A DNA stretch of 63,800 nucleotides from an uncultured Clostridia bacterium (lineage in GTDB: Bacteria > Bacillota > Clostridia > Oscillospirales > CAG-272). The stretch lies in contig CALWJT010000025.1 of the NCBI GenBank assembly GCA_944381075.1, forward strand, positions 1 through 63,800. The letters are read 5' to 3'. Shown here in pieces: positions 1 through 63,800 of this stretch (position 1 is the stretch's first letter; the number at the start of each line of letters is the position of its first letter). The notes below the pieces were generated by a model. That model did no database searches and was not told the DNA's origin. It saw only the letters and a list, made by a program, of their open reading frames with translations. Both the position numbers and the translations under genes were made by a program.

Positions 1-733
1 CGAGAAATTCATAGGTCTGCGGCTGCTCCGGTCTCGGCGTCGACTGCGGGTCGTAGACAGAGCCGGCGGGCGCGGGGCCAACCAGTCCGTACGGGGTGCT
101 GGTCGGGGAGCTGATGTTGGAAAGCGCCTGATAGATATGCGCCTCTTCCTCTGTAAACTCAGAAACATGTGTTGCCAAAACGTCAAGGATCTGCGTTTCA
201 AAACGGGATTTTTCAATCCATTGCGGGATCAGTCGTTTGGTATCCACCGTGCCGATCGCGTACTCAACGCGAACACCGCCCGAAATGTTTTTAAACGTCA
301 GCTGTCCTCCCGTCAGAGCCGCGTCTGTATAGCTTTTCAATACGGCAGAAGCGCCGGTCATCGTATCCTGATACTGAATGATGATCTGGGAGAGCAGCGC
401 CTGTCTGATCGGGTCATCATCCCCCTGAGAGGAGGAGGAGGATTCCGAGTTCACGCCGATATCATACGGATTGGAAAACAGATACTCCCCCGTCTTCAGG
501 TTCTCAAGGGCAAATTCACCGGACTGCAAATCAAAATACATCGCATATCCTGCATCCGCATCTTCATAAAGGAGCGTCATTGTGTCTACTTTTGCCTGCT
601 GAGATAAATACTCGGTTGTAGGATAAGTTGTAATATCTAAGGTAGTGGTATCATCGGCAAAAACAGGCAGGCTCACAGCAGACACAGCGAGGAGAATTGC
701 CAAAACCGCTGAAATCAATCTGAATTTTTTCAT
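1..733 (-). CDS. DUF5696-like exported protein of the sugar-ABC operon (3' part missing)
   Basis: The reading frame starts at ATG 733 with an AGGAGG-type site just upstream and stays open to the window edge, so about 244 N-terminal residues are visible and the C-terminus lies outside. Residues 1-26 form a Sec signal peptide (basic start, hydrophobic core, cleavage near VFA-DD). The mature part contains LLYEDADAGYAMYFDLQSGE and a serine-rich insert. Its start and its position as last gene behind an NHL/Yip1 protein and two permeases match my memory of DUF5696 proteins in Paenibacillus and Clostridia sugar-transport clusters. Role unknown; I infer an extracellular accessory of carbohydrate uptake. 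The family call is from memory and not searched. Confidence 0.6.
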   Translation of the reverse strand, partial: MKKFRLISAVLAILLAVSAVSLPVFADDTTTLDITTYPTTEYLSQQAKVDTMTLLYEDADAGYAMYFDLQSGEFALENLKTGEYLFSNPYDIGVNSESSSSSQGDDDPIRQALLSQIIIQYQDTMTGASAVLKSYTDAALTGGQLTFKNISGGVRVEYAIGTVDTKRLIPQWIEKSRFETQILDVLATHVSEFTEEEAHIYQALSNISSPTSTPYGLVGPAPAGSVYDPQSTPRPEQPQTYEFL

Positions 734-746
734 ATATACCTCCTGT

Positions 747-2903
747 TTATTGTGCGCGGTATGATATTTCTGTCATAAGGTTCGTGATAAAGGAAACCAT
801 CTGCTGGATGAGGTTTGTGAACAGCAAAATTATGAACAGAATAAATATCATTCCCACGATTGTAAAGAACGTAATAACAATATTGCGTCCCATCGAATAT
901 CCATGCGTCGTCATGGAGCCGAAGAAGATCAGCATACCGGCCCAAATATAAGAGATTGCCAGGAACAGTGTGATAAACTCCGCCTCGGCCAGAGACAGGA
1001 AATTCGTGCAAATCGTCGACGGGATCCCGATCAGCGGGATGGGGAGCAGCGCATAGGAAGTTGCAATAAAGATGTCCTTGAAGCTGCCCTCGCCGTCAAA
1101 CAGCGTCGTCAAGCACCAGTTCGCAATGCACCACAGGAACAGCGGGCCGAGGACCGTGATGATAGGAATAAACAGGTCTATCTTCCGTCCGCCGCCGAAT
1201 AGATAAGCGGAACCGATCATTTGATAAACGACCGAGAGAATGGTAAAGAGAACGATGCAGACAGCGCCGCGCACAGAGCCGCGCTTCTCGTGCTTCAAAT
1301 CCCAGAAGCCATCGAAGGGATGCATGATGACATGGAAGCCGTATAGGAACTCCTCCCACAGCGTCCGCTTTCCGGTTTTGATTTCTCCGGCCTTGTTTTT
1401 CTTGCCGACATACTTGAAGAACTTGGCAAGCAGGATCACCACGGCGACGACGATAACGACGATCAGCAGAATATATTTTTCAACCATTTCGCGGCGATAG
1501 CCCTGAAACGCTACAGAATAATTCTCTGTTTCATACGCCATCTTGTAGTAATCCATGGCCTGCTCGTATTCGCCCTGGCGGTACAGCGTTTTTCCGATTC
1601 CGACATAAGCGGCATCGAAGTTGATGTTTCTTCTGAGGATATCCTGCCAGTCGCTATAGGCTGTCGAATATTCACGAATATTGTTGTGATACAGCGCCTG
1701 ATCGATGACATCCCCGTAGTCTGTCCTCTTAAATACCGTAATCGAATTCATCGAGCTGTCCAGCACATAGATGTCGCTTCCCGAATACGTGATGGCAACC
1801 GGCGAAGCAAGATTTCCCAGCTGTCTTCCCTGATCACCGAAGGCAAAAAGCAGGTTGCCCTCACTGTCATAGGTGTAGATCTTGGACCGCTTGGAATCCA
1901 AGACGGACCACATACCGTTCGGCCCTAATGCAATATCGACCAGCGTAGAGGGACCGAATACCTTTCCATAGGCAGACGGATCATTTTCCATTTCCGAGCT
2001 TGTAAAGTTGACCTCACCCGCCGGCATGAAGAAGCCATTGCGTACCATGATGTCGTCGCCGCGGGGATTGAGCTGCTTGACCGGCGCATATGTGGAATCC
2101 GTCGAACCGCCGAGGATCGCGCTTTCCAGCATCTTCTCTTCCTCTTCGTCAAATACAATGGTCGCCCACAGAAGCCCATCCTCATCGATGGCTATATTCT
2201 TATACGGCGTTGAAATATAGGACTGCGTTACCACGCTCGGGAAAAGGAGACGGCGAATCCGGACCGCAAGAGAGACCGTCGTGGTCTGTGCGCCAAGGAA
2301 GCTCTGGAAAGAGCCGTCCGGATTCAAGGCGATGATACCGCTGTAGGTCGTGGAGGAGACGACATATATCATTCCGGAATCGCTGACTGCGACCGCGACC
2401 GGACGGAATACCGTATCCGAGCCCATGACATCCGCCGTCGGAGCCTCGATGATTTCCTTGAAATTCCCTTCCAGGTCAAACAATACGATCCGTGAATTCT
2501 GCCAGTCACAGACATAGATGGTATCTTCGTTGACAAACAGTCCGCGCGGATCATCAAGAGAGTCGTGGACGCCGTTTTCATTGATAAACGCACTGATCTC
2601 AAAATCAAAGACGAAAGACGAGTCGCAGACAACGACACGGTCGTTCCCCGAGTCTGAAATATAGATTTTGCCGTTATCGTCAACAAAAATATCCTGCGGA
2701 GCGTTCAAAGAAGTCTCCAAATTCATTTCATATGACGTAATGGCGGCGCTCGGCGTATACGCATGCGGAGAAATCAACGCCTCACCGTCAATCGAATACG
2801 TATACGTTTCATACGGTGCCGAGGCAGCCGAAAGCTCAAGCCCCAGCCCCGTAAGGAGGACAAGGCAGAAAACAAAACTGAAGATTCTCGATATCCGTTT
2901 CAT
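747..2903 (-). CDS. NHL-repeat / TPR / Yip1-type membrane protein
   Basis: A 718-residue protein with an unusual domain chain. Residues 1-28 are a signal peptide; 66-395 hold NHL-like beta-propeller repeats (recurring forms such as DIFVDDNGKIYISDSGNDRV and GLFVNEDTIYVCD); about 404-465 is TPR-like (AAYVGIGKTLYRQGEYEQAM); 476-497 is one membrane helix; and 518-715 is a Yip1-like domain with about five membrane helices. The propeller and TPR should therefore lie outside the cell. It sits directly downstream of two sugar permeases (18 bases after the 2922 stop) and upstream of the DUF5696-like gene, all same strand, so it is probably co-transcribed. I infer a membrane-anchored scaffold or sensor of the transport system; no enzymatic motif is visible. 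Confidence 0.75.
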   Translation of the reverse strand: MKRISRIFSFVFCLVLLTGLGLELSAASAPYETYTYSIDGEALISPHAYTPSAAITSYEMNLETSLNAPQDIFVDDNGKIYISDSGNDRVVVCDSSFVFDFEISAFINENGVHDSLDDPRGLFVNEDTIYVCDWQNSRIVLFDLEGNFKEIIEAPTADVMGSDTVFRPVAVAVSDSGMIYVVSSTTYSGIIALNPDGSFQSFLGAQTTTVSLAVRIRRLLFPSVVTQSYISTPYKNIAIDEDGLLWATIVFDEEEEKMLESAILGGSTDSTYAPVKQLNPRGDDIMVRNGFFMPAGEVNFTSSEMENDPSAYGKVFGPSTLVDIALGPNGMWSVLDSKRSKIYTYDSEGNLLFAFGDQGRQLGNLASPVAITYSGSDIYVLDSSMNSITVFKRTDYGDVIDQALYHNNIREYSTAYSDWQDILRRNINFDAAYVGIGKTLYRQGEYEQAMDYYKMAYETENYSVAFQGYRREMVEKYILLIVVIVVAVVILLAKFFKYVGKKNKAGEIKTGKRTLWEEFLYGFHVIMHPFDGFWDLKHEKRGSVRGAVCIVLFTILSVVYQMIGSAYLFGGGRKIDLFIPIITVLGPLFLWCIANWCLTTLFDGEGSFKDIFIATSYALLPIPLIGIPSTICTNFLSLAEAEFITLFLAISYIWAGMLIFFGSMTTHGYSMGRNIVITFFTIVGMIFILFIILLFTNLIQQMVSFITNLMTEISYRAQ

Positions 2904-2921
2904 CTACATATCCTCCTTTCC

Positions 2922-3797
2922 TTAATCTTTCATACCAGAGGTCGCCATTGTTTCAATGATTCGGCTCTGGCTGACAACAAATACAATGACCGGAACGATC
3001 AGCATGACAATCGCACCGGCAGCGCCGACGCCCGCACGCGCGATACCGCCCGATACAATCTGCGAGATCGCATAGTTGAAGGTCTTGAGCTGCTCGCTTT
3101 GGATATATACCGAAGAGGAGGTATTCCACAAATCCTTGAAGGAATACACGATCAATGTCAGCCATGCAGGCTTCACCATCGGCATCGCAATGGTCCAGTA
3201 GGTCCGCAGCTCACTTGAGCCGTCCAGTCTCGCCGACTCCAGAATCGTGTCGGAAACGCCGTCCACCATAAACTGACGCATAAGGAACATTCCGAGAGTT
3301 GCACCCCATGCGGGGATGATAATCGCCCAATAGGTATCCACAAGCCCCAGCGTGCTCAGCGTCAAAAAGTTTACCGTGCTGGTAACGGTCGCCGTAAACA
3401 TCAGGGAGTATTTTACCCCTGCAAACAGGATCGACCTGCCGGGGAATTTAATTTTTGAGACCGCATACGCTGCAAGCGAACCAAAAACCAAGTTTCCGAA
3501 CGTACCGACAACAGCGATGAACACCGTATTAAAAATGTATCGTGAAAACGGCACCCAGGAGGACGTCATGCTCTGGAACAGATCCGAGAAGTTGGACAGG
3601 GTCGGATTGACTACATAAAACTTAGGCGGATAATTCCAAAGCTCATCGAGAGGCTTTAAGGACTGGACAATGGCATAATACATCGGGAAAAACATGAAAA
3701 GGCCAAAGATGATAAGGAAAACCGTGATTCCGGCGTCGCCTCCCTTGGAGCGAGTCAGGACAACTTTATGATTTCGTGTTCTTAATTTTCTCGCCAT
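2922..3797 (-). CDS. Carbohydrate ABC transporter permease (MalG/UgpE class)
   Basis: Inner-membrane permease of 291 residues, one half of the importer channel. Six hydrophobic segments are evident, beginning with ITVFLIIFGLFMFFPMYYAI. The EAA-type cytoplasmic loop, which docks the ATPase, is at ESARLDGSSELRTYWTIAMP. I chose ATG 3797 over an ATG 36 bases upstream because AAGGTGG precedes it at good spacing; it begins one base after the stop of the partner permease, implying translational coupling. The substrate cannot be read from the sequence. No ATP-binding subunit is encoded nearby, which is common for sugar importers that share an MsmK/MsmX-type ATPase. Confidence 0.92.
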   Translation of the reverse strand: MARKLRTRNHKVVLTRSKGGDAGITVFLIIFGLFMFFPMYYAIVQSLKPLDELWNYPPKFYVVNPTLSNFSDLFQSMTSSWVPFSRYIFNTVFIAVVGTFGNLVFGSLAAYAVSKIKFPGRSILFAGVKYSLMFTATVTSTVNFLTLSTLGLVDTYWAIIIPAWGATLGMFLMRQFMVDGVSDTILESARLDGSSELRTYWTIAMPMVKPAWLTLIVYSFKDLWNTSSSVYIQSEQLKTFNYAISQIVSGGIARAGVGAAGAIVMLIVPVIVFVVSQSRIIETMATSGMKD

Positions 3798-3798
3798 A

Positions 3799-4761
3799 TC
3801 ATTGTCCCACCTTTGACAGCAATTTATTAACAAGCAGGTTTGCGCCGATCATGATGATAAAAAGCACCGTTGCAATCGCCGAGGAGTAACCGACCTCGAA
3901 CCGCGTCGTACCATAGTCCTGCAAATGGTGCATGATGGTGTGCGCCGCATAGTTATAGCTCGGGAAGCCGGCAAGATCGGTTACGATCTGTCCGAAGTTG
4001 AAAGACTGCGTAATGGACATAACCGCGCCGAAAAGCAGCTGCTGCTTCATATTCGGCAGGGTCACATACCAAAGCTCCTGCCACCGGTTGCGGATCCCAT
4101 CGACAGCCGCCGCCTCATACTGATCCTTTGGAATGGTTTGCAGACCGCCGATAAACGAAAGGAACGACACGCCAAGTGAAGTCCACAGCGCGACAACAAT
4201 ACAAAGCGGCATGATCCACGTTTCGTTTTGGAAGAACTGAATCGACGCCTGTATGAGGTCCAGCCGCATCAGGATGGAGTTTGCATAGCCGTACGAGTCT
4301 CCGTCAAAGATTACCTTCCAGATGACCGTCATACCGGTGGAAAGAGACGGCGCATAGAAAATCAGCGTAATGACCGCTCTTATCTTCGGAGGGAGCTCAT
4401 TGATAAACCACGCCGTAAACAGCGACAGAAAATAGGAAACAGGTCCTGTGATAACGGCAAAGATGAACGTATTTTTCACCGCAATGATAAAGATATCGTC
4501 ATCCAGGAAAAGTCTCAAATAGTTATCGATTCCCACAAACTGCGGCGCTTCAATCATATTGAAGATGGTAAGGCTGAAGAACATCGAAAGGACGACAGGC
4601 AGTACCGTAAATATGATAAAGATCAGATAGAATGGCAAGCACATGAGGTAGGCAACATAATTGCGCTTCATCTCTTTCCATGTCCACTGCCATTTTGTCA
4701 TGTCTTTGCGCGCTACCGGCTTCGGTGTCTTCTGCTTCGCTTGAACAGTGTTCTCTGACAT
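3799..4761 (-). CDS. Sugar ABC transporter permease (LplB/UgpA class)
   Basis: 320-residue permease pairing with the gene that follows. After a basic cytoplasmic N-terminus (residues 1-35) come hydrophobic segments starting at AYLMCLPFYLIFIIFTVLPV. The EAA loop reads YEAAAVDGIRNRWQELWYVT, the ATPase docking site. An AAAGGAG site precedes ATG 4761. It lies between the binding protein gene (27 bases upstream) and the second permease (1 base downstream), the standard binding protein-permease-permease order of the CUT1 family. The substrate is unknown; oligosaccharides of plant or host glycans are a guess from the glycosidases elsewhere in the window. Confidence 0.92.
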   Translation of the reverse strand: MSENTVQAKQKTPKPVARKDMTKWQWTWKEMKRNYVAYLMCLPFYLIFIIFTVLPVVLSMFFSLTIFNMIEAPQFVGIDNYLRLFLDDDIFIIAVKNTFIFAVITGPVSYFLSLFTAWFINELPPKIRAVITLIFYAPSLSTGMTVIWKVIFDGDSYGYANSILMRLDLIQASIQFFQNETWIMPLCIVVALWTSLGVSFLSFIGGLQTIPKDQYEAAAVDGIRNRWQELWYVTLPNMKQQLLFGAVMSITQSFNFGQIVTDLAGFPSYNYAAHTIMHHLQDYGTTRFEVGYSSAIATVLFIIMIGANLLVNKLLSKVGQ

Positions 4762-4788
4762 GTCCGATTTCTCCTTTACTACAATACT

Positions 4789-7700
4789 TTATCGAATAGG
4801 GATAAAAAATTCTCGGTTCAGCTCCTCGCGCTTGCGCTCAAATTCGCTGTTGATGGTCTGCGTATAATCCATCAGCGCCTCGCTGGGAACATAATCGTAG
4901 TTATACACGTTGAGCACAGCGAACTCTACATAACGAGTGATGATATAGCTTCCGGGCATTTCCGGAACGCCGACAAGGTTGTCGAAGATATTTTCGATCT
5001 CCCTTATCTCATTTGCGGACCACGACATATTGTTGAACGCATCCATGTTGGCCGTCGCATATTTTCCGGCAGGACCCAGCAGGGCGACCAGCTCGTTGGC
5101 ATATTGTCCCTGAATCTCAGAGCCCATCCACCATTTGATGAACTGGAAGCCAGCCTCATCGGTTCCGCGGGAAGCGGCATCTCTCATAATGACGGCATAG
5201 GTAACCGTAGAAGCCGCGGAATTGTTGACCGTCCCATCGTCATGCACGGTTCCCGGGATCGCGGTGAAGCCCCACAGTCCCTTGATCTCCGGTGCGAATA
5301 CCGTAAACTGATTGTAGTTTGTGATATAGTCGCCGATGAAAAGCGGCATCTCGCCTGTGCGGAAGCGGTTCGGCGCGTCATAGGTCAACGGGAAATTATA
5401 GGTCGTATAGAACGCGCAGAAGCGTGTAAACGCATCCAGCGTCACATCCTCGTCAAAGGAAATGGTCGTTCCATTATTGGAATACAGCTCACCGCCGTTT
5501 TGATAAATAAACGTGTTGAACACAGAAGGACGCTCCGTGCTCTTTCCGATTCCGACAAGATAGTTCTGGCTCGAAAGGATCGGCAGGATCGCATTGAATT
5601 CGTCCCACGTGGTCGGTACATCCAGCCCAAGCTCCGCAAAGATATCGGTCCTGTAGAACATAACATTGAAATTCTGGGTCTGAGGGATGCCGTACACCGC
5701 GATCTCCCCGTCAGGGGATCCTAAGGCAACCGTTGTCGGCACCCATGCCGATTCGTGGAAGTATCCATAGAGCTCGTCGAAGCCCTCATAATGATTGACA
5801 TCAAGCGTTGCCCCGCGCACCGCATAGTTCATCGCATCGGATGCGGTCACATCCATCATGACATCCGGACCGACGCCCGAGAAGGTCGCAGGAAGCAGCG
5901 TACCCGCAGCGACCAGCTTCAGATTAATCGAAATGCCGGGATTTTCATCCGCAAAATTTTCATCGATCAGAGAGCGGATGATCTGCGTATATTCGCGGGA
6001 AGCGGTCGTCCAAACCTCTACGGTAACGATGTCCTCCCCTTCTACAGCGGAAGCAAGGGAGGCTTCATCCTCGAAGAAGCTGTAGAAGAACATCTGGATC
6101 TCATACCAAGCGCTTTCAAAGAAGTTAGCATCCGCACGAGGCATCTCTCCGCCCGCCGGCTGAATGACGAAGTAATCCAGGATCAGCGACTGCTGGCTCA
6201 GGCCATTGATCCATGTTCCAAGGTTGCCGATATAGCTCTTCAGCTGCGTGAAATTCTTGGCGATCTGTCTTTCGCTGTCCTTCGCCATTTTTTCCAGCGT
6301 ACGGGCAACGTTCTCGATCGTCGCCGTACTGGAGCTGGACTGGCCGCTCAGCTCCTGCATCTGCTCCGAAACGGCATACAGACGCTGCGCCAGCACGCCC
6401 ATCTCAGAAATCTCATCAGGAATTCTTTTATAATAGCTGTAGTCCATATACGGATCGGGATCCGAACCGGAAATCTGGAGGATCTTGATATAGATCTCAT
6501 TGATACGGGTCACACAGTCATTGACCTCCGCAATCAGATCGGCAAGATGTCCGTAGTTCACTTCCAGGCGAATCGTATGCTCGCCTTCCGAAAGATAGAA
6601 TTCAAATTCCGTCTCTCCGTCGTTCAGTGTACCCGTAGCCCATCCGCTCGCATACATGAATTCAAGATTGTTTGCCTCTTCAAAGGGGACCTCTCCGTCA
6701 AGATACAGGCGTCTTGAAACAAACAGACCCTCGGACGCACTTTGCAGATATCTCGTACCGATGGTATAAAGACCGGCCTTTCCCTCAGGAATCACAAACG
6801 TCCATTCGATCCACTGACCGAGATTCGACCACGTATAGCTGTTGCTGTTGCCGCCGATCACGTTGATCAAAGAATCCTTCGCACTCTGCGGACTGTTGAT
6901 GGCAGAGCTCTTGTCATTCTGAGGATAAATCGTTGCAGAAGAGGTAGCCGAGCTGTATTCCGCCTCCAGGAAGATGCTGAAATCCTCAGCCTTCGTATAC
7001 CCGGCGGCCTCATTCATTGCCTGATATTCCGCATAAGTAATATTGGATTCTCTTTCCCGCAGAGTGATGGTATCCAGCACCATCGGCTCTTTCTGCGCCT
7101 GCAGGGAGATGGTGTTCTCCCCCGCCTCGAGATAGAAATAAAACTCATTGTTGTAATAGCCGGTAGGGTCGCTGACCGTATAATCCATCCATTCGGGCGT
7201 CTCGATCTTCGACGGACGGCGGTCGTTTCCGCTGGCGTCCTTGTCATATTCTATACCGGTGATATTGCCGTTCTCATCGCGAACGACCGTCACCTCAGAC
7301 AGGTCCTCGGCCCACCGTTTGGTCATGATCAGATTCCGGACCTCGGAAAAAGGCACCTCTCCGTTGATCCGCAGCGTTCTTTCGATATCCGACATTTTCG
7401 ACTCGATCGGATAGTATGAAAGATCGATCGCGTAAAGTCCGGATTCCGGGACCGTGACCTTCCATGTAACCGTACCCTCGTCCGGCAGATATAAGACGTT
7501 CGTTTTGCCGTCCAGCTCCTCCAGCACCTCTGCCCCATCGGGAAGCGTAGACTGGTCGGCATCCGCCGCTTGGATCACAATCGGCTCACCTGTATAATTC
7601 GGATAACTGCCGTATCTCGCCGCATATTCCGACCACGTATCATCCGAGAGTCGTTCAATGGCTTCGGCAGTCGCGCTATTTCCACCCGATGTGCTCGCCG

Positions 7701-7797
7701 CCATCACCGGAGAAGCAAACGCACCGAGTGCAGCACCGGAAATCATTGCAACGCTGACCGTGAAAGCGATCATTCTCATCAGCTTTGAATTTCCCAT
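4789..7797 (-). CDS. Giant extracellular solute-binding protein with fused N-terminal carbohydrate-binding-like modules
   Basis: A 1002-residue binding protein, more than twice the usual 400-450. Residues 1-34 are a Sec signal (cleavage near VMA-A) with no lipobox cysteine. About 52-250 and 270-445 are two related beta-sandwich-like modules (each has an L-NGEVPF or L-DGEVPF element and an E-GENTISL or E-GEHTIRL element, like CBM6/35-type folds); 455-540 is helical with coiled-coil tendency; about 590-1002 is the type-1 solute-binding domain (VEVWTTASREYTQIIRSLID, later FYRTDIFAELGLDVPTTWDE). AGGAGG precedes the start. It is the first gene of the operon. I infer that the extra modules hold the protein on polysaccharide or cell wall while the C-terminal domain delivers sugar to the permeases. 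Confidence 0.85.
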   Translation of the reverse strand: MGNSKLMRMIAFTVSVAMISGAALGAFASPVMAASTSGGNSATAEAIERLSDDTWSEYAARYGSYPNYTGEPIVIQAADADQSTLPDGAEVLEELDGKTNVLYLPDEGTVTWKVTVPESGLYAIDLSYYPIESKMSDIERTLRINGEVPFSEVRNLIMTKRWAEDLSEVTVVRDENGNITGIEYDKDASGNDRRPSKIETPEWMDYTVSDPTGYYNNEFYFYLEAGENTISLQAQKEPMVLDTITLRERESNITYAEYQAMNEAAGYTKAEDFSIFLEAEYSSATSSATIYPQNDKSSAINSPQSAKDSLINVIGGNSNSYTWSNLGQWIEWTFVIPEGKAGLYTIGTRYLQSASEGLFVSRRLYLDGEVPFEEANNLEFMYASGWATGTLNDGETEFEFYLSEGEHTIRLEVNYGHLADLIAEVNDCVTRINEIYIKILQISGSDPDPYMDYSYYKRIPDEISEMGVLAQRLYAVSEQMQELSGQSSSSTATIENVARTLEKMAKDSERQIAKNFTQLKSYIGNLGTWINGLSQQSLILDYFVIQPAGGEMPRADANFFESAWYEIQMFFYSFFEDEASLASAVEGEDIVTVEVWTTASREYTQIIRSLIDENFADENPGISINLKLVAAGTLLPATFSGVGPDVMMDVTASDAMNYAVRGATLDVNHYEGFDELYGYFHESAWVPTTVALGSPDGEIAVYGIPQTQNFNVMFYRTDIFAELGLDVPTTWDEFNAILPILSSQNYLVGIGKSTERPSVFNTFIYQNGGELYSNNGTTISFDEDVTLDAFTRFCAFYTTYNFPLTYDAPNRFRTGEMPLFIGDYITNYNQFTVFAPEIKGLWGFTAIPGTVHDDGTVNNSAASTVTYAVIMRDAASRGTDEAGFQFIKWWMGSEIQGQYANELVALLGPAGKYATANMDAFNNMSWSANEIREIENIFDNLVGVPEMPGSYIITRYVEFAVLNVYNYDYVPSEALMDYTQTINSEFERKREELNREFFIPIR

Positions 7798-7871
7798 AGA
7801 CTTTCCTCCTATTTAAATATAGATTCATTTCCGTCAACCTATCAATGCCGTTCTGCGTGGCAACCCATAAA

Positions 7872-7890
7872 AACAGCATAAATGCTTGTT
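7872..7890. repeat. Imperfect dyad at the start of the sugar-transport transcript
   Basis: AACAGCAT and ATGCTTGTT face each other across two bases, with one bulged base. It lies just downstream of the predicted -10 box of the binding-protein promoter, where a repressor would block transcription. No regulator gene is nearby to assign it to. Confidence 0.35.
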
Positions 7891-7901
7891 GTTACCCTAA
7901 T

Positions 7902-7930
7902 ATGTTACCACTCGATGAACAAAAAATCAA
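7902..7930 (-). promoter_or_regulatory. Promoter of the sugar-transport operon
   Basis: On the minus strand TTGATT, 17 bases, then TAACAT with a TG extension. The transcript would start near 7895 and carry about 100 bases of leader. The rest of the 580-base AT-rich gap 7798-8380 holds only the mnmA terminator; I see no further gene there. Confidence 0.55.
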
Positions 7931-8234
7931 TAATTTTGTAAAGCCCTTTTTTTCTTTCTTTTACAGATCATTCATATTTGCATCCCGTCCGGCATTGCCA
8001 TGCCTGTTCCTCTTGACAGGGAGCTTTTTCCAATTCGCGCTTCTTCTCCAATAGAAGCTCAAATGCTATTTTAATATGCGTATTTTATATTTACAATATC
8101 ATTCGGCCATTCGCAAAAAAATGTTTATTTCAATTGACTTTTCATATTTTTAAATTTTTTCTGCTTCGGGCCGCTTTTTATATGTAAATATAATTTAACT
8201 TCCGGACATCTGGCAAAGCTTAGAAAGAAAAATG

Positions 8235-8281
8235 AATCGCCCATTAAATTTGTACAACATCTACAAAAACAACGGGCGATT
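8235..8281 (-). terminator. Terminator after mnmA
   Basis: AATCGCCC and GGGCGATT pair around a 31-base AT-rich loop, followed on the minus strand by ATTTTTCTTTCT. It lies 100 bases past the mnmA stop. The long loop makes it weaker than the other terminators here. Confidence 0.5.
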
Positions 8282-8380
8282 TTTTATTTTCTATCAATTT
8301 TGACAAAAAAGCATGATGTCTTTTGGATTTGATAAAAAAAATATAATTTTTAACTAATATTTTTCTAAATTATCATATAT

Positions 8381-9436
8381 TTAATCAACAAAATTAGTAT
8401 CATGTGGAGTATCGATAATCCCGCCAAACAAGATCCCATCGTCCTGATAGAACACGGCGGACTGCCCCGGCGTCACCGCACGGACAGGATGCTCCAGGCA
8501 AACCTCGGCCAAATCGCCGGAAATCCGGACCGTCGCCATCTCCGGCCTTGCCGAGTAGCGTATTTTTACCTCCGCGCGCAGCTTTTCGCGATTTCCCGGC
8601 GCAAGACGCATGAAATTCAGCGAACGGCAAACAAAACGGTCCGAGAACACTGCATCCTCCTCCGACAGCGTCACCGTATTGGCGCGAGCATCGATTTTCG
8701 ATACGAACACAGGATGTCCCAGCGAAATGCCAAGTCCCTTTCGCTGGCCTATGGTATATCGAAGGATCCCCTGGTGCTCTCCCAATACCCTGCCGTTCGG
8801 ATCGACAAAGCTTCCTTTCGGGAATTTTCCCGCCGCAGCCTCGATATAAGCGGCATAGTCTCCGTCGGGAACAAAACAAATTTCCTGACTTTCCGGCGCA
8901 TCGGCAGCAGAAAGCCCCATTTCCCTCGCCCGCAGCCGAATGTCCCCTTTCATAAGCCCGTCAAGCGGAAAATGCAGCATGGAAAGCTGTTCCTGTGAAA
9001 GCCGCCACAGCACGTAGCTCTGATCCTTGCGCGGATCGGCCGCTCTTCTGATATAAAACCGGCCCGTCCGCACGTCCTTTTCCACGCCGGCATAATGACC
9101 GGTGGCAACCGCCGGAATTCTCAGCGTCTGAGCCGCCTCACACAGCGCGGCGATTTTAACATACCGATTGCAGATGACACAGGGATTCGGCGTTCTGGCC
9201 TTGGTATATTCCGAAATAAAATCCGCTATCACAATCTGCCGAAAACGCTCCGTACAGTCTACGATATGCAGCGGGACCGACAGCGCCTCAGCCGCCCGTT
9301 CGGCGCCCGCAACGTCCGTACTGCCGCTCATTCGGAGAACGGCGCCCTCGACAAAGAAGCCGCGGCGCCGCAGTTCGATCACGGCGTAGGTGCTGTCAAT
9401 CCCCCCGCTCATGCCGAGCAAAATTTTCTTTTCCAT
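8381..9436 (-). CDS. mnmA: tRNA-specific 2-thiouridylase MnmA
   Basis: 351 residues, normal family length. The enzyme adenylates U34 of Lys, Glu and Gln tRNAs and replaces O2 with sulfur from a persulfide relay. Visible marks: the PP-loop GMSGGIDSTYAV near the N-terminus, the catalytic cysteine pair in PNPCVICNRYVK (first Cys) and ESQEICFVPDGDY (second Cys), and ATGHYA. The family usually has SGGVDS; here it is SGGIDS. It is last in a minus-strand group running from rarA through rnhA (12-base gap). No cysteine desulfurase lies in the window, so the sulfur donor must be encoded elsewhere. Confidence 0.95.
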   Translation of the reverse strand: MEKKILLGMSGGIDSTYAVIELRRRGFFVEGAVLRMSGSTDVAGAERAAEALSVPLHIVDCTERFRQIVIADFISEYTKARTPNPCVICNRYVKIAALCEAAQTLRIPAVATGHYAGVEKDVRTGRFYIRRAADPRKDQSYVLWRLSQEQLSMLHFPLDGLMKGDIRLRAREMGLSAADAPESQEICFVPDGDYAAYIEAAAGKFPKGSFVDPNGRVLGEHQGILRYTIGQRKGLGISLGHPVFVSKIDARANTVTLSEEDAVFSDRFVCRSLNFMRLAPGNREKLRAEVKIRYSARPEMATVRISGDLAEVCLEHPVRAVTPGQSAVFYQDDGILFGGIIDTPHDTNFVD

Positions 9437-9448
9437 CGTTTCCCGCCT

Positions 9449-9886
9449 CTATCGAAATGTTTCCGCCGCCGAAACCGCAAGTCTATCGCACCGTTCGTTG
9501 TAGGCATGTCCGTTATGTCCGCGCACCCATTCAAAGCGAACACGATGAATCTCGAACAGCGTGAGCAGCTTTTCCCACAGATCGACATTCAGCGCCGGCT
9601 TTCCGTCGCCCTTGCGCCACCCCTTGGCCCGCCACGAACGCGCCCAGCCGAGATTCACCGCGTCTACAAGATATTTGGAATCCGAATACAGCTCGACCTC
9701 GCACGGCTCCTTCAAAGCTTCCAGGCCCGCGATCGCGGCGGAAAGCTCCATCCGATTATTGGTCGTGGACGGCTCTCCGCCGGAAAGCTCCTTTTCGAGC
9801 TTGCCGTAAACAAGGATGCAGCCCCAGCCGCCGGGACCCGGATTCCCCTTGCAGGCCCCGTCCGTATAGATTTTCACCTTTTTCAT
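9449..9886 (-). CDS. rnhA: Ribonuclease HI
   Basis: 145-residue enzyme that cuts the RNA strand of RNA-DNA hybrids. All four acidic catalytic residues are in place: Asp in [18 protein letters not shown], Glu in [16 protein letters not shown], Asp in [13 protein letters not shown] and the last Asp in NERCDRLA. The basic handle segment ([15 protein letters not shown]) is also present, so it is the full E. coli-like type rather than the short form without a handle. It lies between a methyltransferase gene and mnmA on the same strand and is probably co-transcribed with both. Confidence 0.96.
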
Positions 9887-9941
9887 ATATTAAGAAGCTC
9901 CCGATTCGCGGCCGAAGCGCCGCCTTCAAAATTCGCCGACA

Positions 9942-10811
9942 TCATTGACATGCCGACAGCCAATACACATCCAGCGGGGACTCTGCCGGCATTTTTTCAA
10001 GCTCGCAAAGCCCCGCTTGCAGCATCCGCCGCAGCTTAGCCGGCATACCCTGCGCCTTCTCGATCATCCGAGGACAAAGCGTGCGCGCATTCTCCTTCTC
10101 CCATATGCCATCCTGAAGCTGCCGAGAAGACAGAAGCCCGTCCCTTTCCACATGCCAGCCGGCGAGACGCACCGCCGCTGCGATCTCATCCGGCATGAAA
10201 ATTGTACGGACATTGGCCTCCTCAAGCGGCGCAAAGCAGCCGCATACCGCCTGCAAAAACGCCGCACACGCATGCGCCGCCTGCTCCGGCTCCGCCGCGA
10301 TGGGATCCCATTCGGCAATGCTGAGCTTTTTTCCGATCCGGCGGCATGTTTTCAGGATTTCGGAAAGCGTTTCATACGAATCCATATACCAAAGGGAGTG
10401 AGACAGCACGACGCGGTCAAACGCTTCCCCGCGCAAGCAGTCAAAATCCCGCACGAGATCAAAGCCGAAATCCATCCGCAGACGTCCCGCAAGCGGACCT
10501 GACAAAAGACGGTCCCTCGCCATGCCGAGCGTTTCCGGCGCGCCGTAATCCTCCCCCGCCGGGTCGATCCCCCAAACGAAGCCCTCCGGCCCGGTACAGT
10601 AGGCAAGCGCCGCCGTCGTATCTCCCTGACCGCAGCCGATCTCCAGAATACGCTCGCCCCGCCCGACACCCCACAGGCGGACAAGCCGCAGGCGATGCTC
10701 GCTTTGAATGCGCTGTATTCCGTCTTTCTTTGACAGATTCATCAGAAAAAGCAGCTCGTCCGCCGCCTTCCCGTCCGCATTCTCCATGGATGCCGAATTC
10801 ACCGGATCCAT
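9942..10811 (-). CDS. Class I SAM-dependent methyltransferase, unknown substrate
   Basis: 289 residues. Motif I is ILEIGCGQGDTTAALA and the acidic end of strand 2 is FVWGIDPAGEDYG, typical of a Rossmann-fold methyltransferase; strand 4 is FDRVVLSHSLWYMDSYETL. The C-terminal third has no motif I recognise and probably shapes the substrate pocket. It overlaps the oxidoreductase stop by 13 bases if ATG 10811 is used; an internal Met at 10787 would leave no overlap. Coupling to the Gfo/Idh/MocA gene suggests a shared small-molecule pathway, but neither substrate can be named. A distant small-molecule or ubiE-like role is possible. Confidence 0.8.
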   Translation of the reverse strand: MDPVNSASMENADGKAADELLFLMNLSKKDGIQRIQSEHRLRLVRLWGVGRGERILEIGCGQGDTTAALAYCTGPEGFVWGIDPAGEDYGAPETLGMARDRLLSGPLAGRLRMDFGFDLVRDFDCLRGEAFDRVVLSHSLWYMDSYETLSEILKTCRRIGKKLSIAEWDPIAAEPEQAAHACAAFLQAVCGCFAPLEEANVRTIFMPDEIAAAVRLAGWHVERDGLLSSRQLQDGIWEKENARTLCPRMIEKAQGMPAKLRRMLQAGLCELEKMPAESPLDVYWLSACQ

Positions 10812-11809
10812 ACCGTGTTCCCCGTATCCTGCGACAGACGCGCCGCGAGTGCTGTGCGCGTAGCGGAAAACGCATCCTCGGCGCGGACACGGCAGATGCC
10901 CTCCCCTATGATCTCAAGCAGGAATTCCTCAAACAGCTCATGCTCCGGACGCACCAGCGGCAGCTCCCTCTCGCCCTGCCTGTCGATGACATATACGTGC
11001 CCGCCACGGACCTCCAGCACGCCGTCCGAGCCGACGAGCCGCAAGCGGTCGTCGTCATGGGTCGGCGCCGTACCCGGCCGCATCACGTCCGCGGATACGG
11101 ACGCCATGCGGCCGCCCTCGCAGGAGAAAAGACAAAGCGTAGAAGCCTCCATCGTGCCGTTGCCCGCATTGCACGCCGTACTGCCGTACGCGGTGACGGC
11201 AGTCGGGAAAAGGCCTCCGATGCGCTGGATCCACTCGATCGCGTGAATCGCCACCCACGGTATGGTCCCGCCATAAAGCGCTCTGTCCGAATAATACGGC
11301 TCGCGCCGGCCCATCTTATAGGATTTCTGTGCGTTTGCAAGGCGAATGTCCCCCAGTCCTCCCGCCTTTACGAACCGGTATGCCGTTTCAAAATGCGGCA
11401 GATAATCGATGCCGAACATGCCGCAAAAGCAAAGCTTCCGCCCCCCTGCGAACCGAAGTCCTGCCGCATGGTAGACCTCCTCCAGATGCGCAAGCGCCGC
11501 CTCGTCCGTGGCGACAGGCTTTTCGCAGAATACGCTGATCCCCCGCTCCAAGGCATAGGCGGCGATCTCTGAGTTTTTTGCCATCACCGTATTGACAACG
11601 GCGATATCCGGCGCTTCGCGTGCGAGCATTTCGCGGAAATCCTCATAAACGCGCGGAGAGAAGCCATAGCCTGCGAGCTCCCGCTGCGCACGGTCCAGCC
11701 TGTCCTCCGGATGCGCCGAACAAAGCCCCGTGAACGCAAGTCCGTATTTTTTCGCGGTGGATAACGCATATGCGTAATGCCCCGCGGCGCCGATCTGCAC
11801 CATCTTCAT
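10799..11809 (-). CDS. Gfo/Idh/MocA family NAD(P)-dependent oxidoreductase
   Basis: 336 residues from ATG 11809, chosen because GGAG lies nine bases upstream and the protein then begins MKMVQIGAAGHYAYAL, a Rossmann strand; a more upstream Met lacks such a site. The glycine motif is degenerate (GAAGHY). The family signature FCEKPVATDEAAL contains the EKP element with the catalytic lysine. The C-terminal half is the usual open-sheet domain. Family members oxidise or reduce sugars, inositols and their derivatives; the substrate here is unknown. It sits between rarA (19 bases upstream) and the methyltransferase it overlaps. Confidence 0.85.
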   Translation of the reverse strand: MKMVQIGAAGHYAYALSTAKKYGLAFTGLCSAHPEDRLDRAQRELAGYGFSPRVYEDFREMLAREAPDIAVVNTVMAKNSEIAAYALERGISVFCEKPVATDEAALAHLEEVYHAAGLRFAGGRKLCFCGMFGIDYLPHFETAYRFVKAGGLGDIRLANAQKSYKMGRREPYYSDRALYGGTIPWVAIHAIEWIQRIGGLFPTAVTAYGSTACNAGNGTMEASTLCLFSCEGGRMASVSADVMRPGTAPTHDDDRLRLVGSDGVLEVRGGHVYVIDRQGERELPLVRPEHELFEEFLLEIIGEGICRVRAEDAFSATRTALAARLSQDTGNTVWIR

Positions 11810-11828
11810 TGCCGTTTCTCCTTTTCGT

Positions 11829-13091
11829 TCAGGACTTTCCGCCCTTGATTTTGTCCCAATATTGCTTGGCCGCCTGTTCATTTTTATTGTCGCCGTAGGA
11901 ATAGAACTTTGTATTTTTCAAATCGTCCGGCAAGTACTGCTGCCCTACGTAATGATTCTCAAACTCGTGCGGATAAAGATAGTTCTGCCCCTTCACCGCG
12001 GCATTTTCGCCATCGAAATGAACGTTCTGAAGAGCACGCGGAAAAGAAGCGCCCTTGCCTGCCGCGACCGCTTCCATCGCGGCGTCGCACGCCGCATACG
12101 CGGAATTGGACTTCGGCGATGTCGCGAGCAGCACGACCGCATTGGCAAGCGGAATGCGCGCCTCCGGCATACCGAGCTCTCTTGCGCTCTCCACGCAGGC
12201 GCGCACCACGGCCGCCGCCATAGGATAGGCAAGGCCGATATCCTCGCTTGCCACGACCTGGAGCCTGCGGCAAACGGAAATAAGGTCGCCGCCGGAAAGG
12301 AGCTTCGCCAGATAAAAGAGCGCAGCATCCGGGTCCGAGCCGCGGATGGACTTCTGAAAGGCGGAAAGCAGGTCATAGTGCCCGTCCCCATCCTTGTCGA
12401 AGCCGCTCATCCCCATCACCTCGGGAAGGAAATCCCGCACGGTCTGTTCGGTGATCTCCTCATAGACCGAGGCCAGATTTTCATAAAATCCGACCGCCCG
12501 TCTGGCGTCGCCCGCCGCAGCGGACGCGATCAGAGACAGCGCCGGGGCGGACACCGCGACATGCCGTCCCGTCTGCGACTCAAACAGCGCCGCCGCGCGG
12601 GTGATCGCCCGTTCGAGCGCCAGCGTCGGGATCGGACTGAACTCAAATACCGCGCAGCGGGAAATGATCGCGGGATAAATATAGAAATACGGGTTTTCCG
12701 TTGTGGAAGCAATGAGCGTGATCCGGCCGTTTTCGATATATTCGAGAAGGGACTGCTGCTGCTTTTTATTGAAATACTGGATTTCGTCGAGATAAAGCAG
12801 GATCCCGTCCGCGCCGAGCAAAGAAGTGCTTTCCGAAATGACCGCCTTGACCTCAGAAAGCCCCGCGCTCGTCGCATTGAGCTTGTGCAGCGTTTTACCC
12901 GCCGCTTTCGCTAAAATATTGGCGGCGGTCGTCTTCCCTGTACCGGACGGTCCGAAAAAAATCATATTCGGAATATGACCAGCCTTCAGCATCTTCGGAA
13001 AAATCCCGTCGGCGCCGAACAGCTTCGGATCACCGACCATTTCATCAAACGATTCCGGACGAATCCGGTCCGCGAGGGGTTGCTTGAACAT
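11829..13091 (-). CDS. rarA: Replication-associated recombination protein RarA (MgsA-type AAA+ ATPase)
   Basis: 420 residues, full family length. It is a clamp-loader-like ATPase acting at stalled forks. Walker A is FGPSGTGKTTAANIL, Walker B LLYLDEIQYFNKKQQQ, sensor 1 IASTTENPYFYIYPAIISRC, and the C-terminal tetramerisation part ends with the conserved PHEFENHYVGQQYLP. An AGAGG site precedes ATG 13091. It starts a run of minus-strand genes down to mnmA. The 92-base gap to nth holds no clear promoter. Confidence 0.95.
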   Translation of the reverse strand: MFKQPLADRIRPESFDEMVGDPKLFGADGIFPKMLKAGHIPNMIFFGPSGTGKTTAANILAKAAGKTLHKLNATSAGLSEVKAVISESTSLLGADGILLYLDEIQYFNKKQQQSLLEYIENGRITLIASTTENPYFYIYPAIISRCAVFEFSPIPTLALERAITRAAALFESQTGRHVAVSAPALSLIASAAAGDARRAVGFYENLASVYEEITEQTVRDFLPEVMGMSGFDKDGDGHYDLLSAFQKSIRGSDPDAALFYLAKLLSGGDLISVCRRLQVVASEDIGLAYPMAAAVVRACVESARELGMPEARIPLANAVVLLATSPKSNSAYAACDAAMEAVAAGKGASFPRALQNVHFDGENAAVKGQNYLYPHEFENHYVGQQYLPDDLKNTKFYSYGDNKNEQAAKQYWDKIKGGKS

Positions 13092-13183
13092 AAATGCCTC
13101 TTTTCTTACATGCCATCCATGGGATCTGACGTTCGGGATCCGAGCATCCCCGTGCTATGGATATCCATCGTGCCGCCGCTTTC

Positions 13184-13822
13184 TTATTTGACACATCCGT
13201 ATTTTTCAAACGGGCACCCCGAACAGGCAGGGCTCCTTGCCGAGCAGACGTCACGGCCAAACAGAACCAGCCTGTGACAGAAATCCGACTGCTTCTCCGG
13301 CTCTACGATGCCGGAAAGCGTTTTTTCCACCTTTTCCGGCACCTTGCTCTCGCAAAGCCCCAACCGGTTGGAGATGCGGATACAGTGCGTATCCGCCACG
13401 ATGGCGGGCTTATGATAAATATCTCCGAGGATGAGATTTGCAATCTTCCGGCCGACGCCTGGCAGCGTGAGAAGCCCCTCCATGCTGTCGGGGACCTGCC
13501 CGCCGAACCGCTCGCAAATGATACCGGAAAAATCCTTGATGTTCTGCGCCTTTACTTTATAAACGCCGCAGGAAAACACCAGCTTCTCGATCTCCTCCAC
13601 CGGAGCCGCCGCCATATGTTCTGCATCTGGAAAGCGCCGGAATAGCTCTTGGCATACGATATTGACACGCGCGTCCGTACACTGAGCGGAAAGCCTTCCC
13701 ATCACCAAAAGCCGCCAAGGGTCTCCCTCATACTGAAGCGCGCAGACAGCGCTGGGATAGCGCTCCTCCAGCACCGAGACGACCTCCGCCGCTCTTTTGA
13801 TTTTTTCTTCTTTGGTAAGCAT
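13184..13822 (-). CDS. nth: Endonuclease III (DNA glycosylase/AP lyase)
   Basis: 212 residues, standard length. It removes oxidised pyrimidines and cuts the abasic site. The helix-hairpin-helix LLTLPGVGRKIANLIL carries the catalytic lysine and ADTHCIRISNRLGL the catalytic aspartate. The C-terminal cluster loop has the four cysteines of a [4Fe-4S] cluster (CSARSPACSGCPFEKYGC). The gene follows maf by 8 bases on the same strand and so belongs to the zapA-U32-maf-nth run. Confidence 0.96.
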   Translation of the reverse strand: MLTKEEKIKRAAEVVSVLEERYPSAVCALQYEGDPWRLLVMGRLSAQCTDARVNIVCQELFRRFPDAEHMAAAPVEEIEKLVFSCGVYKVKAQNIKDFSGIICERFGGQVPDSMEGLLTLPGVGRKIANLILGDIYHKPAIVADTHCIRISNRLGLCESKVPEKVEKTLSGIVEPEKQSDFCHRLVLFGRDVCSARSPACSGCPFEKYGCVK

Positions 13823-13830
13823 GTTTCACC

Positions 13831-14445
13831 TCAATAGTGGATAAGATCGGAGGGCAAAATCCCGAATTCCCTCTCAAGCAAAGCAAAAAGCGCGGCGATC
13901 GGGAGCCCTACTACGTTTTCATATTCTCCCTCGATGCGCTCGACAAAGGACGAGCCCTTTTGCTGAATGGCATAGGAGCCTGCCTTGCCCATCGGCTCGC
14001 CGGAATCCACATACGAAAGGATCTCCTCTTCGGGTATCCTGCGAAATTTCACATCGGTTCTGGCAAAGGTATCGCACATCCGTCCGTCCCAATACACCGC
14101 AAGTCCGGAGTATACCGCATGCCAGGAATCCGACAGCATGCCGAGGGTAAGGACGGCATGCGCCGTATCCGGCGGCTTGCCGATAACCATTCCGTCGTAA
14201 ACGACGACCGTATCGCAGGCAACGGCAAGCGTTTTCTCGGAAAGGCTCCCCTCCGCCTGCAAAAGCAGCAGCGCCGCACGGCACTTTCTCTGCGCTGCCT
14301 GTATCACATAATCCTCCGCAGACGCCGCGCCGCAAATGTTCTCGTCCGCGTCCGGCGTCACCACACGGAACCGGATGCCGAGCTTTTCAAAGATCTCCCG
14401 CCGGCGCGGCGACGACGACGCAAGAACGATATCTCTGATTTCCAT
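13831..14445 (-). CDS. maf: Maf family nucleotide pyrophosphatase
   Basis: 204 residues from ATG 14445, which has GGAGG six bases upstream; an ATG seven codons earlier has no such site. The enzyme hydrolyses non-canonical or canonical NTPs (dTTP/UTP-type) to monophosphates. Visible marks: LASSSPRRREIFEKLG at the N-terminus (phosphate binding), the catalytic Asp in VACDTVVVYDG, KPPDTAHAVLTLGMLS and the C-terminal IEGEYENVVGLPI. The usual SADT is CDT here. Substrate class cannot be fixed without comparison. It starts 22 bases after the U32 stop. Confidence 0.93.
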   Translation of the reverse strand: MEIRDIVLASSSPRRREIFEKLGIRFRVVTPDADENICGAASAEDYVIQAAQRKCRAALLLLQAEGSLSEKTLAVACDTVVVYDGMVIGKPPDTAHAVLTLGMLSDSWHAVYSGLAVYWDGRMCDTFARTDVKFRRIPEEEILSYVDSGEPMGKAGSYAIQQKGSSFVERIEGEYENVVGLPIAALFALLEREFGILPSDLIHY

Positions 14446-14467
14446 TTCCTTCCTCCAACGGCACACG

Positions 14468-16516
14468 TCACAAGCGCTTGAATTTTCCGGACGCAGGTCT
14501 GCGGGCCTCGATAGAGGCGATGACGCCGTCTACCTCGTCCCGCATTTCCACAGTAAAGATGCAGTGTCCGAAAAGGCCCGCGGCCGGCTTGTCCGCCATA
14601 TAGACGGGGACGCTGTTATAAAGGACATTTCGATGAGAAAAAGCGCGCAAAACCGGGAAACGCGCTCCCGTTCTGTCTGTAAGATAGGAGATCCGATGGG
14701 AATCACAGTACCGGCACTCTCCCCTATCCGGCAGCGCCGCAATCCCATCCCGAATGATGCACTTTTCCAGCGTCATCAGCGGCAGCCTTCCATATAGAAC
14801 ATATCCCTTCGGGATACCGCTCGCCATCCCGACGCTCGCCGGGATCCCGATTTCCGGAGAAAGGACCGCAGAGCGAAGTCCAAGGCCGCGATACACCTCG
14901 ACGCTTCCCGCATGGAAAAGATTGAGCCGCAAATCTCCGTGCGCCTCAAGGCCAAGCTCTCCTGCGAGCCGGCACTGCCAAAGCCCGGACACCAGCGCCG
15001 CGCGGCAGCCGGCGGCGGCCGCGCGCGCCGCCGTCGCCCGGACCTGCGCAAGCTCATGGTCAAACGCGACAGGCGGCAAGGCGATCCCTATTTTTGAAGA
15101 ATGGGAAACCCCGTCCAAATGGGAAAGATATTCTGAAAGAGGAAGGAAGATCCGGTCAAAAAATGCAAGAGCGCGCGGCGTCACCGCATCGAAAAATGCG
15201 AAATAGGCGCTTTTCGCTTCCGATTTTACAAAGCCGGACGGCGCCGCCTGAAGAACGGGGCGCCGTTCGGGCGCGGGACATTTCCCCGCCAGCTTTTCCT
15301 CCAGCGCCGCACACAGCGCGCGCCGAAGCGCGTTGACCTGCGAGACCGGCATGCGGATACCGTCCGTTTCCACATGGACGCCGGCGGCGGAAAACACGGT
15401 CGAGCCGAGCTTTGAAAGATTCTCTCCGATCCGCTGTTCCGAAAGCGGGGCATCTTCCGCCTTTTCACAGACGGGCCCCGAAGCCTCTGCGGAAAACGCT
15501 TCGTCCCCGCGTGTCACCGTACCGCGAAGGACGGCGGGCCTGCCCGCCAAAAAAGTCCCTTCTATCGCAAGGGGCAGCCGCTTTTTCCCGTAATCGCCCG
15601 CCTCACGGACGGCGCTGCGCTTTTTATCCTCGGTCGTGCGCACGCCCAGCATATCCGCCGAGATCCGCTCGGTAAAATATCCGTCCGTAAAGCCGGACCG
15701 GGAAAACAGCTCGGCGAGCGCCGCAAGCTCCCGCTCCGTTGCCGGACGCCTCTCGTCGATCAGGCGCCGGTATACCGAAACCACGCCGTAAACATAATCG
15801 GCGCTCTTCATCCTGCCCTCGATTTTCAAGGAAGCGACGCCTGTTTCCAAAATTTCCGGGATATGCGCTGCAAGGCACAGATCCTTGAGGCTGAGCGCAT
15901 ACGGACGGCGCGCACGATACGGCAGCCTGCACGGCTGGGCGCATTCGCCGCGGTTCCCGCTGCGTCCGCCGAGCACGGAGCTGAAAAGGCATTGTCCGGA
16001 ATGGCTGACGCACAGAGCGCCGTGAACGAAGATCTCCGTTTCGATCGGGGAATTCCGGCAGAGCGTGCGAATATCCCGCAGCGGCAGCTCCCGCGGCGCC
16101 ACCATACGGCAAAACCCGATTTCAGAGAGCACCTGCGCGGAAATCACGTTCTGTCCGCACGCCTGCGTGCTCGCATGCAGCGCGATCCCGGGAAAGCGCT
16201 TTTTGAGCAGCGCGGCAAGCCCAAGATCCGCAACAATAAAGGCATCCGCCCCCAAAGAAAGCAGCCTTTCGGCAAGCCCTGCCGCCGGTTCCTGTTCTTT
16301 TGCGTAAAGCTGCGTATTCAGTACGACATGGGTCTTTACGCCGAATAGGCGGCAGTAACGGATGGCGTCGGCGAGCGACTCCTCCGTAAAATTTTCCGCA
16401 TAGCGCCGCGCGTTCAGCTCCTGCGCACCGAAATACACCGCGTCTGCGCCGGCATCCACTGCCGCGCGCAGCGCCGAAAGGGAGCCGGCCGGCGCCAGCA
16501 GCTCAGGGACCCTCAT
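14468..16516 (-). CDS. U32 family peptidase-like protein (DUF3656 type, RNA-hydroxylation family)
   Basis: 682 residues. The N-terminal TIM-barrel U32 domain begins LLAPAGSLSALRAAVDAGAD and carries the signature ETEIFVHGALCVSHSGQCL, then CAQPCRLPYRA, with the cysteines likely binding a metal or cluster. The central and C-terminal parts correspond to the collagenase-like DUF3656 region. Relatives RlhA and TrhP/TrhO-type proteins take part in RNA hydroxylation rather than proteolysis, so a 23S rRNA or tRNA modification role is plausible; this is inference. It overlaps zapA by four bases (ATGA), a pairing often seen in Firmicutes. Confidence 0.85.
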   Translation of the reverse strand: MRVPELLAPAGSLSALRAAVDAGADAVYFGAQELNARRYAENFTEESLADAIRYCRLFGVKTHVVLNTQLYAKEQEPAAGLAERLLSLGADAFIVADLGLAALLKKRFPGIALHASTQACGQNVISAQVLSEIGFCRMVAPRELPLRDIRTLCRNSPIETEIFVHGALCVSHSGQCLFSSVLGGRSGNRGECAQPCRLPYRARRPYALSLKDLCLAAHIPEILETGVASLKIEGRMKSADYVYGVVSVYRRLIDERRPATERELAALAELFSRSGFTDGYFTERISADMLGVRTTEDKKRSAVREAGDYGKKRLPLAIEGTFLAGRPAVLRGTVTRGDEAFSAEASGPVCEKAEDAPLSEQRIGENLSKLGSTVFSAAGVHVETDGIRMPVSQVNALRRALCAALEEKLAGKCPAPERRPVLQAAPSGFVKSEAKSAYFAFFDAVTPRALAFFDRIFLPLSEYLSHLDGVSHSSKIGIALPPVAFDHELAQVRATAARAAAAGCRAALVSGLWQCRLAGELGLEAHGDLRLNLFHAGSVEVYRGLGLRSAVLSPEIGIPASVGMASGIPKGYVLYGRLPLMTLEKCIIRDGIAALPDRGECRYCDSHRISYLTDRTGARFPVLRAFSHRNVLYNSVPVYMADKPAAGLFGHCIFTVEMRDEVDGVIASIEARRPASGKFKRL

Positions 16517-16743
16517 TTTTTCTTTTCGTCCTCGATGAGCAGCTTCAGCCGATAGTTCTCATCCAAAAGATCCAGCGCGCAGACAACGGCCGCCTGAAGC
16601 TTCGTCACGCCGGAGCTCGACAGCGCGATGGAATTGATCCGCCGCGTCAGCTCCACTGCGAGCTTTTGGACATACTCCTCACTGTTCTCGGAATTCAATG
16701 TGAGGTCGACCCCTGCAATCGTTATCTTGTGCGTATTTTTCAT
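16513..16743 (-). CDS. zapA: Cell division protein ZapA
   Basis: 76 residues. ZapA bundles FtsZ filaments at the division site. The N-terminal KITIAGVDLTLNSENSEEYV and the long C-terminal coiled coil (AVVCALDLLDENYRLKLLIE) are typical of the short Firmicute form. An AGGAG site precedes ATG 16743. Its stop overlaps the start of the U32 gene. The promoter shares its -10 box with the divergent thiI promoter. Confidence 0.9.
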   Translation of the reverse strand: MKNTHKITIAGVDLTLNSENSEEYVQKLAVELTRRINSIALSSSGVTKLQAAVVCALDLLDENYRLKLLIEDEKKK

Positions 16744-16842
16744 GTTTCCATTCTCCTGATTTCCAAAAAATTAAAAAAGAAAGCATTGAAAATCGTCCGT
16801 TTCGGGCGTATAATGATAGCGGCTCAGGCGAAAGCTGTCCGC

Positions 16843-16871
16843 TTGTCCTCTTCTATATTGAGTATTATAAT
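16843..16871 (+). promoter_or_regulatory. thiI promoter
   Basis: TTGTCC, 17 bases, TATAAT. Its -10 lies inside the palindrome GTATTATAATAC, which also supplies the -10 of the opposite zapA promoter. Confidence 0.6.
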
Positions 16872-16892
16872 ACAAAACCTCGGCAAGCGCAA
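16864..16892 (-). promoter_or_regulatory. zapA-operon promoter
   Basis: On the minus strand TTGCGC, 17 bases, TATAAT, read from the same palindromic -10 as the thiI promoter. The two polymerases cannot bind at once. The -35 is weak, so this is less certain than the thiI one. Confidence 0.45.
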
Positions 16893-16948
16893 GAGGAAAC
16901 CGGCGTTTCCCGTGATTTTCTTGAGACGGGGGAAAGGATTTTAGATAT

Positions 16949-18127
16949 ATGAAAGAACTTATACTCTGCAAATACGGTGAGATTTCGCTCAAGGGCGCCA
17001 ACCGCTCGCATTTTGAAAAGCTTCTTCGGGACCTGCTCAAAAAGCGGACGGCGCCCTACGGCAGCTTTCGGATCTATTCCATGCAAAGCACCGTGTATAT
17101 CGAGCCGGAAAGCGATGAGGCGGACGTCTCGGGCGCCTACGCGGCGGCCAAAAACACGTTCGGCATTTCCGCCGTTACCCGCGCCGTCAAGACGGATAAG
17201 AGCATGACGGCGATCCTCGATACGGCGCGGACCTCCTTTTTACCGTATCTTAACGGCGCACAGACTTTCAAGGTGGAGGCCAAGCGCGCGGACAAGCAGT
17301 TCCCGCTCACGTCCCCTGAAATTTCTGCCGAAGTGGGCGGCGCAATCTTAGAAGCCTCGCACGGCAGGCTGCGCGTGGACGTCCATCACCCCGACATCTG
17401 CGTGCGGGTAGAGATCCGCGATCTCGGCGCCTATCTCTGCGCTGGTCAGGAACATGCCATCGGCGGCATGCCGCAGGGCTCCGGCGGACGGGGACTGCTG
17501 CTTCTCTCCGGAGGGATCGACAGTCCCGTCGCCGGCTTTATGATGGCCAAAAGGGGCGTAAAGATCGATGCGCTGCACTTTGAAAGCTTTCCGTATACCA
17601 GCGAGAGGGCGCGGAAAAAGGTCCTTTCCCTTGCGGAAAAATTAACGGATTATCTTGGCGAAATCCATGTTCATATTTTGTCGGTCACGCACATTCAAGA
17701 AGCGCTGAGGGAAGCCTGCGAGGAGGAGTATTTCACGCTTCTGCTGCGCCGTTTCATGATGCGTCTTGCCGAACGCACCGCGCGGGAAATCGGATGCGAC
17801 GCGCTCATCACAGGAGAGAGCCTCGGACAGGTCGCCAGTCAAACCATGCAGGCGATCGGCGTCACCAACCGCGTCGTCACCCTGCCGGTATTCCGTCCGC
17901 TCATCGGTATGGATAAGGAAGAAATCGTTCAGATCTCCCGTTCCATCGATACATTCGAGACGTCGATCCTGCCCTACGAGGACTGCTGCACCGTTTTTAC
18001 GCCCCGTCATCCCAAGACAAGGCCGGAGCTTTCCAAGGTAGAGCGCGAGGAGGCGAAAATCGATGTTGCCGCGCTTGAGGAGGAAGCATTCGCCACATTG
18101 GAAAATATTGTAATCCGACACTCATAA
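16949..18127 (+). CDS. thiI: tRNA 4-thiouridine synthetase ThiI
   Basis: 392 residues, the form without a C-terminal rhodanese domain. It makes s4U8 in tRNA and can serve thiamine thiazole synthesis. Order: N-terminal ferredoxin-like part (KYGEISLKGANRSHFEKLL), THUMP (about 60-165), then the PP-loop adenylation domain (LLSGGIDSPVAGFMMAKRG) with EDCCTVFTPRHPKTRPELSK near the C-terminus, typical of Firmicutes. The usual neighbour, a cysteine desulfurase gene, is missing, so sulfur must come from elsewhere. AAAGG precedes ATG 16949. Confidence 0.95.
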   Translation: MKELILCKYGEISLKGANRSHFEKLLRDLLKKRTAPYGSFRIYSMQSTVYIEPESDEADVSGAYAAAKNTFGISAVTRAVKTDKSMTAILDTARTSFLPYLNGAQTFKVEAKRADKQFPLTSPEISAEVGGAILEASHGRLRVDVHHPDICVRVEIRDLGAYLCAGQEHAIGGMPQGSGGRGLLLLSGGIDSPVAGFMMAKRGVKIDALHFESFPYTSERARKKVLSLAEKLTDYLGEIHVHILSVTHIQEALREACEEEYFTLLLRRFMMRLAERTAREIGCDALITGESLGQVASQTMQAIGVTNRVVTLPVFRPLIGMDKEEIVQISRSIDTFETSILPYEDCCTVFTPRHPKTRPELSKVEREEAKIDVAALEEEAFATLENIVIRHS

Positions 18128-18141
18128 GAACGAAATTGATG

Positions 18142-18170
18142 TTGACAAACCCAGCGGCAAATGATAAAAT
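18142..18170 (+). promoter_or_regulatory. Promoter of the MinD-like / MgsA-like pair
   Basis: Perfect TTGACA, 17 bases, extended TGA-TAAAAT. It starts 15 bases after the thiI stop, so the pair is its own unit and probably strongly expressed. Confidence 0.8.
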
Positions 18171-18201
18171 ATTGTCGGGATATTCTCTTTGGAGGCGGAG
18201 T

Positions 18202-18990
18202 ATGGAACATTCAGCCCTCGGCGATACGCAGATCATCCTCTTTACCTCCTGCAAGGGAGGCGTCGGGAAATCCACCGTATGCGCCAACCTCGCCATGGCA
18301 ATCGCGCAGCGCGGACATCGCGTGCTTGTGATCGACTGTGATTTCGGCAACCGGTGCTTAGATCTTGTCACCGGACTTTCCGACGAGGTGATCTATGACG
18401 TCGGCGATCTTGCATTCGGCAGAGTGCCCTGTGAACGCGCCGTCATTGCGGACAGGCGGTCCGAAAATCTCTTTTTTGTCGCGGCGCCCTACGGATTCGA
18501 CAACCGTATGAATACCTTTTCCTTCCAATCGGCAGTGAAACGGCTTGCCGCATGGGGAAATTTTGACTTTATTTTCATCGACACGCCGGGCGGCATCGGC
18601 GAGCCGCTCCAATTTGCCGCCAGCATAGCGGATACTGCCTATATCATAGTGGAACCGACGCGCGCCGCCGTCCGAGCCGCGGAACGGACCGCGGAATTCC
18701 TATCCCTCAGAGGCGTCCGCCGGCGCAGGCTCATCGTCAACAAGCTCTACGGCGGCTCCGTCAAAAAAGCCAAGGAGGAAATCATCTCCATCATCGACAG
18801 CACCTCGGTAAGGCTCATCGGTGTCGTTCCGTATGATCCGGAGCTTATCCGCGCGGGCAACCGCGGCATTCTCATCGACGAGATGCTCAGCTTCAATATC
18901 ACACATGCCTTTGACAACATCGCCGCGCGTACCCTCGGAGAAGGACGGCGGCTTTTCGCACACATTCACCGGCTGAAAAAATTAAAATAA
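18202..18990 (+). CDS. MinD-like ParA/MinD family ATPase
   Basis: 262 residues from ATG 18202 (GGAGG site six bases upstream; upstream Mets overlap the promoter). The deviant Walker A is SCKGGVGKSTVCANLAMAIA, followed by VIDCDFGNRCLDLVTGLSDE, close to the MinD pattern of aspartate, R-N and L-D, and Walker B FDFIFIDTPGGIG. The C-terminus (RRLFAHIHRLKKLK) is a basic amphipathic stretch like the MinD membrane-targeting helix. MinD places the division site with MinC and often MinE, but neither is in this window. I call it MinD-like; it could have drifted to another positioning task. Confidence 0.75.
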   Translation: MEHSALGDTQIILFTSCKGGVGKSTVCANLAMAIAQRGHRVLVIDCDFGNRCLDLVTGLSDEVIYDVGDLAFGRVPCERAVIADRRSENLFFVAAPYGFDNRMNTFSFQSAVKRLAAWGNFDFIFIDTPGGIGEPLQFAASIADTAYIIVEPTRAAVRAAERTAEFLSLRGVRRRRLIVNKLYGGSVKKAKEEIISIIDSTSVRLIGVVPYDPELIRAGNRGILIDEMLSFNITHAFDNIAARTLGEGRRLFAHIHRLKKLK

Positions 18991-19003
18991 TACTTTGAAA
19001 GGA

Positions 19004-19025
19004 ATGCGTTGCCGCACGGCAATGC
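19004..19025 (+). promoter_or_regulatory. Hairpin between the Shine-Dalgarno and start codon of the MgsA-like gene
   Basis: GCGTTGCC and GGCAATGC can pair around GCAC. The only good ribosome site (AAAGGA, 18998-19003) lies before this stem, 32 bases from ATG 19036. If the stem forms, it could bring the two close; otherwise translation should be poor. Confidence 0.4.
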
Positions 19026-19035
19026 CGGTTAGCTT

Positions 19036-19467
19036 ATGGAAATCGCACTGATAGCCGCAGAGACAAAAAAAGAACTGATGGTCCAATTTTGCATTGCATA
19101 CTGCGGCGTACTCGCAAAGCACAACATCTGCGCTACAAAAATGACCGGAAAGATCGTTTCCGAGGCGACAGGACTCGACATCGAGCAGCTGCTGCCGGGA
19201 AATCAGGGAGGCATCCAGCAGATCGCGTCCCGCATTGCGTACAATGAAATCGACGTGCTGCTCTACTTCCGCGACGGGAGCGATAATCCGGAGGAAATCC
19301 TGACCGATTCCGATCTGATGCGCGAATGCGACCGGAGCAACGTTCCGACGGCAACCAATATCGCGACGGCAGAGGCCATCATCACGGCGCTTGACCGGGG
19401 CGACCTCGACTGGCGCGAATTCTGGAACCCGAAATCCGAATACAACAGAGCCAAGAGGATGCGGTAA
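19036..19467 (+). CDS. Methylglyoxal-synthase homologue lacking catalytic residues (probable pseudoenzyme)
   Basis: 143 residues, right length and clear similarity to MgsA along the whole chain (IALIA, ELMVQF, EATGLDIEQLLPG, VPTATNIATAE). Yet the active site is rewritten when I align it by eye with the B. subtilis and E. coli enzymes. The His-Asp pair after IALIA is Ala8-Glu9; the phosphate loop ATGTTG is ATKMTG; the catalytic base in GGDQQ is Ile60 (GGIQQ); the His and Asp of the PHxPD loop are Glu87 and Thr90. Such a protein should not turn DHAP into methylglyoxal. It follows a MinD-like ATPase by 45 bases with a poor ribosome site. A ligand-sensing or structural role is possible; do not annotate it as active MgsA. 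Confidence 0.8.
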   Translation: MEIALIAAETKKELMVQFCIAYCGVLAKHNICATKMTGKIVSEATGLDIEQLLPGNQGGIQQIASRIAYNEIDVLLYFRDGSDNPEEILTDSDLMRECDRSNVPTATNIATAEAIITALDRGDLDWREFWNPKSEYNRAKRMR

Positions 19468-19481
19468 AACCGCATCCTCTT
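19453..19481 (+). terminator. Hairpin spanning the stop codon of the MgsA-like gene
   Basis: A perfect 12-base stem (AAGAGGATGCGG with its complement) around TAAAA, where the loop contains the stop codon. No T-run follows, so it may act as an RNA stabiliser or a first pause before the next hairpin. Confidence 0.5.
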
Positions 19482-19490
19482 GTGCGCAAA

Positions 19491-19519
19491 GAAGCGGACG
19501 CCGCAATGGCGTCCGCTTC
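19491..19519. terminator. Terminator between convergent units
   Basis: A 12-base stem (GAAGCGGACGCC) around GCAAT, followed by TTCCTTCCCT on the plus strand. It serves the MinD/MgsA-like unit and perhaps, from the other side, the YfhO gene. Confidence 0.7.
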
Positions 19520-19565
19520 TTCCTTCCCTGCAAGCACCAAGGCTTTCTCTTATGGAAGGTTTCTC

Positions 19566-22184
19566 TCATTTGTTTTTTCTCAGCCTTTTCCAAAAGCGCG
19601 GGAAAAGGTAATAGAGGGCCAGCGCCGCCGCGCCGGCCGCCGTAATCCCGATGCCGGCGGCAAAGCCGGGCGCCTCATAGCGGTATTCGACAACGTGCTC
19701 GCCCGCCGGAATATCGAAGCACAGAAGCGCGCCGTCCAGCGCGAACGTTTCGACCTCGGCGCCGTCCAGATAGACGTGCCACCCGTCCTCCGCCGGAATC
19801 GAAGCATACATCACGCCATCCTCTTCCAGATCTACCGTTCCCTCAATGCGCGTAGAGGAAGCATGCGTCACGTCGAGCCCGCCCTGCGACAGGACCTCAT
19901 GCGCCTGCGAAAGCGCCGCCTCATCCATCACATAGCCGTTCACGCCGTAAAGCGCCGCGCTGTAGCCGCTGATGACGACCTTGACATACACCTTGTCGCC
20001 CGCCTTTACGCGGCCGACATATTTCGTCGGATCGCTGCCGCAGCTTCCGGTTTTCTCGCCGCCCTCGCCGATGCGCACGGTATAGTTTCCGACGATGAAA
20101 TCAAAATCTAAATAAAACAGTCCGTCCTCCTGCGCATAAAATTCATATTCAAAAATCGACTGCGATTCCGGATGCGGCGACGCATAATACTTGACCCCAC
20201 CCACACTGTACGGATCCGCGTTTTCCATATTCAGAATCGTCTGCTTTGCCGGGACAACGGCATCCAGATCCAAAAGTCCGGTCGAAAGGCGAAGGAAGTC
20301 CTCCTGCGCCTCAAGAGGCGCTTTCCCGTCCGTTTCAAACGATTTGATGCGCTCATCTACGGCAAATGCGACAGGCAGCGTATAGCGGCTTTCGATCACC
20401 GTAACGTTTCCCCGCTTTTCTGCGATATCGCCGTATTCCTCCGTCAGGGCGCCGCCGGTCACATAGTGATATCGGACGCCGAACATCATGTCAAGGATCG
20501 GGGTCGGCTGATAGATCGTACTCACATTCTGCGCGTAAACCCGGTTTCCGAGATTCTGAAAGAGGCGGTACAGGCTGCCGTTCATGGTCGAGGAATAATA
20601 CGTCACGCCCTTGAAATCATAAAGCATCCCGCTGTCGAACGTGAAATTCGGCGTCATCTCGGAGCGCCAGAAATCCTCGCTCCCGCTTTCATATTTTTCG
20701 GTAAGCGCCCGCATGTCGCTTTCGTTTGTGACATAGGACACCGCGCTTGCACAGCCGATATACTGCGCCATGGTAAAGATCCCGTTCACCGCAGCATCGA
20801 GCGTGATGACCGCCGCCAGCATAAAAGCTCCCATCTGCTCGGCATGGAGCCTGCGGGAAAGCGAAAGATGTCCTGCGACGATGATAAGCGCAAGCAGGAT
20901 GATGACGACGGAGATGACACGCCCGATCCGGTTGCCGCTCGCCTGAAAGCCGATAAAAAGGATGCCCGCCGCAGCTGCGGCAGCCGCGCACACGGGAACC
21001 GTGCGAAGTCCGTCCAGCCTTGTCAGCGTCTCATAGGCCATGAGCAGCATAAGGAAAACGTAAAGGAAGCTCTGCCGGCCCGGCAGCTGGTTCGGAAAGT
21101 GCAGCCCATGCCAGATAAAGTCGAGCAGATTCAGTTCAAAGGAAAGCAGCATGAAGCCGGCAAGCAGCACATAGCAGAGCCTTTTCTGCCACGGGATCCT
21201 GTGGTTGAGGACAAACAGGATCGCGAAAAAGACGGCTGCCGAGCCGCAGTAAAGATTGGCGACCCCATACTCAAGCGAGGTTTTGACGCCGGCCGACAGG
21301 TTGTCGATGATCTGCGGAAGCTCATGATAAAAGGCGACATCCTTATCAAAGCCAAGAGAGGATGACGTCCAGTTTCCCATACCGAACACCACCGGCAGGA
21401 GCACAAACGCGGCGAGCGCGCCGGAAATGAGGGACATCGCGGCGAATTTTCCCGTGTCCCGTGCGACCCGCCCTATTCTCCGGCGGTTCCCGTCCGAGCA
21501 CATCGTAACAAAAAACCACAGCACGGTAAAAAGACAGACGGCCCATCCGATATAGAAATTGGAATAGAGCGTCAGCGCAAGGAACGTCACGTACATCCAC
21601 GGATTTTTTCCGGACAGCATGCGCTCCAGTCCCAGCATGATAAGCGGGACAAACAGGACCGCATCCAGCCACATCGGCTGGGAGATAAACGCGACGACAT
21701 AGGCGGAAAGCCCATAGGCTACGCCAAACGCCATGACAAGGGGAGTTTGTCCCCCCCCCGAAGCTTCGCGCTCCCGATGCGAAAGATAATAGGCAAAGCT
21801 CCACGCAGCGAGCGCCGCCTTGAGAAAAATGATAAGGTCCAGCGCCGCGATCCTTGCATATCCCGTAAACGGAAGCAGCAGAAAATTGAAAAGGCTGTTC
21901 GTATAATATGCGCTCTGAACAATGGCAGAAAAGCCAAGAGAACCATCCCACGACCACAAGGCAAACGGCGCATCCTGCTTTTCCACGAGCATGGGATAAT
22001 ACTGCCCCCACAGATCCATGGTCAAAAGCGAATTGTCCCCAAACGGTGCGATGCCGCGGATGATCGCCACCATGACAAGCGCAAAAAAGGTCACACCGAA
22101 CGCAAAAAGCGGATACCGGTTGCGAAAAACGGCTTCCCGAAAACGGAGCCAAGCCGGCTTTTTGTCCGTTGTATTTCTTTCCAA
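19566..22184 (-). CDS. YfhO family integral membrane protein
   Basis: 872 residues if TTG 22184 is the start; I prefer it because GGAGGG sits seven bases upstream while the in-frame ATG 22202 has no site. About a dozen hydrophobic segments fill roughly residues 25-480, beginning with RYPLFAFGVTFFALVMVAII and followed by LTMDLWGQYYPM, typical of YfhO and GT-C-like folds. Then comes a long extracellular beta-rich part (about 490-835), one last membrane helix and a basic tail. YfhO in Bacillus and Listeria is linked to decoration of lipoteichoic acid with sugars; an analogous glycosyl transfer at the outer membrane face is inferred. The gene follows a glycosidase-like gene on the same strand. 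Confidence 0.85.
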   Translation of the reverse strand: MERNTTDKKPAWLRFREAVFRNRYPLFAFGVTFFALVMVAIIRGIAPFGDNSLLTMDLWGQYYPMLVEKQDAPFALWSWDGSLGFSAIVQSAYYTNSLFNFLLLPFTGYARIAALDLIIFLKAALAAWSFAYYLSHREREASGGGQTPLVMAFGVAYGLSAYVVAFISQPMWLDAVLFVPLIMLGLERMLSGKNPWMYVTFLALTLYSNFYIGWAVCLFTVLWFFVTMCSDGNRRRIGRVARDTGKFAAMSLISGALAAFVLLPVVFGMGNWTSSSLGFDKDVAFYHELPQIIDNLSAGVKTSLEYGVANLYCGSAAVFFAILFVLNHRIPWQKRLCYVLLAGFMLLSFELNLLDFIWHGLHFPNQLPGRQSFLYVFLMLLMAYETLTRLDGLRTVPVCAAAAAAAGILFIGFQASGNRIGRVISVVIILLALIIVAGHLSLSRRLHAEQMGAFMLAAVITLDAAVNGIFTMAQYIGCASAVSYVTNESDMRALTEKYESGSEDFWRSEMTPNFTFDSGMLYDFKGVTYYSSTMNGSLYRLFQNLGNRVYAQNVSTIYQPTPILDMMFGVRYHYVTGGALTEEYGDIAEKRGNVTVIESRYTLPVAFAVDERIKSFETDGKAPLEAQEDFLRLSTGLLDLDAVVPAKQTILNMENADPYSVGGVKYYASPHPESQSIFEYEFYAQEDGLFYLDFDFIVGNYTVRIGEGGEKTGSCGSDPTKYVGRVKAGDKVYVKVVISGYSAALYGVNGYVMDEAALSQAHEVLSQGGLDVTHASSTRIEGTVDLEEDGVMYASIPAEDGWHVYLDGAEVETFALDGALLCFDIPAGEHVVEYRYEAPGFAAGIGITAAGAAALALYYLFPRFWKRLRKNK

Positions 22185-22269
22185 AGCAAATCCCTCCACC
22201 ATGATTGTTTCAAATTTGTGAATATTTGTCGAACAAAAATCAAACTTTTCTCACCGGCACCACCGATTG

Positions 22270-23805
22270 TCAAAGGATATCGATTTCCGCCCAATGGACG
22301 GCAGTCTCTCCCTCGGAGATCCCGACCTCCAGCACGGAAACCGGCGGAAGCGCGCCGTCGTTTTCTGCCTCGAATATGAAATACTCCATATCCTCATACT
22401 GCGGATAGACCGGCTTCGCAGGCCCGGCAAGCCGGCATTTTTTCGCATTGAGATAGACGGTCACATTTTCGATATGCACCGTTCCGCGTGCAAAGCCCAG
22501 AACCGCATGAACGGTTCTTCCCGCAGGGATTTTGCCGGTCACGATCCGAAGCGCCGAAAACGGCGTCGGCCTTCCCCGCTCTCCCGAAAGGCGGAGCGGC
22601 AGCTGCCTTGCGCCGGGGACACTCACCGCAGACACGTCGTCATAGGTAACGACATGGCGGCGCGGCTGCGCCGCAGACCCCTCATCGCTGCCCGCGGTAC
22701 AGAGAAATTTGTGATAGATCTCCCGGTCGGAATAAAGGGAATCATCCTTGTCGGAGCTCGGCTCCAAAGCGTCCATATAGTTGAAAAGATAGATCGCGTC
22801 CGCCCCCATCGAATGGTATGCACAGGCGGAGGCGATCGCCGTTTCGTAGGTGTTGTTCCAATATTTCCTGCCGCGCCGGTTATAGGCGTCGATGAGAATC
22901 TCCAATCCCGCAGCAAGCTCGACCGGCTTGTCCGCAAGGATCTTTTTCCAAAGGTCGATGGGCATGTTGTTGTCGATGCTCGACCAGCGCGGCGTCACCG
23001 TGATGAGATCCACAAGGCCCGCGTTCACCCAATCGAAGAAATCGAAGCCAAGGCGCAGGCATTTTTCCGGCGTATCCGGAAGGCGGACGGCGATCCGGAT
23101 CGGGTGTCCCCATTTCTGTTCCGCCGCCTTGACGCGGGCAAACACCTCCCGCATAAACGCATTGATGACCGCAGTCCCTTCGTATTCGCGTCCGATGCCG
23201 ATGGAATAGATCTCCCGCATCCAGTCGAGCTCAAGCCCGTCCATATCGAAGGTATCCAGCGCCTCCTCGATGAGAGTCATATAGTAGCGGCGCACATCCT
23301 CATAAAGATAATCCAGTCCATACTCATAGTAGGAAGCAGGCGTGCGGTGTGAGGCGCGGTTCATCGCGCGGTGTGCCTTGTAAAAATCGCTGAACAGGAA
23401 CGAATCCTCCCTGTCCGTTTCGTGGATATCGTTCATGCGCACGCTGATCCACGGATGGATGCCGATATCCCGCAGCGTCTGCACCCAAAGCTTGTGCATC
23501 TCAACGCCCTCTTTTTCATAGATATCGACAAGCAGCTTCGTACACTTCACCACGGGATCCCTCTCCTCATCGGAAGTTTTCCCGCAGGCGAGCCATTCCT
23601 TATATTTGTCGATGGCATTCTGCGTGCGCTTGGAATCATACCACGCAAGGGAGGCGCAGATACAGATCATAAAATCCGTGATCTGCGTATCCTTGTACTG
23701 CAGGATGAAATCCACAAGGTCCTCTCTCGTCACCCGTTCGACGCCTGCGCGCGCCCGCGTAAAAATGAAATGGTTTGGGTCTTCGTTGAAAATGATTCTG
23801 CCCAT
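22270..23805 (-). CDS. TIM-barrel glycoside-hydrolase-like protein, family not recognised
   Basis: 511 residues, no signal peptide. The N-terminal 370 residues look like an alpha/beta barrel of the GH10-like/GH13-like superfamily: GIHPWISVRMNDIHE, DMDGLELDWMREIYS (acidic pair at the end of a strand), HPIRIAVRLP, LVDLITVTPRW, GADAIYLFNYMD. The C-terminal 130 residues are beta-rich (TVHIENVTVYLNAKKC), perhaps a sugar-binding sandwich. GAAGGAG precedes ATG 23805. It is 85 bases upstream of the YfhO gene. I infer an intracellular carbohydrate-active enzyme, possibly acting on wall or capsule sugar made with YfhO, but no substrate can be given. Confidence 0.65.
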   Translation of the reverse strand: MGRIIFNEDPNHFIFTRARAGVERVTREDLVDFILQYKDTQITDFMICICASLAWYDSKRTQNAIDKYKEWLACGKTSDEERDPVVKCTKLLVDIYEKEGVEMHKLWVQTLRDIGIHPWISVRMNDIHETDREDSFLFSDFYKAHRAMNRASHRTPASYYEYGLDYLYEDVRRYYMTLIEEALDTFDMDGLELDWMREIYSIGIGREYEGTAVINAFMREVFARVKAAEQKWGHPIRIAVRLPDTPEKCLRLGFDFFDWVNAGLVDLITVTPRWSSIDNNMPIDLWKKILADKPVELAAGLEILIDAYNRRGRKYWNNTYETAIASACAYHSMGADAIYLFNYMDALEPSSDKDDSLYSDREIYHKFLCTAGSDEGSAAQPRRHVVTYDDVSAVSVPGARQLPLRLSGERGRPTPFSALRIVTGKIPAGRTVHAVLGFARGTVHIENVTVYLNAKKCRLAGPAKPVYPQYEDMEYFIFEAENDGALPPVSVLEVGISEGETAVHWAEIDIL

Positions 23806-23882
23806 CTTTCTTCTCCTTCAGACCGATATCAGAATACCGGATATTTTTTTAATTTTCAATTAAGGAACCGTTTAAGATAATC

Positions 23883-26039
23883 TTAACCTCCCGCCCGCGT
23901 CCTCTTTTCCGCCAGAAGGACGGCAAGCGCTTCATGCTCCGGCCGGGAAAGCGCGGGGTCGCGCGCGAGCGTTTGCTTCGCCTCGTCGAACGCCGCATAA
24001 AGCAGCTGCGCATCGCGCGCAAGAGATGCGAGTCCGAGATCGAATTCGCCGCTCTGTCTGGTTTTGCCCGCATCCTGCTCGATAAAATCGCCCGGACCGC
24101 GCAGCTCAAGATCCCGTCTTGCGATCTCAAAGCCGTCGCTTGTCTCGCACAAAAGCCGAAGGCGCTCCTGCACTTTTTCCGACCTGCTGTCCGACATCAG
24201 GATGCAATAGGACTTCCGCTCGCCGCGGCCCACCCTTCCGCGCAGCTGGTGCAGTGCCGAAAGCCCGAAAAATTCGGCGTTTTCCACCAGCATCAGCGTC
24301 GCGCGCGGAACGTTCACGCCGACCTCGATGACGGTCGTGGAAACCAAAATGTCGATATCGCCGGCGGCGAACGCTCTCATGATCCGGTCCTTTTCCCTTC
24401 CGGAAAGCTTTCCGTGGAGAAAAGCGACGCGGTATTCGGGGAAAACCGTCTCCGAAAGCGTCCTCGCATAATCCACCGCAGCCTTGAGCCTCGGCTTTTC
24501 CTCTGCCGCGCCGCCGGGCGATACAAGCTCGTCGGCTGCCAGCAGCGCGCCGCTCTCCGATTCCAGCCGCTCCTGCTCCTCGACCGCCGGACATACGATG
24601 TATACCTGCCCGCCGGCGTCGATGTTTTTGCGGATAAAGGCATTGATCCGGCTGCGATATCCCTCGTTCACAAAAAAAGTATCCACCTTCTGCCTGCCCG
24701 GCGGCATCTCATCGCTCACAGAAACATCCATATCGCAGTAAAGGACCATGGCAAGCGTGCGCGGGATCGGGGTCGCGCTCATGGAAAGCAGCGGAACATC
24801 CCCGTCTCTTCCCTTGCGGACAAGCGCGGAACGCTGCGCCGCGCCAAAGCGGTGCTGCTCGTCGATGACGGCAAGACCGAGTCTCCGGAATACGACCGTA
24901 TCCTCGATGAGCGCATGCGTACCGATGACAAAATCGACACTGCCCGAGGAAAGCGCCTCCAGGACCCGGCGCTTGGCGGCGGAGGTCATGCTGCCGACGA
25001 GCAGCGCGGTCCGGAACCCAAGCGTTTCAAAAAGCCGTGAGAGCTGTTCATAATGCTGTCTTGCCAGGATCTCCGTCGGCGCCATCAGCGCCGCCTGCCA
25101 TCCGCTCTCGATCGCCGTATAGACCGCATACGCGGCGCAGAGCGTTTTTCCGGAGCCGACATCTCCTACGACAAGGCGCACCATCCACATCCCCTCTGTC
25201 ATATCGGCTTCGATCTCCCGCATCGTCCGTTCCTGCGCCGCTGTCGGACGATAGGACAAAAGCGAGAGAAACCGGCCTTTATCCGCCGGCCTGCATCCAT
25301 ACGCAGAAGGGGACGGCGCGCCGCTGCCGCGGCGCAGCATGGAAAGCGCAAACAGATACAGCTCGTCGAACGCGAGCCTTTGCACGGCGCTCGCCGTATC
25401 CTCCACAGACTCCGGCATATGGATGCGGCAAAGCGCCGTTTTGAGATCCCACAGTCCATGACGTTCGCGCAGCGCCGCGGGAAGAAAGTCCCTTAAGGCA
25501 TCCGGGCCGGAAAAGACAGCCTCAAGCGCCGCACGAACCGTGCTGCCCATCAGCTTCTGCGAGATCCCCTCCGTCAGCGGATATACCGGGACAAGCGGCC
25601 GCAGCGGGGTGACGCCGTTATAAGCTTCAAAGGCAGGCGAGCTCATGAAAACGGAAAAGCCCTCCCGCCGCACCCTTCCAAAAAACCGGAAGGTCGCGCC
25701 GCGTGTCATTTTGTCCTTGACGTAGGGCTGGTTGAAAAAGGTGATCTCGCATTTTCCGAAATCGTCGAAGGCCGTGACCTTGGTCAGCACCATCCCGCGC
25801 CGGACCGCGGCGGTTTTCGGCTCCGTACCGACGGTGAGGATAAGCGAGCAGACCTCCCCGTCCGCGGCGTCGCGCGTCGTTTTGACGTTGCCCCGCGGCT
25901 CATAGGCGCGCGGGAAATGATAGACAAGATCGCGCGCCGTAGAGATTCCCAGTCTGTGAAACGCCTCGGCGCGTCTTGCTCCCACGCCGAAAAACCGCTC
26001 CACCGGTACATGACATCCCGTGAGCATGCCCGCCCGCAT
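23883..26039 (-). CDS. recG: ATP-dependent DNA helicase RecG
   Basis: 718 residues from ATG 26039, with AAAGGAG eight bases upstream; more upstream in-frame Mets lie in the promoter. RecG reverses stalled replication forks and branch-migrates Holliday junctions. The N-terminal wedge domain (about 1-240, with FGVGARRAEAFHRLGI) is followed by motor domains: Walker A RLVVGDVGSGKTLCAAYAV, box II LAVIDEQHRFGAAQR, SMSATPIPRTLAM, and motif VI LHQLRGRVGRGERKSYCIL. Its promoter faces that of hisS. Confidence 0.96.
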   Translation of the reverse strand: MRAGMLTGCHVPVERFFGVGARRAEAFHRLGISTARDLVYHFPRAYEPRGNVKTTRDAADGEVCSLILTVGTEPKTAAVRRGMVLTKVTAFDDFGKCEITFFNQPYVKDKMTRGATFRFFGRVRREGFSVFMSSPAFEAYNGVTPLRPLVPVYPLTEGISQKLMGSTVRAALEAVFSGPDALRDFLPAALRERHGLWDLKTALCRIHMPESVEDTASAVQRLAFDELYLFALSMLRRGSGAPSPSAYGCRPADKGRFLSLLSYRPTAAQERTMREIEADMTEGMWMVRLVVGDVGSGKTLCAAYAVYTAIESGWQAALMAPTEILARQHYEQLSRLFETLGFRTALLVGSMTSAAKRRVLEALSSGSVDFVIGTHALIEDTVVFRRLGLAVIDEQHRFGAAQRSALVRKGRDGDVPLLSMSATPIPRTLAMVLYCDMDVSVSDEMPPGRQKVDTFFVNEGYRSRINAFIRKNIDAGGQVYIVCPAVEEQERLESESGALLAADELVSPGGAAEEKPRLKAAVDYARTLSETVFPEYRVAFLHGKLSGREKDRIMRAFAAGDIDILVSTTVIEVGVNVPRATLMLVENAEFFGLSALHQLRGRVGRGERKSYCILMSDSRSEKVQERLRLLCETSDGFEIARRDLELRGPGDFIEQDAGKTRQSGEFDLGLASLARDAQLLYAAFDEAKQTLARDPALSRPEHEALAVLLAEKRTRAGG

Positions 26040-26099
26040 AGCGTCTCCTTTCCGCTTCGGCGGCAGACGTATGCGCCGGAGCCTTTTTCTGATTTGTTC

Positions 26100-26128
26100 A
26101 TTATACCATCCTATGATTTTTCCGTCAA
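26100..26128 (-). promoter_or_regulatory. recG promoter
   Basis: On the minus strand TTGACG, 17 bases, TATAAT. The transcript would begin near 26093, about 54 bases before the RecG start. Confidence 0.8.
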
Positions 26129-26146
26129 CAATCCGCAAGGAAAATA

Positions 26147-26174
26147 TTGAAAAATAAAAAAATCGTGCTATAAT
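26147..26174 (+). promoter_or_regulatory. hisS-aspS promoter
   Basis: TTGAAA, 16 bases, extended TGC-TATAAT. The leader to ATG 26223 is only about 40 bases, too short for a T-box. Confidence 0.8.
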
Positions 26175-26222
26175 GGATATGATATTCATCTGAAACTCTG
26201 CTTATTTTAAGGAGAAACCGAC

Positions 26223-27548
26223 ATGCAGGAGAAAGTAACGCCGAGGATTCTGCCCGGCTTTCAGGAGCTTTTGCCGGGCGAACAGATCCGATTCAACCAA
26301 ATGTATGACACCATCCGCAGCGTATACGAGAGCTTCGGCTTTCTGCCGCTGGATACGCCTGTCATCGAGCTGTCGGAGGTGCTGCTCGCCAAGGCGGGCG
26401 GCGAAACCGAAAAACAGATCTACCGCTTCCAGAAGGGCGAGAACGACCTTTCTCTGCGCTTCGACCTGACCGTACCGCTCGCAAGGTATGTGGCCGCGCA
26501 TTACAACGACCTCGTCTTCCCGTTCAAGCGCTATCAGATGAGCAAGGTCTTTCGCGGAGAACGCCCGCAGAAGGGACGGTTCCGCGAGTTCTATCAATGC
26601 GATATCGACATCATCGGCGGCGAGGAGCTCGACCTTCTCTACGACGCGGAGATCCCCGCCATCATCCATCAGGTCTTTTTAAAGCTCGGCATCGGCAAAT
26701 TCACCATCCGTATCAACAACCGCAAGATCCTCGGAGGCTTTTTCGGCTCGCTCGGACTTTCGGACAAGATCGAGCAGATCCTGCGCATCCTCGATAAAAT
26801 GGAAAAAATCGGACGCGATTCCGTGCTCGCGGAGCTCATCCGCTCCGGTGTACCGGAGGAAAAGACCAGCGCGATCCTCGACTTTATCTCCATCGGCGGG
26901 ACAAACGAGCAGATCCTCTCGTCCCTGCGCGGCATGGCTGCCGCGGACGAACAGTTCCGCGAGGGCGTAGAGGAGCTTGCCGCGGTAACGGACGGGATGC
27001 GCCTTTTCGGAATGCCGGAGGACAGCTTCCGCATCGATCTTACGATCGCGCGCGGCCTCGACTATTATACCGGAACGGTATATGAAACACAGATCGATGC
27101 GCATCCGGAATTCGGCAGCGTATGCTCCGGCGGACGCTATGACAACCTGACCGGCTATTATACAGACAAAAAGCTTCCCGGGATCGGCATTTCCATCGGG
27201 CTTACCCGCCTTTTCTCCCAGCTTCTCGCCTGCGGACTGATCGTGCCGGAGGCCTCCAGCACAGCAAAGGTGCTCGTCATCCCGATGGACAGAGCGTCCG
27301 TTCCCTTTGCGGCGGCCGCCGCTACGGATTTTCGGGATGCTGGCATTGCGACCGACGTTTATTACGGTGACGGCGGCATGAAGAAAAAGATGAAATACGC
27401 CGGCAAATGCGGCGTGCCGTACACCGCCATCGTCGGAGAGGCAGAGGCCGCATCCCGCACGGTCGCCCTGAAGGATATGCGGGACGGCACGCAGCAGGCC
27501 GTATCCGTCGAAAAAGCGGTTGAAATCCTAAAAAATTCTGAAAGATAA
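26223..27548 (+). CDS. hisS: Histidyl-tRNA synthetase
   Basis: 441 residues, class II synthetase. Motif 2 is YQMSKVFRGERPQKGRFREFYQCDIDIIGG, given in the sequence as the run from FKRYQMSKVFRGERP onward; histidine-binding motifs are TIARGLDYYTGTVYE and SVCSGGRYDNL. A C-terminal anticodon-binding domain is present (VLVIPMDRASVPFAAAAA), which separates it from the HisZ paralogue at 58859-59983. AAGGAG precedes the start and aspS follows after 12 bases, the common hisS-aspS pair. Confidence 0.95.
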   Translation: MQEKVTPRILPGFQELLPGEQIRFNQMYDTIRSVYESFGFLPLDTPVIELSEVLLAKAGGETEKQIYRFQKGENDLSLRFDLTVPLARYVAAHYNDLVFPFKRYQMSKVFRGERPQKGRFREFYQCDIDIIGGEELDLLYDAEIPAIIHQVFLKLGIGKFTIRINNRKILGGFFGSLGLSDKIEQILRILDKMEKIGRDSVLAELIRSGVPEEKTSAILDFISIGGTNEQILSSLRGMAAADEQFREGVEELAAVTDGMRLFGMPEDSFRIDLTIARGLDYYTGTVYETQIDAHPEFGSVCSGGRYDNLTGYYTDKKLPGIGISIGLTRLFSQLLACGLIVPEASSTAKVLVIPMDRASVPFAAAAATDFRDAGIATDVYYGDGGMKKKMKYAGKCGVPYTAIVGEAEAASRTVALKDMRDGTQQAVSVEKAVEILKNSER

Positions 27549-27560
27549 AGGACAGTTACT

Positions 27561-29345
27561 ATGGCAAAATTTGAAAAAACCGACAGAAGGACGCACTACT
27601 GCGGCGAGCTTCGTGCGAAAGACATCGGCGCCGCCGTCTGCGTGATGGGATGGGTCCAGCGCGCGCGCGATCTCGGCGGTCTGATCTTCATCGACCTGCG
27701 CGACCGGACCGGCCTTGTTCAGCTTGCGTTTGACGAGGGGACCGAGCGCAGCGTTTTCGAGGAGGCGTTCCGTACACGCACCGAATATGTCATCGTCGCT
27801 AAGGGGACCGTGCGCCGGCGCAGCTCGATCAATCCTCAGCTTCCGACAGGGGAGATCGAGATCGCCGTCGCGGAATACAAGATCCTTTCGGCAGCGGAAA
27901 CCACGCCGTTTGAAATCAACGACAGCGTGAAGGTGCGGGATGAGCTTGCCTTAAAATACCGATACCTTGACCTCCGCCGCCCCTCCCTGCAAAAAAACCT
28001 CATGATGCGTCATAAAATCGCGCAAGTGACAAGAGAATACTTTTATGAAAACGGATTTCTCGAGATCGAAACGCCGATGCTCGTCAATCCGACGCCGGAG
28101 GGAGCGCGCGACTATCTTGTGCCCTCGCGCGTCCATCACGGCAGCTTTTATGCGCTTCCGCAGTCGCCGCAGCAGTATAAGCAGCTGCTCATGCTCGCCG
28201 GCTTCGACCGGTATATCCAGCTTGCACGCTGTTTCCGGGACGAGGATCTGCGCGCGGACCGTCAGCCGGAGTTCACGCAGATCGATCTTGAAATGTCGTT
28301 CGTGGACGAGGACGATATCATGCAGGTCTGCGAGGGCTATGTCGCAAGGCTGTTCCGCGAGGTAATGGGAAAGGAGCTCTCTTTGCCGTTTCCGCGCCTT
28401 ACCTACAAGGAAGCGATGGAACGTTACGGGTCGGACAAACCGGATACCCGCTACGGCATGGAGATCGAGGACATCTCCGAGCTTGTAAAAAACAGCGGCT
28501 TTTCCGTATTTTCCTCCGCCATCTCAAAGGGCGGCTCCGTGCGTGCCATTGTCGTCAAGGACGCTGCAGACAAGCTTTCCCGCAAGGAAATCGATAAGCT
28601 CGTCGAGCACGCGAAGGGAATCGGCGCCGGCGGGCTTGCCTATATCCGCTTTATAGAGGAAACACCGACCGCCTCCTTTGCCAAATTCATGGCGCCGGGC
28701 GAGCTGGATGCCATTCTTGAAAAGCTTGACTGCCGGCGCGGAGACGTCGCGCTCATCGTCGCAGATAAAGACAGCGTGACACTGCCTACGCTCGGCGCTT
28801 TGCGCCAGATTGTAGCAAAGCAGCTCGGCCGCATTCCTGACGGCTACCATTTCCTTTGGATCACGGAATTCCCGTTCTTCGAGTGGGACGAGGAAAGCGG
28901 CACATGGGTCGCGATGCACCATCCGTTCACGATGCCGCTCGAGGAGTGCCTTGACTACATCGATACGGATCCGGCGCGCGTGCGGGCCAGAGCCTATGAC
29001 CTCGTGCTCAACGGCGTTGAGCTTTCCTCCGGCTCCATTCGCATCACGGACCGTGAGCTGCAGCAGAAGATGTTCCGGCGTCTCGGCCTTTCCGATGAAG
29101 ACATCCAGAGGAAGTTCGGATTCCTCGTGGACGCTTACCGCTACGGCGCGCCGCCGCACGGCGGCGCCGCGCTTGGGCTCGACCGGCTCACGATGCTTAT
29201 GTGCGGCGCGGACAGCCTTCGGGACGTCGTCGCCTTCCCGAAGGTGCAGAACGCTTCGGAGCTGATGTCCGGCTGCCCGTCGCCTGCCGACGAAAAGGCG
29301 CTGCAAGAGCTGGCTCTTGCCGTCACCGAATTTGAAAAATCTTAA
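27561..29345 (+). CDS. aspS: Aspartyl-tRNA synthetase
   Basis: 594 residues, the long bacterial type. Order: N-terminal OB-fold anticodon domain (VMGWVQRARDLGGLIFIDLR), class II core with motif 2 at FRDEDLRADRQPEFTQID, the inserted GAD domain (about 300-415), and motif 3 GAALGLDRLTMLMCG. Whether it charges tRNA-Asp only or also tRNA-Asn depends on the presence of AsnRS and GatCAB, which are not in this window. AAAGGA precedes ATG 27561. Confidence 0.95.
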   Translation: MAKFEKTDRRTHYCGELRAKDIGAAVCVMGWVQRARDLGGLIFIDLRDRTGLVQLAFDEGTERSVFEEAFRTRTEYVIVAKGTVRRRSSINPQLPTGEIEIAVAEYKILSAAETTPFEINDSVKVRDELALKYRYLDLRRPSLQKNLMMRHKIAQVTREYFYENGFLEIETPMLVNPTPEGARDYLVPSRVHHGSFYALPQSPQQYKQLLMLAGFDRYIQLARCFRDEDLRADRQPEFTQIDLEMSFVDEDDIMQVCEGYVARLFREVMGKELSLPFPRLTYKEAMERYGSDKPDTRYGMEIEDISELVKNSGFSVFSSAISKGGSVRAIVVKDAADKLSRKEIDKLVEHAKGIGAGGLAYIRFIEETPTASFAKFMAPGELDAILEKLDCRRGDVALIVADKDSVTLPTLGALRQIVAKQLGRIPDGYHFLWITEFPFFEWDEESGTWVAMHHPFTMPLEECLDYIDTDPARVRARAYDLVLNGVELSSGSIRITDRELQQKMFRRLGLSDEDIQRKFGFLVDAYRYGAPPHGGAALGLDRLTMLMCGADSLRDVVAFPKVQNASELMSGCPSPADEKALQELALAVTEFEKS

Positions 29346-29372
29346 TCTATTTCAGGAAAAGAGAGGTAACAC

Positions 29373-30191
29373 ATGGAAGACTTTCTTCAAAAGCTATGGA
29401 CCAACATCGCCGACTTTGCCACACATGCGGGACTGCGCATCCTCGGCGCCATTCTGATTTTGATCATCGGAATGAAGCTCATCAAATGGGGCGTCAAGCT
29501 GATCCGCAAGGGCAAAAAATTTGCAAAGATGCCTGTCAATGCCCAAACACTCGTGGTGGATCTGGTAAAAGCGGCGCTTTATGTGCTTCTCATTGCCATT
29601 ATCGCTTCGATCATCGGCATTGAAACCACCGCGATCGCCGCCGCGATCACATCCGCCGGCCTTGCCATCGGCCTTGCCATGCAGGGGAGCCTCTCCAATT
29701 TTGCGGGCGGCATCATGATCCTCCTGTTCAAGCCCTTCTCCATCGGCGATTTTATCGACAACGGGACACACAGCGGCACTGTCACCGACATCGGTATTTT
29801 TTATACCACGCTCGAAACCGTGGACAACAAGGTCGTGACCATCCCCAACGGGTCGCTGTCCAACCAATCCGTCATCGACTACAGCACAAAGGAGGTCCGC
29901 CGTCTCGACCTCTCCTTCTCTGTCGCGTACGATTCCGACATCGAGCTTGTCAAGAATACGCTGACCGAACTGGCCTTAGCGCACGAGCTCGTTCTCAAGG
30001 AGCCGGAGCCTCCCTTCGTGCGTCTCGGCGAGCAGGGCGACAGCGCACTCGTCTTTTATCTGCGCGTCTGGGTCAAATCCAGCGATTACTGGACGGTCCA
30101 TTTCGACATGATGGAGGCCTCGAAAAAGATATTTGACAAAAGAGGAATCTCGATTCCCTATCCGCAGATGGACGTTCACCTTGATAAATAA
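29373..30191 (+). CDS. Small-conductance mechanosensitive channel (MscS family)
   Basis: 272 residues. It opens under membrane tension to release solutes on hypo-osmotic shock. Three membrane helices lie in the first 125 residues; the pore helix is rich in Ala and Gly (AAAITSAGLAIGLAMQGSLS), followed by the conserved FAGGIMILLFKPFSIGDFID at the start of the MscS beta domain and TIPNGSLSNQSVIDYS. A cytoplasmic alpha/beta vestibule ends the chain. Found 27 bases after aspS, before a strong terminator, so it is likely the last gene of the hisS unit. Confidence 0.93.
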   Translation: MEDFLQKLWTNIADFATHAGLRILGAILILIIGMKLIKWGVKLIRKGKKFAKMPVNAQTLVVDLVKAALYVLLIAIIASIIGIETTAIAAAITSAGLAIGLAMQGSLSNFAGGIMILLFKPFSIGDFIDNGTHSGTVTDIGIFYTTLETVDNKVVTIPNGSLSNQSVIDYSTKEVRRLDLSFSVAYDSDIELVKNTLTELALAHELVLKEPEPPFVRLGEQGDSALVFYLRVWVKSSDYWTVHFDMMEASKKIFDKRGISIPYPQMDVHLDK

Positions 30192-30196
30192 AACGG

Positions 30197-30224
30197 AAAA
30201 AAGACCGCTAACGCGGTCTTTTTT
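30197..30224. terminator. Bidirectional terminator after the MscS gene
   Basis: AAAAAAGACCGC and GCGGTCTTTTTT pair around TAAC. It serves the hisS-aspS-mscS unit on the plus strand and the zinc-ribbon gene on the minus strand. Confidence 0.9.
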
Positions 30225-30238
30225 CGTTTTATCACAAT

Positions 30239-30745
30239 TCACTGCAAAAGCCGGATCTTTCCAAGGATCGGAAGCTCCTTGGCTTTTCCATTGGCTGCGT
30301 TTACAATACCGAGAACCATGAGAACCAGGAACAAAACGCCGGCAAGTCCAAGCACGATCCCTATGACGACACCCACCACTGGGATCCATGTCAGGGCACC
30401 GAGCAGCACACAGACAACAGTAGAGAAAATCGCAAGAACCAATCCCTGATTGGCATGATATCTGGCAAACGGCGATTTTGGCGCAGCGATCAGGGGAATA
30501 ATCACAAGCCATGAAAGATAGGACAAAATTCCCATCGCTTTGTTTGCCTCGATATCGTTCGGATCAAACTGCGTTGTGGTATCCTCCGTGTTGTTGAACT
30601 GATGAATCGCCTCCTGCGCGCGGTCACTAAAATCAGCGCCGCCTTTCTTTTTCTCCGAATGCTTTTCCTCGCGCGCCGCACCGCAGGACGGACATACCTT
30701 GTCCTCCTCGCTCATCTGTGCGCCGCATTTACTGCAAAATGCCAT
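30239..30745 (-). CDS. Zinc-ribbon protein with C-terminal membrane domain (DUF4870-like)
   Basis: 168 residues from ATG 30745, with GGGAGGG upstream. The N-terminus is a zinc ribbon (FCSKCGAQMSEEDKVCPSCG, two CxxC knuckles). A charged linker with Asp/Gln runs to about 80, then three hydrophobic segments (GILSYLSWLVIIPLIAA, LVLAIFSTVVCVLLGAL, VVIGIVLGLAGVLFLVL) with the FARYHANQGLVL element typical of DUF4870. Function unknown; such proteins are common and poorly studied in Clostridia. It is a single-gene unit with its own promoter and a 5' leader hairpin (stem 30792-30798 with 30810-30816). Confidence 0.8.
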   Translation of the reverse strand: MAFCSKCGAQMSEEDKVCPSCGAAREEKHSEKKKGGADFSDRAQEAIHQFNNTEDTTTQFDPNDIEANKAMGILSYLSWLVIIPLIAAPKSPFARYHANQGLVLAIFSTVVCVLLGALTWIPVVGVVIGIVLGLAGVLFLVLMVLGIVNAANGKAKELPILGKIRLLQ

Positions 30746-30871
30746 TTTTGCCCTCCCTGATATGTAAAAATTTATCCTTTCATCGGACACGGCGGCGAAA
30801 AGAATCCCCTCGCCGCTTTTGTCCGTAAAAAAATCGTTTTCTCATTTTCACATTCGACTCATTTCTTTTCT

Positions 30872-30900
30872 ATTTTATCACAGCGCTCCTATAAAGTCAA
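30872..30900 (-). promoter_or_regulatory. Promoter of the zinc-ribbon membrane protein gene
   Basis: On the minus strand TTGACT, 17 bases, extended TGA-TAAAAT. It gives a leader of about 120 bases. Confidence 0.75.
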
Positions 30901-30972
30901 TTAAAAAAGTCGAAAATTCCCGAACATGCGGCAAAGGACGATATCCTTTTTCAAAAAGCCTGCCTCCCTCTG

Positions 30973-31001
30973 TTGACACGGCGTTCATTTCTGTGTATAG
31001 T
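30973..31001 (+). promoter_or_regulatory. GH29 fucosidase promoter
   Basis: TTGACA, 17 bases, TATAGT, followed by a leader of about 48 bases to ATG 31056. Together with the opposite promoter at 30872-30900 it fills the 310-base gap. Confidence 0.75.
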
Positions 31002-31055
31002 AGTATCGGAACAAAAGCCGGAGCATCCGGTCATCATAGAAAGGCGGTATCGATC

Positions 31056-32444
31056 ATGGCAAACCATCAGGCGGCATCGGAGGTAAGGGGACAGCACGAC
31101 GCAATCGGAGTCGCATCTGTCACCAAGCAAAGAGGACTTTCCAATCCGGACCCGCGCGCGGCGTGGTTCCCGGAGGCAGGACTTGGTCTGTTTCTCCACT
31201 GGGGAATCTCTACGGTCAAGGCAACGCTGGATCTTTCATGGGGGATGATATGCGGCTGGGAATTCGCTTCCCGCAGAGCGACGGCAGACGAGATCGCCCA
31301 GATGAACATGCCGTGCGCCAGCCGGAAGATCGGCAAGCATTTTACTCCCAACCAATATTTTGCCCTGGCAAAGGACTTCAAGGGCGAACGGTTCGACGCC
31401 GACGCACTGCTCCGGAAAGCCAAAGAAGCGGGCTTCCGCTACGCCGTTTTCACGACGCGCCATCATGACGGCTTTGCCATGTGGCCGAGCAGATTCGGGA
31501 GCTTCAGCACCCGCAATTATCTCGATGGCCGGGATTTTGTACGGGAATATACCGATGCCTGCCGGAAGCACGGACTAAAGGTCGGGCTCTACTATTCGCC
31601 GCCGGACTGGTACTTCAACCGCAGCTATATGTCTTTCCTTGTCAAGACGGCAAAGGCGCGCAATCCTGAGCTTCCCTGCCTCGACGCAGACTACAACCCC
31701 ACCGTCCTGCCGAACGCCGCAAAAACAGCCGTGCAAAACGAAAAGTACGGCGCTTATGTGGCGGGACAGATCGAGGAGCTGCTCACCGAATACGGCAAAA
31801 TCGATCTTCTGTGGTTCGACGGCGGCATGCCGGAGGGATATGTCTACCCTCTGGAAAAAATCCGAAAGCTCCAGCCCGGCATCGTCGTGAATCCGCGGCT
31901 GCACGGGACGGGGGACTTCGAGACCTGCGAGGTCAAGGAGGCGGAAAGCCGTCCCGCAGGCTGGTGGGAATACTGTACCATGTGGATGGCGCGCGGGTGG
32001 GCCTACATGAAGGACGTCCCCTACCGTCCTCTCTCCCAAATCACAGCGGAATATGCCAAGACTGCCGCGTGGGGCGGGAATTACCTGCCCGACATCGGTC
32101 CTATGGCGGACGGTACGCTTCCCAGGGAGGCGCTGGAAACACTGGACGCCTTTGCCGCATGGCGGAACGTCAACCTCGAAGCGTTCGAGAATACGCGGCC
32201 GCTTGAGGGGGAGCACTGTTCCCGTCCCGCCTCCCAAAAAGGAAGCCGCATCTATCTTTATATCATGCCGGACATGGACGGGGAGATCCGTCTGGATACC
32301 GCGCGCACAGTCACGGAAGCGCATATCCTCGACAGCGGCGAGCCCGTCGCCTTTCATCGGCAAAAGGACGGCGGATACGGCTTTGCCGAGCCGTTCGCGC
32401 TTGCGGACGGGACCGTGCGCGTGATTTCGGTCGCCGTCGAATGA
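31056..32444 (+). CDS. Alpha-L-fucosidase (GH29)
   Basis: 462 residues from ATG 31056; in-frame codons further upstream lie in the promoter region, and AAAGGCGG precedes this start. No signal peptide, so it acts inside the cell on imported oligosaccharides. GH29 marks: LGLFLHWGISTVKA, FTPNQYFALAKDFKGERFDA, YAVFTTRHHDGFAMWPS, LKVGLYYSPPDWYFNR, and the nucleophile Asp in KIDLLWFDGGMPEG (near residue 255). The C-terminal part is beta-rich. It is a single gene, ended by a long palindromic terminator shared with the convergent TPR gene. Specificity for alpha-1,2 or other fucose links is not readable. Confidence 0.9.
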   Translation: MANHQAASEVRGQHDAIGVASVTKQRGLSNPDPRAAWFPEAGLGLFLHWGISTVKATLDLSWGMICGWEFASRRATADEIAQMNMPCASRKIGKHFTPNQYFALAKDFKGERFDADALLRKAKEAGFRYAVFTTRHHDGFAMWPSRFGSFSTRNYLDGRDFVREYTDACRKHGLKVGLYYSPPDWYFNRSYMSFLVKTAKARNPELPCLDADYNPTVLPNAAKTAVQNEKYGAYVAGQIEELLTEYGKIDLLWFDGGMPEGYVYPLEKIRKLQPGIVVNPRLHGTGDFETCEVKEAESRPAGWWEYCTMWMARGWAYMKDVPYRPLSQITAEYAKTAAWGGNYLPDIGPMADGTLPREALETLDAFAAWRNVNLEAFENTRPLEGEHCSRPASQKGSRIYLYIMPDMDGEIRLDTARTVTEAHILDSGEPVAFHRQKDGGYGFAEPFALADGTVRVISVAVE

Positions 32445-32477
32445 GGCGCGAAGCAGAAACACATCCGATAGAGAGAG

Positions 32478-32525
32478 AAAGAGCAGCCGGCCGCCCCCTT
32501 GCAAGGGGGCGGCCGGCTGCTCTTT
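32478..32525. terminator. Long perfect palindrome, bidirectional terminator
   Basis: 48 bases forming a perfect 24-base inverted repeat centred on TTGCAA, with AAA at one end and TTT at the other. Very GC-rich (GGCCGCCCCC core). It separates the convergent fucosidase and TPR genes. Confidence 0.75.
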
Positions 32526-32551
32526 GCAAGCGATATTGGCAGGATCCATCG

Positions 32552-33397
32552 CTACGGAACATTCCGAGCCTCCGCCGGACCGTCCGCGATTTTTTCTTTT
32601 TGATAGAAAGCGATCGCCTGCTTCAGCTTTTCCGGGTCCTGCCCGCCCGCGATCGCCATATGAAAATACTTTTCCGCCTGCTCCCTGTCCTCCCCGACAG
32701 AAAAAATGATGGCAAGCAGCGACGCCGCCTCATAGCGCGTGTGATCCAGCGCCAGCGCCTCCTCGGCGCATTTCACCGCATTTCTCATGTCATAGACATC
32801 AAAATATAAACAGGCCAGATTGTTATACGCATAGGCGTTCTTCGGGTCAAGCTGGATCGCCAGCGTAAGATACGAAACCGCCTCTTCTCGATTCCCGAGA
32901 CGAGAATATAGCTGCCCCAGGTTGCTGTAGAGGGTAGAGGACGCAGCGTCCCTATCGATCAGCTGTTCATAAGTATGGATCGCCTCCTGATAAAGCCCCA
33001 CATCCGTGAGCGCAAGCGCGAGAAACATCCCGACCGCAGCAAAATCATCGCGCGTCCGGCATTTCGGCTTAAGCGAAACCAAATATTTCACCGCTTTCGC
33101 ATTGTTGTTTTCGTTATACAGCCGAATCGCACAGAGAAGCTTTTTTCTATCCCAAAACGAATCCGAAAAAGCATTCTTGATCTGCTCCGCGTATCGCGTC
33201 TCATAAAATCCCAGCCGCCTTCTGCTTTGCGGGCGGAGAAGCACCCGGAAAATTCCCGCCGCACAAACGGCGCAAAAGAGCAGGACCTCCCAAAGATGTT
33301 CACGCGGGTCGGCTCCGCCGGCAGCCACGCCGTAAACGTAAAAAGCGATCCCGCCCGCAAGAAGCAATGCCAGAATGCAAGCAAATATCTTTCTCAT
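32552..33397 (-). CDS. TPR-repeat membrane-anchored protein
   Basis: 281 residues from ATG 33397 (GGAAGG six bases upstream; an ATG two codons earlier is too close to that site). Two membrane segments are near the N-terminus (IFACILALLLAGGIAFYVYG and LFCAVCAAGIFRVLL). From about residue 75 onward come TPR units: GLYQEAIHTYEQLIDRDAAS, LYSRLGNREEAVSYLTLAIQ, AYNNLACLYFDVYDMRNAVK and EQAEKYFHMAIAGG. It probably holds protein partners at the cytoplasmic face. It follows the GH31 gene by 52 bases and ends that unit; partners are unknown. Confidence 0.8.
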   Translation of the reverse strand: MRKIFACILALLLAGGIAFYVYGVAAGGADPREHLWEVLLFCAVCAAGIFRVLLRPQSRRRLGFYETRYAEQIKNAFSDSFWDRKKLLCAIRLYNENNNAKAVKYLVSLKPKCRTRDDFAAVGMFLALALTDVGLYQEAIHTYEQLIDRDAASSTLYSNLGQLYSRLGNREEAVSYLTLAIQLDPKNAYAYNNLACLYFDVYDMRNAVKCAEEALALDHTRYEAASLLAIIFSVGEDREQAEKYFHMAIAGGQDPEKLKQAIAFYQKEKIADGPAEARNVP

Positions 33398-33449
33398 TCC
33401 CATCCTTCCTTTCTGCGGCAAAATCTCCGCGTCTGCCATATGTTTTCCC

Positions 33450-35612
33450 TTATCGCAGTACCGCGGTCAATTTTTCCCTTATCGGATGTTCTCCCAGCCT
33501 CACCGTATGGATATCGCTGTCAAGGACCGCCTCCCCTTTGCAGTCCAGCCGAAGCGCTTTGCCGAACCCGACAAGCTCAAGCGTATATGTCCGCGTCTGC
33601 GGCATGCCCTCGTAGCCGTCCCCGTCCGGCTCGATCTCAATGACGGCGGCATCGCCCTCCCGTCTGTAGGCAAGCCGTGTTTTGAGCCATCGCCCCGTCC
33701 GGTAATCCTCCGTTATGCCGTCATCCTCGTAGAGCGTGAACTCGCCTGTTTCTCCGGGATAAAGACGGATCACAAGCTCGTGCGGGACGGCGCTGCCCAT
33801 TCGGGACGTATACGGCTGCATCGGGACCGGAACGCCGCCGCGGACAAGGAGCGGGAACTCCGCAAGCGGGCAGGCGAAGGCATGCTTCCCTGCCGGATAC
33901 GCGCGTCCCGTAAAGAAATCGTAATATACGCCGTCCGGAATCCAGACCTGCTGGCCTGCAAAGCCGTCCGCCGCGCACGGCTGCGTCACAGGCGCACAGA
34001 TAACGGCGGGACCAAGCCGGTACTGCTGCGGATTTTCATACGCTTCCGCTCTTTCCGGATATTCAAAATACATCGGCGCTATCATCGGCGTTCCGTCTTC
34101 ATATACGGCAGATGTCAGCGAGTAGAGATACGGCATAAAGCGGGAGCGCAGGTGATAGGCCGTGCGCATGGCCGCCGTCTCCGCCTCCCCCCATTTCCAC
34201 GGGCGGCGGTCCAGCTGTCCGGAACGCTCCGAATGTGCGCGCAGACATGCGGAAAATGCGGAAAACTGCGTCCAGCGCACGTACAGCTCCGGATTCCTTT
34301 CGCCGAAAAAGCCTCCGGTGTCATGTCCCCAGTACATCAGCCCGGCATTGGAGGACTGCGCCGTAAATTCCACTTCAAAGCGGAGGCATTCCCATGTGCT
34401 TTTCGTATCACCGGAAAAATGAATCGGATGCTTCTGGTCGCCCAGCCCGCCCCACCGGCTGAACGAAGCGCCGCGCTGTCCGTCCTCCCGCGTATATTCA
34501 TAGTAAAGCCGGTTCAGCCATGGGATATGACGCATGCGCGTCCCCTTGAGATAGGGCTTGATCTCATCCTGCTGCCAGTCGACCCAGAAGAAGTCGACGC
34601 CGTCCGCCTTCAGCGGGGCGAGCGCGCTTTTCATAAACGCCTGCATATACCGCCTGTCGCCGGCATCGAACTCCAGATTCACACCGGACTGCGGCGCAAG
34701 CCCCAGCTCCTCCATGAAGGAAGGATAGCAGTCCTCATGATTTCGGATGCCGTCGTGAGGATGGTCGTTCAGCGTGACCGAAATGCCGCGGCTGTGAAGC
34801 GCTTCGATCAGGCGCCGCGGCTCCGGGATCAGATTCCGGTTCCAGCTATACCCCGTCCAGCCGAGGTTTCCCGCATGGCCCCAGCCATAGGTCGCCCTAT
34901 GACGGCGGCATTCCTCGTTGTCGCGGTATTTCCAGTCGTGGTGATGCCAGTCCATATCGAGCACCATGACATCCAGGGGAAAATCGTTTTCGTCGTATTC
35001 CTGCACGATGGAAAGAAGCTCCTCTGCCGTATAGGCCCACCAGCGGGAATACCAAGAGCCAAGCATATATTTTCGGGGAAGCGGAACGCGGCCCGATACA
35101 TAGAACAGCGTTTTCAGCGCTTTTTTGTAGTCGAGTCCATAGGAAAAAAGATAAAGATCCGTCTCCCTTCTTTTGGCGTGGAGCATGAGCCAGCCGTCTC
35201 GGATGGGGACGCCGTCGCTGTCGTCGAAGACAAACCAGCCGCTTCGGGAAAGCACCCCGTCGCCGACCGTCCGGTATCCGTCTACCCCATCGAGCGTCGC
35301 AAGCGTCCCGCCGAGATTTTTTTCATCCGTATCGCCGAAATGCCAGGGACTGCCGCCGAGCGTCCCATACAGGCTCTCGGCGGTAAAGCCTTTGCCATTC
35401 GGCCTATATATCAGCCGGACCGCCTCTGTCCGGAGCTCGAAGCTCTCGTCTGTCCGGCGCACGGCATATTCACAGCCGTTATAGCGCCGGCAGGCGGCAA
35501 AGGACGTCTCATCGTCCAAAAACGACTGCGAATCGGAATATTCGCACCGAATGAGGTTCTCCGTGATCACGGTGAAGCGCGCGTTCTCAAAAAGAAGGAT
35601 TCCCTGCTCCAT
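33450..35612 (-). CDS. GH31 family alpha-glycosidase
   Basis: 720 residues, no signal peptide, so cytoplasmic. The N-terminal beta domain is followed by the barrel: DVMVLDMDWHHHDW, then GVDFFWVDWQQDE with the nucleophile Asp near residue 342, and YWGHDTGGFFGER with the acid/base Asp near 431, and a C-terminal beta domain starting at YRLGPAVICAPVTQP. GH31 members cleave alpha-glucosides, alpha-xylosides or sulfoquinovosides. The form here, with WVDWQQ in place of the common W-DMNE, is nearer to a subgroup often annotated alpha-glucosidase/alpha-xylosidase. With GH29 next door, trimming of fucosylated, xylose-bearing glycans is possible. Confidence 0.9.
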   Translation of the reverse strand: MEQGILLFENARFTVITENLIRCEYSDSQSFLDDETSFAACRRYNGCEYAVRRTDESFELRTEAVRLIYRPNGKGFTAESLYGTLGGSPWHFGDTDEKNLGGTLATLDGVDGYRTVGDGVLSRSGWFVFDDSDGVPIRDGWLMLHAKRRETDLYLFSYGLDYKKALKTLFYVSGRVPLPRKYMLGSWYSRWWAYTAEELLSIVQEYDENDFPLDVMVLDMDWHHHDWKYRDNEECRRHRATYGWGHAGNLGWTGYSWNRNLIPEPRRLIEALHSRGISVTLNDHPHDGIRNHEDCYPSFMEELGLAPQSGVNLEFDAGDRRYMQAFMKSALAPLKADGVDFFWVDWQQDEIKPYLKGTRMRHIPWLNRLYYEYTREDGQRGASFSRWGGLGDQKHPIHFSGDTKSTWECLRFEVEFTAQSSNAGLMYWGHDTGGFFGERNPELYVRWTQFSAFSACLRAHSERSGQLDRRPWKWGEAETAAMRTAYHLRSRFMPYLYSLTSAVYEDGTPMIAPMYFEYPERAEAYENPQQYRLGPAVICAPVTQPCAADGFAGQQVWIPDGVYYDFFTGRAYPAGKHAFACPLAEFPLLVRGGVPVPMQPYTSRMGSAVPHELVIRLYPGETGEFTLYEDDGITEDYRTGRWLKTRLAYRREGDAAVIEIEPDGDGYEGMPQTRTYTLELVGFGKALRLDCKGEAVLDSDIHTVRLGEHPIREKLTAVLR

Positions 35613-35627
35613 TTTATGTTCTCCTAT

Positions 35628-35646
35628 TCTAAAATATATTTTTAGA
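35628..35646. repeat. Small dyad upstream of the GH31 gene
   Basis: TCTAAAA and TTTTAGA around TATAT, next to the ribosome site of the GH31 gene. It may be an operator; no regulator can be named and no clear promoter was found in 35613-35707. Confidence 0.3.
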
Positions 35647-35707
35647 GGATAAGCGACAGCCGGAAGAATAAAGGGATTTCTCCCATCCGCATTGCCGTCA
35701 AGGAAAA

Positions 35708-36199
35708 TTATAAATCATAGAGATTACGCGAAATACAAGAAAGAGCACAAGCAAAGCTTTCCTCCGCCGTTCGTCCTATTTCTGTCAAGTCAAAGTCTTT
35801 TATCATTTGCCGAAAGCCTTCCGCTTGTATTTTTCTGCCATGGCGGATCTGCAGCAGCCAAAACCTTAAAGTGCGATCATCGTCCCCATCTAAAAATCGC
35901 TTCCATCCTTTGATATGCACCAAAAGCTCTTTTGCCGTTTTTCTGTCTTCATCGGAAACCATACCGCAATCAGTCCGTACAAGCTTCCGCCATGCGGAAT
36001 CAAAAGCTGCCATGCCAAGCATTATCAACGCGCTCGTTCCGAAAAATACCGCAGCGGCGACGGCATCGTCTGCTGAAAAAACATCGTCTTTTAAAATTGT
36101 GAGGATAAAATATACAAACGTTCCCAGAAGAACCGGAAGCAGGATCCCTTTAAAAAGAGAAAAAGCTCTTTTGTATGCCTTCCATTTCCTGTTTTTCAT
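35708..36199 (-). CDS. Small membrane protein, unknown function
   Basis: 163 residues from ATG 36199 (GAAGGAG upstream; the frame continues upstream into tRNA-Trp and is not coding there). Basic N-terminus, then two hydrophobic segments (FKGILLPVLLGTFVYFILTIL and AVAAAVFFGTSALIMLGMAA) and a charged cytoplasmic half of about 95 residues with GWKRFLDGDDDRTLRFWLL. I recognise no family. The start is only 20 bases past the terminator of the tRNA pair, leaving no room for a separate promoter, so expression may depend on read-through. Confidence 0.7.
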   Translation of the reverse strand: MKNRKWKAYKRAFSLFKGILLPVLLGTFVYFILTILKDDVFSADDAVAAAVFFGTSALIMLGMAAFDSAWRKLVRTDCGMVSDEDRKTAKELLVHIKGWKRFLDGDDDRTLRFWLLQIRHGRKIQAEGFRQMIKDFDLTEIGRTAEESFACALSCISRNLYDL

Positions 36200-36218
36200 C
36201 AAATCTCCTTCAATATAG

Positions 36219-36255
36219 AAAAAATCGACAAGATTGCACGCAACCTGTCGATTTT
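36219..36255 (-). terminator. Terminator after tRNA-Trp
   Basis: AAAATCGACA and TGTCGATTTT pair, extended by GGTTGC with GCAATC, ending in TTTTTTC on the minus strand. It abuts the tRNA CCA end. Confidence 0.85.
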
Positions 36256-36331
36256 TGGCAGGGGCAGTAGGATTCGAACCCACGACAAACGGTTTTGGAG
36301 ACCGCTGCTCTACCAGCTGAACTATACCCCT
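36256..36331 (-). tRNA. tRNA-Trp (anticodon CCA)
   Basis: A 76-base cloverleaf with encoded 3' CCA. The acceptor arm AGGGGTA pairs with TGCCCCT (one G-T pair), the D arm holds GCTGGTAGAGC, the anticodon loop is CTCCAAA with anticodon CCA, and the T arm contains GGTTCGAATCC. It is second in a two-tRNA transcript. Confidence 0.97.
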
Positions 36332-36349
36332 ATTTTACTTTTTGCGGAT

Positions 36350-36426
36350 TGGTGGGCCTTTAGGGACTCGAACCCCAGACCGACCGGTTATGAGCCGGTT
36401 GCTCTAACCAGCTGAGCTAAAGGCCC
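36350..36426 (-). tRNA. tRNA with CAT anticodon (elongator Met or Ile2)
   Basis: A 77-base cloverleaf with encoded CCA. The acceptor arm GGGCCTT pairs with AAGGCCC, the D arm holds AGCTGGTTAGAGC, the anticodon loop is CTCATAA, and the T arm has GGTTCGAGTCC. The acceptor has a full first pair, so it is not the initiator. Whether it reads AUG, or AUA after lysidine modification by TilS, cannot be decided from the gene alone. Confidence 0.93.
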
Positions 36427-36456
36427 GAATCGATTTTCATCGCAATCGCGGAATCT

Positions 36457-36485
36457 ATTTTATCATGCTGCGGACTTTTTGTCAA
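36457..36485 (-). promoter_or_regulatory. Promoter of the tRNA pair
   Basis: On the minus strand TTGACA, 17 bases, extended TGA-TAAAAT. It starts about 30 bases upstream of the CAT tRNA. Confidence 0.85.
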
Positions 36486-36521
36486 TATTTTTTTCACTTT
36501 TCACCGCGATTATTTTTAAAC

Positions 36522-36550
36522 TTGACTTTTCTCTCTGCGGCTGATACAAT
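36522..36550 (+). promoter_or_regulatory. bioY promoter
   Basis: TTGACT, 17 bases, extended TGA-TACAAT. The leader is about 25 bases; I did not see a BirA-type operator. Confidence 0.75.
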
Positions 36551-36582
36551 ATCGACGGCAGTTTTTTCTTCGGAGGAAAATC

Positions 36583-37113
36583 ATGAGAAAAACATATCTT
36601 CACCGCATCGCGCAGTCGGCGATTTTGACCGCCGTGCTCGCCGTGCTCTCCCAAATCGCCGTCCCGACGCCTTGGAACGTCCCGTTCACGCTGCAAACCT
36701 TCGGCGTCGCTCTTTGCGGATATCTGCTTGGACCGTGGTATGGGACCGCTTCCATTTTTGTCTACATCGCGCTCGGCGCCGTCGGCGTGCCGGTCTTTTC
36801 CGGATTCAAGGGCTCTATCGGCGTGCTCGCCGGCATGACCGGGGGATACCTTCTCGGCTTTCTCTTCATGGCGCTGCTCTGCGGTCTCGTTTGGAAGACC
36901 AAAAATATTCCCGCACTGATCCTCGTCTCCGCCGCAGGCCTTCTTCTCTGTCACCTCTTCGGCGCCGTTTGGTTTGCCATGGTCGGAGATACCGGCATCT
37001 GGTACGCGATAAGCGTTGCCTCTCTGCCATACCTCATCAAGGACATGGTTTCCATGGCGGGCGCCTATCTTCTCGCGGGTAAGCTTCGGCGGCGCATCCC
37101 CATCGGAGCATAA
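36583..37113 (+). CDS. bioY: Biotin ECF transporter S component BioY
   Basis: 176 residues, about six membrane helices. It is the biotin-binding membrane subunit that works with a shared EcfA/A'/T module, none of which is encoded here. BioY marks: AVLAVLSQIAVPTPWNVPFT, LQTFGVALCGYLLGPWYGT, the G-rich GAVGVPVFSGFKGSIGVLAG and TGGYLLGFLFMALL. CGGAGG precedes ATG 36583. It has its own promoter and no biotin-synthesis neighbour, pointing to dependence on external biotin. Confidence 0.93.
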   Translation: MRKTYLHRIAQSAILTAVLAVLSQIAVPTPWNVPFTLQTFGVALCGYLLGPWYGTASIFVYIALGAVGVPVFSGFKGSIGVLAGMTGGYLLGFLFMALLCGLVWKTKNIPALILVSAAGLLLCHLFGAVWFAMVGDTGIWYAISVASLPYLIKDMVSMAGAYLLAGKLRRRIPIGA

Positions 37114-37132
37114 ATCTTAAACGAAAAGCATC

Positions 37133-37161
37133 TTGACACAGGCGCCGTCATAAGATATAAT
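37133..37161 (+). promoter_or_regulatory. Promoter of the E2-like acyltransferase gene
   Basis: Consensus TTGACA, 17 bases, TATAAT. The leader is about 85 bases long. Confidence 0.85.
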
Positions 37162-37251
37162 AAAAATACATTTGTCTGCATTTTCAGCAACAGGAAGCGA
37201 TGCTGCGTCAGACAAAATCACATCGCCGCGGCAAGCGGCCGGGAGGTCTCT

Positions 37252-38187
37252 ATGAGAGCAGATGGAAAAAGGGTCAAAAACGTAGACCCGATGTATACAC
37301 TTGCACCGTATTTCATGCGCACGCGAAGCGACGCGCAAAATGCGATCACCGTCACCGTCCCTTATGAAAACGTTCATCAGTATGTCCTTGACGCAAGGCA
37401 GAAGGGCTTCCGCGTCAGCCATCTTGCCGTCGTCATGGCGGCGCTGGTCAGGACCTATTCGCAGTTTCCTCAGCTGAACCGGTTCGTCGTGAACAGCAAG
37501 ATCTATGCACACAATGAACTGAAGATCGCCATGGTCGTGCTCCGTCCGTCCGACAACAATCCCTCCATGAGCAAAATGAAATTCGATCTTTACGATACGA
37601 TTTACGACGTCAACGACAAAATCGAGACCTTTATCGCGGAAAACAACAAATCCACAAGCAATACGAAGACCGATAAGCTGTTTCAGGTCCTTCTCAGCTG
37701 CGGACCGCTGATGCGCTTCATTCTTTGGGTGCTGCGGTTTCTTGACCGGCGCGGCTGGCTGCCGAAGGCCGTGACCGATGTCAGCCCCTTCCATGGAAGC
37801 GCAGTGTTCACCAATCTTGCCAGCATCCGTACCAACCACATTTATCATCACGTTTACGATTTTGGTACGATGGGCATGGTCATCGCAATGGGAAGCAATG
37901 TCGATGTGCCGAAAACAAAAAACGGCGCCATCGTTCTGGAAAAGGAAATCCCGTTCGGCATCGTCATGGACGAGAGGATCGCAGACGGGCATTATTATGC
38001 GACGGCATTTGCTGCGATGGCAAAATATCTGAAGGATCCTGCGCTTCTCGAGACGCCGCCGGAAAGCGTCAATGTCGATTTTGAATTTGAAACCCTTTCC
38101 GAGCGCTTCAAGTCCGAAAAAACCAAGCAAAAAGAAGCAAAAAAGGCGAGGCGCAGAGCGGAAAAGAAACAAAAAAGCGATCCATAA
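37252..38187 (+). CDS. E2-like (CAT-fold) acyltransferase domain protein with altered active site
   Basis: 311 residues matching the catalytic domain of 2-oxoacid dehydrogenase E2 and chloramphenicol acetyltransferase over its length: VSHLAVVMAALVRTYSQFP, the GSAVFTNLASI strand (E2: G-FTISNLG) and FGIVMDERIADGHYYAT. E2 and CAT need a His in DHRxxDG or HHxxxDG; here it is DERIADG (about residues 241-247), so His is Glu. There is no lipoyl domain and no peripheral-subunit domain, and E1 or E3 genes are absent. The C-terminus is a long Lys/Arg/Glu tail (residues 285-311). Strong promoter and terminator make it a one-gene unit. Likely not a true E2; binding or a changed transferase chemistry is possible. 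Confidence 0.75.
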   Translation: MRADGKRVKNVDPMYTLAPYFMRTRSDAQNAITVTVPYENVHQYVLDARQKGFRVSHLAVVMAALVRTYSQFPQLNRFVVNSKIYAHNELKIAMVVLRPSDNNPSMSKMKFDLYDTIYDVNDKIETFIAENNKSTSNTKTDKLFQVLLSCGPLMRFILWVLRFLDRRGWLPKAVTDVSPFHGSAVFTNLASIRTNHIYHHVYDFGTMGMVIAMGSNVDVPKTKNGAIVLEKEIPFGIVMDERIADGHYYATAFAAMAKYLKDPALLETPPESVNVDFEFETLSERFKSEKTKQKEAKKARRRAEKKQKSDP

Positions 38188-38292
38188 AAGCGCATTCACC
38201 TGAGCGGCAAAGCAGAAAGGGACGCGTCCCGCGTCGGGAGCCTTCCCTTTCAGAACACCCAGACGACCCGCTCCGGCAAAACGCTTTCCAAA

Positions 38293-38330
38293 CAAACGGA
38301 CAGGTCCGCATCAGCGGACCTGTCCGTTTG
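38293..38330. terminator. Terminator after the E2-like gene
   Basis: A 17-base perfect stem (CAAACGGACAGGTCCGC) around ATCA, followed by TTTTAT on the plus strand. It also stands at the end of queT on the other strand. Confidence 0.9.
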
Positions 38331-38332
38331 TT

Positions 38333-38827
38333 TTATGGACGCTCAAGACCGAGCGGTCTGCGATACCGGCGGACGACATAATAAAGCAGAATGCCGAGCA
38401 CGCCGCAGGTCACGACCTCCCCCACACCGACCGTAAGCATCAGGTACGGGATCGCATCCTCCGCCATATAAGCATATTTGAGGACCATCGGTACGATCAC
38501 CACATTGGCGGCAATCGGCGGAAGGACCGCAAGATAAGGATTGCGGCGAAGCAGCCAAGTACCAAGCGCACCGACAAGCGTCGCGACAGGCCCGAACAGG
38601 ATATCCCAGACCACGGCGCCCGTAAGGATGTTGGCCAGCAGACAACCGACATACAGTCCCGGAATAGCCGCCGGCGTAAAGCACGCCAAAATGCAGAGCA
38701 TTTCGGATAGGCGGAACTGAATGACCCCGCTTGCAAGCCCCAGCAGCGACGCCGCGTAGGTCAAGAGGACATAAAGGGCGGCGATCATCGCCCCCTGCGT
38801 CAGGTAAAGCAGACTTTTGTGTTTCAT
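38333..38827 (-). CDS. queT: QueT family ECF S component (queuosine precursor uptake)
   Basis: 164 residues with about five membrane helices. QueT brings in a 7-deazaguanine precursor (such as preQ1 or queuine) for tRNA queuosine. Family marks: ALYVLLTYAASLLGLASGVI, the conserved QFRLSEMLCILACFTPAAIP and GLYVGCLLANILTGAVVWDI. The preQ1-I riboswitch in its leader supports the substrate call independently. The energising EcfA/A'/T subunits must be elsewhere. The start ATG 38827 is nine bases after AAGGAG; another ATG four bases before it is out of frame. Confidence 0.93.
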   Translation of the reverse strand: MKHKSLLYLTQGAMIAALYVLLTYAASLLGLASGVIQFRLSEMLCILACFTPAAIPGLYVGCLLANILTGAVVWDILFGPVATLVGALGTWLLRRNPYLAVLPPIAANVVIVPMVLKYAYMAEDAIPYLMLTVGVGEVVTCGVLGILLYYVVRRYRRPLGLERP

Positions 38828-38836
38828 ACATTTTTT

Positions 38837-38878
38837 CTCCTTAGTTTTGTTTTAAGTGAGGATGGTTACGAACTCACT
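38837..38878 (-). promoter_or_regulatory. preQ1-I riboswitch controlling queT
   Basis: On the minus strand GTGAG, TTCGTAACCATC and CTCAC form the P1 hairpin, followed by an A-rich tail TTAAAACAAAACTAAGGAG. This is the preQ1 class I pattern: small stem, C-bearing loop, and a tail ending in AACTAAGGA that folds into the loop. The tail contains the ribosome site, so ligand binding should hide it and lower QueT synthesis. The aptamer begins just after the predicted transcript start. Confidence 0.85.
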
Positions 38879-38885
38879 GCCGGCT

Positions 38886-38913
38886 ATTATATCACAAAAT
38901 GACGAAAATGCAA
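38886..38913 (-). promoter_or_regulatory. queT promoter
   Basis: On the minus strand TTGCAT, 16 bases, TATAAT. The start would be near 38879, leaving the aptamer as the first folded element. Confidence 0.75.
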
Positions 38914-38971
38914 GACAAAATACAAAGCTCATCCGAAAAAGGGCGCCCCGGGGCGCCCTTTTTCGCTGCGG

Positions 38972-39178
38972 TCATTCTTCGATCAGCAGACCATCCTTGT
39001 CCCGTGCCCTGCCGCAGAGGATCAAAATAAAGTCGACTACGGTGCCGATGCCGAAGACGCCGAATGTCAGAAGCCATAGAATCCCCGTGCCGATCTTTCC
39101 CATGTAAAACCTGTGGACGCCGAGCGTTCCCAAAAAGAAGCATAGAAGCGCCGCTGTTGCCTTGGATTTTTCAGACAT
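38972..39178 (-). CDS. TM2 domain membrane protein
   Basis: 68 residues from ATG 39178, with AGGAGG upstream. The TM2 pattern is whole: [19 protein letters not shown], a short turn, then [20 protein letters not shown], with the conserved G-HRFY and the Asp in the second helix. Function of bacterial TM2 proteins is unknown. Two identical operator-like dyads overlap its promoter, next to a divergent XRE regulator gene, so its expression is probably tightly controlled. Confidence 0.9.
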
Positions 39179-39205
39179 GATGTCCCTCCTGTAAATTTTA
39201 GATTC

Positions 39206-39220
39206 GTAACAAATTGTTAC
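39206..39220. promoter_or_regulatory. Operator 1 of the TM2/XRE intergenic region
   Basis: GTAACA, three bases, TGTTAC: a six-base inverted repeat. It covers the predicted start point of the TM2 transcript. An identical dyad lies 24 bases away. Confidence 0.7.
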
Positions 39221-39226
39221 ATATTT

Positions 39227-39255
39227 ATAGTAACAGAATGTTACCATAATGTCAA
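39227..39255 (-). promoter_or_regulatory. TM2 gene promoter
   Basis: On the minus strand TTGACA, 17 bases, TACTAT. Operator 2 lies in the spacer and operator 1 at the start point, so a bound repressor would shut it off. Confidence 0.7.
39230..39244. promoter_or_regulatory. Operator 2 of the TM2/XRE intergenic region
   Basis: GTAACA, three bases, TGTTAC, the same arms and spacing as operator 1. Centre-to-centre distance is 24 bases, a bit over two helical turns, which suits cooperative binding of two dimers on about the same face. Confidence 0.7.
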
Positions 39256-39294
39256 GAGAAATCATCGGTAAATTTGAAAAAGGAGACCCCCGTT

Positions 39295-39507
39295 TTGAGC
39301 GAATTGAAAGGTCTGCGTGAAATACGAAAAAAAAAGGGATACAGCCAGCTGAAGGTAGCGATGGATCTCTGTATCAGCAGAGAGGCGCTTTCCTATTACG
39401 AAAACGGGAAAAGGAGTCCGGATACGGACATGCTGATCAAGCTCTCCGAATACTTCCACGTATCCATCGATTATTTGATCACAGGAAAAGAATTTCATGA
39501 AAAATAA
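39295..39507 (+). CDS. XRE (Cro/C1) family HTH regulator
   Basis: 70 residues from TTG 39295; AAAGGAG lies nine bases upstream, while the frame's earlier TTG 39274 has none. The helix-turn-helix is [20 protein letters not shown] followed by [17 protein letters not shown], the recognition helix and the conserved YENG, then [18 protein letters not shown]. No ligand domain. It is transcribed away from the TM2 gene, and the pair of GTAACA/TGTTAC operators between them makes autoregulation and control of the TM2 gene the simple reading. Confidence 0.9.
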
Positions 39508-39533
39508 AAGAGCGGCAGATTCTGCCGCTCTTT
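39507..39533. terminator. Bidirectional terminator after the XRE gene
   Basis: AAAGAGCGGCAGA and its complement around one base, with flanking A and T runs. It separates the XRE gene from the convergent CNNM gene. Confidence 0.85.
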
Positions 39534-39547
39534 CCGTTCCCCCCCTA

Positions 39548-40870
39548 TCAGGAATCTTCCGTCTCGTCCGGAACAGGCTTTTCTTTTTTCTCAACCACCG
39601 TACTCTCGATTCTATGGTCATCCACCGCATCCACCCGGATCTTCAAATCGTCGGTTTCCAATTCAAATGTACTCCCGTCGTCCGGCACCGCACCCAGCAG
39701 TCCGAAGATATAGCCGCCGAACGTGTCGCATTCCTCTGTATCGAATGCGACGCCCAGCTCCTCGCCTACCTTTTCCAGCGATGCCTCGCCGGCGATCCTC
39801 CACTCGTTTTCTCCGAGCGGCTGGATCTCCTCCACATAATTTTCTTCCTTATCCGCAAGGACACCGACCAAGAGCTCCAGCAGATCATGAATCGTGACGA
39901 CACCGCTCATTCCGCCGTATTCGTCGATGACGATGGCGAAATAATTGCGCGTTTCCTTCATATTCTGCAAAAGGACCGCCGCTTTCATATTTTCCGGAAC
40001 AAAATACGGCTTTTCCGCCGCAGCACGGATGGCGGATTCGACCGTCGGCGTTTCCGTGCGGAAGAATTTCTTGATGTTCAATACGCCGATGACATCGTCG
40101 GAGTCCTCTCCGCAGATCGGATAATAGCTGTGCCGCTTTTCATCGATCGTTTTTCTCCATTCCTCGATGGAGTCCTCCTCGTAGAGGATAGCGACGTCGC
40201 GGCGGTGCGTGCAGATCTCGGAAATCGAAATATCATCGAATTCAAATACGTTCTGAATCATCTCATTTTCAATCTTATCGATGGTGCCCTTTTCACTGCC
40301 GGTATCCAGCATCATGCGGATCTCCTCTTCCGTCACAGAATCATCCTGCTCGTCGGGATTGATGTGAAAAAGACGGAGCAGACCATTCGTGGACTTGGTC
40401 AAGATCCAGACGAACGGTGCAAAAAAGATGGAGACAAACTTCAGCATGCCCGCCATGCCGAGCGCCATTTTTTCCGCATTTCTCATCGCAAGACGCTTCG
40501 GGATCAGTTCCCCGAATACAATGCTGAAATAAGACAGGATCAGCGTGATCACAAAAACGCAGATCGAATTCAGCGTATCCGGAGAAAGCTGGACGCCCAG
40601 CTCGACGAGCCAATTTACGATCGGCTCTGCAAAGTTATCGGCCGCGTATGCGCTGCCCAGCAGACCGGCAAGGGTGATCGCGACCTGAATGGTCGATAAA
40701 AATTTTGAGGTATTCTTAGTCAAGGAAAACAGCTTTTTCGCTTTTTTATTGCCGTCCTCCGCCATTTTTTCAAGTTTGGCCCCGTTTGTCGAAACCACCG
40801 CAATTTCCGCCGCAGCGAAAACCGCATTCAAAAATATAAGTACAACCTGTAAGATAATTGCGCCTATCAT
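39548..40870 (-). CDS. CNNM/CorC family (DUF21-CBS) ion transport protein
   Basis: 440 residues. Residues 1-150 are the CNNM/DUF21 membrane domain (IILQVVLIFLNAVFAAAEIA, IFVITLILSYFSIVFGELIP), followed by two CBS domains (about 205-330, with FFRTETPTVESAIRAAA and YFAIVIDEYGGMSGVVTIHD) and the C-terminal CorC/HlyC domain (EIQPLGENEWRIAGEASLEK). Relatives such as MpfA and YhdP are linked to Mg2+ export and resistance; the older hemolysin label has little support. GAGGAG precedes ATG 40870. I see no good promoter in the 75 bases ahead of it, so it may be read from a leader promoter at 41101-41129 through the terminator at 40949-40985. Confidence 0.9.
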   Translation of the reverse strand: MIGAIILQVVLIFLNAVFAAAEIAVVSTNGAKLEKMAEDGNKKAKKLFSLTKNTSKFLSTIQVAITLAGLLGSAYAADNFAEPIVNWLVELGVQLSPDTLNSICVFVITLILSYFSIVFGELIPKRLAMRNAEKMALGMAGMLKFVSIFFAPFVWILTKSTNGLLRLFHINPDEQDDSVTEEEIRMMLDTGSEKGTIDKIENEMIQNVFEFDDISISEICTHRRDVAILYEEDSIEEWRKTIDEKRHSYYPICGEDSDDVIGVLNIKKFFRTETPTVESAIRAAAEKPYFVPENMKAAVLLQNMKETRNYFAIVIDEYGGMSGVVTIHDLLELLVGVLADKEENYVEEIQPLGENEWRIAGEASLEKVGEELGVAFDTEECDTFGGYIFGLLGAVPDDGSTFELETDDLKIRVDAVDDHRIESTVVEKKEKPVPDETEDS

Positions 40871-40948
40871 AGCTCTCCTCTGTTCTAAATAAGTAAAATC
40901 CTGATTTCTCTATCATTTTCATCGTAATTCTGAAAAAATATGCAAAAA

Positions 40949-40985
40949 GGCACAGCCTATGCCGGTTTCCGGTATAGGCTATGCC
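40949..40985 (-). terminator. Attenuator-like terminator upstream of the CNNM gene
   Basis: GGCATAGCCTATACCGG pairs with CCGGCATAGGCTGTGCC (a few G-T pairs) and is followed by TTTTTGC on the minus strand. It ends a leader of about 150 bases that starts from a near-consensus promoter, and the CNNM start codon is 75 bases further on. Confidence 0.8.
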
Positions 40986-40993
40986 CGATTTTT

Positions 40994-41065
40994 CTATAGA
41001 ATCAGATGAAAGGTATGTACAGCGATGCTCGTATCCTCGTCGTCCGTACTGCCGCCGTCATCCAC
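40994..41065 (-). CDS. Possible acidic leader peptide (23 residues)
   Basis: GTG 41065, preceded by GGTGA at seven bases, opens a short frame whose product begins VDDGGSTDDEDTSI and ends HLIL. Six of the first eleven residues are Asp or Glu. The stop lies nine bases before the attenuator-like hairpin. The frame could be chance, but its place (promoter, short frame, terminator, ion-transport gene) is that of a leader peptide. Acidic runs are known to destabilise ribosomes when Mg2+ is low, which would suit control of a Mg2+-linked CNNM gene. Inference only. Confidence 0.35.
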   Translation of the reverse strand: MDDGGSTDDEDTSIAVHTFHLIL

Positions 41066-41100
41066 TTTCGTTCACCATCTTTCAAACAAAATTTTGATTT

Positions 41101-41129
41101 ATTGTAGCATAAAAAAATCGGAATGTCAA
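41101..41129 (-). promoter_or_regulatory. Promoter of the CNNM leader RNA
   Basis: On the minus strand consensus TTGACA, 17 bases, extended TGC-TACAAT. The transcript would begin near 41094. The rest of the gap 41130-41242 is AT-rich and shows nothing else. Confidence 0.8.
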
Positions 41130-41242
41130 GGTTCTTCTCTATTTATTTCTATATTTATTTTTTTCCTTTCTTTTTTATTCTGTTTTTATATTTTGACCGG
41201 GGAATTTTATAAAATCGGAACGCCAAAAATAATAAAAACAGG

Positions 41243-41271
41243 TTGAATTTGAACGGATTCTATGTTAAAAT
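41243..41271 (+). promoter_or_regulatory. Promoter of the phosphate-transporter unit
   Basis: TTGAAT, 17 bases, extended TGT-TAAAAT. It drives the PiT, DUF47 and probably AI-2E genes. Confidence 0.75.
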
Positions 41272-41364
41272 AAGAGAGTATAATTTAGGTCCCGCATGAA
41301 TTTCCGCAAAAATCGGTCTTTCAGAGCGGGGATCGGCGCCTCCCGCCGGGAAAGGTACCTCGAT

Positions 41365-42417
41365 TTGGAATTTGAACTCACTTGGTTTGTCGAACAGCTC
41401 ATCTCGAATCCTGTTCTTCTCGTCACGACGCTGCTCACCCTCGGTGTCATTTTTGTAAATGGATGGACAGACGCGCCGAACGCCATCGCAACCTGCGTTG
41501 CCACGCGCGCCATGCCGCCCCGTGCCGCAGTGCTCATGTCCGCCGCATTCAATTTTCTCGGCGTTTTCGTCATGACGCTCATCAATTCCACCGTAGCGAT
41601 GACGATAAAGGACATGGTCGACTTCAACGGCAACAGCGAAGAGGCGATCACCGCTCTCTGCGCCGCGCTCTTCGCCATCATCGTATGGGCAACGCTTGCA
41701 TGGTACTTCGGGATCCCGACCAGTGAAAGCCACGCGCTGATTGCGGGACTTTCCGGCGCCGCCATCGCTTTCCATGGGAATTTCGACGGCATCAACGGCA
41801 GCGAATGGGTGAAGGTGCTCTATGGGCTGGTGCTCTCTACCGTTCTCGGATTCTGCGCCGGATTCCTTTTCACAAAGCTGACAGAGGCTCTCTTCCGGCG
41901 GTCCGACCGCAGAAAGACCACCGGCTTTTTCAAGGGAGCGCAGATCTTCGGCGGAGCCGCGATGTCGTTCATGCACGGCGCCCAGGACGGTCAAAAATTC
42001 ATGGGCGTGATGATCCTCAGCGTCTTTCTTGCCAACGGAGAAGATACGACCGGCTCCGTCGCGCTTCCCATCTGGATGATGGTCATGTGCTCTGTCATCA
42101 TGGCGCTCGGCACCTCGCTCGGCGGCTATAAAATCATTAAATCTGTCGGCATGGATATGGTCAAGCTTCAAAGCTACCAGGGATTTTCCGCGGATATCGC
42201 AGCGGCGTTCTGCCTTCTTCTTTCTTCTGTTTTCGGTATCCCAGTCAGTACGACGCATACTAAGACGACCGCCATTATGGGCGTTGGCGCGACAAAGCGT
42301 CTTTCCGCCATCAACTTCGGCGTCGTCAAGGAAATGGTGCTCACGTGGGTGCTGACATTTCCCGGCTGCGGGCTTATCAGCTTTTTGATGGCGAAGCTTT
42401 TTATGGCGATCTTTTGA
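41365..42417 (+). CDS. Inorganic phosphate transporter, PiT family
   Basis: 350 residues from TTG 41365. I prefer this start since GGGAAAGG lies eight bases upstream and PiT proteins begin about a dozen residues before NPVLL; an ATG at 41296 would add a very basic 23-residue extension. It imports phosphate with a cation. Family marks: the first repeat VIFVNGWTDAPNAIATCVATRAMP and the second GGAAMSFMHGAQDGQKFMGV and GIPVSTTHTKTTAIMG, with about ten membrane helices. The paired DUF47 gene follows at once, as is usual. Confidence 0.9.
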   Translation: MEFELTWFVEQLISNPVLLVTTLLTLGVIFVNGWTDAPNAIATCVATRAMPPRAAVLMSAAFNFLGVFVMTLINSTVAMTIKDMVDFNGNSEEAITALCAALFAIIVWATLAWYFGIPTSESHALIAGLSGAAIAFHGNFDGINGSEWVKVLYGLVLSTVLGFCAGFLFTKLTEALFRRSDRRKTTGFFKGAQIFGGAAMSFMHGAQDGQKFMGVMILSVFLANGEDTTGSVALPIWMMVMCSVIMALGTSLGGYKIIKSVGMDMVKLQSYQGFSADIAAAFCLLLSSVFGIPVSTTHTKTTAIMGVGATKRLSAINFGVVKEMVLTWVLTFPGCGLISFLMAKLFMAIF

Positions 42418-42520
42418 ACCGCCGCATATCCTGATTTTTGACCCGTTTGGTCCAACCTCGCGCAAGCTCTTATTGGAAGCAGAATATCAAAAAATCTGAA
42501 CATTACCGGAGGATCCTTTC

Positions 42521-43144
42521 ATGGCCGCAAAAAACGACGCCTACTATTTCAATACTTTTTCGGAATGCGCTTCGCTCGCAAGCGAGGCCGCCGAGGTACT
42601 GCATACGGTTCTCACCAAATTCAATTCCGATGAAATCGACGAGATCATGTGGAAGCTGCACGATGTCGAGCATCAGGCGGACGAAAAAAAGCACGACATG
42701 CTTTCCGCGCTTTTGAAAGCCTTTATTACGCCGATCGAACGCGACGATATCATCAAGCTCAGCCAGGCGATCGACGATATCACCGACTCCATCGAGGACG
42801 TCGTCATCCAAATCAATATGGATCAGGTCAAGCTGATCCGTCCGGACAGCATTGAATTTTCGGAGCTTCTGATCCGCTGCTGCAAACGGGTGGAGGAGCT
42901 TCTCCATGAATTCCGGAATTTCAAAAAATCCAAGCAGATCAAGGATATCATCATTGAAATCAACCGCTTGGAGGAGGAGGGCGATCAGCTTTATATCTCC
43001 GTTATGAAGAACCTCCACGCGACAAGCAAGGATCCGATCGAAATCATCGCCTGGCGCGATATTTACAAAGCCTTTGAAAACGTCTGCGACTCCTGTGAAG
43101 ACGTCGCGAATATCGTAGAAAGCATCGTCATCGGAAATCTTTAA
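42521..43144 (+). CDS. DUF47 / PhoU-like PiT accessory protein
   Basis: 207 residues, nearly all helical. DUF47 proteins are PhoU-like helical bundles that regulate the neighbouring PiT transporter and may bind metal. Visible marks: YYFNTFSECASLASEAAEVL, LHDVEHQADEKKHDMLSALL (acidic metal-binding E/D pattern), TPIERDDIIKLSQAIDDITD and IEIIAWRDIYKAFENVCDSC near the end. CGGAGG precedes ATG 42521. Gap to the PiT stop is 103 bases, without a terminator. Confidence 0.92.
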   Translation: MAAKNDAYYFNTFSECASLASEAAEVLHTVLTKFNSDEIDEIMWKLHDVEHQADEKKHDMLSALLKAFITPIERDDIIKLSQAIDDITDSIEDVVIQINMDQVKLIRPDSIEFSELLIRCCKRVEELLHEFRNFKKSKQIKDIIIEINRLEEEGDQLYISVMKNLHATSKDPIEIIAWRDIYKAFENVCDSCEDVANIVESIVIGNL

Positions 43145-43180
43145 ACATCCCGAACCGCAAGAAGAAAGGAGCCTATTGCC

Positions 43181-44488
43181 ATGAGGCCACAATGGAACCG
43201 CAAATACACTACCATTGCGGTTTATACTGCGATCGTCCTTATCTTCGGTGTGCTCTGCGTATTTTTCTTTCTGAAATTTGAAGAGATCGGGGATGCGCTC
43301 TCCGCTTTTTTCCGCATTTGCGAACCCCTGATCTACGGCGTTTTCATCGCTTATATTCTCAATCCGTTGATGAGGATTTATGAAGAAAAGGTTTTTCGGG
43401 CAGGAAAATCCGGCGCAGGACTTTCCCGAACCGCAAGGCGCGTACTGGCGGTAACAGCCGCCATCCTGACCTTCTTTATTTTCCTTGCGCTGTTCATCTG
43501 GATGATCCTGCCGCATTTTATCGACAGCGTAAGGGACCTTGGAGCAAAGCTTCCCTCCTACCTCGAATCGCTGGAAGAATTTGCGAACAATATTGCGGCA
43601 AACGGCGGTATTTTTGCCACAGCGGTGGAAGCCATTCTCACTTATATTAACGATTTTATCGACCGCTCCTACGACCTGCTCTCCGAATATCTGCCGCAGC
43701 TTGCGGAAAAGCTCCAGTCGGTCGCCGCCGTCGTATTCGATATCGTGCTCGGCGTTATCTTCGCCATCTATTTCCTTGCCGCCAAAGAGCGGATTTCCTC
43801 GCAGGCCAAGAAAATGCTGCGCGCGCTCGTCAATGAAAAGCACTATCGGTCCATTCTCGACATTTTCGCGCTTGCCGACCGGACATTCAGCCGGTATTTC
43901 ACGGGGGCGATTCTGGATTCTATCGTGGTCGGCGTCATTTGCTTTATTATGATGCAGATCCTCGGCATGCCTTATTCGCCGCTTATCAGCGTCATCATCG
44001 GCGTGACAAATATCATTCCGATCTTCGGTCCCTTTATCGGCGCGGTCCCAAGCGCCATCATACTGTTCGTATATAAGCCTGTTTTTGCCATCTATTTCGC
44101 GCTGATGATTCTGGTCCTCCAGCAAATCGACGGAAATTTCATCGCGCCAAAAATTCACGGCGCCACGACGGGACTTGCGCCCGTATGGGTCATCGTCTCC
44201 ATCACCGTCATGTCCGGTCTCTTCGGTGTCGTCGGCATGTTTATCGCCGTACCGGTATTCTCCGTCCTTTATGTGATCTTCAAAAAGAAAATCGAAGAAC
44301 GGCTTGCCAAAAAAGCGATGGCGACCGATACGCTTTCCTATATGAATGAGTTTGACCGCCGCTTATACGAACCGCGGTCCTCCGGCGGGAAAAGCATGAA
44401 GGAAAAAGCAGGGGCCTTTTTCAAGCGTTTCCAAAAAAAGAAGACCCTCGAAGAGGAAAAGGATGAATCAGAGCGCAAAAAGAAATAA
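43181..44488 (+). CDS. AI-2E family transporter (PF01594)
   Basis: 435 residues with about eight membrane helices, from TTIAVYTAIVLIFGVLCVFF to VIVSITVMSGLFGVVGMFIA, and the conserved YFLAAKERISSQAKKM, RYFTGAILDSIVVGVICF and QQIDGNFIAPKIHGATTGL. The family was named for autoinducer-2 export, but many members have other or unknown roles (some are Na+/H+ antiporters). The C-terminal 60 residues are highly charged. It follows the DUF47 gene by 36 bases and ends in a strong terminator. Confidence 0.9.
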   Translation: MRPQWNRKYTTIAVYTAIVLIFGVLCVFFFLKFEEIGDALSAFFRICEPLIYGVFIAYILNPLMRIYEEKVFRAGKSGAGLSRTARRVLAVTAAILTFFIFLALFIWMILPHFIDSVRDLGAKLPSYLESLEEFANNIAANGGIFATAVEAILTYINDFIDRSYDLLSEYLPQLAEKLQSVAAVVFDIVLGVIFAIYFLAAKERISSQAKKMLRALVNEKHYRSILDIFALADRTFSRYFTGAILDSIVVGVICFIMMQILGMPYSPLISVIIGVTNIIPIFGPFIGAVPSAIILFVYKPVFAIYFALMILVLQQIDGNFIAPKIHGATTGLAPVWVIVSITVMSGLFGVVGMFIAVPVFSVLYVIFKKKIEERLAKKAMATDTLSYMNEFDRRLYEPRSSGGKSMKEKAGAFFKRFQKKKTLEEEKDESERKKK

Positions 44489-44528
44489 AGGAGAGCGCCG
44501 GCGCCAAAGGCTCCGGCGCTCTCCTTTT
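44487..44528 (+). terminator. Terminator after the AI-2E family gene
   Basis: A 15-base stem (AAAGGAGAGCGCCGG with its complement) around an 11-base loop, followed by TTTTCT. Confidence 0.85.
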
Positions 44529-44574
44529 CTGAGGAAAGATTTTCTATTCCCCGCAAGTTTCGAGCAAATCCCCC

Positions 44575-44603
44575 TTGACATCCTCTGTTTGAAATGGTAA
44601 AAT
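44575..44603 (+). promoter_or_regulatory. P-type ATPase promoter
   Basis: Consensus TTGACA, 17 bases, extended TGG-TAAAAT. The transcript would begin near 44610, exactly where the riboswitch aptamer starts. Confidence 0.85.
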
Positions 44604-44610
44604 AATAGCA

Positions 44611-44702
44611 ACATAAGGGAGTAATCGACGCATGTCGTAATAAAGTCAACACCTTGAGCGAGATTTTTCGCTCTGGCTTTATTTGAAACGATGAGACTTA
44701 TC
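44611..44702 (+). promoter_or_regulatory. yybP-ykoY (Mn2+) riboswitch
   Basis: The leader reads ATAAGGGAGTAATCGACG at the start and GATGAGACTTATC at the end, with a middle arm built on AATAAAGTCAACACC and TGGCTTTATTTG around a hairpin (GAGCGA with TCGCTC). The two conserved loops (GGGAGTA and GAGAC) that meet to bind Mn2+ and the P1 pairing ATAAG/CTTAT are both present. The 3' half of P1 is also needed by the terminator that follows, so bound Mn2+ should keep transcription on. Confidence 0.85.
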
Positions 44703-44727
44703 TGTAGGCGCAGATAAGTCCTTTTTG
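44695..44727 (+). terminator. Riboswitch expression-platform terminator
   Basis: GACTTATCTG and CAGATAAGTC pair around TAGGCG, followed by CTTTTTG. The left arm overlaps the closing strand of the aptamer, giving two mutually exclusive folds. Confidence 0.85.
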
Positions 44728-44742
44728 ATATGGAGGCATTCC

Positions 44743-47487
44743 ATGAAAAAGGATGTCCGCGCCCAAAATTCATCTCAAAGGAGTATTTCGCAAATGAAAG
44801 ATTACCTCAAGGGGTCAGCCGACGTTCTGGCGGAGCTCGCTTCTTCTCCTGACGGACTTACAGAGTCGGAGGCCGAAGCACGGCTCCAGCAAAACGGGAA
44901 AAACAAGCTTGTCGAAGGAAAAAAGGAATCCCTTCTCCGCCGCTTCTTAAAGCAGCTGGCCGAACCGATGACGATCATCCTGATTGCCGCTGCCGTCATC
45001 TCGGCTGTGATGGCGGTGATGAACAACGAATTCCCGTCGGATGTCATTATCATCATGGCGGTCGTTCTCATCAACGCCGTACTGGGCGTCGTTCAGGAAA
45101 GCAAGGCGGAAAAAGCCATCGCTGCCCTTCAGGAAATCGCCGCGGCAACCTCGAAGGTCATCCGCGGCGGACGTCAGATCACCATTCGCAGCGAGGACCT
45201 TGTCGTCGGCGACGTTATCGTTCTGGAAGCCGGAGATGCGGTCCCCGCTGATGCGCGCATCCTCGAATGCGCAAGCCTGAAAATCGAAGAGGCTGCCCTG
45301 ACCGGCGAATCCGTGCCTGTGACCAAGACCGCAGATGTGCTTGCGCCCGGCGCAAACGGAGACATCTCGCTCGGCGACCGAAAAAACATGGCATTCATGG
45401 GCAGTACCGTCGTATACGGGCGCGGCAAGGCCGTCGTGACCGGAACCGGCATGGATACGGAAATGGGGAAAATCGCCGACGCGCTTTCCAAGGCAGAGGA
45501 CGGCAAGACTCCTCTCCAGAAGAAGCTCGCGCAGCTAAGTAAAATCCTTACCTACCTTGTCATCGGCATCTGTGTCGTCATCTTCGCCATCAACCTCATC
45601 CGCGCCGCCATCACGGGAGATTTCACCGGCGCTGTCGTGCTTGATACCTTTATGGTCGCCGTATCTCTTGCTGTCGCCGCCATTCCGGAGGGACTCGCCA
45701 CGGTCGTCACCATCGTGCTTTCCATCGGCGTCACCAACATGTCGAAACGAAACGCCATCATCCGCAAGCTCACCGCGGTAGAAACACTCGGCTGCACACA
45801 GATCATATGTTCCGATAAAACCGGTACGCTGACGCAGAACAAAATGACGGTCGTCGACCATTACGGCGACGACGAAGCCCTTCTCGCAACCGCCATGTCG
45901 CTCTGCTCCGACGCGCAGCTCGACACCGAGACCGGTGACGCCGTCGGCGAGCCGACAGAATGCGCACTCGTCAATTACGCGGCAAAGCTCGGACTTGACA
46001 AGAACGTCCAGAAGAAGGAATTTGTCAGGATCGGCGAGGTCCCCTTCGATTCCATGCGCAAAATGATGACGACCGTTCACAAAACGGAAAACGGAAGTCT
46101 CATCCAGTTTACCAAGGGCGCGCCGGATGAGATCCTCAAGCGCTGTACAAAGGCGATGGTCAACGGCTCTGCCGTCGACATGACGCCGGAAATACAGGAA
46201 TCGATCCTCAAACAAAACAAGGCGATGGCGGACAAAGCGCTGCGCGTCCTCGCCGCGGCGACAAAAAAGCTCTCCGAAGAGCCCGCCGTTTATGAGCCGG
46301 AGGCCGTGGAAAACGATCTTTGCTTTATCGGGCTCTGCGGCATGATCGATCCCGTGCGTCCCGAAGTGAAGCCCGCTATCGACGAATGCCGCTCTGCCGG
46401 CATCCGTCCGATCATGATCACCGGCGACCACAAGGATACCGCTGTCGCAATCGCGATGCAGCTTGGCATCATCTCGGATCCCAGCGAGGCCATCACCGGC
46501 GCGGAGCTCGACGGCATTTCCGATGAAGAATTTGAATCCGCCGTCGAAAAATATTCCGTATATGCCCGCGTCCAGCCGGAGCATAAGACGCGCATTGTCA
46601 ACGCATGGCGCAAAAAAGGCAAAGTCACCGCGATGACGGGAGACGGCGTCAATGACGCGCCCTCCATCAAAAATGCCGACATCGGCGTCGGCATGGGCAT
46701 CACGGGCACGGACGTCACAAAGAACGTCGCCGACATGATCCTTACCGACGATAATTTTGCGACTATCGTTTCCGCCGTCGGCGAAGGCAGACGGATCTAT
46801 GACAACATCCGCAAATCCATCCAATTCCTGCTCGCGTCGAATCTTTCCGAGGTGCTGTCTATTTTCATCGCGACGCTGTTCGGCTTTTCGCTTTTCCAGC
46901 CGGTCCATCTGCTGTGGATCAACCTCATCACCGACTGCTTCCCTGCGCTCGCGCTCGGAATGGAAAAGCCGGAGGACAACATCATGAAGCGCGCGCCGCG
47001 CGATTCCAAGGAGGGTGTGTTTGCGGGCGGCATGGGCTTCGCCATCGCCTATCAGGGCTTTCTCGTCACGCTGATCACCATCGCCTCTTACCTTATCGGA
47101 CGCTTCGTCCTTGCCGACGCGCATCATGCGCAGGCGATTGCCGACGGACTCTATTCGGCGGAAGGACTGGGGACCTCCATGGCCTTTCTTACGCTTTCCA
47201 TGGCGGAGATCTGCCATGCGTTCAATATGCGCTCGCTCCACGGCTCCATTTTCAAAATCAAAAATCAGAACCCGTGGCTGTGGGGCGCCGCCGTCCTTTC
47301 TCTCATTCTGACCACAGTCGTTATCGAAGTGCCGTTCCTCGCAGATGCGTTTGACCTTGCAAAGCTCGACCTTATGGAGTACGCAATCGCGTTCGGACTT
47401 GCCATTCTGATCATCCCGATCGTGGAATTCATCAAGATTTTCGTCCGAATGAACGACAGAAAAAAGCAGGCGGCAAAGCAAATATAA
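44743..47487 (+). CDS. P2-type cation-transporting ATPase, probable Mn2+ exporter
   Basis: 914 residues from ATG 44743 (GGAGG six bases upstream); ATG 44794, with its own AAAGGAG, gives MKDYLKG and matches the usual N-terminus, so it is a serious alternative. Marks: cation ATPase N-terminal domain, TGES loop (AALTGESVPVTKT), the ion-site segment AAIPEGLATVVTIVLSIG, the phosphorylation Asp in CSDKTGTLTQNKM (near residue 358), KGAPDEILKRC and GDGVNDAPSIKNADIGVGMG, and ten membrane helices. The family includes Ca2+ and Mn2+ pumps; the Mn2+ riboswitch in the leader, as for Lactococcus YoaB, favours Mn2+ export. Confidence 0.9.
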   Translation: MKKDVRAQNSSQRSISQMKDYLKGSADVLAELASSPDGLTESEAEARLQQNGKNKLVEGKKESLLRRFLKQLAEPMTIILIAAAVISAVMAVMNNEFPSDVIIIMAVVLINAVLGVVQESKAEKAIAALQEIAAATSKVIRGGRQITIRSEDLVVGDVIVLEAGDAVPADARILECASLKIEEAALTGESVPVTKTADVLAPGANGDISLGDRKNMAFMGSTVVYGRGKAVVTGTGMDTEMGKIADALSKAEDGKTPLQKKLAQLSKILTYLVIGICVVIFAINLIRAAITGDFTGAVVLDTFMVAVSLAVAAIPEGLATVVTIVLSIGVTNMSKRNAIIRKLTAVETLGCTQIICSDKTGTLTQNKMTVVDHYGDDEALLATAMSLCSDAQLDTETGDAVGEPTECALVNYAAKLGLDKNVQKKEFVRIGEVPFDSMRKMMTTVHKTENGSLIQFTKGAPDEILKRCTKAMVNGSAVDMTPEIQESILKQNKAMADKALRVLAAATKKLSEEPAVYEPEAVENDLCFIGLCGMIDPVRPEVKPAIDECRSAGIRPIMITGDHKDTAVAIAMQLGIISDPSEAITGAELDGISDEEFESAVEKYSVYARVQPEHKTRIVNAWRKKGKVTAMTGDGVNDAPSIKNADIGVGMGITGTDVTKNVADMILTDDNFATIVSAVGEGRRIYDNIRKSIQFLLASNLSEVLSIFIATLFGFSLFQPVHLLWINLITDCFPALALGMEKPEDNIMKRAPRDSKEGVFAGGMGFAIAYQGFLVTLITIASYLIGRFVLADAHHAQAIADGLYSAEGLGTSMAFLTLSMAEICHAFNMRSLHGSIFKIKNQNPWLWGAAVLSLILTTVVIEVPFLADAFDLAKLDLMEYAIAFGLAILIIPIVEFIKIFVRMNDRKKQAAKQI

Positions 47488-47492
47488 ACTTC

Positions 47493-47526
47493 AAGCCCCG
47501 TCCCGCATTTGGGACGGGGCTTTTTT
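47493..47526 (+). terminator. Terminator after the P-type ATPase gene
   Basis: AAGCCCCGTCCC and GGGACGGGGCTT around GCATTT, then a T-run. A textbook intrinsic terminator. Confidence 0.95.
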
Positions 47527-47613
47527 CATGGACGATTTGCCGTTTTCTCCGAAGAAGCCGCCACCGTTTCTCATTCAAGTGGAGGGAAATCTTCTTCTTT
47601 TGGATCAAACAAA

Positions 47614-47642
47614 TTGATTTTTTTCCCCGCCTATGATATAAT
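47614..47642 (+). promoter_or_regulatory. galT promoter
   Basis: TTGATT, 17 bases, extended TGA-TATAAT. The leader is about 60 bases and shows no clear operator. Confidence 0.75.
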
Positions 47643-47709
47643 GATTGTTTGAAAAAACATCGAACGGCGGGCATTTGCCGGCGCCGGACAAGCATTCACG
47701 GAGGATACC

Positions 47710-49227
47710 ATGAAAATCAACGACAGAATCCACCAGCTGACAGAATACGCGATAAGACATGGGCTTATCGGCGAGGAAGATCGGATCTATGCGCATAACC
47801 GGCTGATCGAAGCACTCGGACTTTCCTCATATGAGGATTCGACAGCTCCCGCATGCGAGGCTCTGGAAGAAATCCTTTCGGATATCCTCGAATTTGCCGG
47901 AAAAAACGGGCTTCTTCCCGACGACGGGATCGTGAGCCGTGATCTTTTCGACACCAAAATCATGGGACTTCTCACGCCGCCGCCGTCCGATGTCATCCGG
48001 ACCTTCCGAGAGAAATACCAAGCCTCCCCTGCGGATGCTACCGACTGGTATTATGCGTTTTCCCGCGCTACCGACTACATCCGGACCTACCGCATCCAAA
48101 AGGATCTGAAATGGACCGTGCCCTCTGCTTATGGCGATATCGATATCACCGTCAATCTTTCCAAGCCGGAAAAGGATCCGAAGGCCATCGCCGCCGCGAA
48201 ATCGATCCCGCAGAGCGGTTATCCGAAGTGCGCGCTTTGCGCCGAAAATGAGGGCTACGCTGGGAACCTCCATGCCGCCGCGCGCCAAAACCACAGGATC
48301 CTTCCGCTCACGCTCGCAGGCGAGAGGTGGTATTTTCAATATTCCCCGTATGTTTATTACAACGAGCATTGCATCGTTCTCTCCTCGGTGCATTCGCCGA
48401 TGAAAATCGACCGTGAAACCTTCTGCCGGCTGCTCGATTTCGAAGAGCAGTTCCCGCATTACTTCATCGGCTCCAACGCCGACCTGCCGATCGTCGGCGG
48501 CTCTATTCTGACGCACAATCATTTTCAAGGCGGGCGCTATGTCTTTGCCATGGAAAAAGCGCCGGCGGAAAAGGCCGTCACATTCGCCGGCTTCGAGGAC
48601 ATCCGCGCCGGCATCGTCAAGTGGCCGCTTTCTGTCATCCGCATCACCGGGCAAAAAAAGGAACGCCTGATCGCGCTCGCGGACAAAATCCTCACGGCGT
48701 GGAGAGGCTACACGGACAAGGACGCCTTCCTCTTCGCCGAAACAAGCGGCGAACCGCACAACACCGTAACGCCGATCGCCAGACGCCGGGGCAAGGAGTA
48801 TGAGCTTGACCTTGTCCTGCGCAACAACATCACAACGCCGGAGCATCCGCTCGGCGTCTTCCACCCGCATACCGAGCTGCACAACATCAAAAAGGAGAAC
48901 ATCGGGCTCATCGAGGTCATGGGGCTCGCCGTCCTGCCTGCCCGTCTGAAAACGGAAATGGCAAAGCTTGAGCAGGCCATCCTGACAGGCACCGAGATCG
49001 AAAGCGATCCCGGCATCGCCAAGCACGCGGCATGGTTTGCGTCCTTCCGCAAAAAACATACTTTCACAAAGGAAAATACAGAAGAAATCCTGCGTCAGGA
49101 GATCGGGAGGACCTTCGTGCGCGTTCTGGAAGACGCCGGTGTCTATAAATGTACGCCGGCGGGCCGGGACGCTTTCGACCGTTTCCTCGCTTACGTCAAC
49201 CGGATCCAAAAGGAGGACGGCCAATGA
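47710..49227 (+). CDS. galT: UDP-glucose-hexose-1-phosphate uridylyltransferase (Firmicute type)
   Basis: 505 residues, the long GalT2 form of Firmicutes. It swaps UMP between UDP-glucose and galactose 1-phosphate in the Leloir pathway. Visible marks: YPKCALCAENEGYAGN (cysteine pair), YYNEHCIVLSSVHSPM, and ILTHNHFQGGRYVFAMEKAP, whose H-N-H-F-Q element carries the nucleophilic His. GalK and GalE are not in the window. CGGAGG precedes ATG 47710. The stop overlaps the next start (ATGA), so the methyltransferase is translated in coupling with it. Confidence 0.95.
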   Translation: MKINDRIHQLTEYAIRHGLIGEEDRIYAHNRLIEALGLSSYEDSTAPACEALEEILSDILEFAGKNGLLPDDGIVSRDLFDTKIMGLLTPPPSDVIRTFREKYQASPADATDWYYAFSRATDYIRTYRIQKDLKWTVPSAYGDIDITVNLSKPEKDPKAIAAAKSIPQSGYPKCALCAENEGYAGNLHAAARQNHRILPLTLAGERWYFQYSPYVYYNEHCIVLSSVHSPMKIDRETFCRLLDFEEQFPHYFIGSNADLPIVGGSILTHNHFQGGRYVFAMEKAPAEKAVTFAGFEDIRAGIVKWPLSVIRITGQKKERLIALADKILTAWRGYTDKDAFLFAETSGEPHNTVTPIARRRGKEYELDLVLRNNITTPEHPLGVFHPHTELHNIKKENIGLIEVMGLAVLPARLKTEMAKLEQAILTGTEIESDPGIAKHAAWFASFRKKHTFTKENTEEILRQEIGRTFVRVLEDAGVYKCTPAGRDAFDRFLAYVNRIQKEDGQ

Positions 49228-50447
49228 AGGCAGAACGCAGCTATCCCCGGTTCACCGTGACAAAAAAAGCCGAAGCCTCCCTGCGCGGCGGCCATCCGTG
49301 GGTATACGATACAGAGATCACCGATATACAGGGAAAAACGGAAAACGGCTGCCTTGTGGATGTTCTCTCCTCCAAGGGAACGTATCTCGGCACGGGACTT
49401 CTCAGCGAAAAAAGCAAAATCCGCGTGCGTGTGCTCGCCGCAAATGCGAACGAAACATTCGGCGCTGCCTTTTTCGAGCGGCGTCTGCGCTACGCCGTCG
49501 ATTACCGAAGGGAGGTCATGGGGAGCGATTTTTCCTGCTGCCGCCTGGTGTTTGGAGAGGCGGACGGATTGCCTGGGCTTACGGTCGACCGCTTTGGCGG
49601 CATTCTTGTCGTGCAAATTCTTTCCTATGGCATGGAGATCAGGCGCAGTATATTGTTCCCTGCACTCGTCCGCATATTAGAAGAATACGGCGAAAAAATC
49701 GACGGGATCTACGAACGCAGCGACGTCGCCCTGCGCGAGCGGGAGGGCCTCCCGCAGCGCAAGGGCTGGGTCGACGGCATGACGCATCCGGACGCTACCG
49801 TGACGGAAATCGTCGAGAACGGTATCCGATATGCCGTCGACTTTGAAAACGGACAGAAAACAGGATTTTTCCTCGACCAAAAATACAACCGCAGGGCAGC
49901 CGCCTCTCTGTCAAGGGGACGGCGCGTCCTCGACTGCTTCACGCATACCGGCTCCTTTGCGCTGAACGCAGCGGCAGGCGGCGCCGTCCGAGTAGACGCC
50001 GTCGACATTTCGGAAACGGCGCTCTCTGCGGCAAGGGAAAACGCCGCGCGAAACGGCTGCTCCGACAGGATCGATTGGATCCGTGCGGACGTTTTCGACT
50101 ATCTCCGCGCGCTCGCATGGTCGCACGAAAAGCCGTATGATTTCATCATCCTTGATCCGCCGGCCTTCACCAAAAGCCGAAAAACCGTTGGCAACGCCGC
50201 AAACGGCTATCGGGAGATCAATTCACTTGCCATGCGCATCCTGCCGCGCGGCGGATATTTTGCAACCTGCTCCTGCTCGCATTTCATGCGGGACGACCTG
50301 TTTCGGCAAATGCTCGCGGAGTGCGCCTTAAAAACCGGCATAAAGCTCCGCCAGATCGAAGCGCGCGGCGCGGCGCCTGACCATCCGGTCCTGTGGGGCG
50401 TGCCGGAAACGGATTATCTCAAATTTTATCTTTTCCAAGTGGAATAA
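49224..50447 (+). CDS. Class I SAM-dependent rRNA methyltransferase (RlmI-like)
   Basis: 407 residues from ATG 49224 (AAAGGAGG upstream, four-base overlap with galT). The N-terminal PUA-like domain (PRFTVTKKAEASLRGGHPWV) and central EEHV-like part lead to the methyltransferase core: VLDCFTHTGSFALNAAAGGA, VRVDAVDISETALSAARENA and the catalytic-loop type FIILDPPAFTKSRK. RlmI makes m5C1962 in 23S rRNA; the same target is likely but the family has relatives with other sites. Coupling to galT looks like a chance neighbour. Confidence 0.88.
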   Translation: MKAERSYPRFTVTKKAEASLRGGHPWVYDTEITDIQGKTENGCLVDVLSSKGTYLGTGLLSEKSKIRVRVLAANANETFGAAFFERRLRYAVDYRREVMGSDFSCCRLVFGEADGLPGLTVDRFGGILVVQILSYGMEIRRSILFPALVRILEEYGEKIDGIYERSDVALREREGLPQRKGWVDGMTHPDATVTEIVENGIRYAVDFENGQKTGFFLDQKYNRRAAASLSRGRRVLDCFTHTGSFALNAAAGGAVRVDAVDISETALSAARENAARNGCSDRIDWIRADVFDYLRALAWSHEKPYDFIILDPPAFTKSRKTVGNAANGYREINSLAMRILPRGGYFATCSCSHFMRDDLFRQMLAECALKTGIKLRQIEARGAAPDHPVLWGVPETDYLKFYLFQVE

Positions 50448-50506
50448 GCCTTTTCACCGTCTTGCACGGAGAGCTACTATACCTATGAGAAAAAACAGAA
50501 TATCCG

Positions 50507-50546
50507 AAAAGCGGCCGGCGTCGAATCATCGACGCCGGCCGCTTTT
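50507..50546. terminator. Bidirectional terminator between the rRNA methyltransferase and tam
   Basis: An 18-base perfect stem (AAAAGCGGCCGGCGTCGA with complement) around ATCA, with A and T runs at the ends. It is the only structured element in the 200-base gap 50448-50646. Confidence 0.85.
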
Positions 50547-50646
50547 CCACAACAAAGAAAATACGCGAAAAGGAATCCAAAATATCAGCGGCTCCGTGCT
50601 GACAGTCCATCATAAACCGCATAGCGATGCTACATTTTGTATCGGG

Positions 50647-51405
50647 CTATCCTACCATTTTATTTCTCTGCCGTAAAGAAAAGCCGGCGGAATCCAAGGA
50701 CAACACCGCCATGCTTTCTTTTGCTTTTTGCACAATTTCATTTTCAAATTCTGCACCGCGTTCCTCTTCCAAAAGCGTAAGGTACGGTCTCAGTCTTGTT
50801 CCTTTGACCCATTCCACCAAGGCATTATGATCCGCAAGGTGATGATAATATCGGATTTCCCACATATCAAAATGGGACGCACAGTCCGATAGAATATCAA
50901 AATATTCATGCGGTGCAAGGACTTGATTGTGTTGCAATACGGTCACATCGATGCCCCATTGTGGTTCCGCGGCGATTTCCTCTATAAGTCTAAAAAGCGG
51001 CTCTTCTCCATTCATCGGGATTTGCACGGCTAAAACACCGCCGTCGTTCAGCCTATTCATCAAAGCAGGAATCAACACCTCATGATTGGAAATCCATTGA
51101 AGGCAGGCATTGGAGAAAAGCAAATCATACCTGCCCTCCAAACAGCTCGCATCACAAAGCCGAAACAACAAATCGGGATGCTCCCTTTTCGCACTTTCAA
51201 TCATACTCGACGAGCTATCGATCCCGAAAATATCGGCATTTGGAAAGCATCTTTGCAAAACAACGGTACTGTTACCCGGTCCGCAGCCAACATCTACGAT
51301 GGTTTTGGGATCACAGCGTTCAGCGACTCGGACAGCAAGGTCCAACGCCGGCTGGGTTCTTTGGCTTTCGAATTTCAAATATTGAACCGAATTCCACTCA
51401 GACAT
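50647..51405 (-). CDS. tam: Trans-aconitate 2-methyltransferase-like protein
   Basis: 252 residues, matching Tam in length and layout: YLKFESQRTQPALDLAVRV, motif I TIVDVGCGPGNSTVVLQRCF, ADIFGIDSSSSMIESAKREH, LLFSNACLQWISNHEVLIPA and GGVLAVQIPMN. Tam methylates trans-aconitate, a by-product that inhibits aconitase. AAGGAG precedes ATG 51405. Base composition is visibly lower in GC than both neighbours, with less biased codon choice, which hints at a recent arrival. It follows the histidine operon on the same strand after 82 bases. Confidence 0.88.
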   Translation of the reverse strand: MSEWNSVQYLKFESQRTQPALDLAVRVAERCDPKTIVDVGCGPGNSTVVLQRCFPNADIFGIDSSSSMIESAKREHPDLLFRLCDASCLEGRYDLLFSNACLQWISNHEVLIPALMNRLNDGGVLAVQIPMNGEEPLFRLIEEIAAEPQWGIDVTVLQHNQVLAPHEYFDILSDCASHFDMWEIRYYHHLADHNALVEWVKGTRLRPYLTLLEEERGAEFENEIVQKAKESMAVLSLDSAGFSLRQRNKMVG

Positions 51406-51454
51406 AATTTCTCCTTGCGTAAAAAACCAGACTTTTCGACAAAATCAGATATCC

Positions 51455-51485
51455 GTCAAAAACCACCAGCCTCTGGCAGGTGTGG
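51455..51485 (-). terminator. Weak terminator-like hairpin at the end of the his operon
   Basis: On the minus strand CCTGCC and GGCTGG pair with one mismatch, followed by GGTTTTTG. It may let some transcription pass into tam. Confidence 0.35.
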
Positions 51486-51487
51486 TC

Positions 51488-52315
51488 TTATGGAAATATG
51501 ATATTCCGCACCCGCAGGACAAGCGGCAGTCCCGCCGCCTGCGCCATGCGAGCCGCCGCATCGAAGCCAAAGCCGAGGCTCTGCGCGCGATGGCTGTCGC
51601 TCGACAGCAGGCCGCATCCGCCATGCAAAGCGAGATACCGCAAGATCTCCTCCGACGGATACGGCGCCGCGCGGTATCCGCGCGACATCGCGCCGGTGTT
51701 CAGCTCGAAAGGGATCCCATAGGGCAGGAGCGCCGAGGCGGCGGACTGCCATGCCGCCCGATACCGCGGATGTCCGGCGGAAAAAAGCGCGCCGTCCTCG
51801 TTGAATTTTGTAATGAGATCAAAATGCCCGATGACATCCGCACCCGTTTTTCGGACAAGGTCGCGCACCGTCGCATAATAATCCTCCGCGACTGCCAGCA
51901 TGTCGCCGCCGTAATGCTTCTCCGCTGCGTCGACGAGCCGTTCCCTGGTGTCGTCGATGCAGAGGTGACAGCCATCTTTTTTTACATAATGCACGGAGCC
52001 GATGACAAAATCATAGCCGTCCGCAGAAGCCTCGGAAAAATAGTCCTGCTCGACGCCGCAGTAAATGCGGATCCTGTCCCGATATTTTTCCCGAAGCCGT
52101 GCGATCTCCTTCCGATACCGGACAGCGCCCTCCTCGCTCATGGAGAAATCCGTCTCGAACGGCATCGGCGCATGTCCGGAAAAGCCCAGCACAGAAAAGC
52201 CCTTTTCAATGGCCGCCTGTACCATTTCCTCCGCTGTATTTTCCCCGTCGCAAAATGTCGTATGCACGTGAAAATCTGCGCTCTGAAAATCAGAGGGCTT
52301 CCAAATTCCCGTCAT
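51488..52315 (-). CDS. hisK: Histidinol-phosphatase, PHP family
   Basis: 275 residues. It removes phosphate from histidinol phosphate, the step before HisD. PHP metal motifs: [12 protein letters not shown] (H-x-H), [23 protein letters not shown] (Glu), [26 protein letters not shown] and [15 protein letters not shown] near the C-terminus. This fills the gap left by a single-domain HisB that has no phosphatase part. It overlaps hisIE by four bases and is the last gene of the operon. Confidence 0.92.
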
Positions 52316-52962
52316 TTCGTCATCTTCTCCTGCTTGACCTTATGATCGATGACATGCCTTCCTGCGAGCTCCCGCCGGACATCCTCCAGCGATATCCCAA
52401 GCTCCAGCATGAGGACCATCACATGATAGCAAAGATCGGCGATCTCATACACCGTCTCCTTTTTATCCTCCGCCTTGCCGGCGATGATGACCTCTGTCGA
52501 TTCCTCTCCGACCTTTTTGAGGATCTTGTCGAGTCCCTTTTCAAACAGATAGGTCGTATAAGAGCCCTCCTTCGGATGGAGCTTTCTGTCCACAATCAGC
52601 TCCATCAGCATATCCAAGGAAAACGCATGCCGGTCCGTACTTTCATACACCGGCTCGCCGAAGCAGGAATCCGAACCGGTATGACAGGCTGGACCGTCCT
52701 TTTCCACAAGGACCGTCAGCGCGTCGCGGTCGCAGTCCGCCGTTATACTCACGATATGCTGAAAATTCCCGCTGGTCTCCCCCTTGGTCCAAAGCTCCCC
52801 GCGGGACCGGCTCCAAAAGCAGGTGAGTCCCGTTTCCATGGAGCGAGCAAGGCTCTCTCTGTTCATATAGGCAAGCGTCAGCACCTTCCCGCTGTAAGCA
52901 TCTACGACAACAGCGGGAATCAGTCCCTTTTCATCAAATTTCAGTTCTCCAATATCAAGCAT
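52312..52962 (-). CDS. hisIE: Bifunctional phosphoribosyl-AMP cyclohydrolase / phosphoribosyl-ATP pyrophosphatase
   Basis: 216 residues, a fusion of HisI and HisE that performs steps 2 and 3. HisI (1-110): [37 protein letters not shown], and the metal-binding [13 protein letters not shown] followed by [10 protein letters not shown]. HisE (about 115-205): [13 protein letters not shown]-like segment ([20 protein letters not shown]) and [26 protein letters not shown] precedes ATG 52962. The 111-base gap to hisF holds a short palindrome (GGCGGCGCGCCGCC) directly before the ribosome site, which might modulate translation. Confidence 0.95.
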
Positions 52963-53073
52963 ACAACACCTCCCGGCGGCGCGCCGCCGTTTTCAATCGA
53001 ATGATCTCCTTTTTGCCGCAAAGCCGGTCTCCACCCTTTTTGCAGGGAGACAGACGCAAGAAAATCCCTCCGC

Positions 53074-53835
53074 TTACATCAGGCGGACCGGAACGCCTGC
53101 CTTCTGAAGCGCGAGTTTCAGCTCTCCGATCCCGACCTCGCCATAGTGAAAAATGGAAGCGGCAAGTCCTGCGTCCACGCGCGGCAGCGTGCGGAACAGC
53201 GTGACAAAATCCGAGATGCCGCCGGCGCCGCCGGATGCGATGACGGGGACATCCACAGCGCCTGAGACCGCCTCCAGCATCTCAAGGTCAAAGCCGGACC
53301 GCACGCCGTCCGTGTCGATGGAATTGAGCACGATCTCGCCGGCGCCCCGCTCCACGCCCTCTCGAATCCACGCGACGGCTTCCCTTCCGGTATTTTCTCT
53401 GCCCCCTTTTGCAAAGACGCGGAACACACCATCCACGCGCTTCACATCGGAGGAAAGCACGACGCATTGGTTTCCGTATTTCTTCGCCGCCGCATCGATG
53501 AGCGAAGGGTCCGCCAGCGCTCCGGAATTGACGCTGACCTTATCCGCCCCGCACTTGAGCACACGATCGAAATCCGCAAGCGAGCGGATGCCGCCGCCGA
53601 CCGTCAGCGGGATGAAAACCTTCCCCGCCACCTCGCGGAGAATATCCGTAAAAAGGGAGCGTTCCTCCGCCGACGCCGTGATATCATAAAAAACCAGCTC
53701 GTCCGCGCCGGACTCGCTGTAAAATTTCGCAAGCTTCACCGGCGAGGAGACATCGCAAAGGCCAAGGAAGTTCACGCCCTTGACGACGCGCCCATCTTTC
53801 ACGTCAAGGCATGGAATAATTCGTTTTGTCGTCAT
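53074..53835 (-). CDS. hisF: Imidazole glycerol phosphate synthase, cyclase subunit HisF
   Basis: 253 residues, TIM barrel. With HisH it turns PRFAR and ammonia into IGP and AICAR. Marks: RIIPCLDVKDGRVVKGVNFL with the catalytic Asp, FIPLTVGGGIRSLADFDRVL, ADKVSVNSGALADP, VVLSSDVKRVDGVFRVFAKG (usual second catalytic Asp region), GAGEIVLNSIDTDGVRSGFD and VPVIASGGAGG. It overlaps hisA by four bases. Confidence 0.96.
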   Translation of the reverse strand: MTTKRIIPCLDVKDGRVVKGVNFLGLCDVSSPVKLAKFYSESGADELVFYDITASAEERSLFTDILREVAGKVFIPLTVGGGIRSLADFDRVLKCGADKVSVNSGALADPSLIDAAAKKYGNQCVVLSSDVKRVDGVFRVFAKGGRENTGREAVAWIREGVERGAGEIVLNSIDTDGVRSGFDLEMLEAVSGAVDVPVIASGGAGGISDFVTLFRTLPRVDAGLAASIFHYGEVGIGELKLALQKAGVPVRLM

Positions 53836-54551
53836 CTTGCCGCCTCCACCGCTTCTCGGATGTCCAGCGCACCCGTATAATACGCCTTGCCAATGATCGC
53901 GCCGGAAACGCCGATGCGCGCGAGCGCACGGATGTCGTCGAGCGAGGATACGCCGCCGGACGCGATGACAGAAAGCGTCGGATACCGCTCCGATATCTCA
54001 CGGTACAGCGCAAGACCTGCCCCCCGCATCGCACCGTCACGCGAGATATCGGTACAGATAATGGTCGTGACGCCATCCGACAAAAGACGGGCAAGGAAAT
54101 CCGCATAATGCAGAGCGGATTGCTCCGTCCAGCCGCGGATAGCGACAAAGCCGTCCCGAATATCGACGCCGACCGCGACCCTGTCCGTCCCGTACCGCCG
54201 CACCGCTTCCGATACGAAGCCGCTTTCCGTCACAGCGGCGGTACCGAGGATCACACGGGATACGCCCGCGGAAAGATACGTCTCTATCACGGAAAAGTCG
54301 CGGATGCCGCCCCCTACCTCGCAGAATAATCCTGCCTCCCGCACGATCTTCTGGATTACGCCGAGATTGGGCGTCCTGCCGGAGCGCGCGCCCTCCAAAT
54401 CGACGAGATGGAGATTTTCCGCCCCGCATTCCCGGAACCTGCGGGCAAGCGCCGCAGGTTCCCCGTCATATACCGTCATTTTGTCATAATCGCCCTGATA
54501 CAGCCTTACGGCTTTTCCTGCGTAAAGGTCGATGGCCGGATAAATTTTCAT
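53832..54551 (-). CDS. hisA: Phosphoribosylformimino-5-aminoimidazole carboxamide ribotide isomerase HisA
   Basis: 239 residues from ATG 54551, with GGGAGG seven bases upstream; the frame extends further but without a start site. TIM barrel with catalytic Asp in IYPAIDLYAGKAVRLYQGDY and the second Asp in TTIICTDISRDGAMRGAGLA. LHLVDLEGARSGR and CEVGGGIRDFSVIETYLSAG are conserved. It sits 14 bases after hisH and overlaps hisF. Confidence 0.96.
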   Translation of the reverse strand: MKIYPAIDLYAGKAVRLYQGDYDKMTVYDGEPAALARRFRECGAENLHLVDLEGARSGRTPNLGVIQKIVREAGLFCEVGGGIRDFSVIETYLSAGVSRVILGTAAVTESGFVSEAVRRYGTDRVAVGVDIRDGFVAIRGWTEQSALHYADFLARLLSDGVTTIICTDISRDGAMRGAGLALYREISERYPTLSVIASGGVSSLDDIRALARIGVSGAIIGKAYYTGALDIREAVEAAR

Positions 54552-54565
54552 GATATTCCTCCCTT

Positions 54566-55177
54566 TTACAGCTCGCAGAATGCGCGCAGGATGGAAAGTC
54601 CGACATTCCCGCTCTTTTCCGGATGGAACTGACATCCCAGCACGCTGCCCTTTGCCACGGCCGCCGTGAGCGGCGCGCCGTATTCCGCCGTCGCAATGAC
54701 CGCATCCCCACAGTCCACGGCGGCGTAGGAATGGACGAAATATACCGAATCGCCGTCTTTGATATATCGGAAAAGGGGATGGCGTGCTCCCGTAAAATGC
54801 AGCGCATTCCATCCGATATGCGGGATCTTGAGTCCTGCGGGTATCTGCTCCGCGATTGGCCGCACGGTGCCCGGGATCAGCGCCAGTCCTTCATGCTCGC
54901 CGAATTCATAGCTTTTTTCAAACAGGAGCTGCATGCCAAGGCAGATACCGAGCAGCGGCTTCCCCTCCCGTGCCTCCTCCCGAAGAAGAGAAAAAAGTCC
55001 GCTCTCCCGCAGCTTTTTTACCGCATCGGCAAATGCGCCGACGCCGGGCAGGAGGATCTTATCCGCCGAGCGGATGGCGTCGGCCTCCCCCGTCACAAAA
55101 GCGTCCGCGCCAACGGCCGAGAGGGAGGAAGCAAGAGAGAACAGGTTCCCCACCCCATAATCTACAACAGCAATCAT
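54566..55177 (-). CDS. hisH: Imidazole glycerol phosphate synthase, glutaminase subunit HisH
   Basis: 203 residues, class I glutamine amidotransferase that feeds ammonia to HisF. The nucleophile Cys is in PLLGICLGMQLLFEKSYEFG and the His-Glu partners in VLGCQFHPEKSGNVG. The N-terminus is IAVVDYGVGNLFSLASSL, typical of the family. AAGGAG precedes ATG 55177; hisB ends 36 bases upstream. Confidence 0.96.
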   Translation of the reverse strand: MIAVVDYGVGNLFSLASSLSAVGADAFVTGEADAIRSADKILLPGVGAFADAVKKLRESGLFSLLREEAREGKPLLGICLGMQLLFEKSYEFGEHEGLALIPGTVRPIAEQIPAGLKIPHIGWNALHFTGARHPLFRYIKDGDSVYFVHSYAAVDCGDAVIATAEYGAPLTAAVAKGSVLGCQFHPEKSGNVGLSILRAFCEL

Positions 55178-55213
55178 AAAAACTCCTTCTCCGCTGTCCG
55201 CGGTTCCGTTGAA

Positions 55214-55804
55214 TCAAACCAAAAGGCCCTTGGTCGAAGGGATCTCTCCTGCCGAATCCGGATCGATGCGCACGGCTGCGCGCAGTGTACGCGCCGTACT
55301 TTTGAAAGCGCCCTCGATGATATGATGCGAATTTTTCCCCGCAAGCTGTCTTATATGCAGCGTAATGCCGGCGCGGCGCGCAAACGCCTCGAAAAATTCT
55401 TCGGCAAGCTCCGTATCGAAAACGCCCACCTTTTCCGTCGGGATTTTCATTCGATACACCAGCTTTCCCCTGCCGGAAAGGTCGGCAGCCGTAAGGATCA
55501 GCGCCTCGTCCATCGGCAGGATGCAGTGTCCATACCGCGTCACGCCGCGCATATCCCCGAGCGCTGTGCGCATTGCATCGCCAAGGCAGATGCCGATGTC
55601 CTCCGTCGTGTGATGGAAGTCCACATCCGTGTCGCCCTTGCAGCGAAGGAAAAGATCGAATCTGCCGTGTTTGGCAAACAGCGTCAGCATATGGTCGAGA
55701 AAGCCGCACCCTGTTCCGATATCGGAGATGCCCGTCCCGTCAAGGGAAAGCCGCAGCTCTATGTCCGTTTCGGCCGTCTTGCGCCGGATCTCACTTTGTC
55801 TCAC
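55214..55804 (-). CDS. hisB: Imidazoleglycerol-phosphate dehydratase HisB (single domain)
   Basis: 196 residues from GTG 55804, with GGAGG six bases upstream inside the end of hisC. Two Mn-binding repeats are visible: GCGFLDHMLTLFAKHGRFDL with DVDFHHTTEDIGICLGDA, and the second LHIRQLAGKNSHHIIEGAFK. It dehydrates IGP to imidazole acetol phosphate. No phosphatase domain, in agreement with the separate PHP phosphatase at the operon end. It overlaps hisC by 14 bases. Confidence 0.96.
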   Translation of the reverse strand: MRQSEIRRKTAETDIELRLSLDGTGISDIGTGCGFLDHMLTLFAKHGRFDLFLRCKGDTDVDFHHTTEDIGICLGDAMRTALGDMRGVTRYGHCILPMDEALILTAADLSGRGKLVYRMKIPTEKVGVFDTELAEEFFEAFARRAGITLHIRQLAGKNSHHIIEGAFKSTARTLRAAVRIDPDSAGEIPSTKGLLV

Positions 55805-56900
55805 GCTTTGCCTCCTTTCCCGTCCCGTCGGGGCCCTCCTCCAAAATTTCTTTTATCGCCGAAAGCAGCGTCTCCATCTGCTCAGGCGTACCGACCGTGA
55901 TCCGGTTATACGCCCGGATGCGAGGCACCGCAAAATGACGCACAAGGATCCCGCGTCTGCGAAGCGCAAGAGCAAGCGCCTCGCCCTCTATCTTCTCGGA
56001 ACGCGCAAACAAAAAATTCGCTTTCGAATCCGTCACCTCAAAGCCAAGCGCAAGCAGCGCTTCCTTTGTCGTCTCCCGTGTGCGCGCGATTTTCCGGCAG
56101 TTTTCTTTATAATAGCCGTCGTCAAGAAGCGCCGCCCGCCCCGCTGCCGCCGTCATCCGGTTGACGTTATAGGGGTTTGTGGAATACTGAATCGTTTTCA
56201 GGTCCCGGATAAGCGCCGGATTCCCGATGCCAAAGCCAAGCCTTGCGCCCGCCATGCTGCGGGATTTGGAAAAGGTGCCCGTCACAAGCAGATTGTCGTA
56301 TTTTTTTACAAGCGGCACAGCGCTTTCCGCGCCGAAATCCACATATGCCTCGTCGATAATCACGACATGCCGGAGATTGGAAGCCACAATCTCCTCTATC
56401 GCGGAAAGCGGGAGCGCGAGTCCTGTCGGCGCGTTCGGATTGGCAAGGACAATGTTTTTTCCGATCCCGACATAATCGGATACGCGCACGGAAAAATCCT
56501 CCGCCAGCGGGATTTCTTCATACGGAATGCCGGACAGCGCCGCAAAAACCGGATAAAACCCGTAGGTGACATCCGGAAATACGATGGGATGATCTGCGTC
56601 GGAAAAAGCCATAAACGCGAAATTCAAAACCTCGTCCGAGCCGTTGGTCATGATGAGGCAGTCCTGCGGAACGTCAAAATAGGAAGAGGCAGTTTTCACA
56701 AGCTCCGTACACGCAGGATCGGAATAAAGCTCGAGCCGCCCGCATTCCGCCGCGACCGCCTCCATAACGGGAGCGGACGGCGGATACGGGGACTCATTGG
56801 TGTTAAGCTTGATATACCGCCGGTCGCGCGGCTGCTCGCCGGGCGTATAGGCGGTAAGGTTTTTATATTTCTCGCTGAAGAACCGGCTCATGGGACTCAT
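55791..56900 (-). CDS. hisC: Histidinol-phosphate aminotransferase HisC
   Basis: 369 residues, fold-type I PLP enzyme. Marks: IKLNTNESPYPPSAPVMEAV, LIMTNGSDEVLNFAFMAFSD, NIVLANPNAPTGLALPLSAI, VVIIDEAYVDFGAESAV, and the PLP lysine in LLVTGTFSKSRSMAGARLGF. ATG 56900 overlaps the hisD stop (ATGA); an internal Met three codons later is possible. Confidence 0.95.
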   Translation of the reverse strand: MSPMSRFFSEKYKNLTAYTPGEQPRDRRYIKLNTNESPYPPSAPVMEAVAAECGRLELYSDPACTELVKTASSYFDVPQDCLIMTNGSDEVLNFAFMAFSDADHPIVFPDVTYGFYPVFAALSGIPYEEIPLAEDFSVRVSDYVGIGKNIVLANPNAPTGLALPLSAIEEIVASNLRHVVIIDEAYVDFGAESAVPLVKKYDNLLVTGTFSKSRSMAGARLGFGIGNPALIRDLKTIQYSTNPYNVNRMTAAAGRAALLDDGYYKENCRKIARTRETTKEALLALGFEVTDSKANFLFARSEKIEGEALALALRRRGILVRHFAVPRIRAYNRITVGTPEQMETLLSAIKEILEEGPDGTGKEAKRETK

Positions 56901-58195
56901 CCCCTTTCTTTTTCGGAGGCCGGCTCCTGAAATCGGGAAAGCGCGCTTCTCGCATGCGCGGAAAGCCCTTCCTTCTCGGCGAAGTACGCAACGTCCTTCG
57001 CTACCGCGGCAAGCGCATCCTTTGTAAAGTAGGTAAACTGCGATTTCTTCACAAAATCGTCGACGGAAAGAGGACTGGAAAAGCGCGCCGTCCCGCCGGT
57101 CGGAAGCGTATGGTTCGGTCCCGCAAGATAATCGCCCAGCGCCTCAGGACAATGCTTCCCCATAAAGATAGAGCCGGCGTTGCGGACAGCGTCCAGATAA
57201 TCAAAGGGATGGTCGACGCAAAGCTCCAGATGCTCCGGCGCGATCTCATTGGCAATATCGATGGCCTCTTCTATCGTTTCCGCAAGAATGATTTTTCCGT
57301 TTCGATCAATGGATTCTCTCGCGATCTCAAAGCGAGGCAGAAGAGCAAGCTGCCGTTCGAGCTCCTGCGCTACGGCCTCGGCAAGCGAAAGACTATCCGT
57401 CACAAGGACGGCGCTTGCCATTTTGTCGTGCTCCGCTTGGGAAAGCATGTCCGCCGCAACAATGGCAGGAGAAGCGGTCCCGTCTGCCACAATCAGGATC
57501 TCGGATGGCCCTGCGATCATATCGACGGCGACTTTTCCAAATACCTGCTTTTTCGCCTCCGCGACAAAAGCATTGCCCGGCCCTACGATCTTATCCACCG
57601 CCGGGATGCTTTCCGTCCCATAGGCAAGCGCCGCCACCGCCTGCGCGCCGCCGATCTTGAAGATCCGGTCCACGCCCGCAGTCTTTGCCGCTGCCAGGAT
57701 AGCGGGATTCACCCTTCCGTCCCGCCCCGGCGGCGTCGTCATCACAAGGGTCTCGCAGCCCGCGATCTTTGCAGGGATGCTGTCCATGAGCACCGTGGAG
57801 GGATATGCCGCCGTGCCGCCCGGAACATAAAGCCCGACCCTTGCAATCGGCATGACCTTCTGTCCCATCACAACGCCGTTCTTCTCGCTGATAAGAAAGC
57901 TTCCGCGCACCTGTCTTTCGTGGAATGCACGGATATTCTCCGCCGCCTCCTCCAAAATCCGGAGAAATTCCGGCTCTACCTGAGCCGCCCCTTCTTCCAG
58001 CTCCGCCTTTGTCACCTCAAGGTCCGTAAGCTGCACTCCGTCGAATTTTTCCGTATACATGCGCAGCGCCGTATCCCCGTGCGCGCGCACATTTCTTAAA
58101 ATCTCCGAGACAGCATCCGAAACGTCGGCCGTCCGCGGATCCCGAATAAAAATTTCGTTTTTTGATACCTTCTTGCAGTCGAGAATGGGTAGCAT
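56897..58195 (-). CDS. hisD: Histidinol dehydrogenase HisD
   Basis: 432 residues, standard length. It oxidises histidinol to histidine in two NAD+ steps with one Zn2+. Marks: VMPIARVGLYVPGGTAAYPS, IFKIGGAQAVAALAYGTESI, VDKIVGPGNAFVAEAKKQVF, VAVDMIAGPSEILIVADGTA, DMLSQAEHDKMASAVLVTDS (Zn-binding Gln/His) and GPNHTLPTGGTARFSSPLSV. It follows hisG by 32 bases and is coupled to hisC. Confidence 0.96.
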   Translation of the reverse strand: MLPILDCKKVSKNEIFIRDPRTADVSDAVSEILRNVRAHGDTALRMYTEKFDGVQLTDLEVTKAELEEGAAQVEPEFLRILEEAAENIRAFHERQVRGSFLISEKNGVVMGQKVMPIARVGLYVPGGTAAYPSTVLMDSIPAKIAGCETLVMTTPPGRDGRVNPAILAAAKTAGVDRIFKIGGAQAVAALAYGTESIPAVDKIVGPGNAFVAEAKKQVFGKVAVDMIAGPSEILIVADGTASPAIVAADMLSQAEHDKMASAVLVTDSLSLAEAVAQELERQLALLPRFEIARESIDRNGKIILAETIEEAIDIANEIAPEHLELCVDHPFDYLDAVRNAGSIFMGKHCPEALGDYLAGPNHTLPTGGTARFSSPLSVDDFVKKSQFTYFTKDALAAVAKDVAYFAEKEGLSAHARSALSRFQEPASEKERG

Positions 58196-58227
58196 TGCCT
58201 CTTTCCTTTCTATCTGCGCGGCAGACG

Positions 58228-58875
58228 TTACCGTCCGCGCCGGAATTCTGCGGATACCGCCGCAAGTCCTCGGCAGATCCGCTCTATCTTTTCGCTTTTG
58301 AATTTGAAATTTGCCTTGTTGGCGATCAGTCTTGCACTGATGGGAACGATGGTCTCGATCGGTTCGAGATCGTTTTCCGCGAGGGTCTTCCCCGTCTCAA
58401 CGATATCGACGATGACATCGGAAAGTCCGAGGATCGGCGCAAGCTCGATGGAACCGTTCAAATGGATGATGTCGATATCACGGCACTTTTTCCCGTAATG
58501 CTCCTTTGCGATGTTCGCAAATTTCGTCGCCACGCGAAGTGTGCGTTCCGTATCGTCGCGGAAGCCCTTTTTCGCCGCGACCGCCATCCGGCATCTGCCG
58601 ATGCCGAGGTCGAGCAGCTCATAGATATCCGGCGCATATTCGAGAAGGATATCCTTTCCCGCAACGCCGACGTCCGCCGCACCGCGCTCGACATAAATCG
58701 CTACATCCGACGGCTTTACCCAGAAAAAGCGAAGCCCCTTTTCCCGATTTTCAAAAATCAGCTTCCGCCCCGGCTCCCGCAGAGCGGGACAATCGAAGCC
58801 TGCGTGCTCGAACATATCATATACGGTCTCCCCCAGCCGGCCCTTCGGCAGGGCTATGTCAATCATGCTGCTCAA
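58228..58875 (-). CDS. hisG: ATP phosphoribosyltransferase catalytic subunit, short form HisG
   Basis: 215 residues, the short HisG that lacks the C-terminal regulatory domain and needs HisZ. It starts the pathway by joining ATP and PRPP. Marks: IDIALPKGRLGETVYDMFEH, the GAADVGVAGKDILLEYAPDI motif, and DVIVDIVETGKTLAENDLEP (PRPP-binding). TTG 58875, ten bases after GGGAGG, is preferred; ATG 58866 is three codons later. It overlaps hisZ by 17 bases. Confidence 0.95.
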   Translation of the reverse strand: MSSMIDIALPKGRLGETVYDMFEHAGFDCPALREPGRKLIFENREKGLRFFWVKPSDVAIYVERGAADVGVAGKDILLEYAPDIYELLDLGIGRCRMAVAAKKGFRDDTERTLRVATKFANIAKEHYGKKCRDIDIIHLNGSIELAPILGLSDVIVDIVETGKTLAENDLEPIETIVPISARLIANKANFKFKSEKIERICRGLAAVSAEFRRGR

Positions 58876-59983
58876 GTATTTCCAGCCTCCCGTCCCTCAG
58901 ACGCACTATGCGCCGCACTTCGATCCCCTCCGGCACCGTTTTCTCGGCAAGAACGCTGCCCTCGCCCGTCAGGGCTCCCACCGCTTTCATCAGCTCACAC
59001 ACGTCCGTGTCCGCTTCATACAGCAAAAGGGTGTCCGCATCATACCCGCGCGGGCGATGAGGGAGCCGCTCCAGCAAATCGAGATAAACGGCAAAGCCTG
59101 CGGCGCCGGATTTTCTTCCCATCCGGTGCATCAGCCCGTCGTACTGTCCGCCGGAAAGGATCCCCTCCGGAACACCGTCAACGAATCCGCGGAATACGAT
59201 GCCGCTGTAATAATTCATATCGTTCACGACGGAAAAATCGATATGGAGCCCCCGCTCCAGTCCTGCCGCGCCGAGCGCTGTTACGACCGACTCCAGCTCA
59301 TGTAGCGCCGAGCGCGCCTGTCCCTGCGTACAAAGCCCGCGCATCACCGGAAAAACATCCTCCGGCCTTCCATAGGTCCCGACAAGCAAAGCCAGCTTTT
59401 CTGCAAGCGCATCCGGCGCGGCGCATTCCCGGCAGATCTCCCGTATCTCATGCACGTTTTTTTCCCCGATGCAGCGAAGGATGTGCGCCTTCCTCTCCTG
59501 GGATGCCGGAACAGCGTCCACCAGCGGCGATACGATCCCCATATGAGAAAGATCGAGAAGATAGGTCCCGCTGACCGCGGCAAGACTTTTTGCCGCCAGC
59601 ATCACCACCTCCGAGAGCGAATAGACGTCGATGTCCCCGATACATTCGAGCCCCGTCTGCATGATCTCCTTGAAGGTATGGGTACTGCCCGAGATCCGAT
59701 AGACGTTTTCGTTGTAATAAACCTTCTGCGTCACACCGGGCATATCCTTGGAGTTCTGTATGATCGAAAGCGTTACATCCGGTTTTAGGGCAAGGAGCTT
59801 GCCATCCGTATCGGTGAACGTGATCACCCCGTCCCCTACAAGAAAATCCTTATTTCTCACATAAAGATCGTATTCCTCGAATTTGCTCATTTTAAACTGA
59901 GAATATCCGTATTTTTTATAGAGCGCCCGCAATTCCAGCATCACATGCTCTTCGCTTTTGAGCACGGTCTCATCCAATCCCAT
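58859..59983 (-). CDS. hisZ: ATP phosphoribosyltransferase regulatory subunit HisZ
   Basis: 374 residues, a HisRS paralogue without the anticodon-binding domain. It activates short HisG and carries histidine feedback. Class II synthetase traces: ALKPDVTLSIIQNSKDMPGV, YNENVYRISGSTHTFKEIMQ and ILSGGQYDGLMHRMG, where the synthetase has SGGRYD. Compared with HisS in this window it lacks the RGLDYY-type and C-terminal segments in intact form (YYSGIVFRGFVDG instead). It is first in the operon. Confidence 0.93.
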   Translation of the reverse strand: MGLDETVLKSEEHVMLELRALYKKYGYSQFKMSKFEEYDLYVRNKDFLVGDGVITFTDTDGKLLALKPDVTLSIIQNSKDMPGVTQKVYYNENVYRISGSTHTFKEIMQTGLECIGDIDVYSLSEVVMLAAKSLAAVSGTYLLDLSHMGIVSPLVDAVPASQERKAHILRCIGEKNVHEIREICRECAAPDALAEKLALLVGTYGRPEDVFPVMRGLCTQGQARSALHELESVVTALGAAGLERGLHIDFSVVNDMNYYSGIVFRGFVDGVPEGILSGGQYDGLMHRMGRKSGAAGFAVYLDLLERLPHRPRGYDADTLLLYEADTDVCELMKAVGALTGEGSVLAEKTVPEGIEVRRIVRLRDGRLEILEQHD

Positions 59984-60013
59984 ATCCTACCGCCTTTTTT
60001 CAATCATAGTAGC

Positions 60014-60042
60014 ATTTTATCACGTTATCACAATAAAGTCAA
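60014..60042 (-). promoter_or_regulatory. Histidine operon promoter
   Basis: On the minus strand TTGACT, 17 bases, extended TGA-TAAAAT. The leader is only about 25 bases, so there is no T-box or peptide attenuator. Confidence 0.85.
60017..60031. promoter_or_regulatory. Direct repeat over the his promoter -10
   Basis: TTATCAC occurs twice with one base between (GTGATAA on the minus strand), covering the -10 box and adjoining spacer. It is placed like a repressor site; the regulator is unknown. Confidence 0.4.
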
Positions 60043-60136
60043 GAGGGTTTACAGATTTTTTCTATCTGGGGTGCCGGATAAAATCCCCGCCGCTACAAAA
60101 AAAATCAGACGCGCTCCGATCCCTGTCCCTGAGCCT

Positions 60137-60186
60137 GAAAAAAAGCAGAATCCGGCGGACCTGCCGTCCGGATTCTGCTTTTTTCT
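60137..60186 (-). terminator. Terminator after the acyltransferase gene
   Basis: GCAGAATCCGG and CCGGATTCTGC pair around a GC-rich inner segment, with a run of T on the minus strand. The remaining gap 60043-60136 shows nothing else. Confidence 0.8.
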
Positions 60187-60216
60187 CCGCCGCCGGCCCC
60201 GGAAAAAAATACAGGG

Positions 60217-61008
60217 TCATGCAGACGGTCTCCATTCATACCGGATATATTCCACATTTTCCTTTCCCGCCGACGTCTTCACCATAAAATCATATACGTC
60301 ACGGCAGAGCCGTTCCTGCGCTTCCCTTGTCCCGAGCGTCCGATCGGGATAGAACGGCTCGCTCAGCGTCACCGTCACCGCCGGACGCCCAAAAAGGCGA
60401 AGCAGGCCGCGGCGGCGGCGATAGGTCGTCACCATCGCGATGGCAGGTACGCCCAGCTTTGCCGGATACCGGAACGAAGCGGATCGAAAGGGGCGGATCC
60501 CGGTATAATACGGCCATACATGCGCCTCCGGATAAATGGCAATGCCATTTTTTCCGGCGCATCTCGCTTCGACCGCCGAAAGAAACCTCTGCATTCCGGA
60601 AAAGCTGGTCGGCAGCGGAATGGCGCCGAGCATCATCACGATGTTTTTCAGAAAACGGATCGATACCGCGTCGGGATTTGCCACCGTATAGGCCCGCTTC
60701 GGGAACGTTACCATCGGCGGAATCAGGGGATCGAGAAGCTGGGTATGATTCCCGTACAGAAAAAAGCCGGTCTTCTTCAGTTTTCGGAGTACACGCCGGT
60801 TCTTGATTTTCATCCCCATGACGAGCCGGGTATAAACCCAGACGACAGGAACCGCCACCAGATAATACAGAAAAGAAGAGAAGAGCCTCCATAAAAACCC
60901 CGAACGAACAAAGGGAAAATCGCCGTCTACCCTCTTTCGGCTGATTTTCGTTCCTGCGAAGTCATCGTTCAGAGGATCGGAATAATAAACGGTTTTCTTC
61001 GGCTTCAT
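60217..61008 (-). CDS. PlsC-like lysophospholipid acyltransferase
   Basis: 263 residues from ATG 61008, which overlaps the glycosyltransferase stop (ATGA). One membrane segment (FSSFLYYLVAVPVVWVYTRL) precedes the acyltransferase domain. The catalytic box is FLYGNHTQLLDPLIP, where the usual NHxxxxD is complete (His, then Asp), and block III is GIAIYPEAHVWPYY, where PlsC has FPEGT. It moves an acyl chain to a lysophospholipid or glycolipid at the membrane. Coupling with a lipid-type glycosyltransferase suggests a shared membrane-lipid task. Confidence 0.85.
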   Translation of the reverse strand: MKPKKTVYYSDPLNDDFAGTKISRKRVDGDFPFVRSGFLWRLFSSFLYYLVAVPVVWVYTRLVMGMKIKNRRVLRKLKKTGFFLYGNHTQLLDPLIPPMVTFPKRAYTVANPDAVSIRFLKNIVMMLGAIPLPTSFSGMQRFLSAVEARCAGKNGIAIYPEAHVWPYYTGIRPFRSASFRYPAKLGVPAIAMVTTYRRRRGLLRLFGRPAVTVTLSEPFYPDRTLGTREAQERLCRDVYDFMVKTSAGKENVEYIRYEWRPSA

Positions 61009-62150
61009 ACAGGGCGCGCTCCCTTTTCTGCAGCAGCAAGCAGCATATGCTCCATCCTGTCCATACAGACGTCGAAGTCGAACTGCTCCGAATAGCCGAG
61101 ATATCTCTCCCGCATCTGCGCCTTTTTCTCCGGATTTTCGATCCAAAAATCTATTTTGGAGGCGAGAGAGGCCGGATCGTTGTAGCGGAACAGGTTATCG
61201 TCCGTCAGCGCAAAGTACCGCGTAGCGCTCCGCGGCGAATCGGCGATAACGGGCACAAGTCCGCAGGAGATCGCCTCAAGGCAGGAGATCGCTTCGATCT
61301 CGATCTCCGCCGGATGGACATACAGGTCCGCCTGATTGAAGGCGTTTACAAGCTCTTCTCTGGAATAGAACCGGAATACAGGAAACAGCGGCAGCTTTTC
61401 TCCTGCATACTCCTTCAGCTTCTGCTCAAGGGGACCCGCCCCGGCAAGGATCAGGCGGATCCGGTCCCGGTATTTCGACTGCGCCGCAGCGTCAATGAGC
61501 ACCTTATGAGACTTTTCCCTGCTGTACCGACCCGTAAACATGACGAAGATCTCATTTTTCATCCCTTCCGGCTTCTCCGTCGGATGATACCGGAAGCTTT
61601 TGTTCACGCCGTTGGAAATGATATAATGCGGGGTCGGCCCGACCTCGCTCTCAAATACGTCACAGATAAACTTGGTCGGATAATGAATGGCCGTACACAG
61701 CCGGTAGACCTGCTTATAAAAGAAACGGTAAACCGTCCGATTGGCGACGTCCGAATTCATGAGAAAAATATGATTTGTAAAATTTTCCGCCTGACAGTGA
61801 AAGCTTGCCGTCACCGGGATCCCCATTTCCGCCGCCATCTCCGCCGCCGCATGCCCCAGTGCGAACGGAACGAGGATATGCACGACGTCCGCGCCCGTAA
61901 TCGCCTCGCGCAGGATCTCCTCGTCCGGCTTGGCAAGGCACACGCCGTTTTTTTCCACATATCCGTTCAAAGGTCCGAAATTGTATTTGGAAACGATAAA
62001 ATAGTCTTCTTTTCCCCGCTTGTCCTCGTCCGGACAGACCACTTTCACACGATGCCCCTTCGCCCTCATGCTCCGGATCAGATTCATCGCCGCGATGGTA
62101 GTCCCGTTGTTCTCTTCTCCGAGAACGTCGCATATGATTGACAAATTCAT
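61005..62150 (-). CDS. GT4 family glycosyltransferase, probably membrane-lipid directed
   Basis: 381 residues, GT-B fold. N-terminal LSIICDVLGEENNGTTIAAM and VPVTASFHCQAENFTNHIFL (diacylglycerol glucosyltransferases of this group carry a similar SFH-Q-EN segment), then the donor domain FVMFTGRYSREKSHKVLIDA, LILAGAGPLEQKLKEYAGEK and the nucleotide-sugar site ADLYVHPAEIEIEAISCLEA with the E(x7)E pattern. Likely transfers a sugar to diacylglycerol, but wall or capsule acceptors are possible. AAAGGA precedes ATG 62150. Confidence 0.85.
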   Translation of the reverse strand: MNLSIICDVLGEENNGTTIAAMNLIRSMRAKGHRVKVVCPDEDKRGKEDYFIVSKYNFGPLNGYVEKNGVCLAKPDEEILREAITGADVVHILVPFALGHAAAEMAAEMGIPVTASFHCQAENFTNHIFLMNSDVANRTVYRFFYKQVYRLCTAIHYPTKFICDVFESEVGPTPHYIISNGVNKSFRYHPTEKPEGMKNEIFVMFTGRYSREKSHKVLIDAAAQSKYRDRIRLILAGAGPLEQKLKEYAGEKLPLFPVFRFYSREELVNAFNQADLYVHPAEIEIEAISCLEAISCGLVPVIADSPRSATRYFALTDDNLFRYNDPASLASKIDFWIENPEKKAQMRERYLGYSEQFDFDVCMDRMEHMLLAAAEKGARPV

Positions 62151-62216
62151 AATGTAAATCCTTTCCGGGAGAACACGGCTCTCCCGTTCTTCGTTGTCCT
62201 CTGCGTCATCTGACTA

Positions 62217-62417
62217 TCAGGTCGCCGGAAGCACTTCCACGATGTCCCCGATATCGCACTTCAAATACCGGCAGAGCTTGACCAAGATCTCCAGAGAGAC
62301 CAGCTCTCCGCGGTTTAATTTGCTGATGGTGCTGGAGCTTAAAAATTTCCGGATATCATTTTTCTTAAGGTCTCTGTCAATGAGCAGCTTCCATAATTTT
62401 TTATAGCTGACCTCCAC
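62217..62417 (-). CDS. XRE family HTH regulator (short)
   Basis: 66 residues from GTG 62417, eight bases after GGAGG; a GTG three codons earlier overlaps that site. The chain is one Cro/C1 helix-turn-helix: YKKLWKLLIDRDLKKNDIRK, FLSSSTISKLNRGELVSLEI (recognition helix), then LVKLCRYLKCDIGDIVEVL. This YozG-like type is common in Firmicutes. It is first in a unit with the glycosyltransferase (66-base gap) and acyltransferase, so it may control membrane-lipid glycosylation and itself. Confidence 0.88.
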   Translation of the reverse strand: MEVSYKKLWKLLIDRDLKKNDIRKFLSSSTISKLNRGELVSLEILVKLCRYLKCDIGDIVEVLPAT

Positions 62418-62458
62418 ACAAAACACCTCCTTCCACGTTTATAAGATCGTATGGATGC

Positions 62459-62487
62459 AGTATACCACAGATCAGATGCAAATGCAA
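62459..62487 (-). promoter_or_regulatory. Promoter of the XRE-glycosyltransferase-acyltransferase unit
   Basis: On the minus strand TTGCAT, 17 bases, TATACT. A large inverted repeat lies just upstream at 62506-62540. Confidence 0.7.
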
Positions 62488-62505
62488 GTATTTTGTTCGA
62501 GAAAT

Positions 62506-62540
62506 CAAACATTTTATTGTAGATTGCAATAAAATGTTTG
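62506..62540. repeat. 14-base inverted repeat upstream of the XRE promoter
   Basis: CAAACATTTTATTG and CAATAAAATGTTTG face each other across seven bases. It lies about 20 bases upstream of the -35 box and is AT-rich. It could be a regulator site for the XRE unit; as a terminator it would be poor because it lacks GC pairs. Confidence 0.6.
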
Positions 62541-62577
62541 CAAACGCCTCCGTCGGTATTCCGACAGGTCCGGAGCT

Positions 62578-62613
62578 TCAAAAACATCCGGCCTGGAGGC
62601 CGGATGTTTTTGA
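62578..62613 (-). terminator. Terminator after the GH127 gene
   Basis: A 16-base perfect stem with AAAAACATCCGGCC on one side and the complement on the other, loop TCCA on the minus strand. The T-run is within the stem's 3' arm. Confidence 0.8.
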
Positions 62614-62625
62614 GGATTTCCCTTT

Positions 62626-63800
62626 TTATTTTTCTTTCAGCGTCGGCAGGACGGTCATGCGCACCTTGGATGCGCCGTACGGATACAGTGTAATCCATGT
62701 TTCCGGACCCAGCGCCTTTCCTTTTCCCATAGACGGGAGCTTCGGCGTAAACAGAAAATGTCCCTTTTTTACCGTGTCCTCATAGCGCCATGTCCAGCAT
62801 TTTACGCTCGTCACCGGACGGATGCGCCAGCCTGTCACCTCTCTTGCCGGCACACGGATACGGGGCAGGTCCTTCTCCAGATCCCATGCGTCCGCATGTC
62901 CCGGCTCGAATACCGGCTCCGCCGTTTCCGTGAATGCCCAGTTCCAAGCCTTGTCCGGCATCATGCGATAGGAAGGAAACGCCTTGCCGTTTACCGTCTG
63001 CTCTTCATAAGGCGTCCGTTTTCCTTTCATCCCAAGGCTGTAGACGAGCGGTCCTTTGGAAAAATACACGCCGCCGTATACGCGGTGCCGCTCGATTTTG
63101 TCTGTAAGCGAAAGCGCGAACGAAAGTTCTCCGTTCACCGTCAGAGTAAGATAGCCGCCCTCGATTTTACCGTTTTCCGCATCCGTTTCCACTCCGGACG
63201 TCCATCCCGGGATCCTTACATGCAGCACCGTCTTCGCCGTCGAGCGGATGCGGAAAACAAACCGATTGTCAAACGGATAGCGCGTCTCCTGCACCGCCGA
63301 AACTGTCCCGTCCGGGACCTCCGCCTCCATTTCAGACGGGCCGAGCAGATCCGCATACACGTGATTTCCCTCCACACGCCACATATTGCCGATATAATTC
63401 GGCATAAAGCGGTTGACGTTCCCGGGACAGCAGGCCGTTCCGGGATGCGGGCTGTACGCCATCATTTTGTTGCCGGTGAAATACCGGTTGTGGTTCGACT
63501 GCTCGTCCAGAACAAGCTGATTGCCGCAGGAAAAATACTGCAATGCGCGGAAATCCTCCGTCACGGCGCCGATGCCGGCATTGAAAACGCACCTTTCGAT
63601 ATCGTCCGCATAGCGGACATCGCTTGTCGCAGCGAGCAGATAGGAAAGCGACCATGTGTAGTCCGAAACGTCGCAGGTCTCGGCGCTTTCGTCATAATGG
63701 TTGCCAAAGGTAAACTCCGTACTGGAAATGCAGCCTCCGGGCAGCTTGTAATACCGGTTCAGGCGCGCGGCCGCCTTTTCCGACACGGCAAGGTATTCCT
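62626..63800 (-). CDS. GH127 beta-L-arabinofuranosidase (5' part missing)
   Basis: The frame is open to the window edge, so only about the last 391 residues are seen. Catalytic marks of GH127: the acid/base Glu and Zn-bound Cys in SAETCDVSDYTWSLS, and the Cys pair in GTACCPGNVNRFMPN, whose first Cys acts as nucleophile. The C-terminal beta domain includes VLHVRIPGWTSGVETD and GPLVYSLGMKG. The enzyme releases beta-L-arabinofuranose from plant or extensin-type glycans. A terminator follows at once, so it ends a unit whose other genes lie outside the window. Confidence 0.88.
   Translation of the reverse strand, partial: EYLAVSEKAAARLNRYYKLPGGCISSTEFTFGNHYDESAETCDVSDYTWSLSYLLAATSDVRYADDIERCVFNAGIGAVTEDFRALQYFSCGNQLVLDEQSNHNRYFTGNKMMAYSPHPGTACCPGNVNRFMPNYIGNMWRVEGNHVYADLLGPSEMEAEVPDGTVSAVQETRYPFDNRFVFRIRSTAKTVLHVRIPGWTSGVETDAENGKIEGGYLTLTVNGELSFALSLTDKIERHRVYGGVYFSKGPLVYSLGMKGKRTPYEEQTVNGKAFPSYRMMPDKAWNWAFTETAEPVFEPGHADAWDLEKDLPRIRVPAREVTGWRIRPVTSVKCWTWRYEDTVKKGHFLFTPKLPSMGKGKALGPETWITLYPYGASKVRMTVLPTLKEK

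Follow-up and report, generated by a model that had tools for sequence, protein, structure and literature searches.

Why does an operon for sugar uptake carry two conserved proteins besides a binding protein and permeases, and with which importer do they go? The locus that raises this question lies at the start of the window, by which we mean the whole stretch of 63,800 nucleotides analysed here from an uncultured Clostridia bacterium. The window forms the beginning of contig C25 in a genome of 2.0 Mb (47 contigs, 94% complete) and opens inside a gene encoding a DUF5696 protein. Gene calls and Pfam matches placed five minus-strand genes there, all of which a preliminary description of this DNA had listed. 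The features of the unit are as follows, from its upstream edge.

7902..7930, minus strand: promoter-like TTGATT-N17-TAACAT, inside a conserved block at about 7885-7940
4789-7797, minus strand: binding protein (SBP), 1002 aa, SBP_bac_1 E-value 6.4e-21
6067..6123, minus strand: conserved aromatic-rich stretch ahead of the SBP domain, residues about 559-577
5110..5985, minus strand: SBP_bac_1 domain; among solved structures, the family profile matches Lin1841 best
3799-4761, minus strand: CUT1 permease A (permA; UgpA/MalF type), by domain matches
2922-3797, minus strand: CUT1 permease B (permB; UgpE/MalG type), ATG start, by domain matches
747-2903, minus strand: NHL/TPR/Yip1 membrane protein (718 aa), corresponding in gene order to X in the xylan degradation locus of C. 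bescii
1704..2726, minus strand: NHL beta-propeller part, predicted outside, NHL E-value 3.1e-11
1512..1709, minus strand: TPR part, predicted outside, TPR_1 E-value 1.8e-4, below its cut-off
831..1334, minus strand: Yip1 domain, Yip1 (PF04893) E-value 2.1e-15
1299-1322, minus strand: HPFDGFWD motif within the Yip1 domain
2..733, minus strand: first 244 aa of the DUF5696 protein, signal-peptide-like start at 733, remainder on contig C22 (L002 3-2834)
L002 2854-3867 and 3839-4945, contig C22: permC and permD, CUT1-type permeases outside the window

The genes in the window are separated by 1, 13, 18 and 27 bp and have purine-rich ribosome-binding sites. Contig C22 opens with the same 45 bases as the window start, and the DUF5696 frame runs on there for 943 aa (E-value of 1.4e-130). 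The family name proposed for this protein was right, although it rests on C22, because the 244-aa fragment in the window alone has no useful Pfam or NCBIfam match. Two permease genes follow on C22, so the unit described as five genes is in fact one of seven: SBP-permA-permB-NHL/TPR/Yip1-DUF5696-permC-permD. The link between the two contigs is supported by the closest named relative among the best 80 of 586 confirmed loci (L066), in which all seven genes are uncut and the DUF5696 protein has 1180 aa. PermC and permD are classed by PF00528 and their own profiles only; EAA loops were found by pattern in permB, permC and permD, and by eye in permA. No ATPase gene was found in the unit, in agreement with the preliminary description.

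The same description had placed a single promoter ahead of the unit, and the promoter-like sequence lies at that edge. The block containing TTGATT, 17 bases and TAACAT or TAGTAT is conserved in all five loci aligned from the genus, one of which is the window's; it was revealed by the upstream alignment and was not listed by a simple promoter scan. Terminator-like patterns number 14 in window positions 1-7800, against a shuffle mean of 7.5 (sd 2.5), and all of them fall outside the intergenic gaps. Downstream of permD, a hairpin (L002 5006-5026) is a weak signal, because such patterns are no commoner there than in shuffles (2 found, 2.4 expected). The gene upstream of the unit, at 8381-9436 of the window, reads like a tRNA thiouridylase (MnmA), and its counterpart ahead of the unit in G001 (L034 17109-18230) matches tRNA_Me_trans.

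The NHL-Yip1 protein occurs in 44 of the 59 genomes searched, our genome counted: 33 of 36 from the window genome's family, plus 11 of 23 from the order's other families. Of the 80 named loci, 68 keep one and the same arrangement of all seven genes (permA being called twice in one), while contig ends truncate the remaining 12, so the gene order is not chance. A strong DUF5696 match (E-value <1e-100) was found in 37 of 398 Bacillota genomes drawn, spanning 16 family labels, and a strong NHL-Yip1 match (E-value <1e-80) in exactly those 37. The long binding protein is present in all 37 as well; in G160 just its second half is there, where a contig stops. Among 14 control genomes, the DUF5696 cut-off was never reached. 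The proposal that ties the two extra proteins to a sugar importer thus holds up: the families do not occur mostly apart from importers, but together with the long binding protein in 37 of 37 genomes.

The NHL-Yip1 search matched 72 genomes, namely the 37 strong ones, 34 with the propeller part only (E-value of 3e-18 or weaker) and G300, where a propeller piece (E-value of 3.8e-48) ends an 8.5 kb contig and neither Yip1 nor DUF5696 was found alongside. G300 is the only possible single-gene case among the 398 genomes; if real, it would break the pattern. Nine of the 46 genomes matched by the DUF5696 search matched weakly; the six weak loci scanned for domains (L166, L167, L168, L170, L172 and L173) encode GH13, GH129 or DUF6259 proteins, and L171, G184 and G309 lay outside that scan. 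L169, a weak second match inside a strong genome, is a GH13 protein. The long binding protein stands without a partner in G161 and G211, whose contigs (3.8 and 4.3 kb) end inside permA, and only its SBP half is matched in G137, G065, G112, G150, G184 and G214, G137 ending a 3.1 kb contig. A cassette at 47% identity in a record titled Methanocorpusculum (L127) is probably a misbinned contig.

We next asked which permease pair the extra proteins accompany, using 24 of the 56 strong DUF5696 places among the drawn genomes as anchored loci. NHL and Yip1 adjoin DUF5696 in all 24, permC/permD do so in 23, and SBP-permA-permB lie inside the fetched stretch in 19. An NHL-DUF5696-C-D block is placed first in L158, L161, L163 and L175, and C-D stands ahead of SBP in L054 (one G045 copy). 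G120 has a free SBP-permA-permB block (L188), free NHL-DUF5696-C-D blocks (L151, L152 and L198) and also L189, where SBP-A-B is followed by NHL and DUF5696. Pairwise distances across 36 loci (Yip1 excluded, values missing) made SBP/A/B versus NHL/DUF5696/C/D the best of the 35 possible splits, with a difference within versus across the groups of only about 0.08 (0.06-0.09 leaving one locus out) and shared history uncorrected. For Yip1, the correlation of its distances with those of the other genes is lower (0.52-0.70). Because of the block layouts and the distance split, NHL-Yip1 and DUF5696 seem to go with permC/permD. The earlier assignment to an importer therefore stands in part: the partner is probably this second permease pair, outside the window, and not the window's own. 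Half of the anchored loci (12) fuse NHL/TPR with Yip1 and the other 12 encode them in neighbouring genes, a hint that both parts work together.

The unit's binding protein has a signal-peptide-like start without a lipobox, an N-terminal sugar-binding-like part, a helical linker, a conserved aromatic helix and the SBP domain, and a profile built from 34 relatives matches Lin1841 (E-value of 2.3e-23). A lax lipobox pattern was found in 9 of 120 cassette binding proteins (some with doubtful starts) versus 7 of 14 ordinary ones nearby (one cut at its start). As half of the ordinary proteins also have no lipobox, it is no more than an idea that the NHL protein retains the long one. Scanning of selected neighbours confirmed at least one ordinary binding protein near the unit in 12 of the 24 anchored loci; it follows permD in six of these, precedes the long SBP in five and follows permB in one; with positions this variable, a link to permC/permD is not clear-cut. 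Two ordinary binding proteins follow the unit on pNP243 of Butyrivibrio fibrisolvens, and two come after it in Paenibacillus cellulosilyticus with other genes in between.

No ordinary binding protein lies near the window's copy. The three SBP_bac_1 matches in its genome are the unit's own, one in a polyamine-type operon (as read from the sequences) and one orphan, and the genome has six further permeases. The orphan is a lipoprotein-like protein of 520 aa about 25 kb down contig C22 (L181 10422-11984), and no permease was seen beside it; that it serves permC/permD is a guess.

Like CUT1 importers that share an MsmX/MsmK ATPase, the unit has a binding protein and two permeases, no ATPase in the operon and an orphan ATPase in the genome. 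Unlike them, it has two permease pairs, two extra conserved proteins and a long binding protein with an N-terminal binding-like part. The single OB_MalK match in the genome is a 390-aa protein on contig C6 whose best scores are to chain 7x0q (539 bits) and MsmX (429 bits), and this ATPase would be the one that serves the unit. At L064 6471-9541 on C6, the orphan MsmX/MsmK-type ATPase gene is followed by a GH4-like gene; among solved structures, the product of the latter is nearest to LplD alpha-galacturonidase and 6-phospho-beta-glucosidases.

The preliminary description knew of no described function for such clusters. By gene order and operator, the cluster is already in print as a xylan-induced operon of Caldicellulosiruptor (Anaerocellum) bescii. 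There, Athe_0174-0185 (xloEFG-X-GH129-axoFGE-xynF...) are reported as one operon that is up on xylan, and the locus, with two CUT1 transporters, is placed under XynR and AraR (PMC8579813). The passages of that paper on which we draw give no transport role for X and GH129. Three of the seven f112 family genomes carry an exact copy of the XynR operator published for this locus (PMC12285236), and in all three it stands directly ahead of the SBP gene of the unit. The G236 copy occupies L185 306-325; the SBP start (476) comes 150 bp later, and the seven genes run in order from there. Within three mismatches the operator is absent from L159/G333, G209, G261 and G399. Since gene order and operator agree, we regard the window's unit as the same kind of locus. 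On these two grounds, rather than on a comparison of the Athe protein sequences, X is most likely NHL-Yip1 and GH129 most likely DUF5696. As far as described, the C. bescii locus has the same gene kinds in the same order, with two CUT1 importers around X and GH129. It differs in its xylan induction and in the binding protein and xylan enzymes that follow, whereas no glycosyl hydrolase follows the window's copy.

Beyond residue 540 of the NHL/TPR/Yip1 protein, hydropathy gives five or six segments, of which two overlap; this fits about five Yip1 helices. The profile also fits an outward propeller and TPR on a Yip1-like membrane anchor, as had been suggested; the docking, sensing and hand-over put forward along with it would be candidate roles. 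To our knowledge, the Yip1-family protein YknW has neither propeller nor TPR. YknW is reported to modulate assembly of the ABC transporter YknWXYZ in Bacillus (PMC4887032), likewise a case of a Yip1-family membrane protein tied to an ABC transporter, although YknWXYZ is an efflux system.

DUF5696 is named in no paper in open-access full text. The structural model of a relative (L139, not the window's protein) has a predicted GH129 fold over residues 52-915, nearly the whole chain, at 12-16% identity to NagBb (5wzn) and ZgGH129 (5opq) in fold alignments. The sequence link to GH129 is weak: at E-values up to 0.001, the L002 protein matches DUF5696 only and not PF11308, the GH129 profile. We aligned 122 DUF5696 proteins of 650-1250 aa, longer ones being left out. 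E780 is the only barrel position (residues 505-850) that is acidic in >90% of both the 87 near and the 35 far members, with D674 acidic in 97% and 74%, and D770 in 97% and 63%. No acidic pair in the DUF5696 barrel is invariant among these proteins, a possible difference from GH129 glycosidases. In selected genes out of 211 listed around the anchored loci, we found GH106, GH31, GH127, GH2, GH43, GH30, GH26 and GH35 beside different copies of the unit; none was seen beside the window's copy. As these families differ between copies, the unit may be a general device that serves many glycans and not a part tied to one substrate.

We favour, at a probability of roughly 55%, a double CUT1 oligosaccharide uptake system with a surface complex tied mainly to permC/permD. 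Gene content, order, the promoter block, co-occurrence, co-evolution and fold form its basis, and xylan induction and XynR control are in print for the likely orthologous C. bescii locus (PMC8579813, PMC12285236). One importer would consist of the long SBP with permA/permB and the other of permC/permD, near which many relatives have an ordinary binding protein. An MsmX/MsmK-type ATPase encoded elsewhere would drive both. NHL/TPR/Yip1 and DUF5696 would form a membrane-bound complex, in which the Yip1 part may assemble or stabilise permeases and the external propeller and TPR may hold partner proteins. The GH129-fold protein would hold or trim the incoming glycan. We infer the ATPase pairing, every physical contact, the hand-over step and the substrate for the window's copy. 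A bolder version proposes a monoderm counterpart of the SusCD idea: in one surface complex, a propeller/TPR scaffold anchored by Yip1 would link the two CUT1 translocators, and a GH129-fold protein without catalysis would be the glycan receptor of the second; we consider this rather unlikely.

The strongest competitor, possible yet clearly less probable than our preferred reading, is that DUF5696 is an ordinary active surface glycosidase of the GH129 kind, with NHL-Yip1 merely its membrane anchor and transport needing neither. The predicted GH129 fold over nearly the whole chain, the sequence link, weak as it is, and the gene called GH129 at the same place in the published C. bescii operon would all be expected of such an enzyme. 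Less easily accommodated are the single position, E780, that stays acidic in near and far members alike, and the retention of DUF5696 in operons whose nearby glycosyl hydrolases come from quite different families.

We consider it improbable that the two proteins form a sensor reporting which glycan is imported. A histidine kinase and response regulator lie upstream of the unit in B. fibrisolvens, and Reg_prop, a two-component-regulator propeller, matches the propeller weakly (E-value of 0.05, below cut-off). However, neither protein has a signalling domain at the Pfam cut-off, no such genes were recognised among the inspected neighbours of the window's copy, and the regulators given for the C. 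bescii locus are XynR and AraR. Adjacent genes do tend towards joint inheritance, but that the extra genes are passengers kept through operon inertia is very hard to reconcile with their presence in the same 37 genomes of 16 families, including one genome that also has the blocks apart.

If the double uptake system is right, some Bacillota (37 of the 398 genomes drawn) have sugar ABC importers that exceed the textbook minimal machines and are accompanied by two constant extra parts without an assigned role. Because NHL-Yip1 occurs in 33 of 36 genomes, the unit may be a main oligosaccharide route in the window genome's family. The conserved seven-gene unit makes a widespread, little-studied part of bacterial sugar uptake testable.

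Beside one copy of the unit, a gene product (L044 1162-3483) matches WD40 and GH16, and a ricin-lectin domain below threshold. On a plasmid of P. cellulosilyticus (L184 17868-27091), ugpC precedes the unit, and four LLM flavin-dependent oxidoreductases and two binding proteins follow, which is an unusual catabolic setting.
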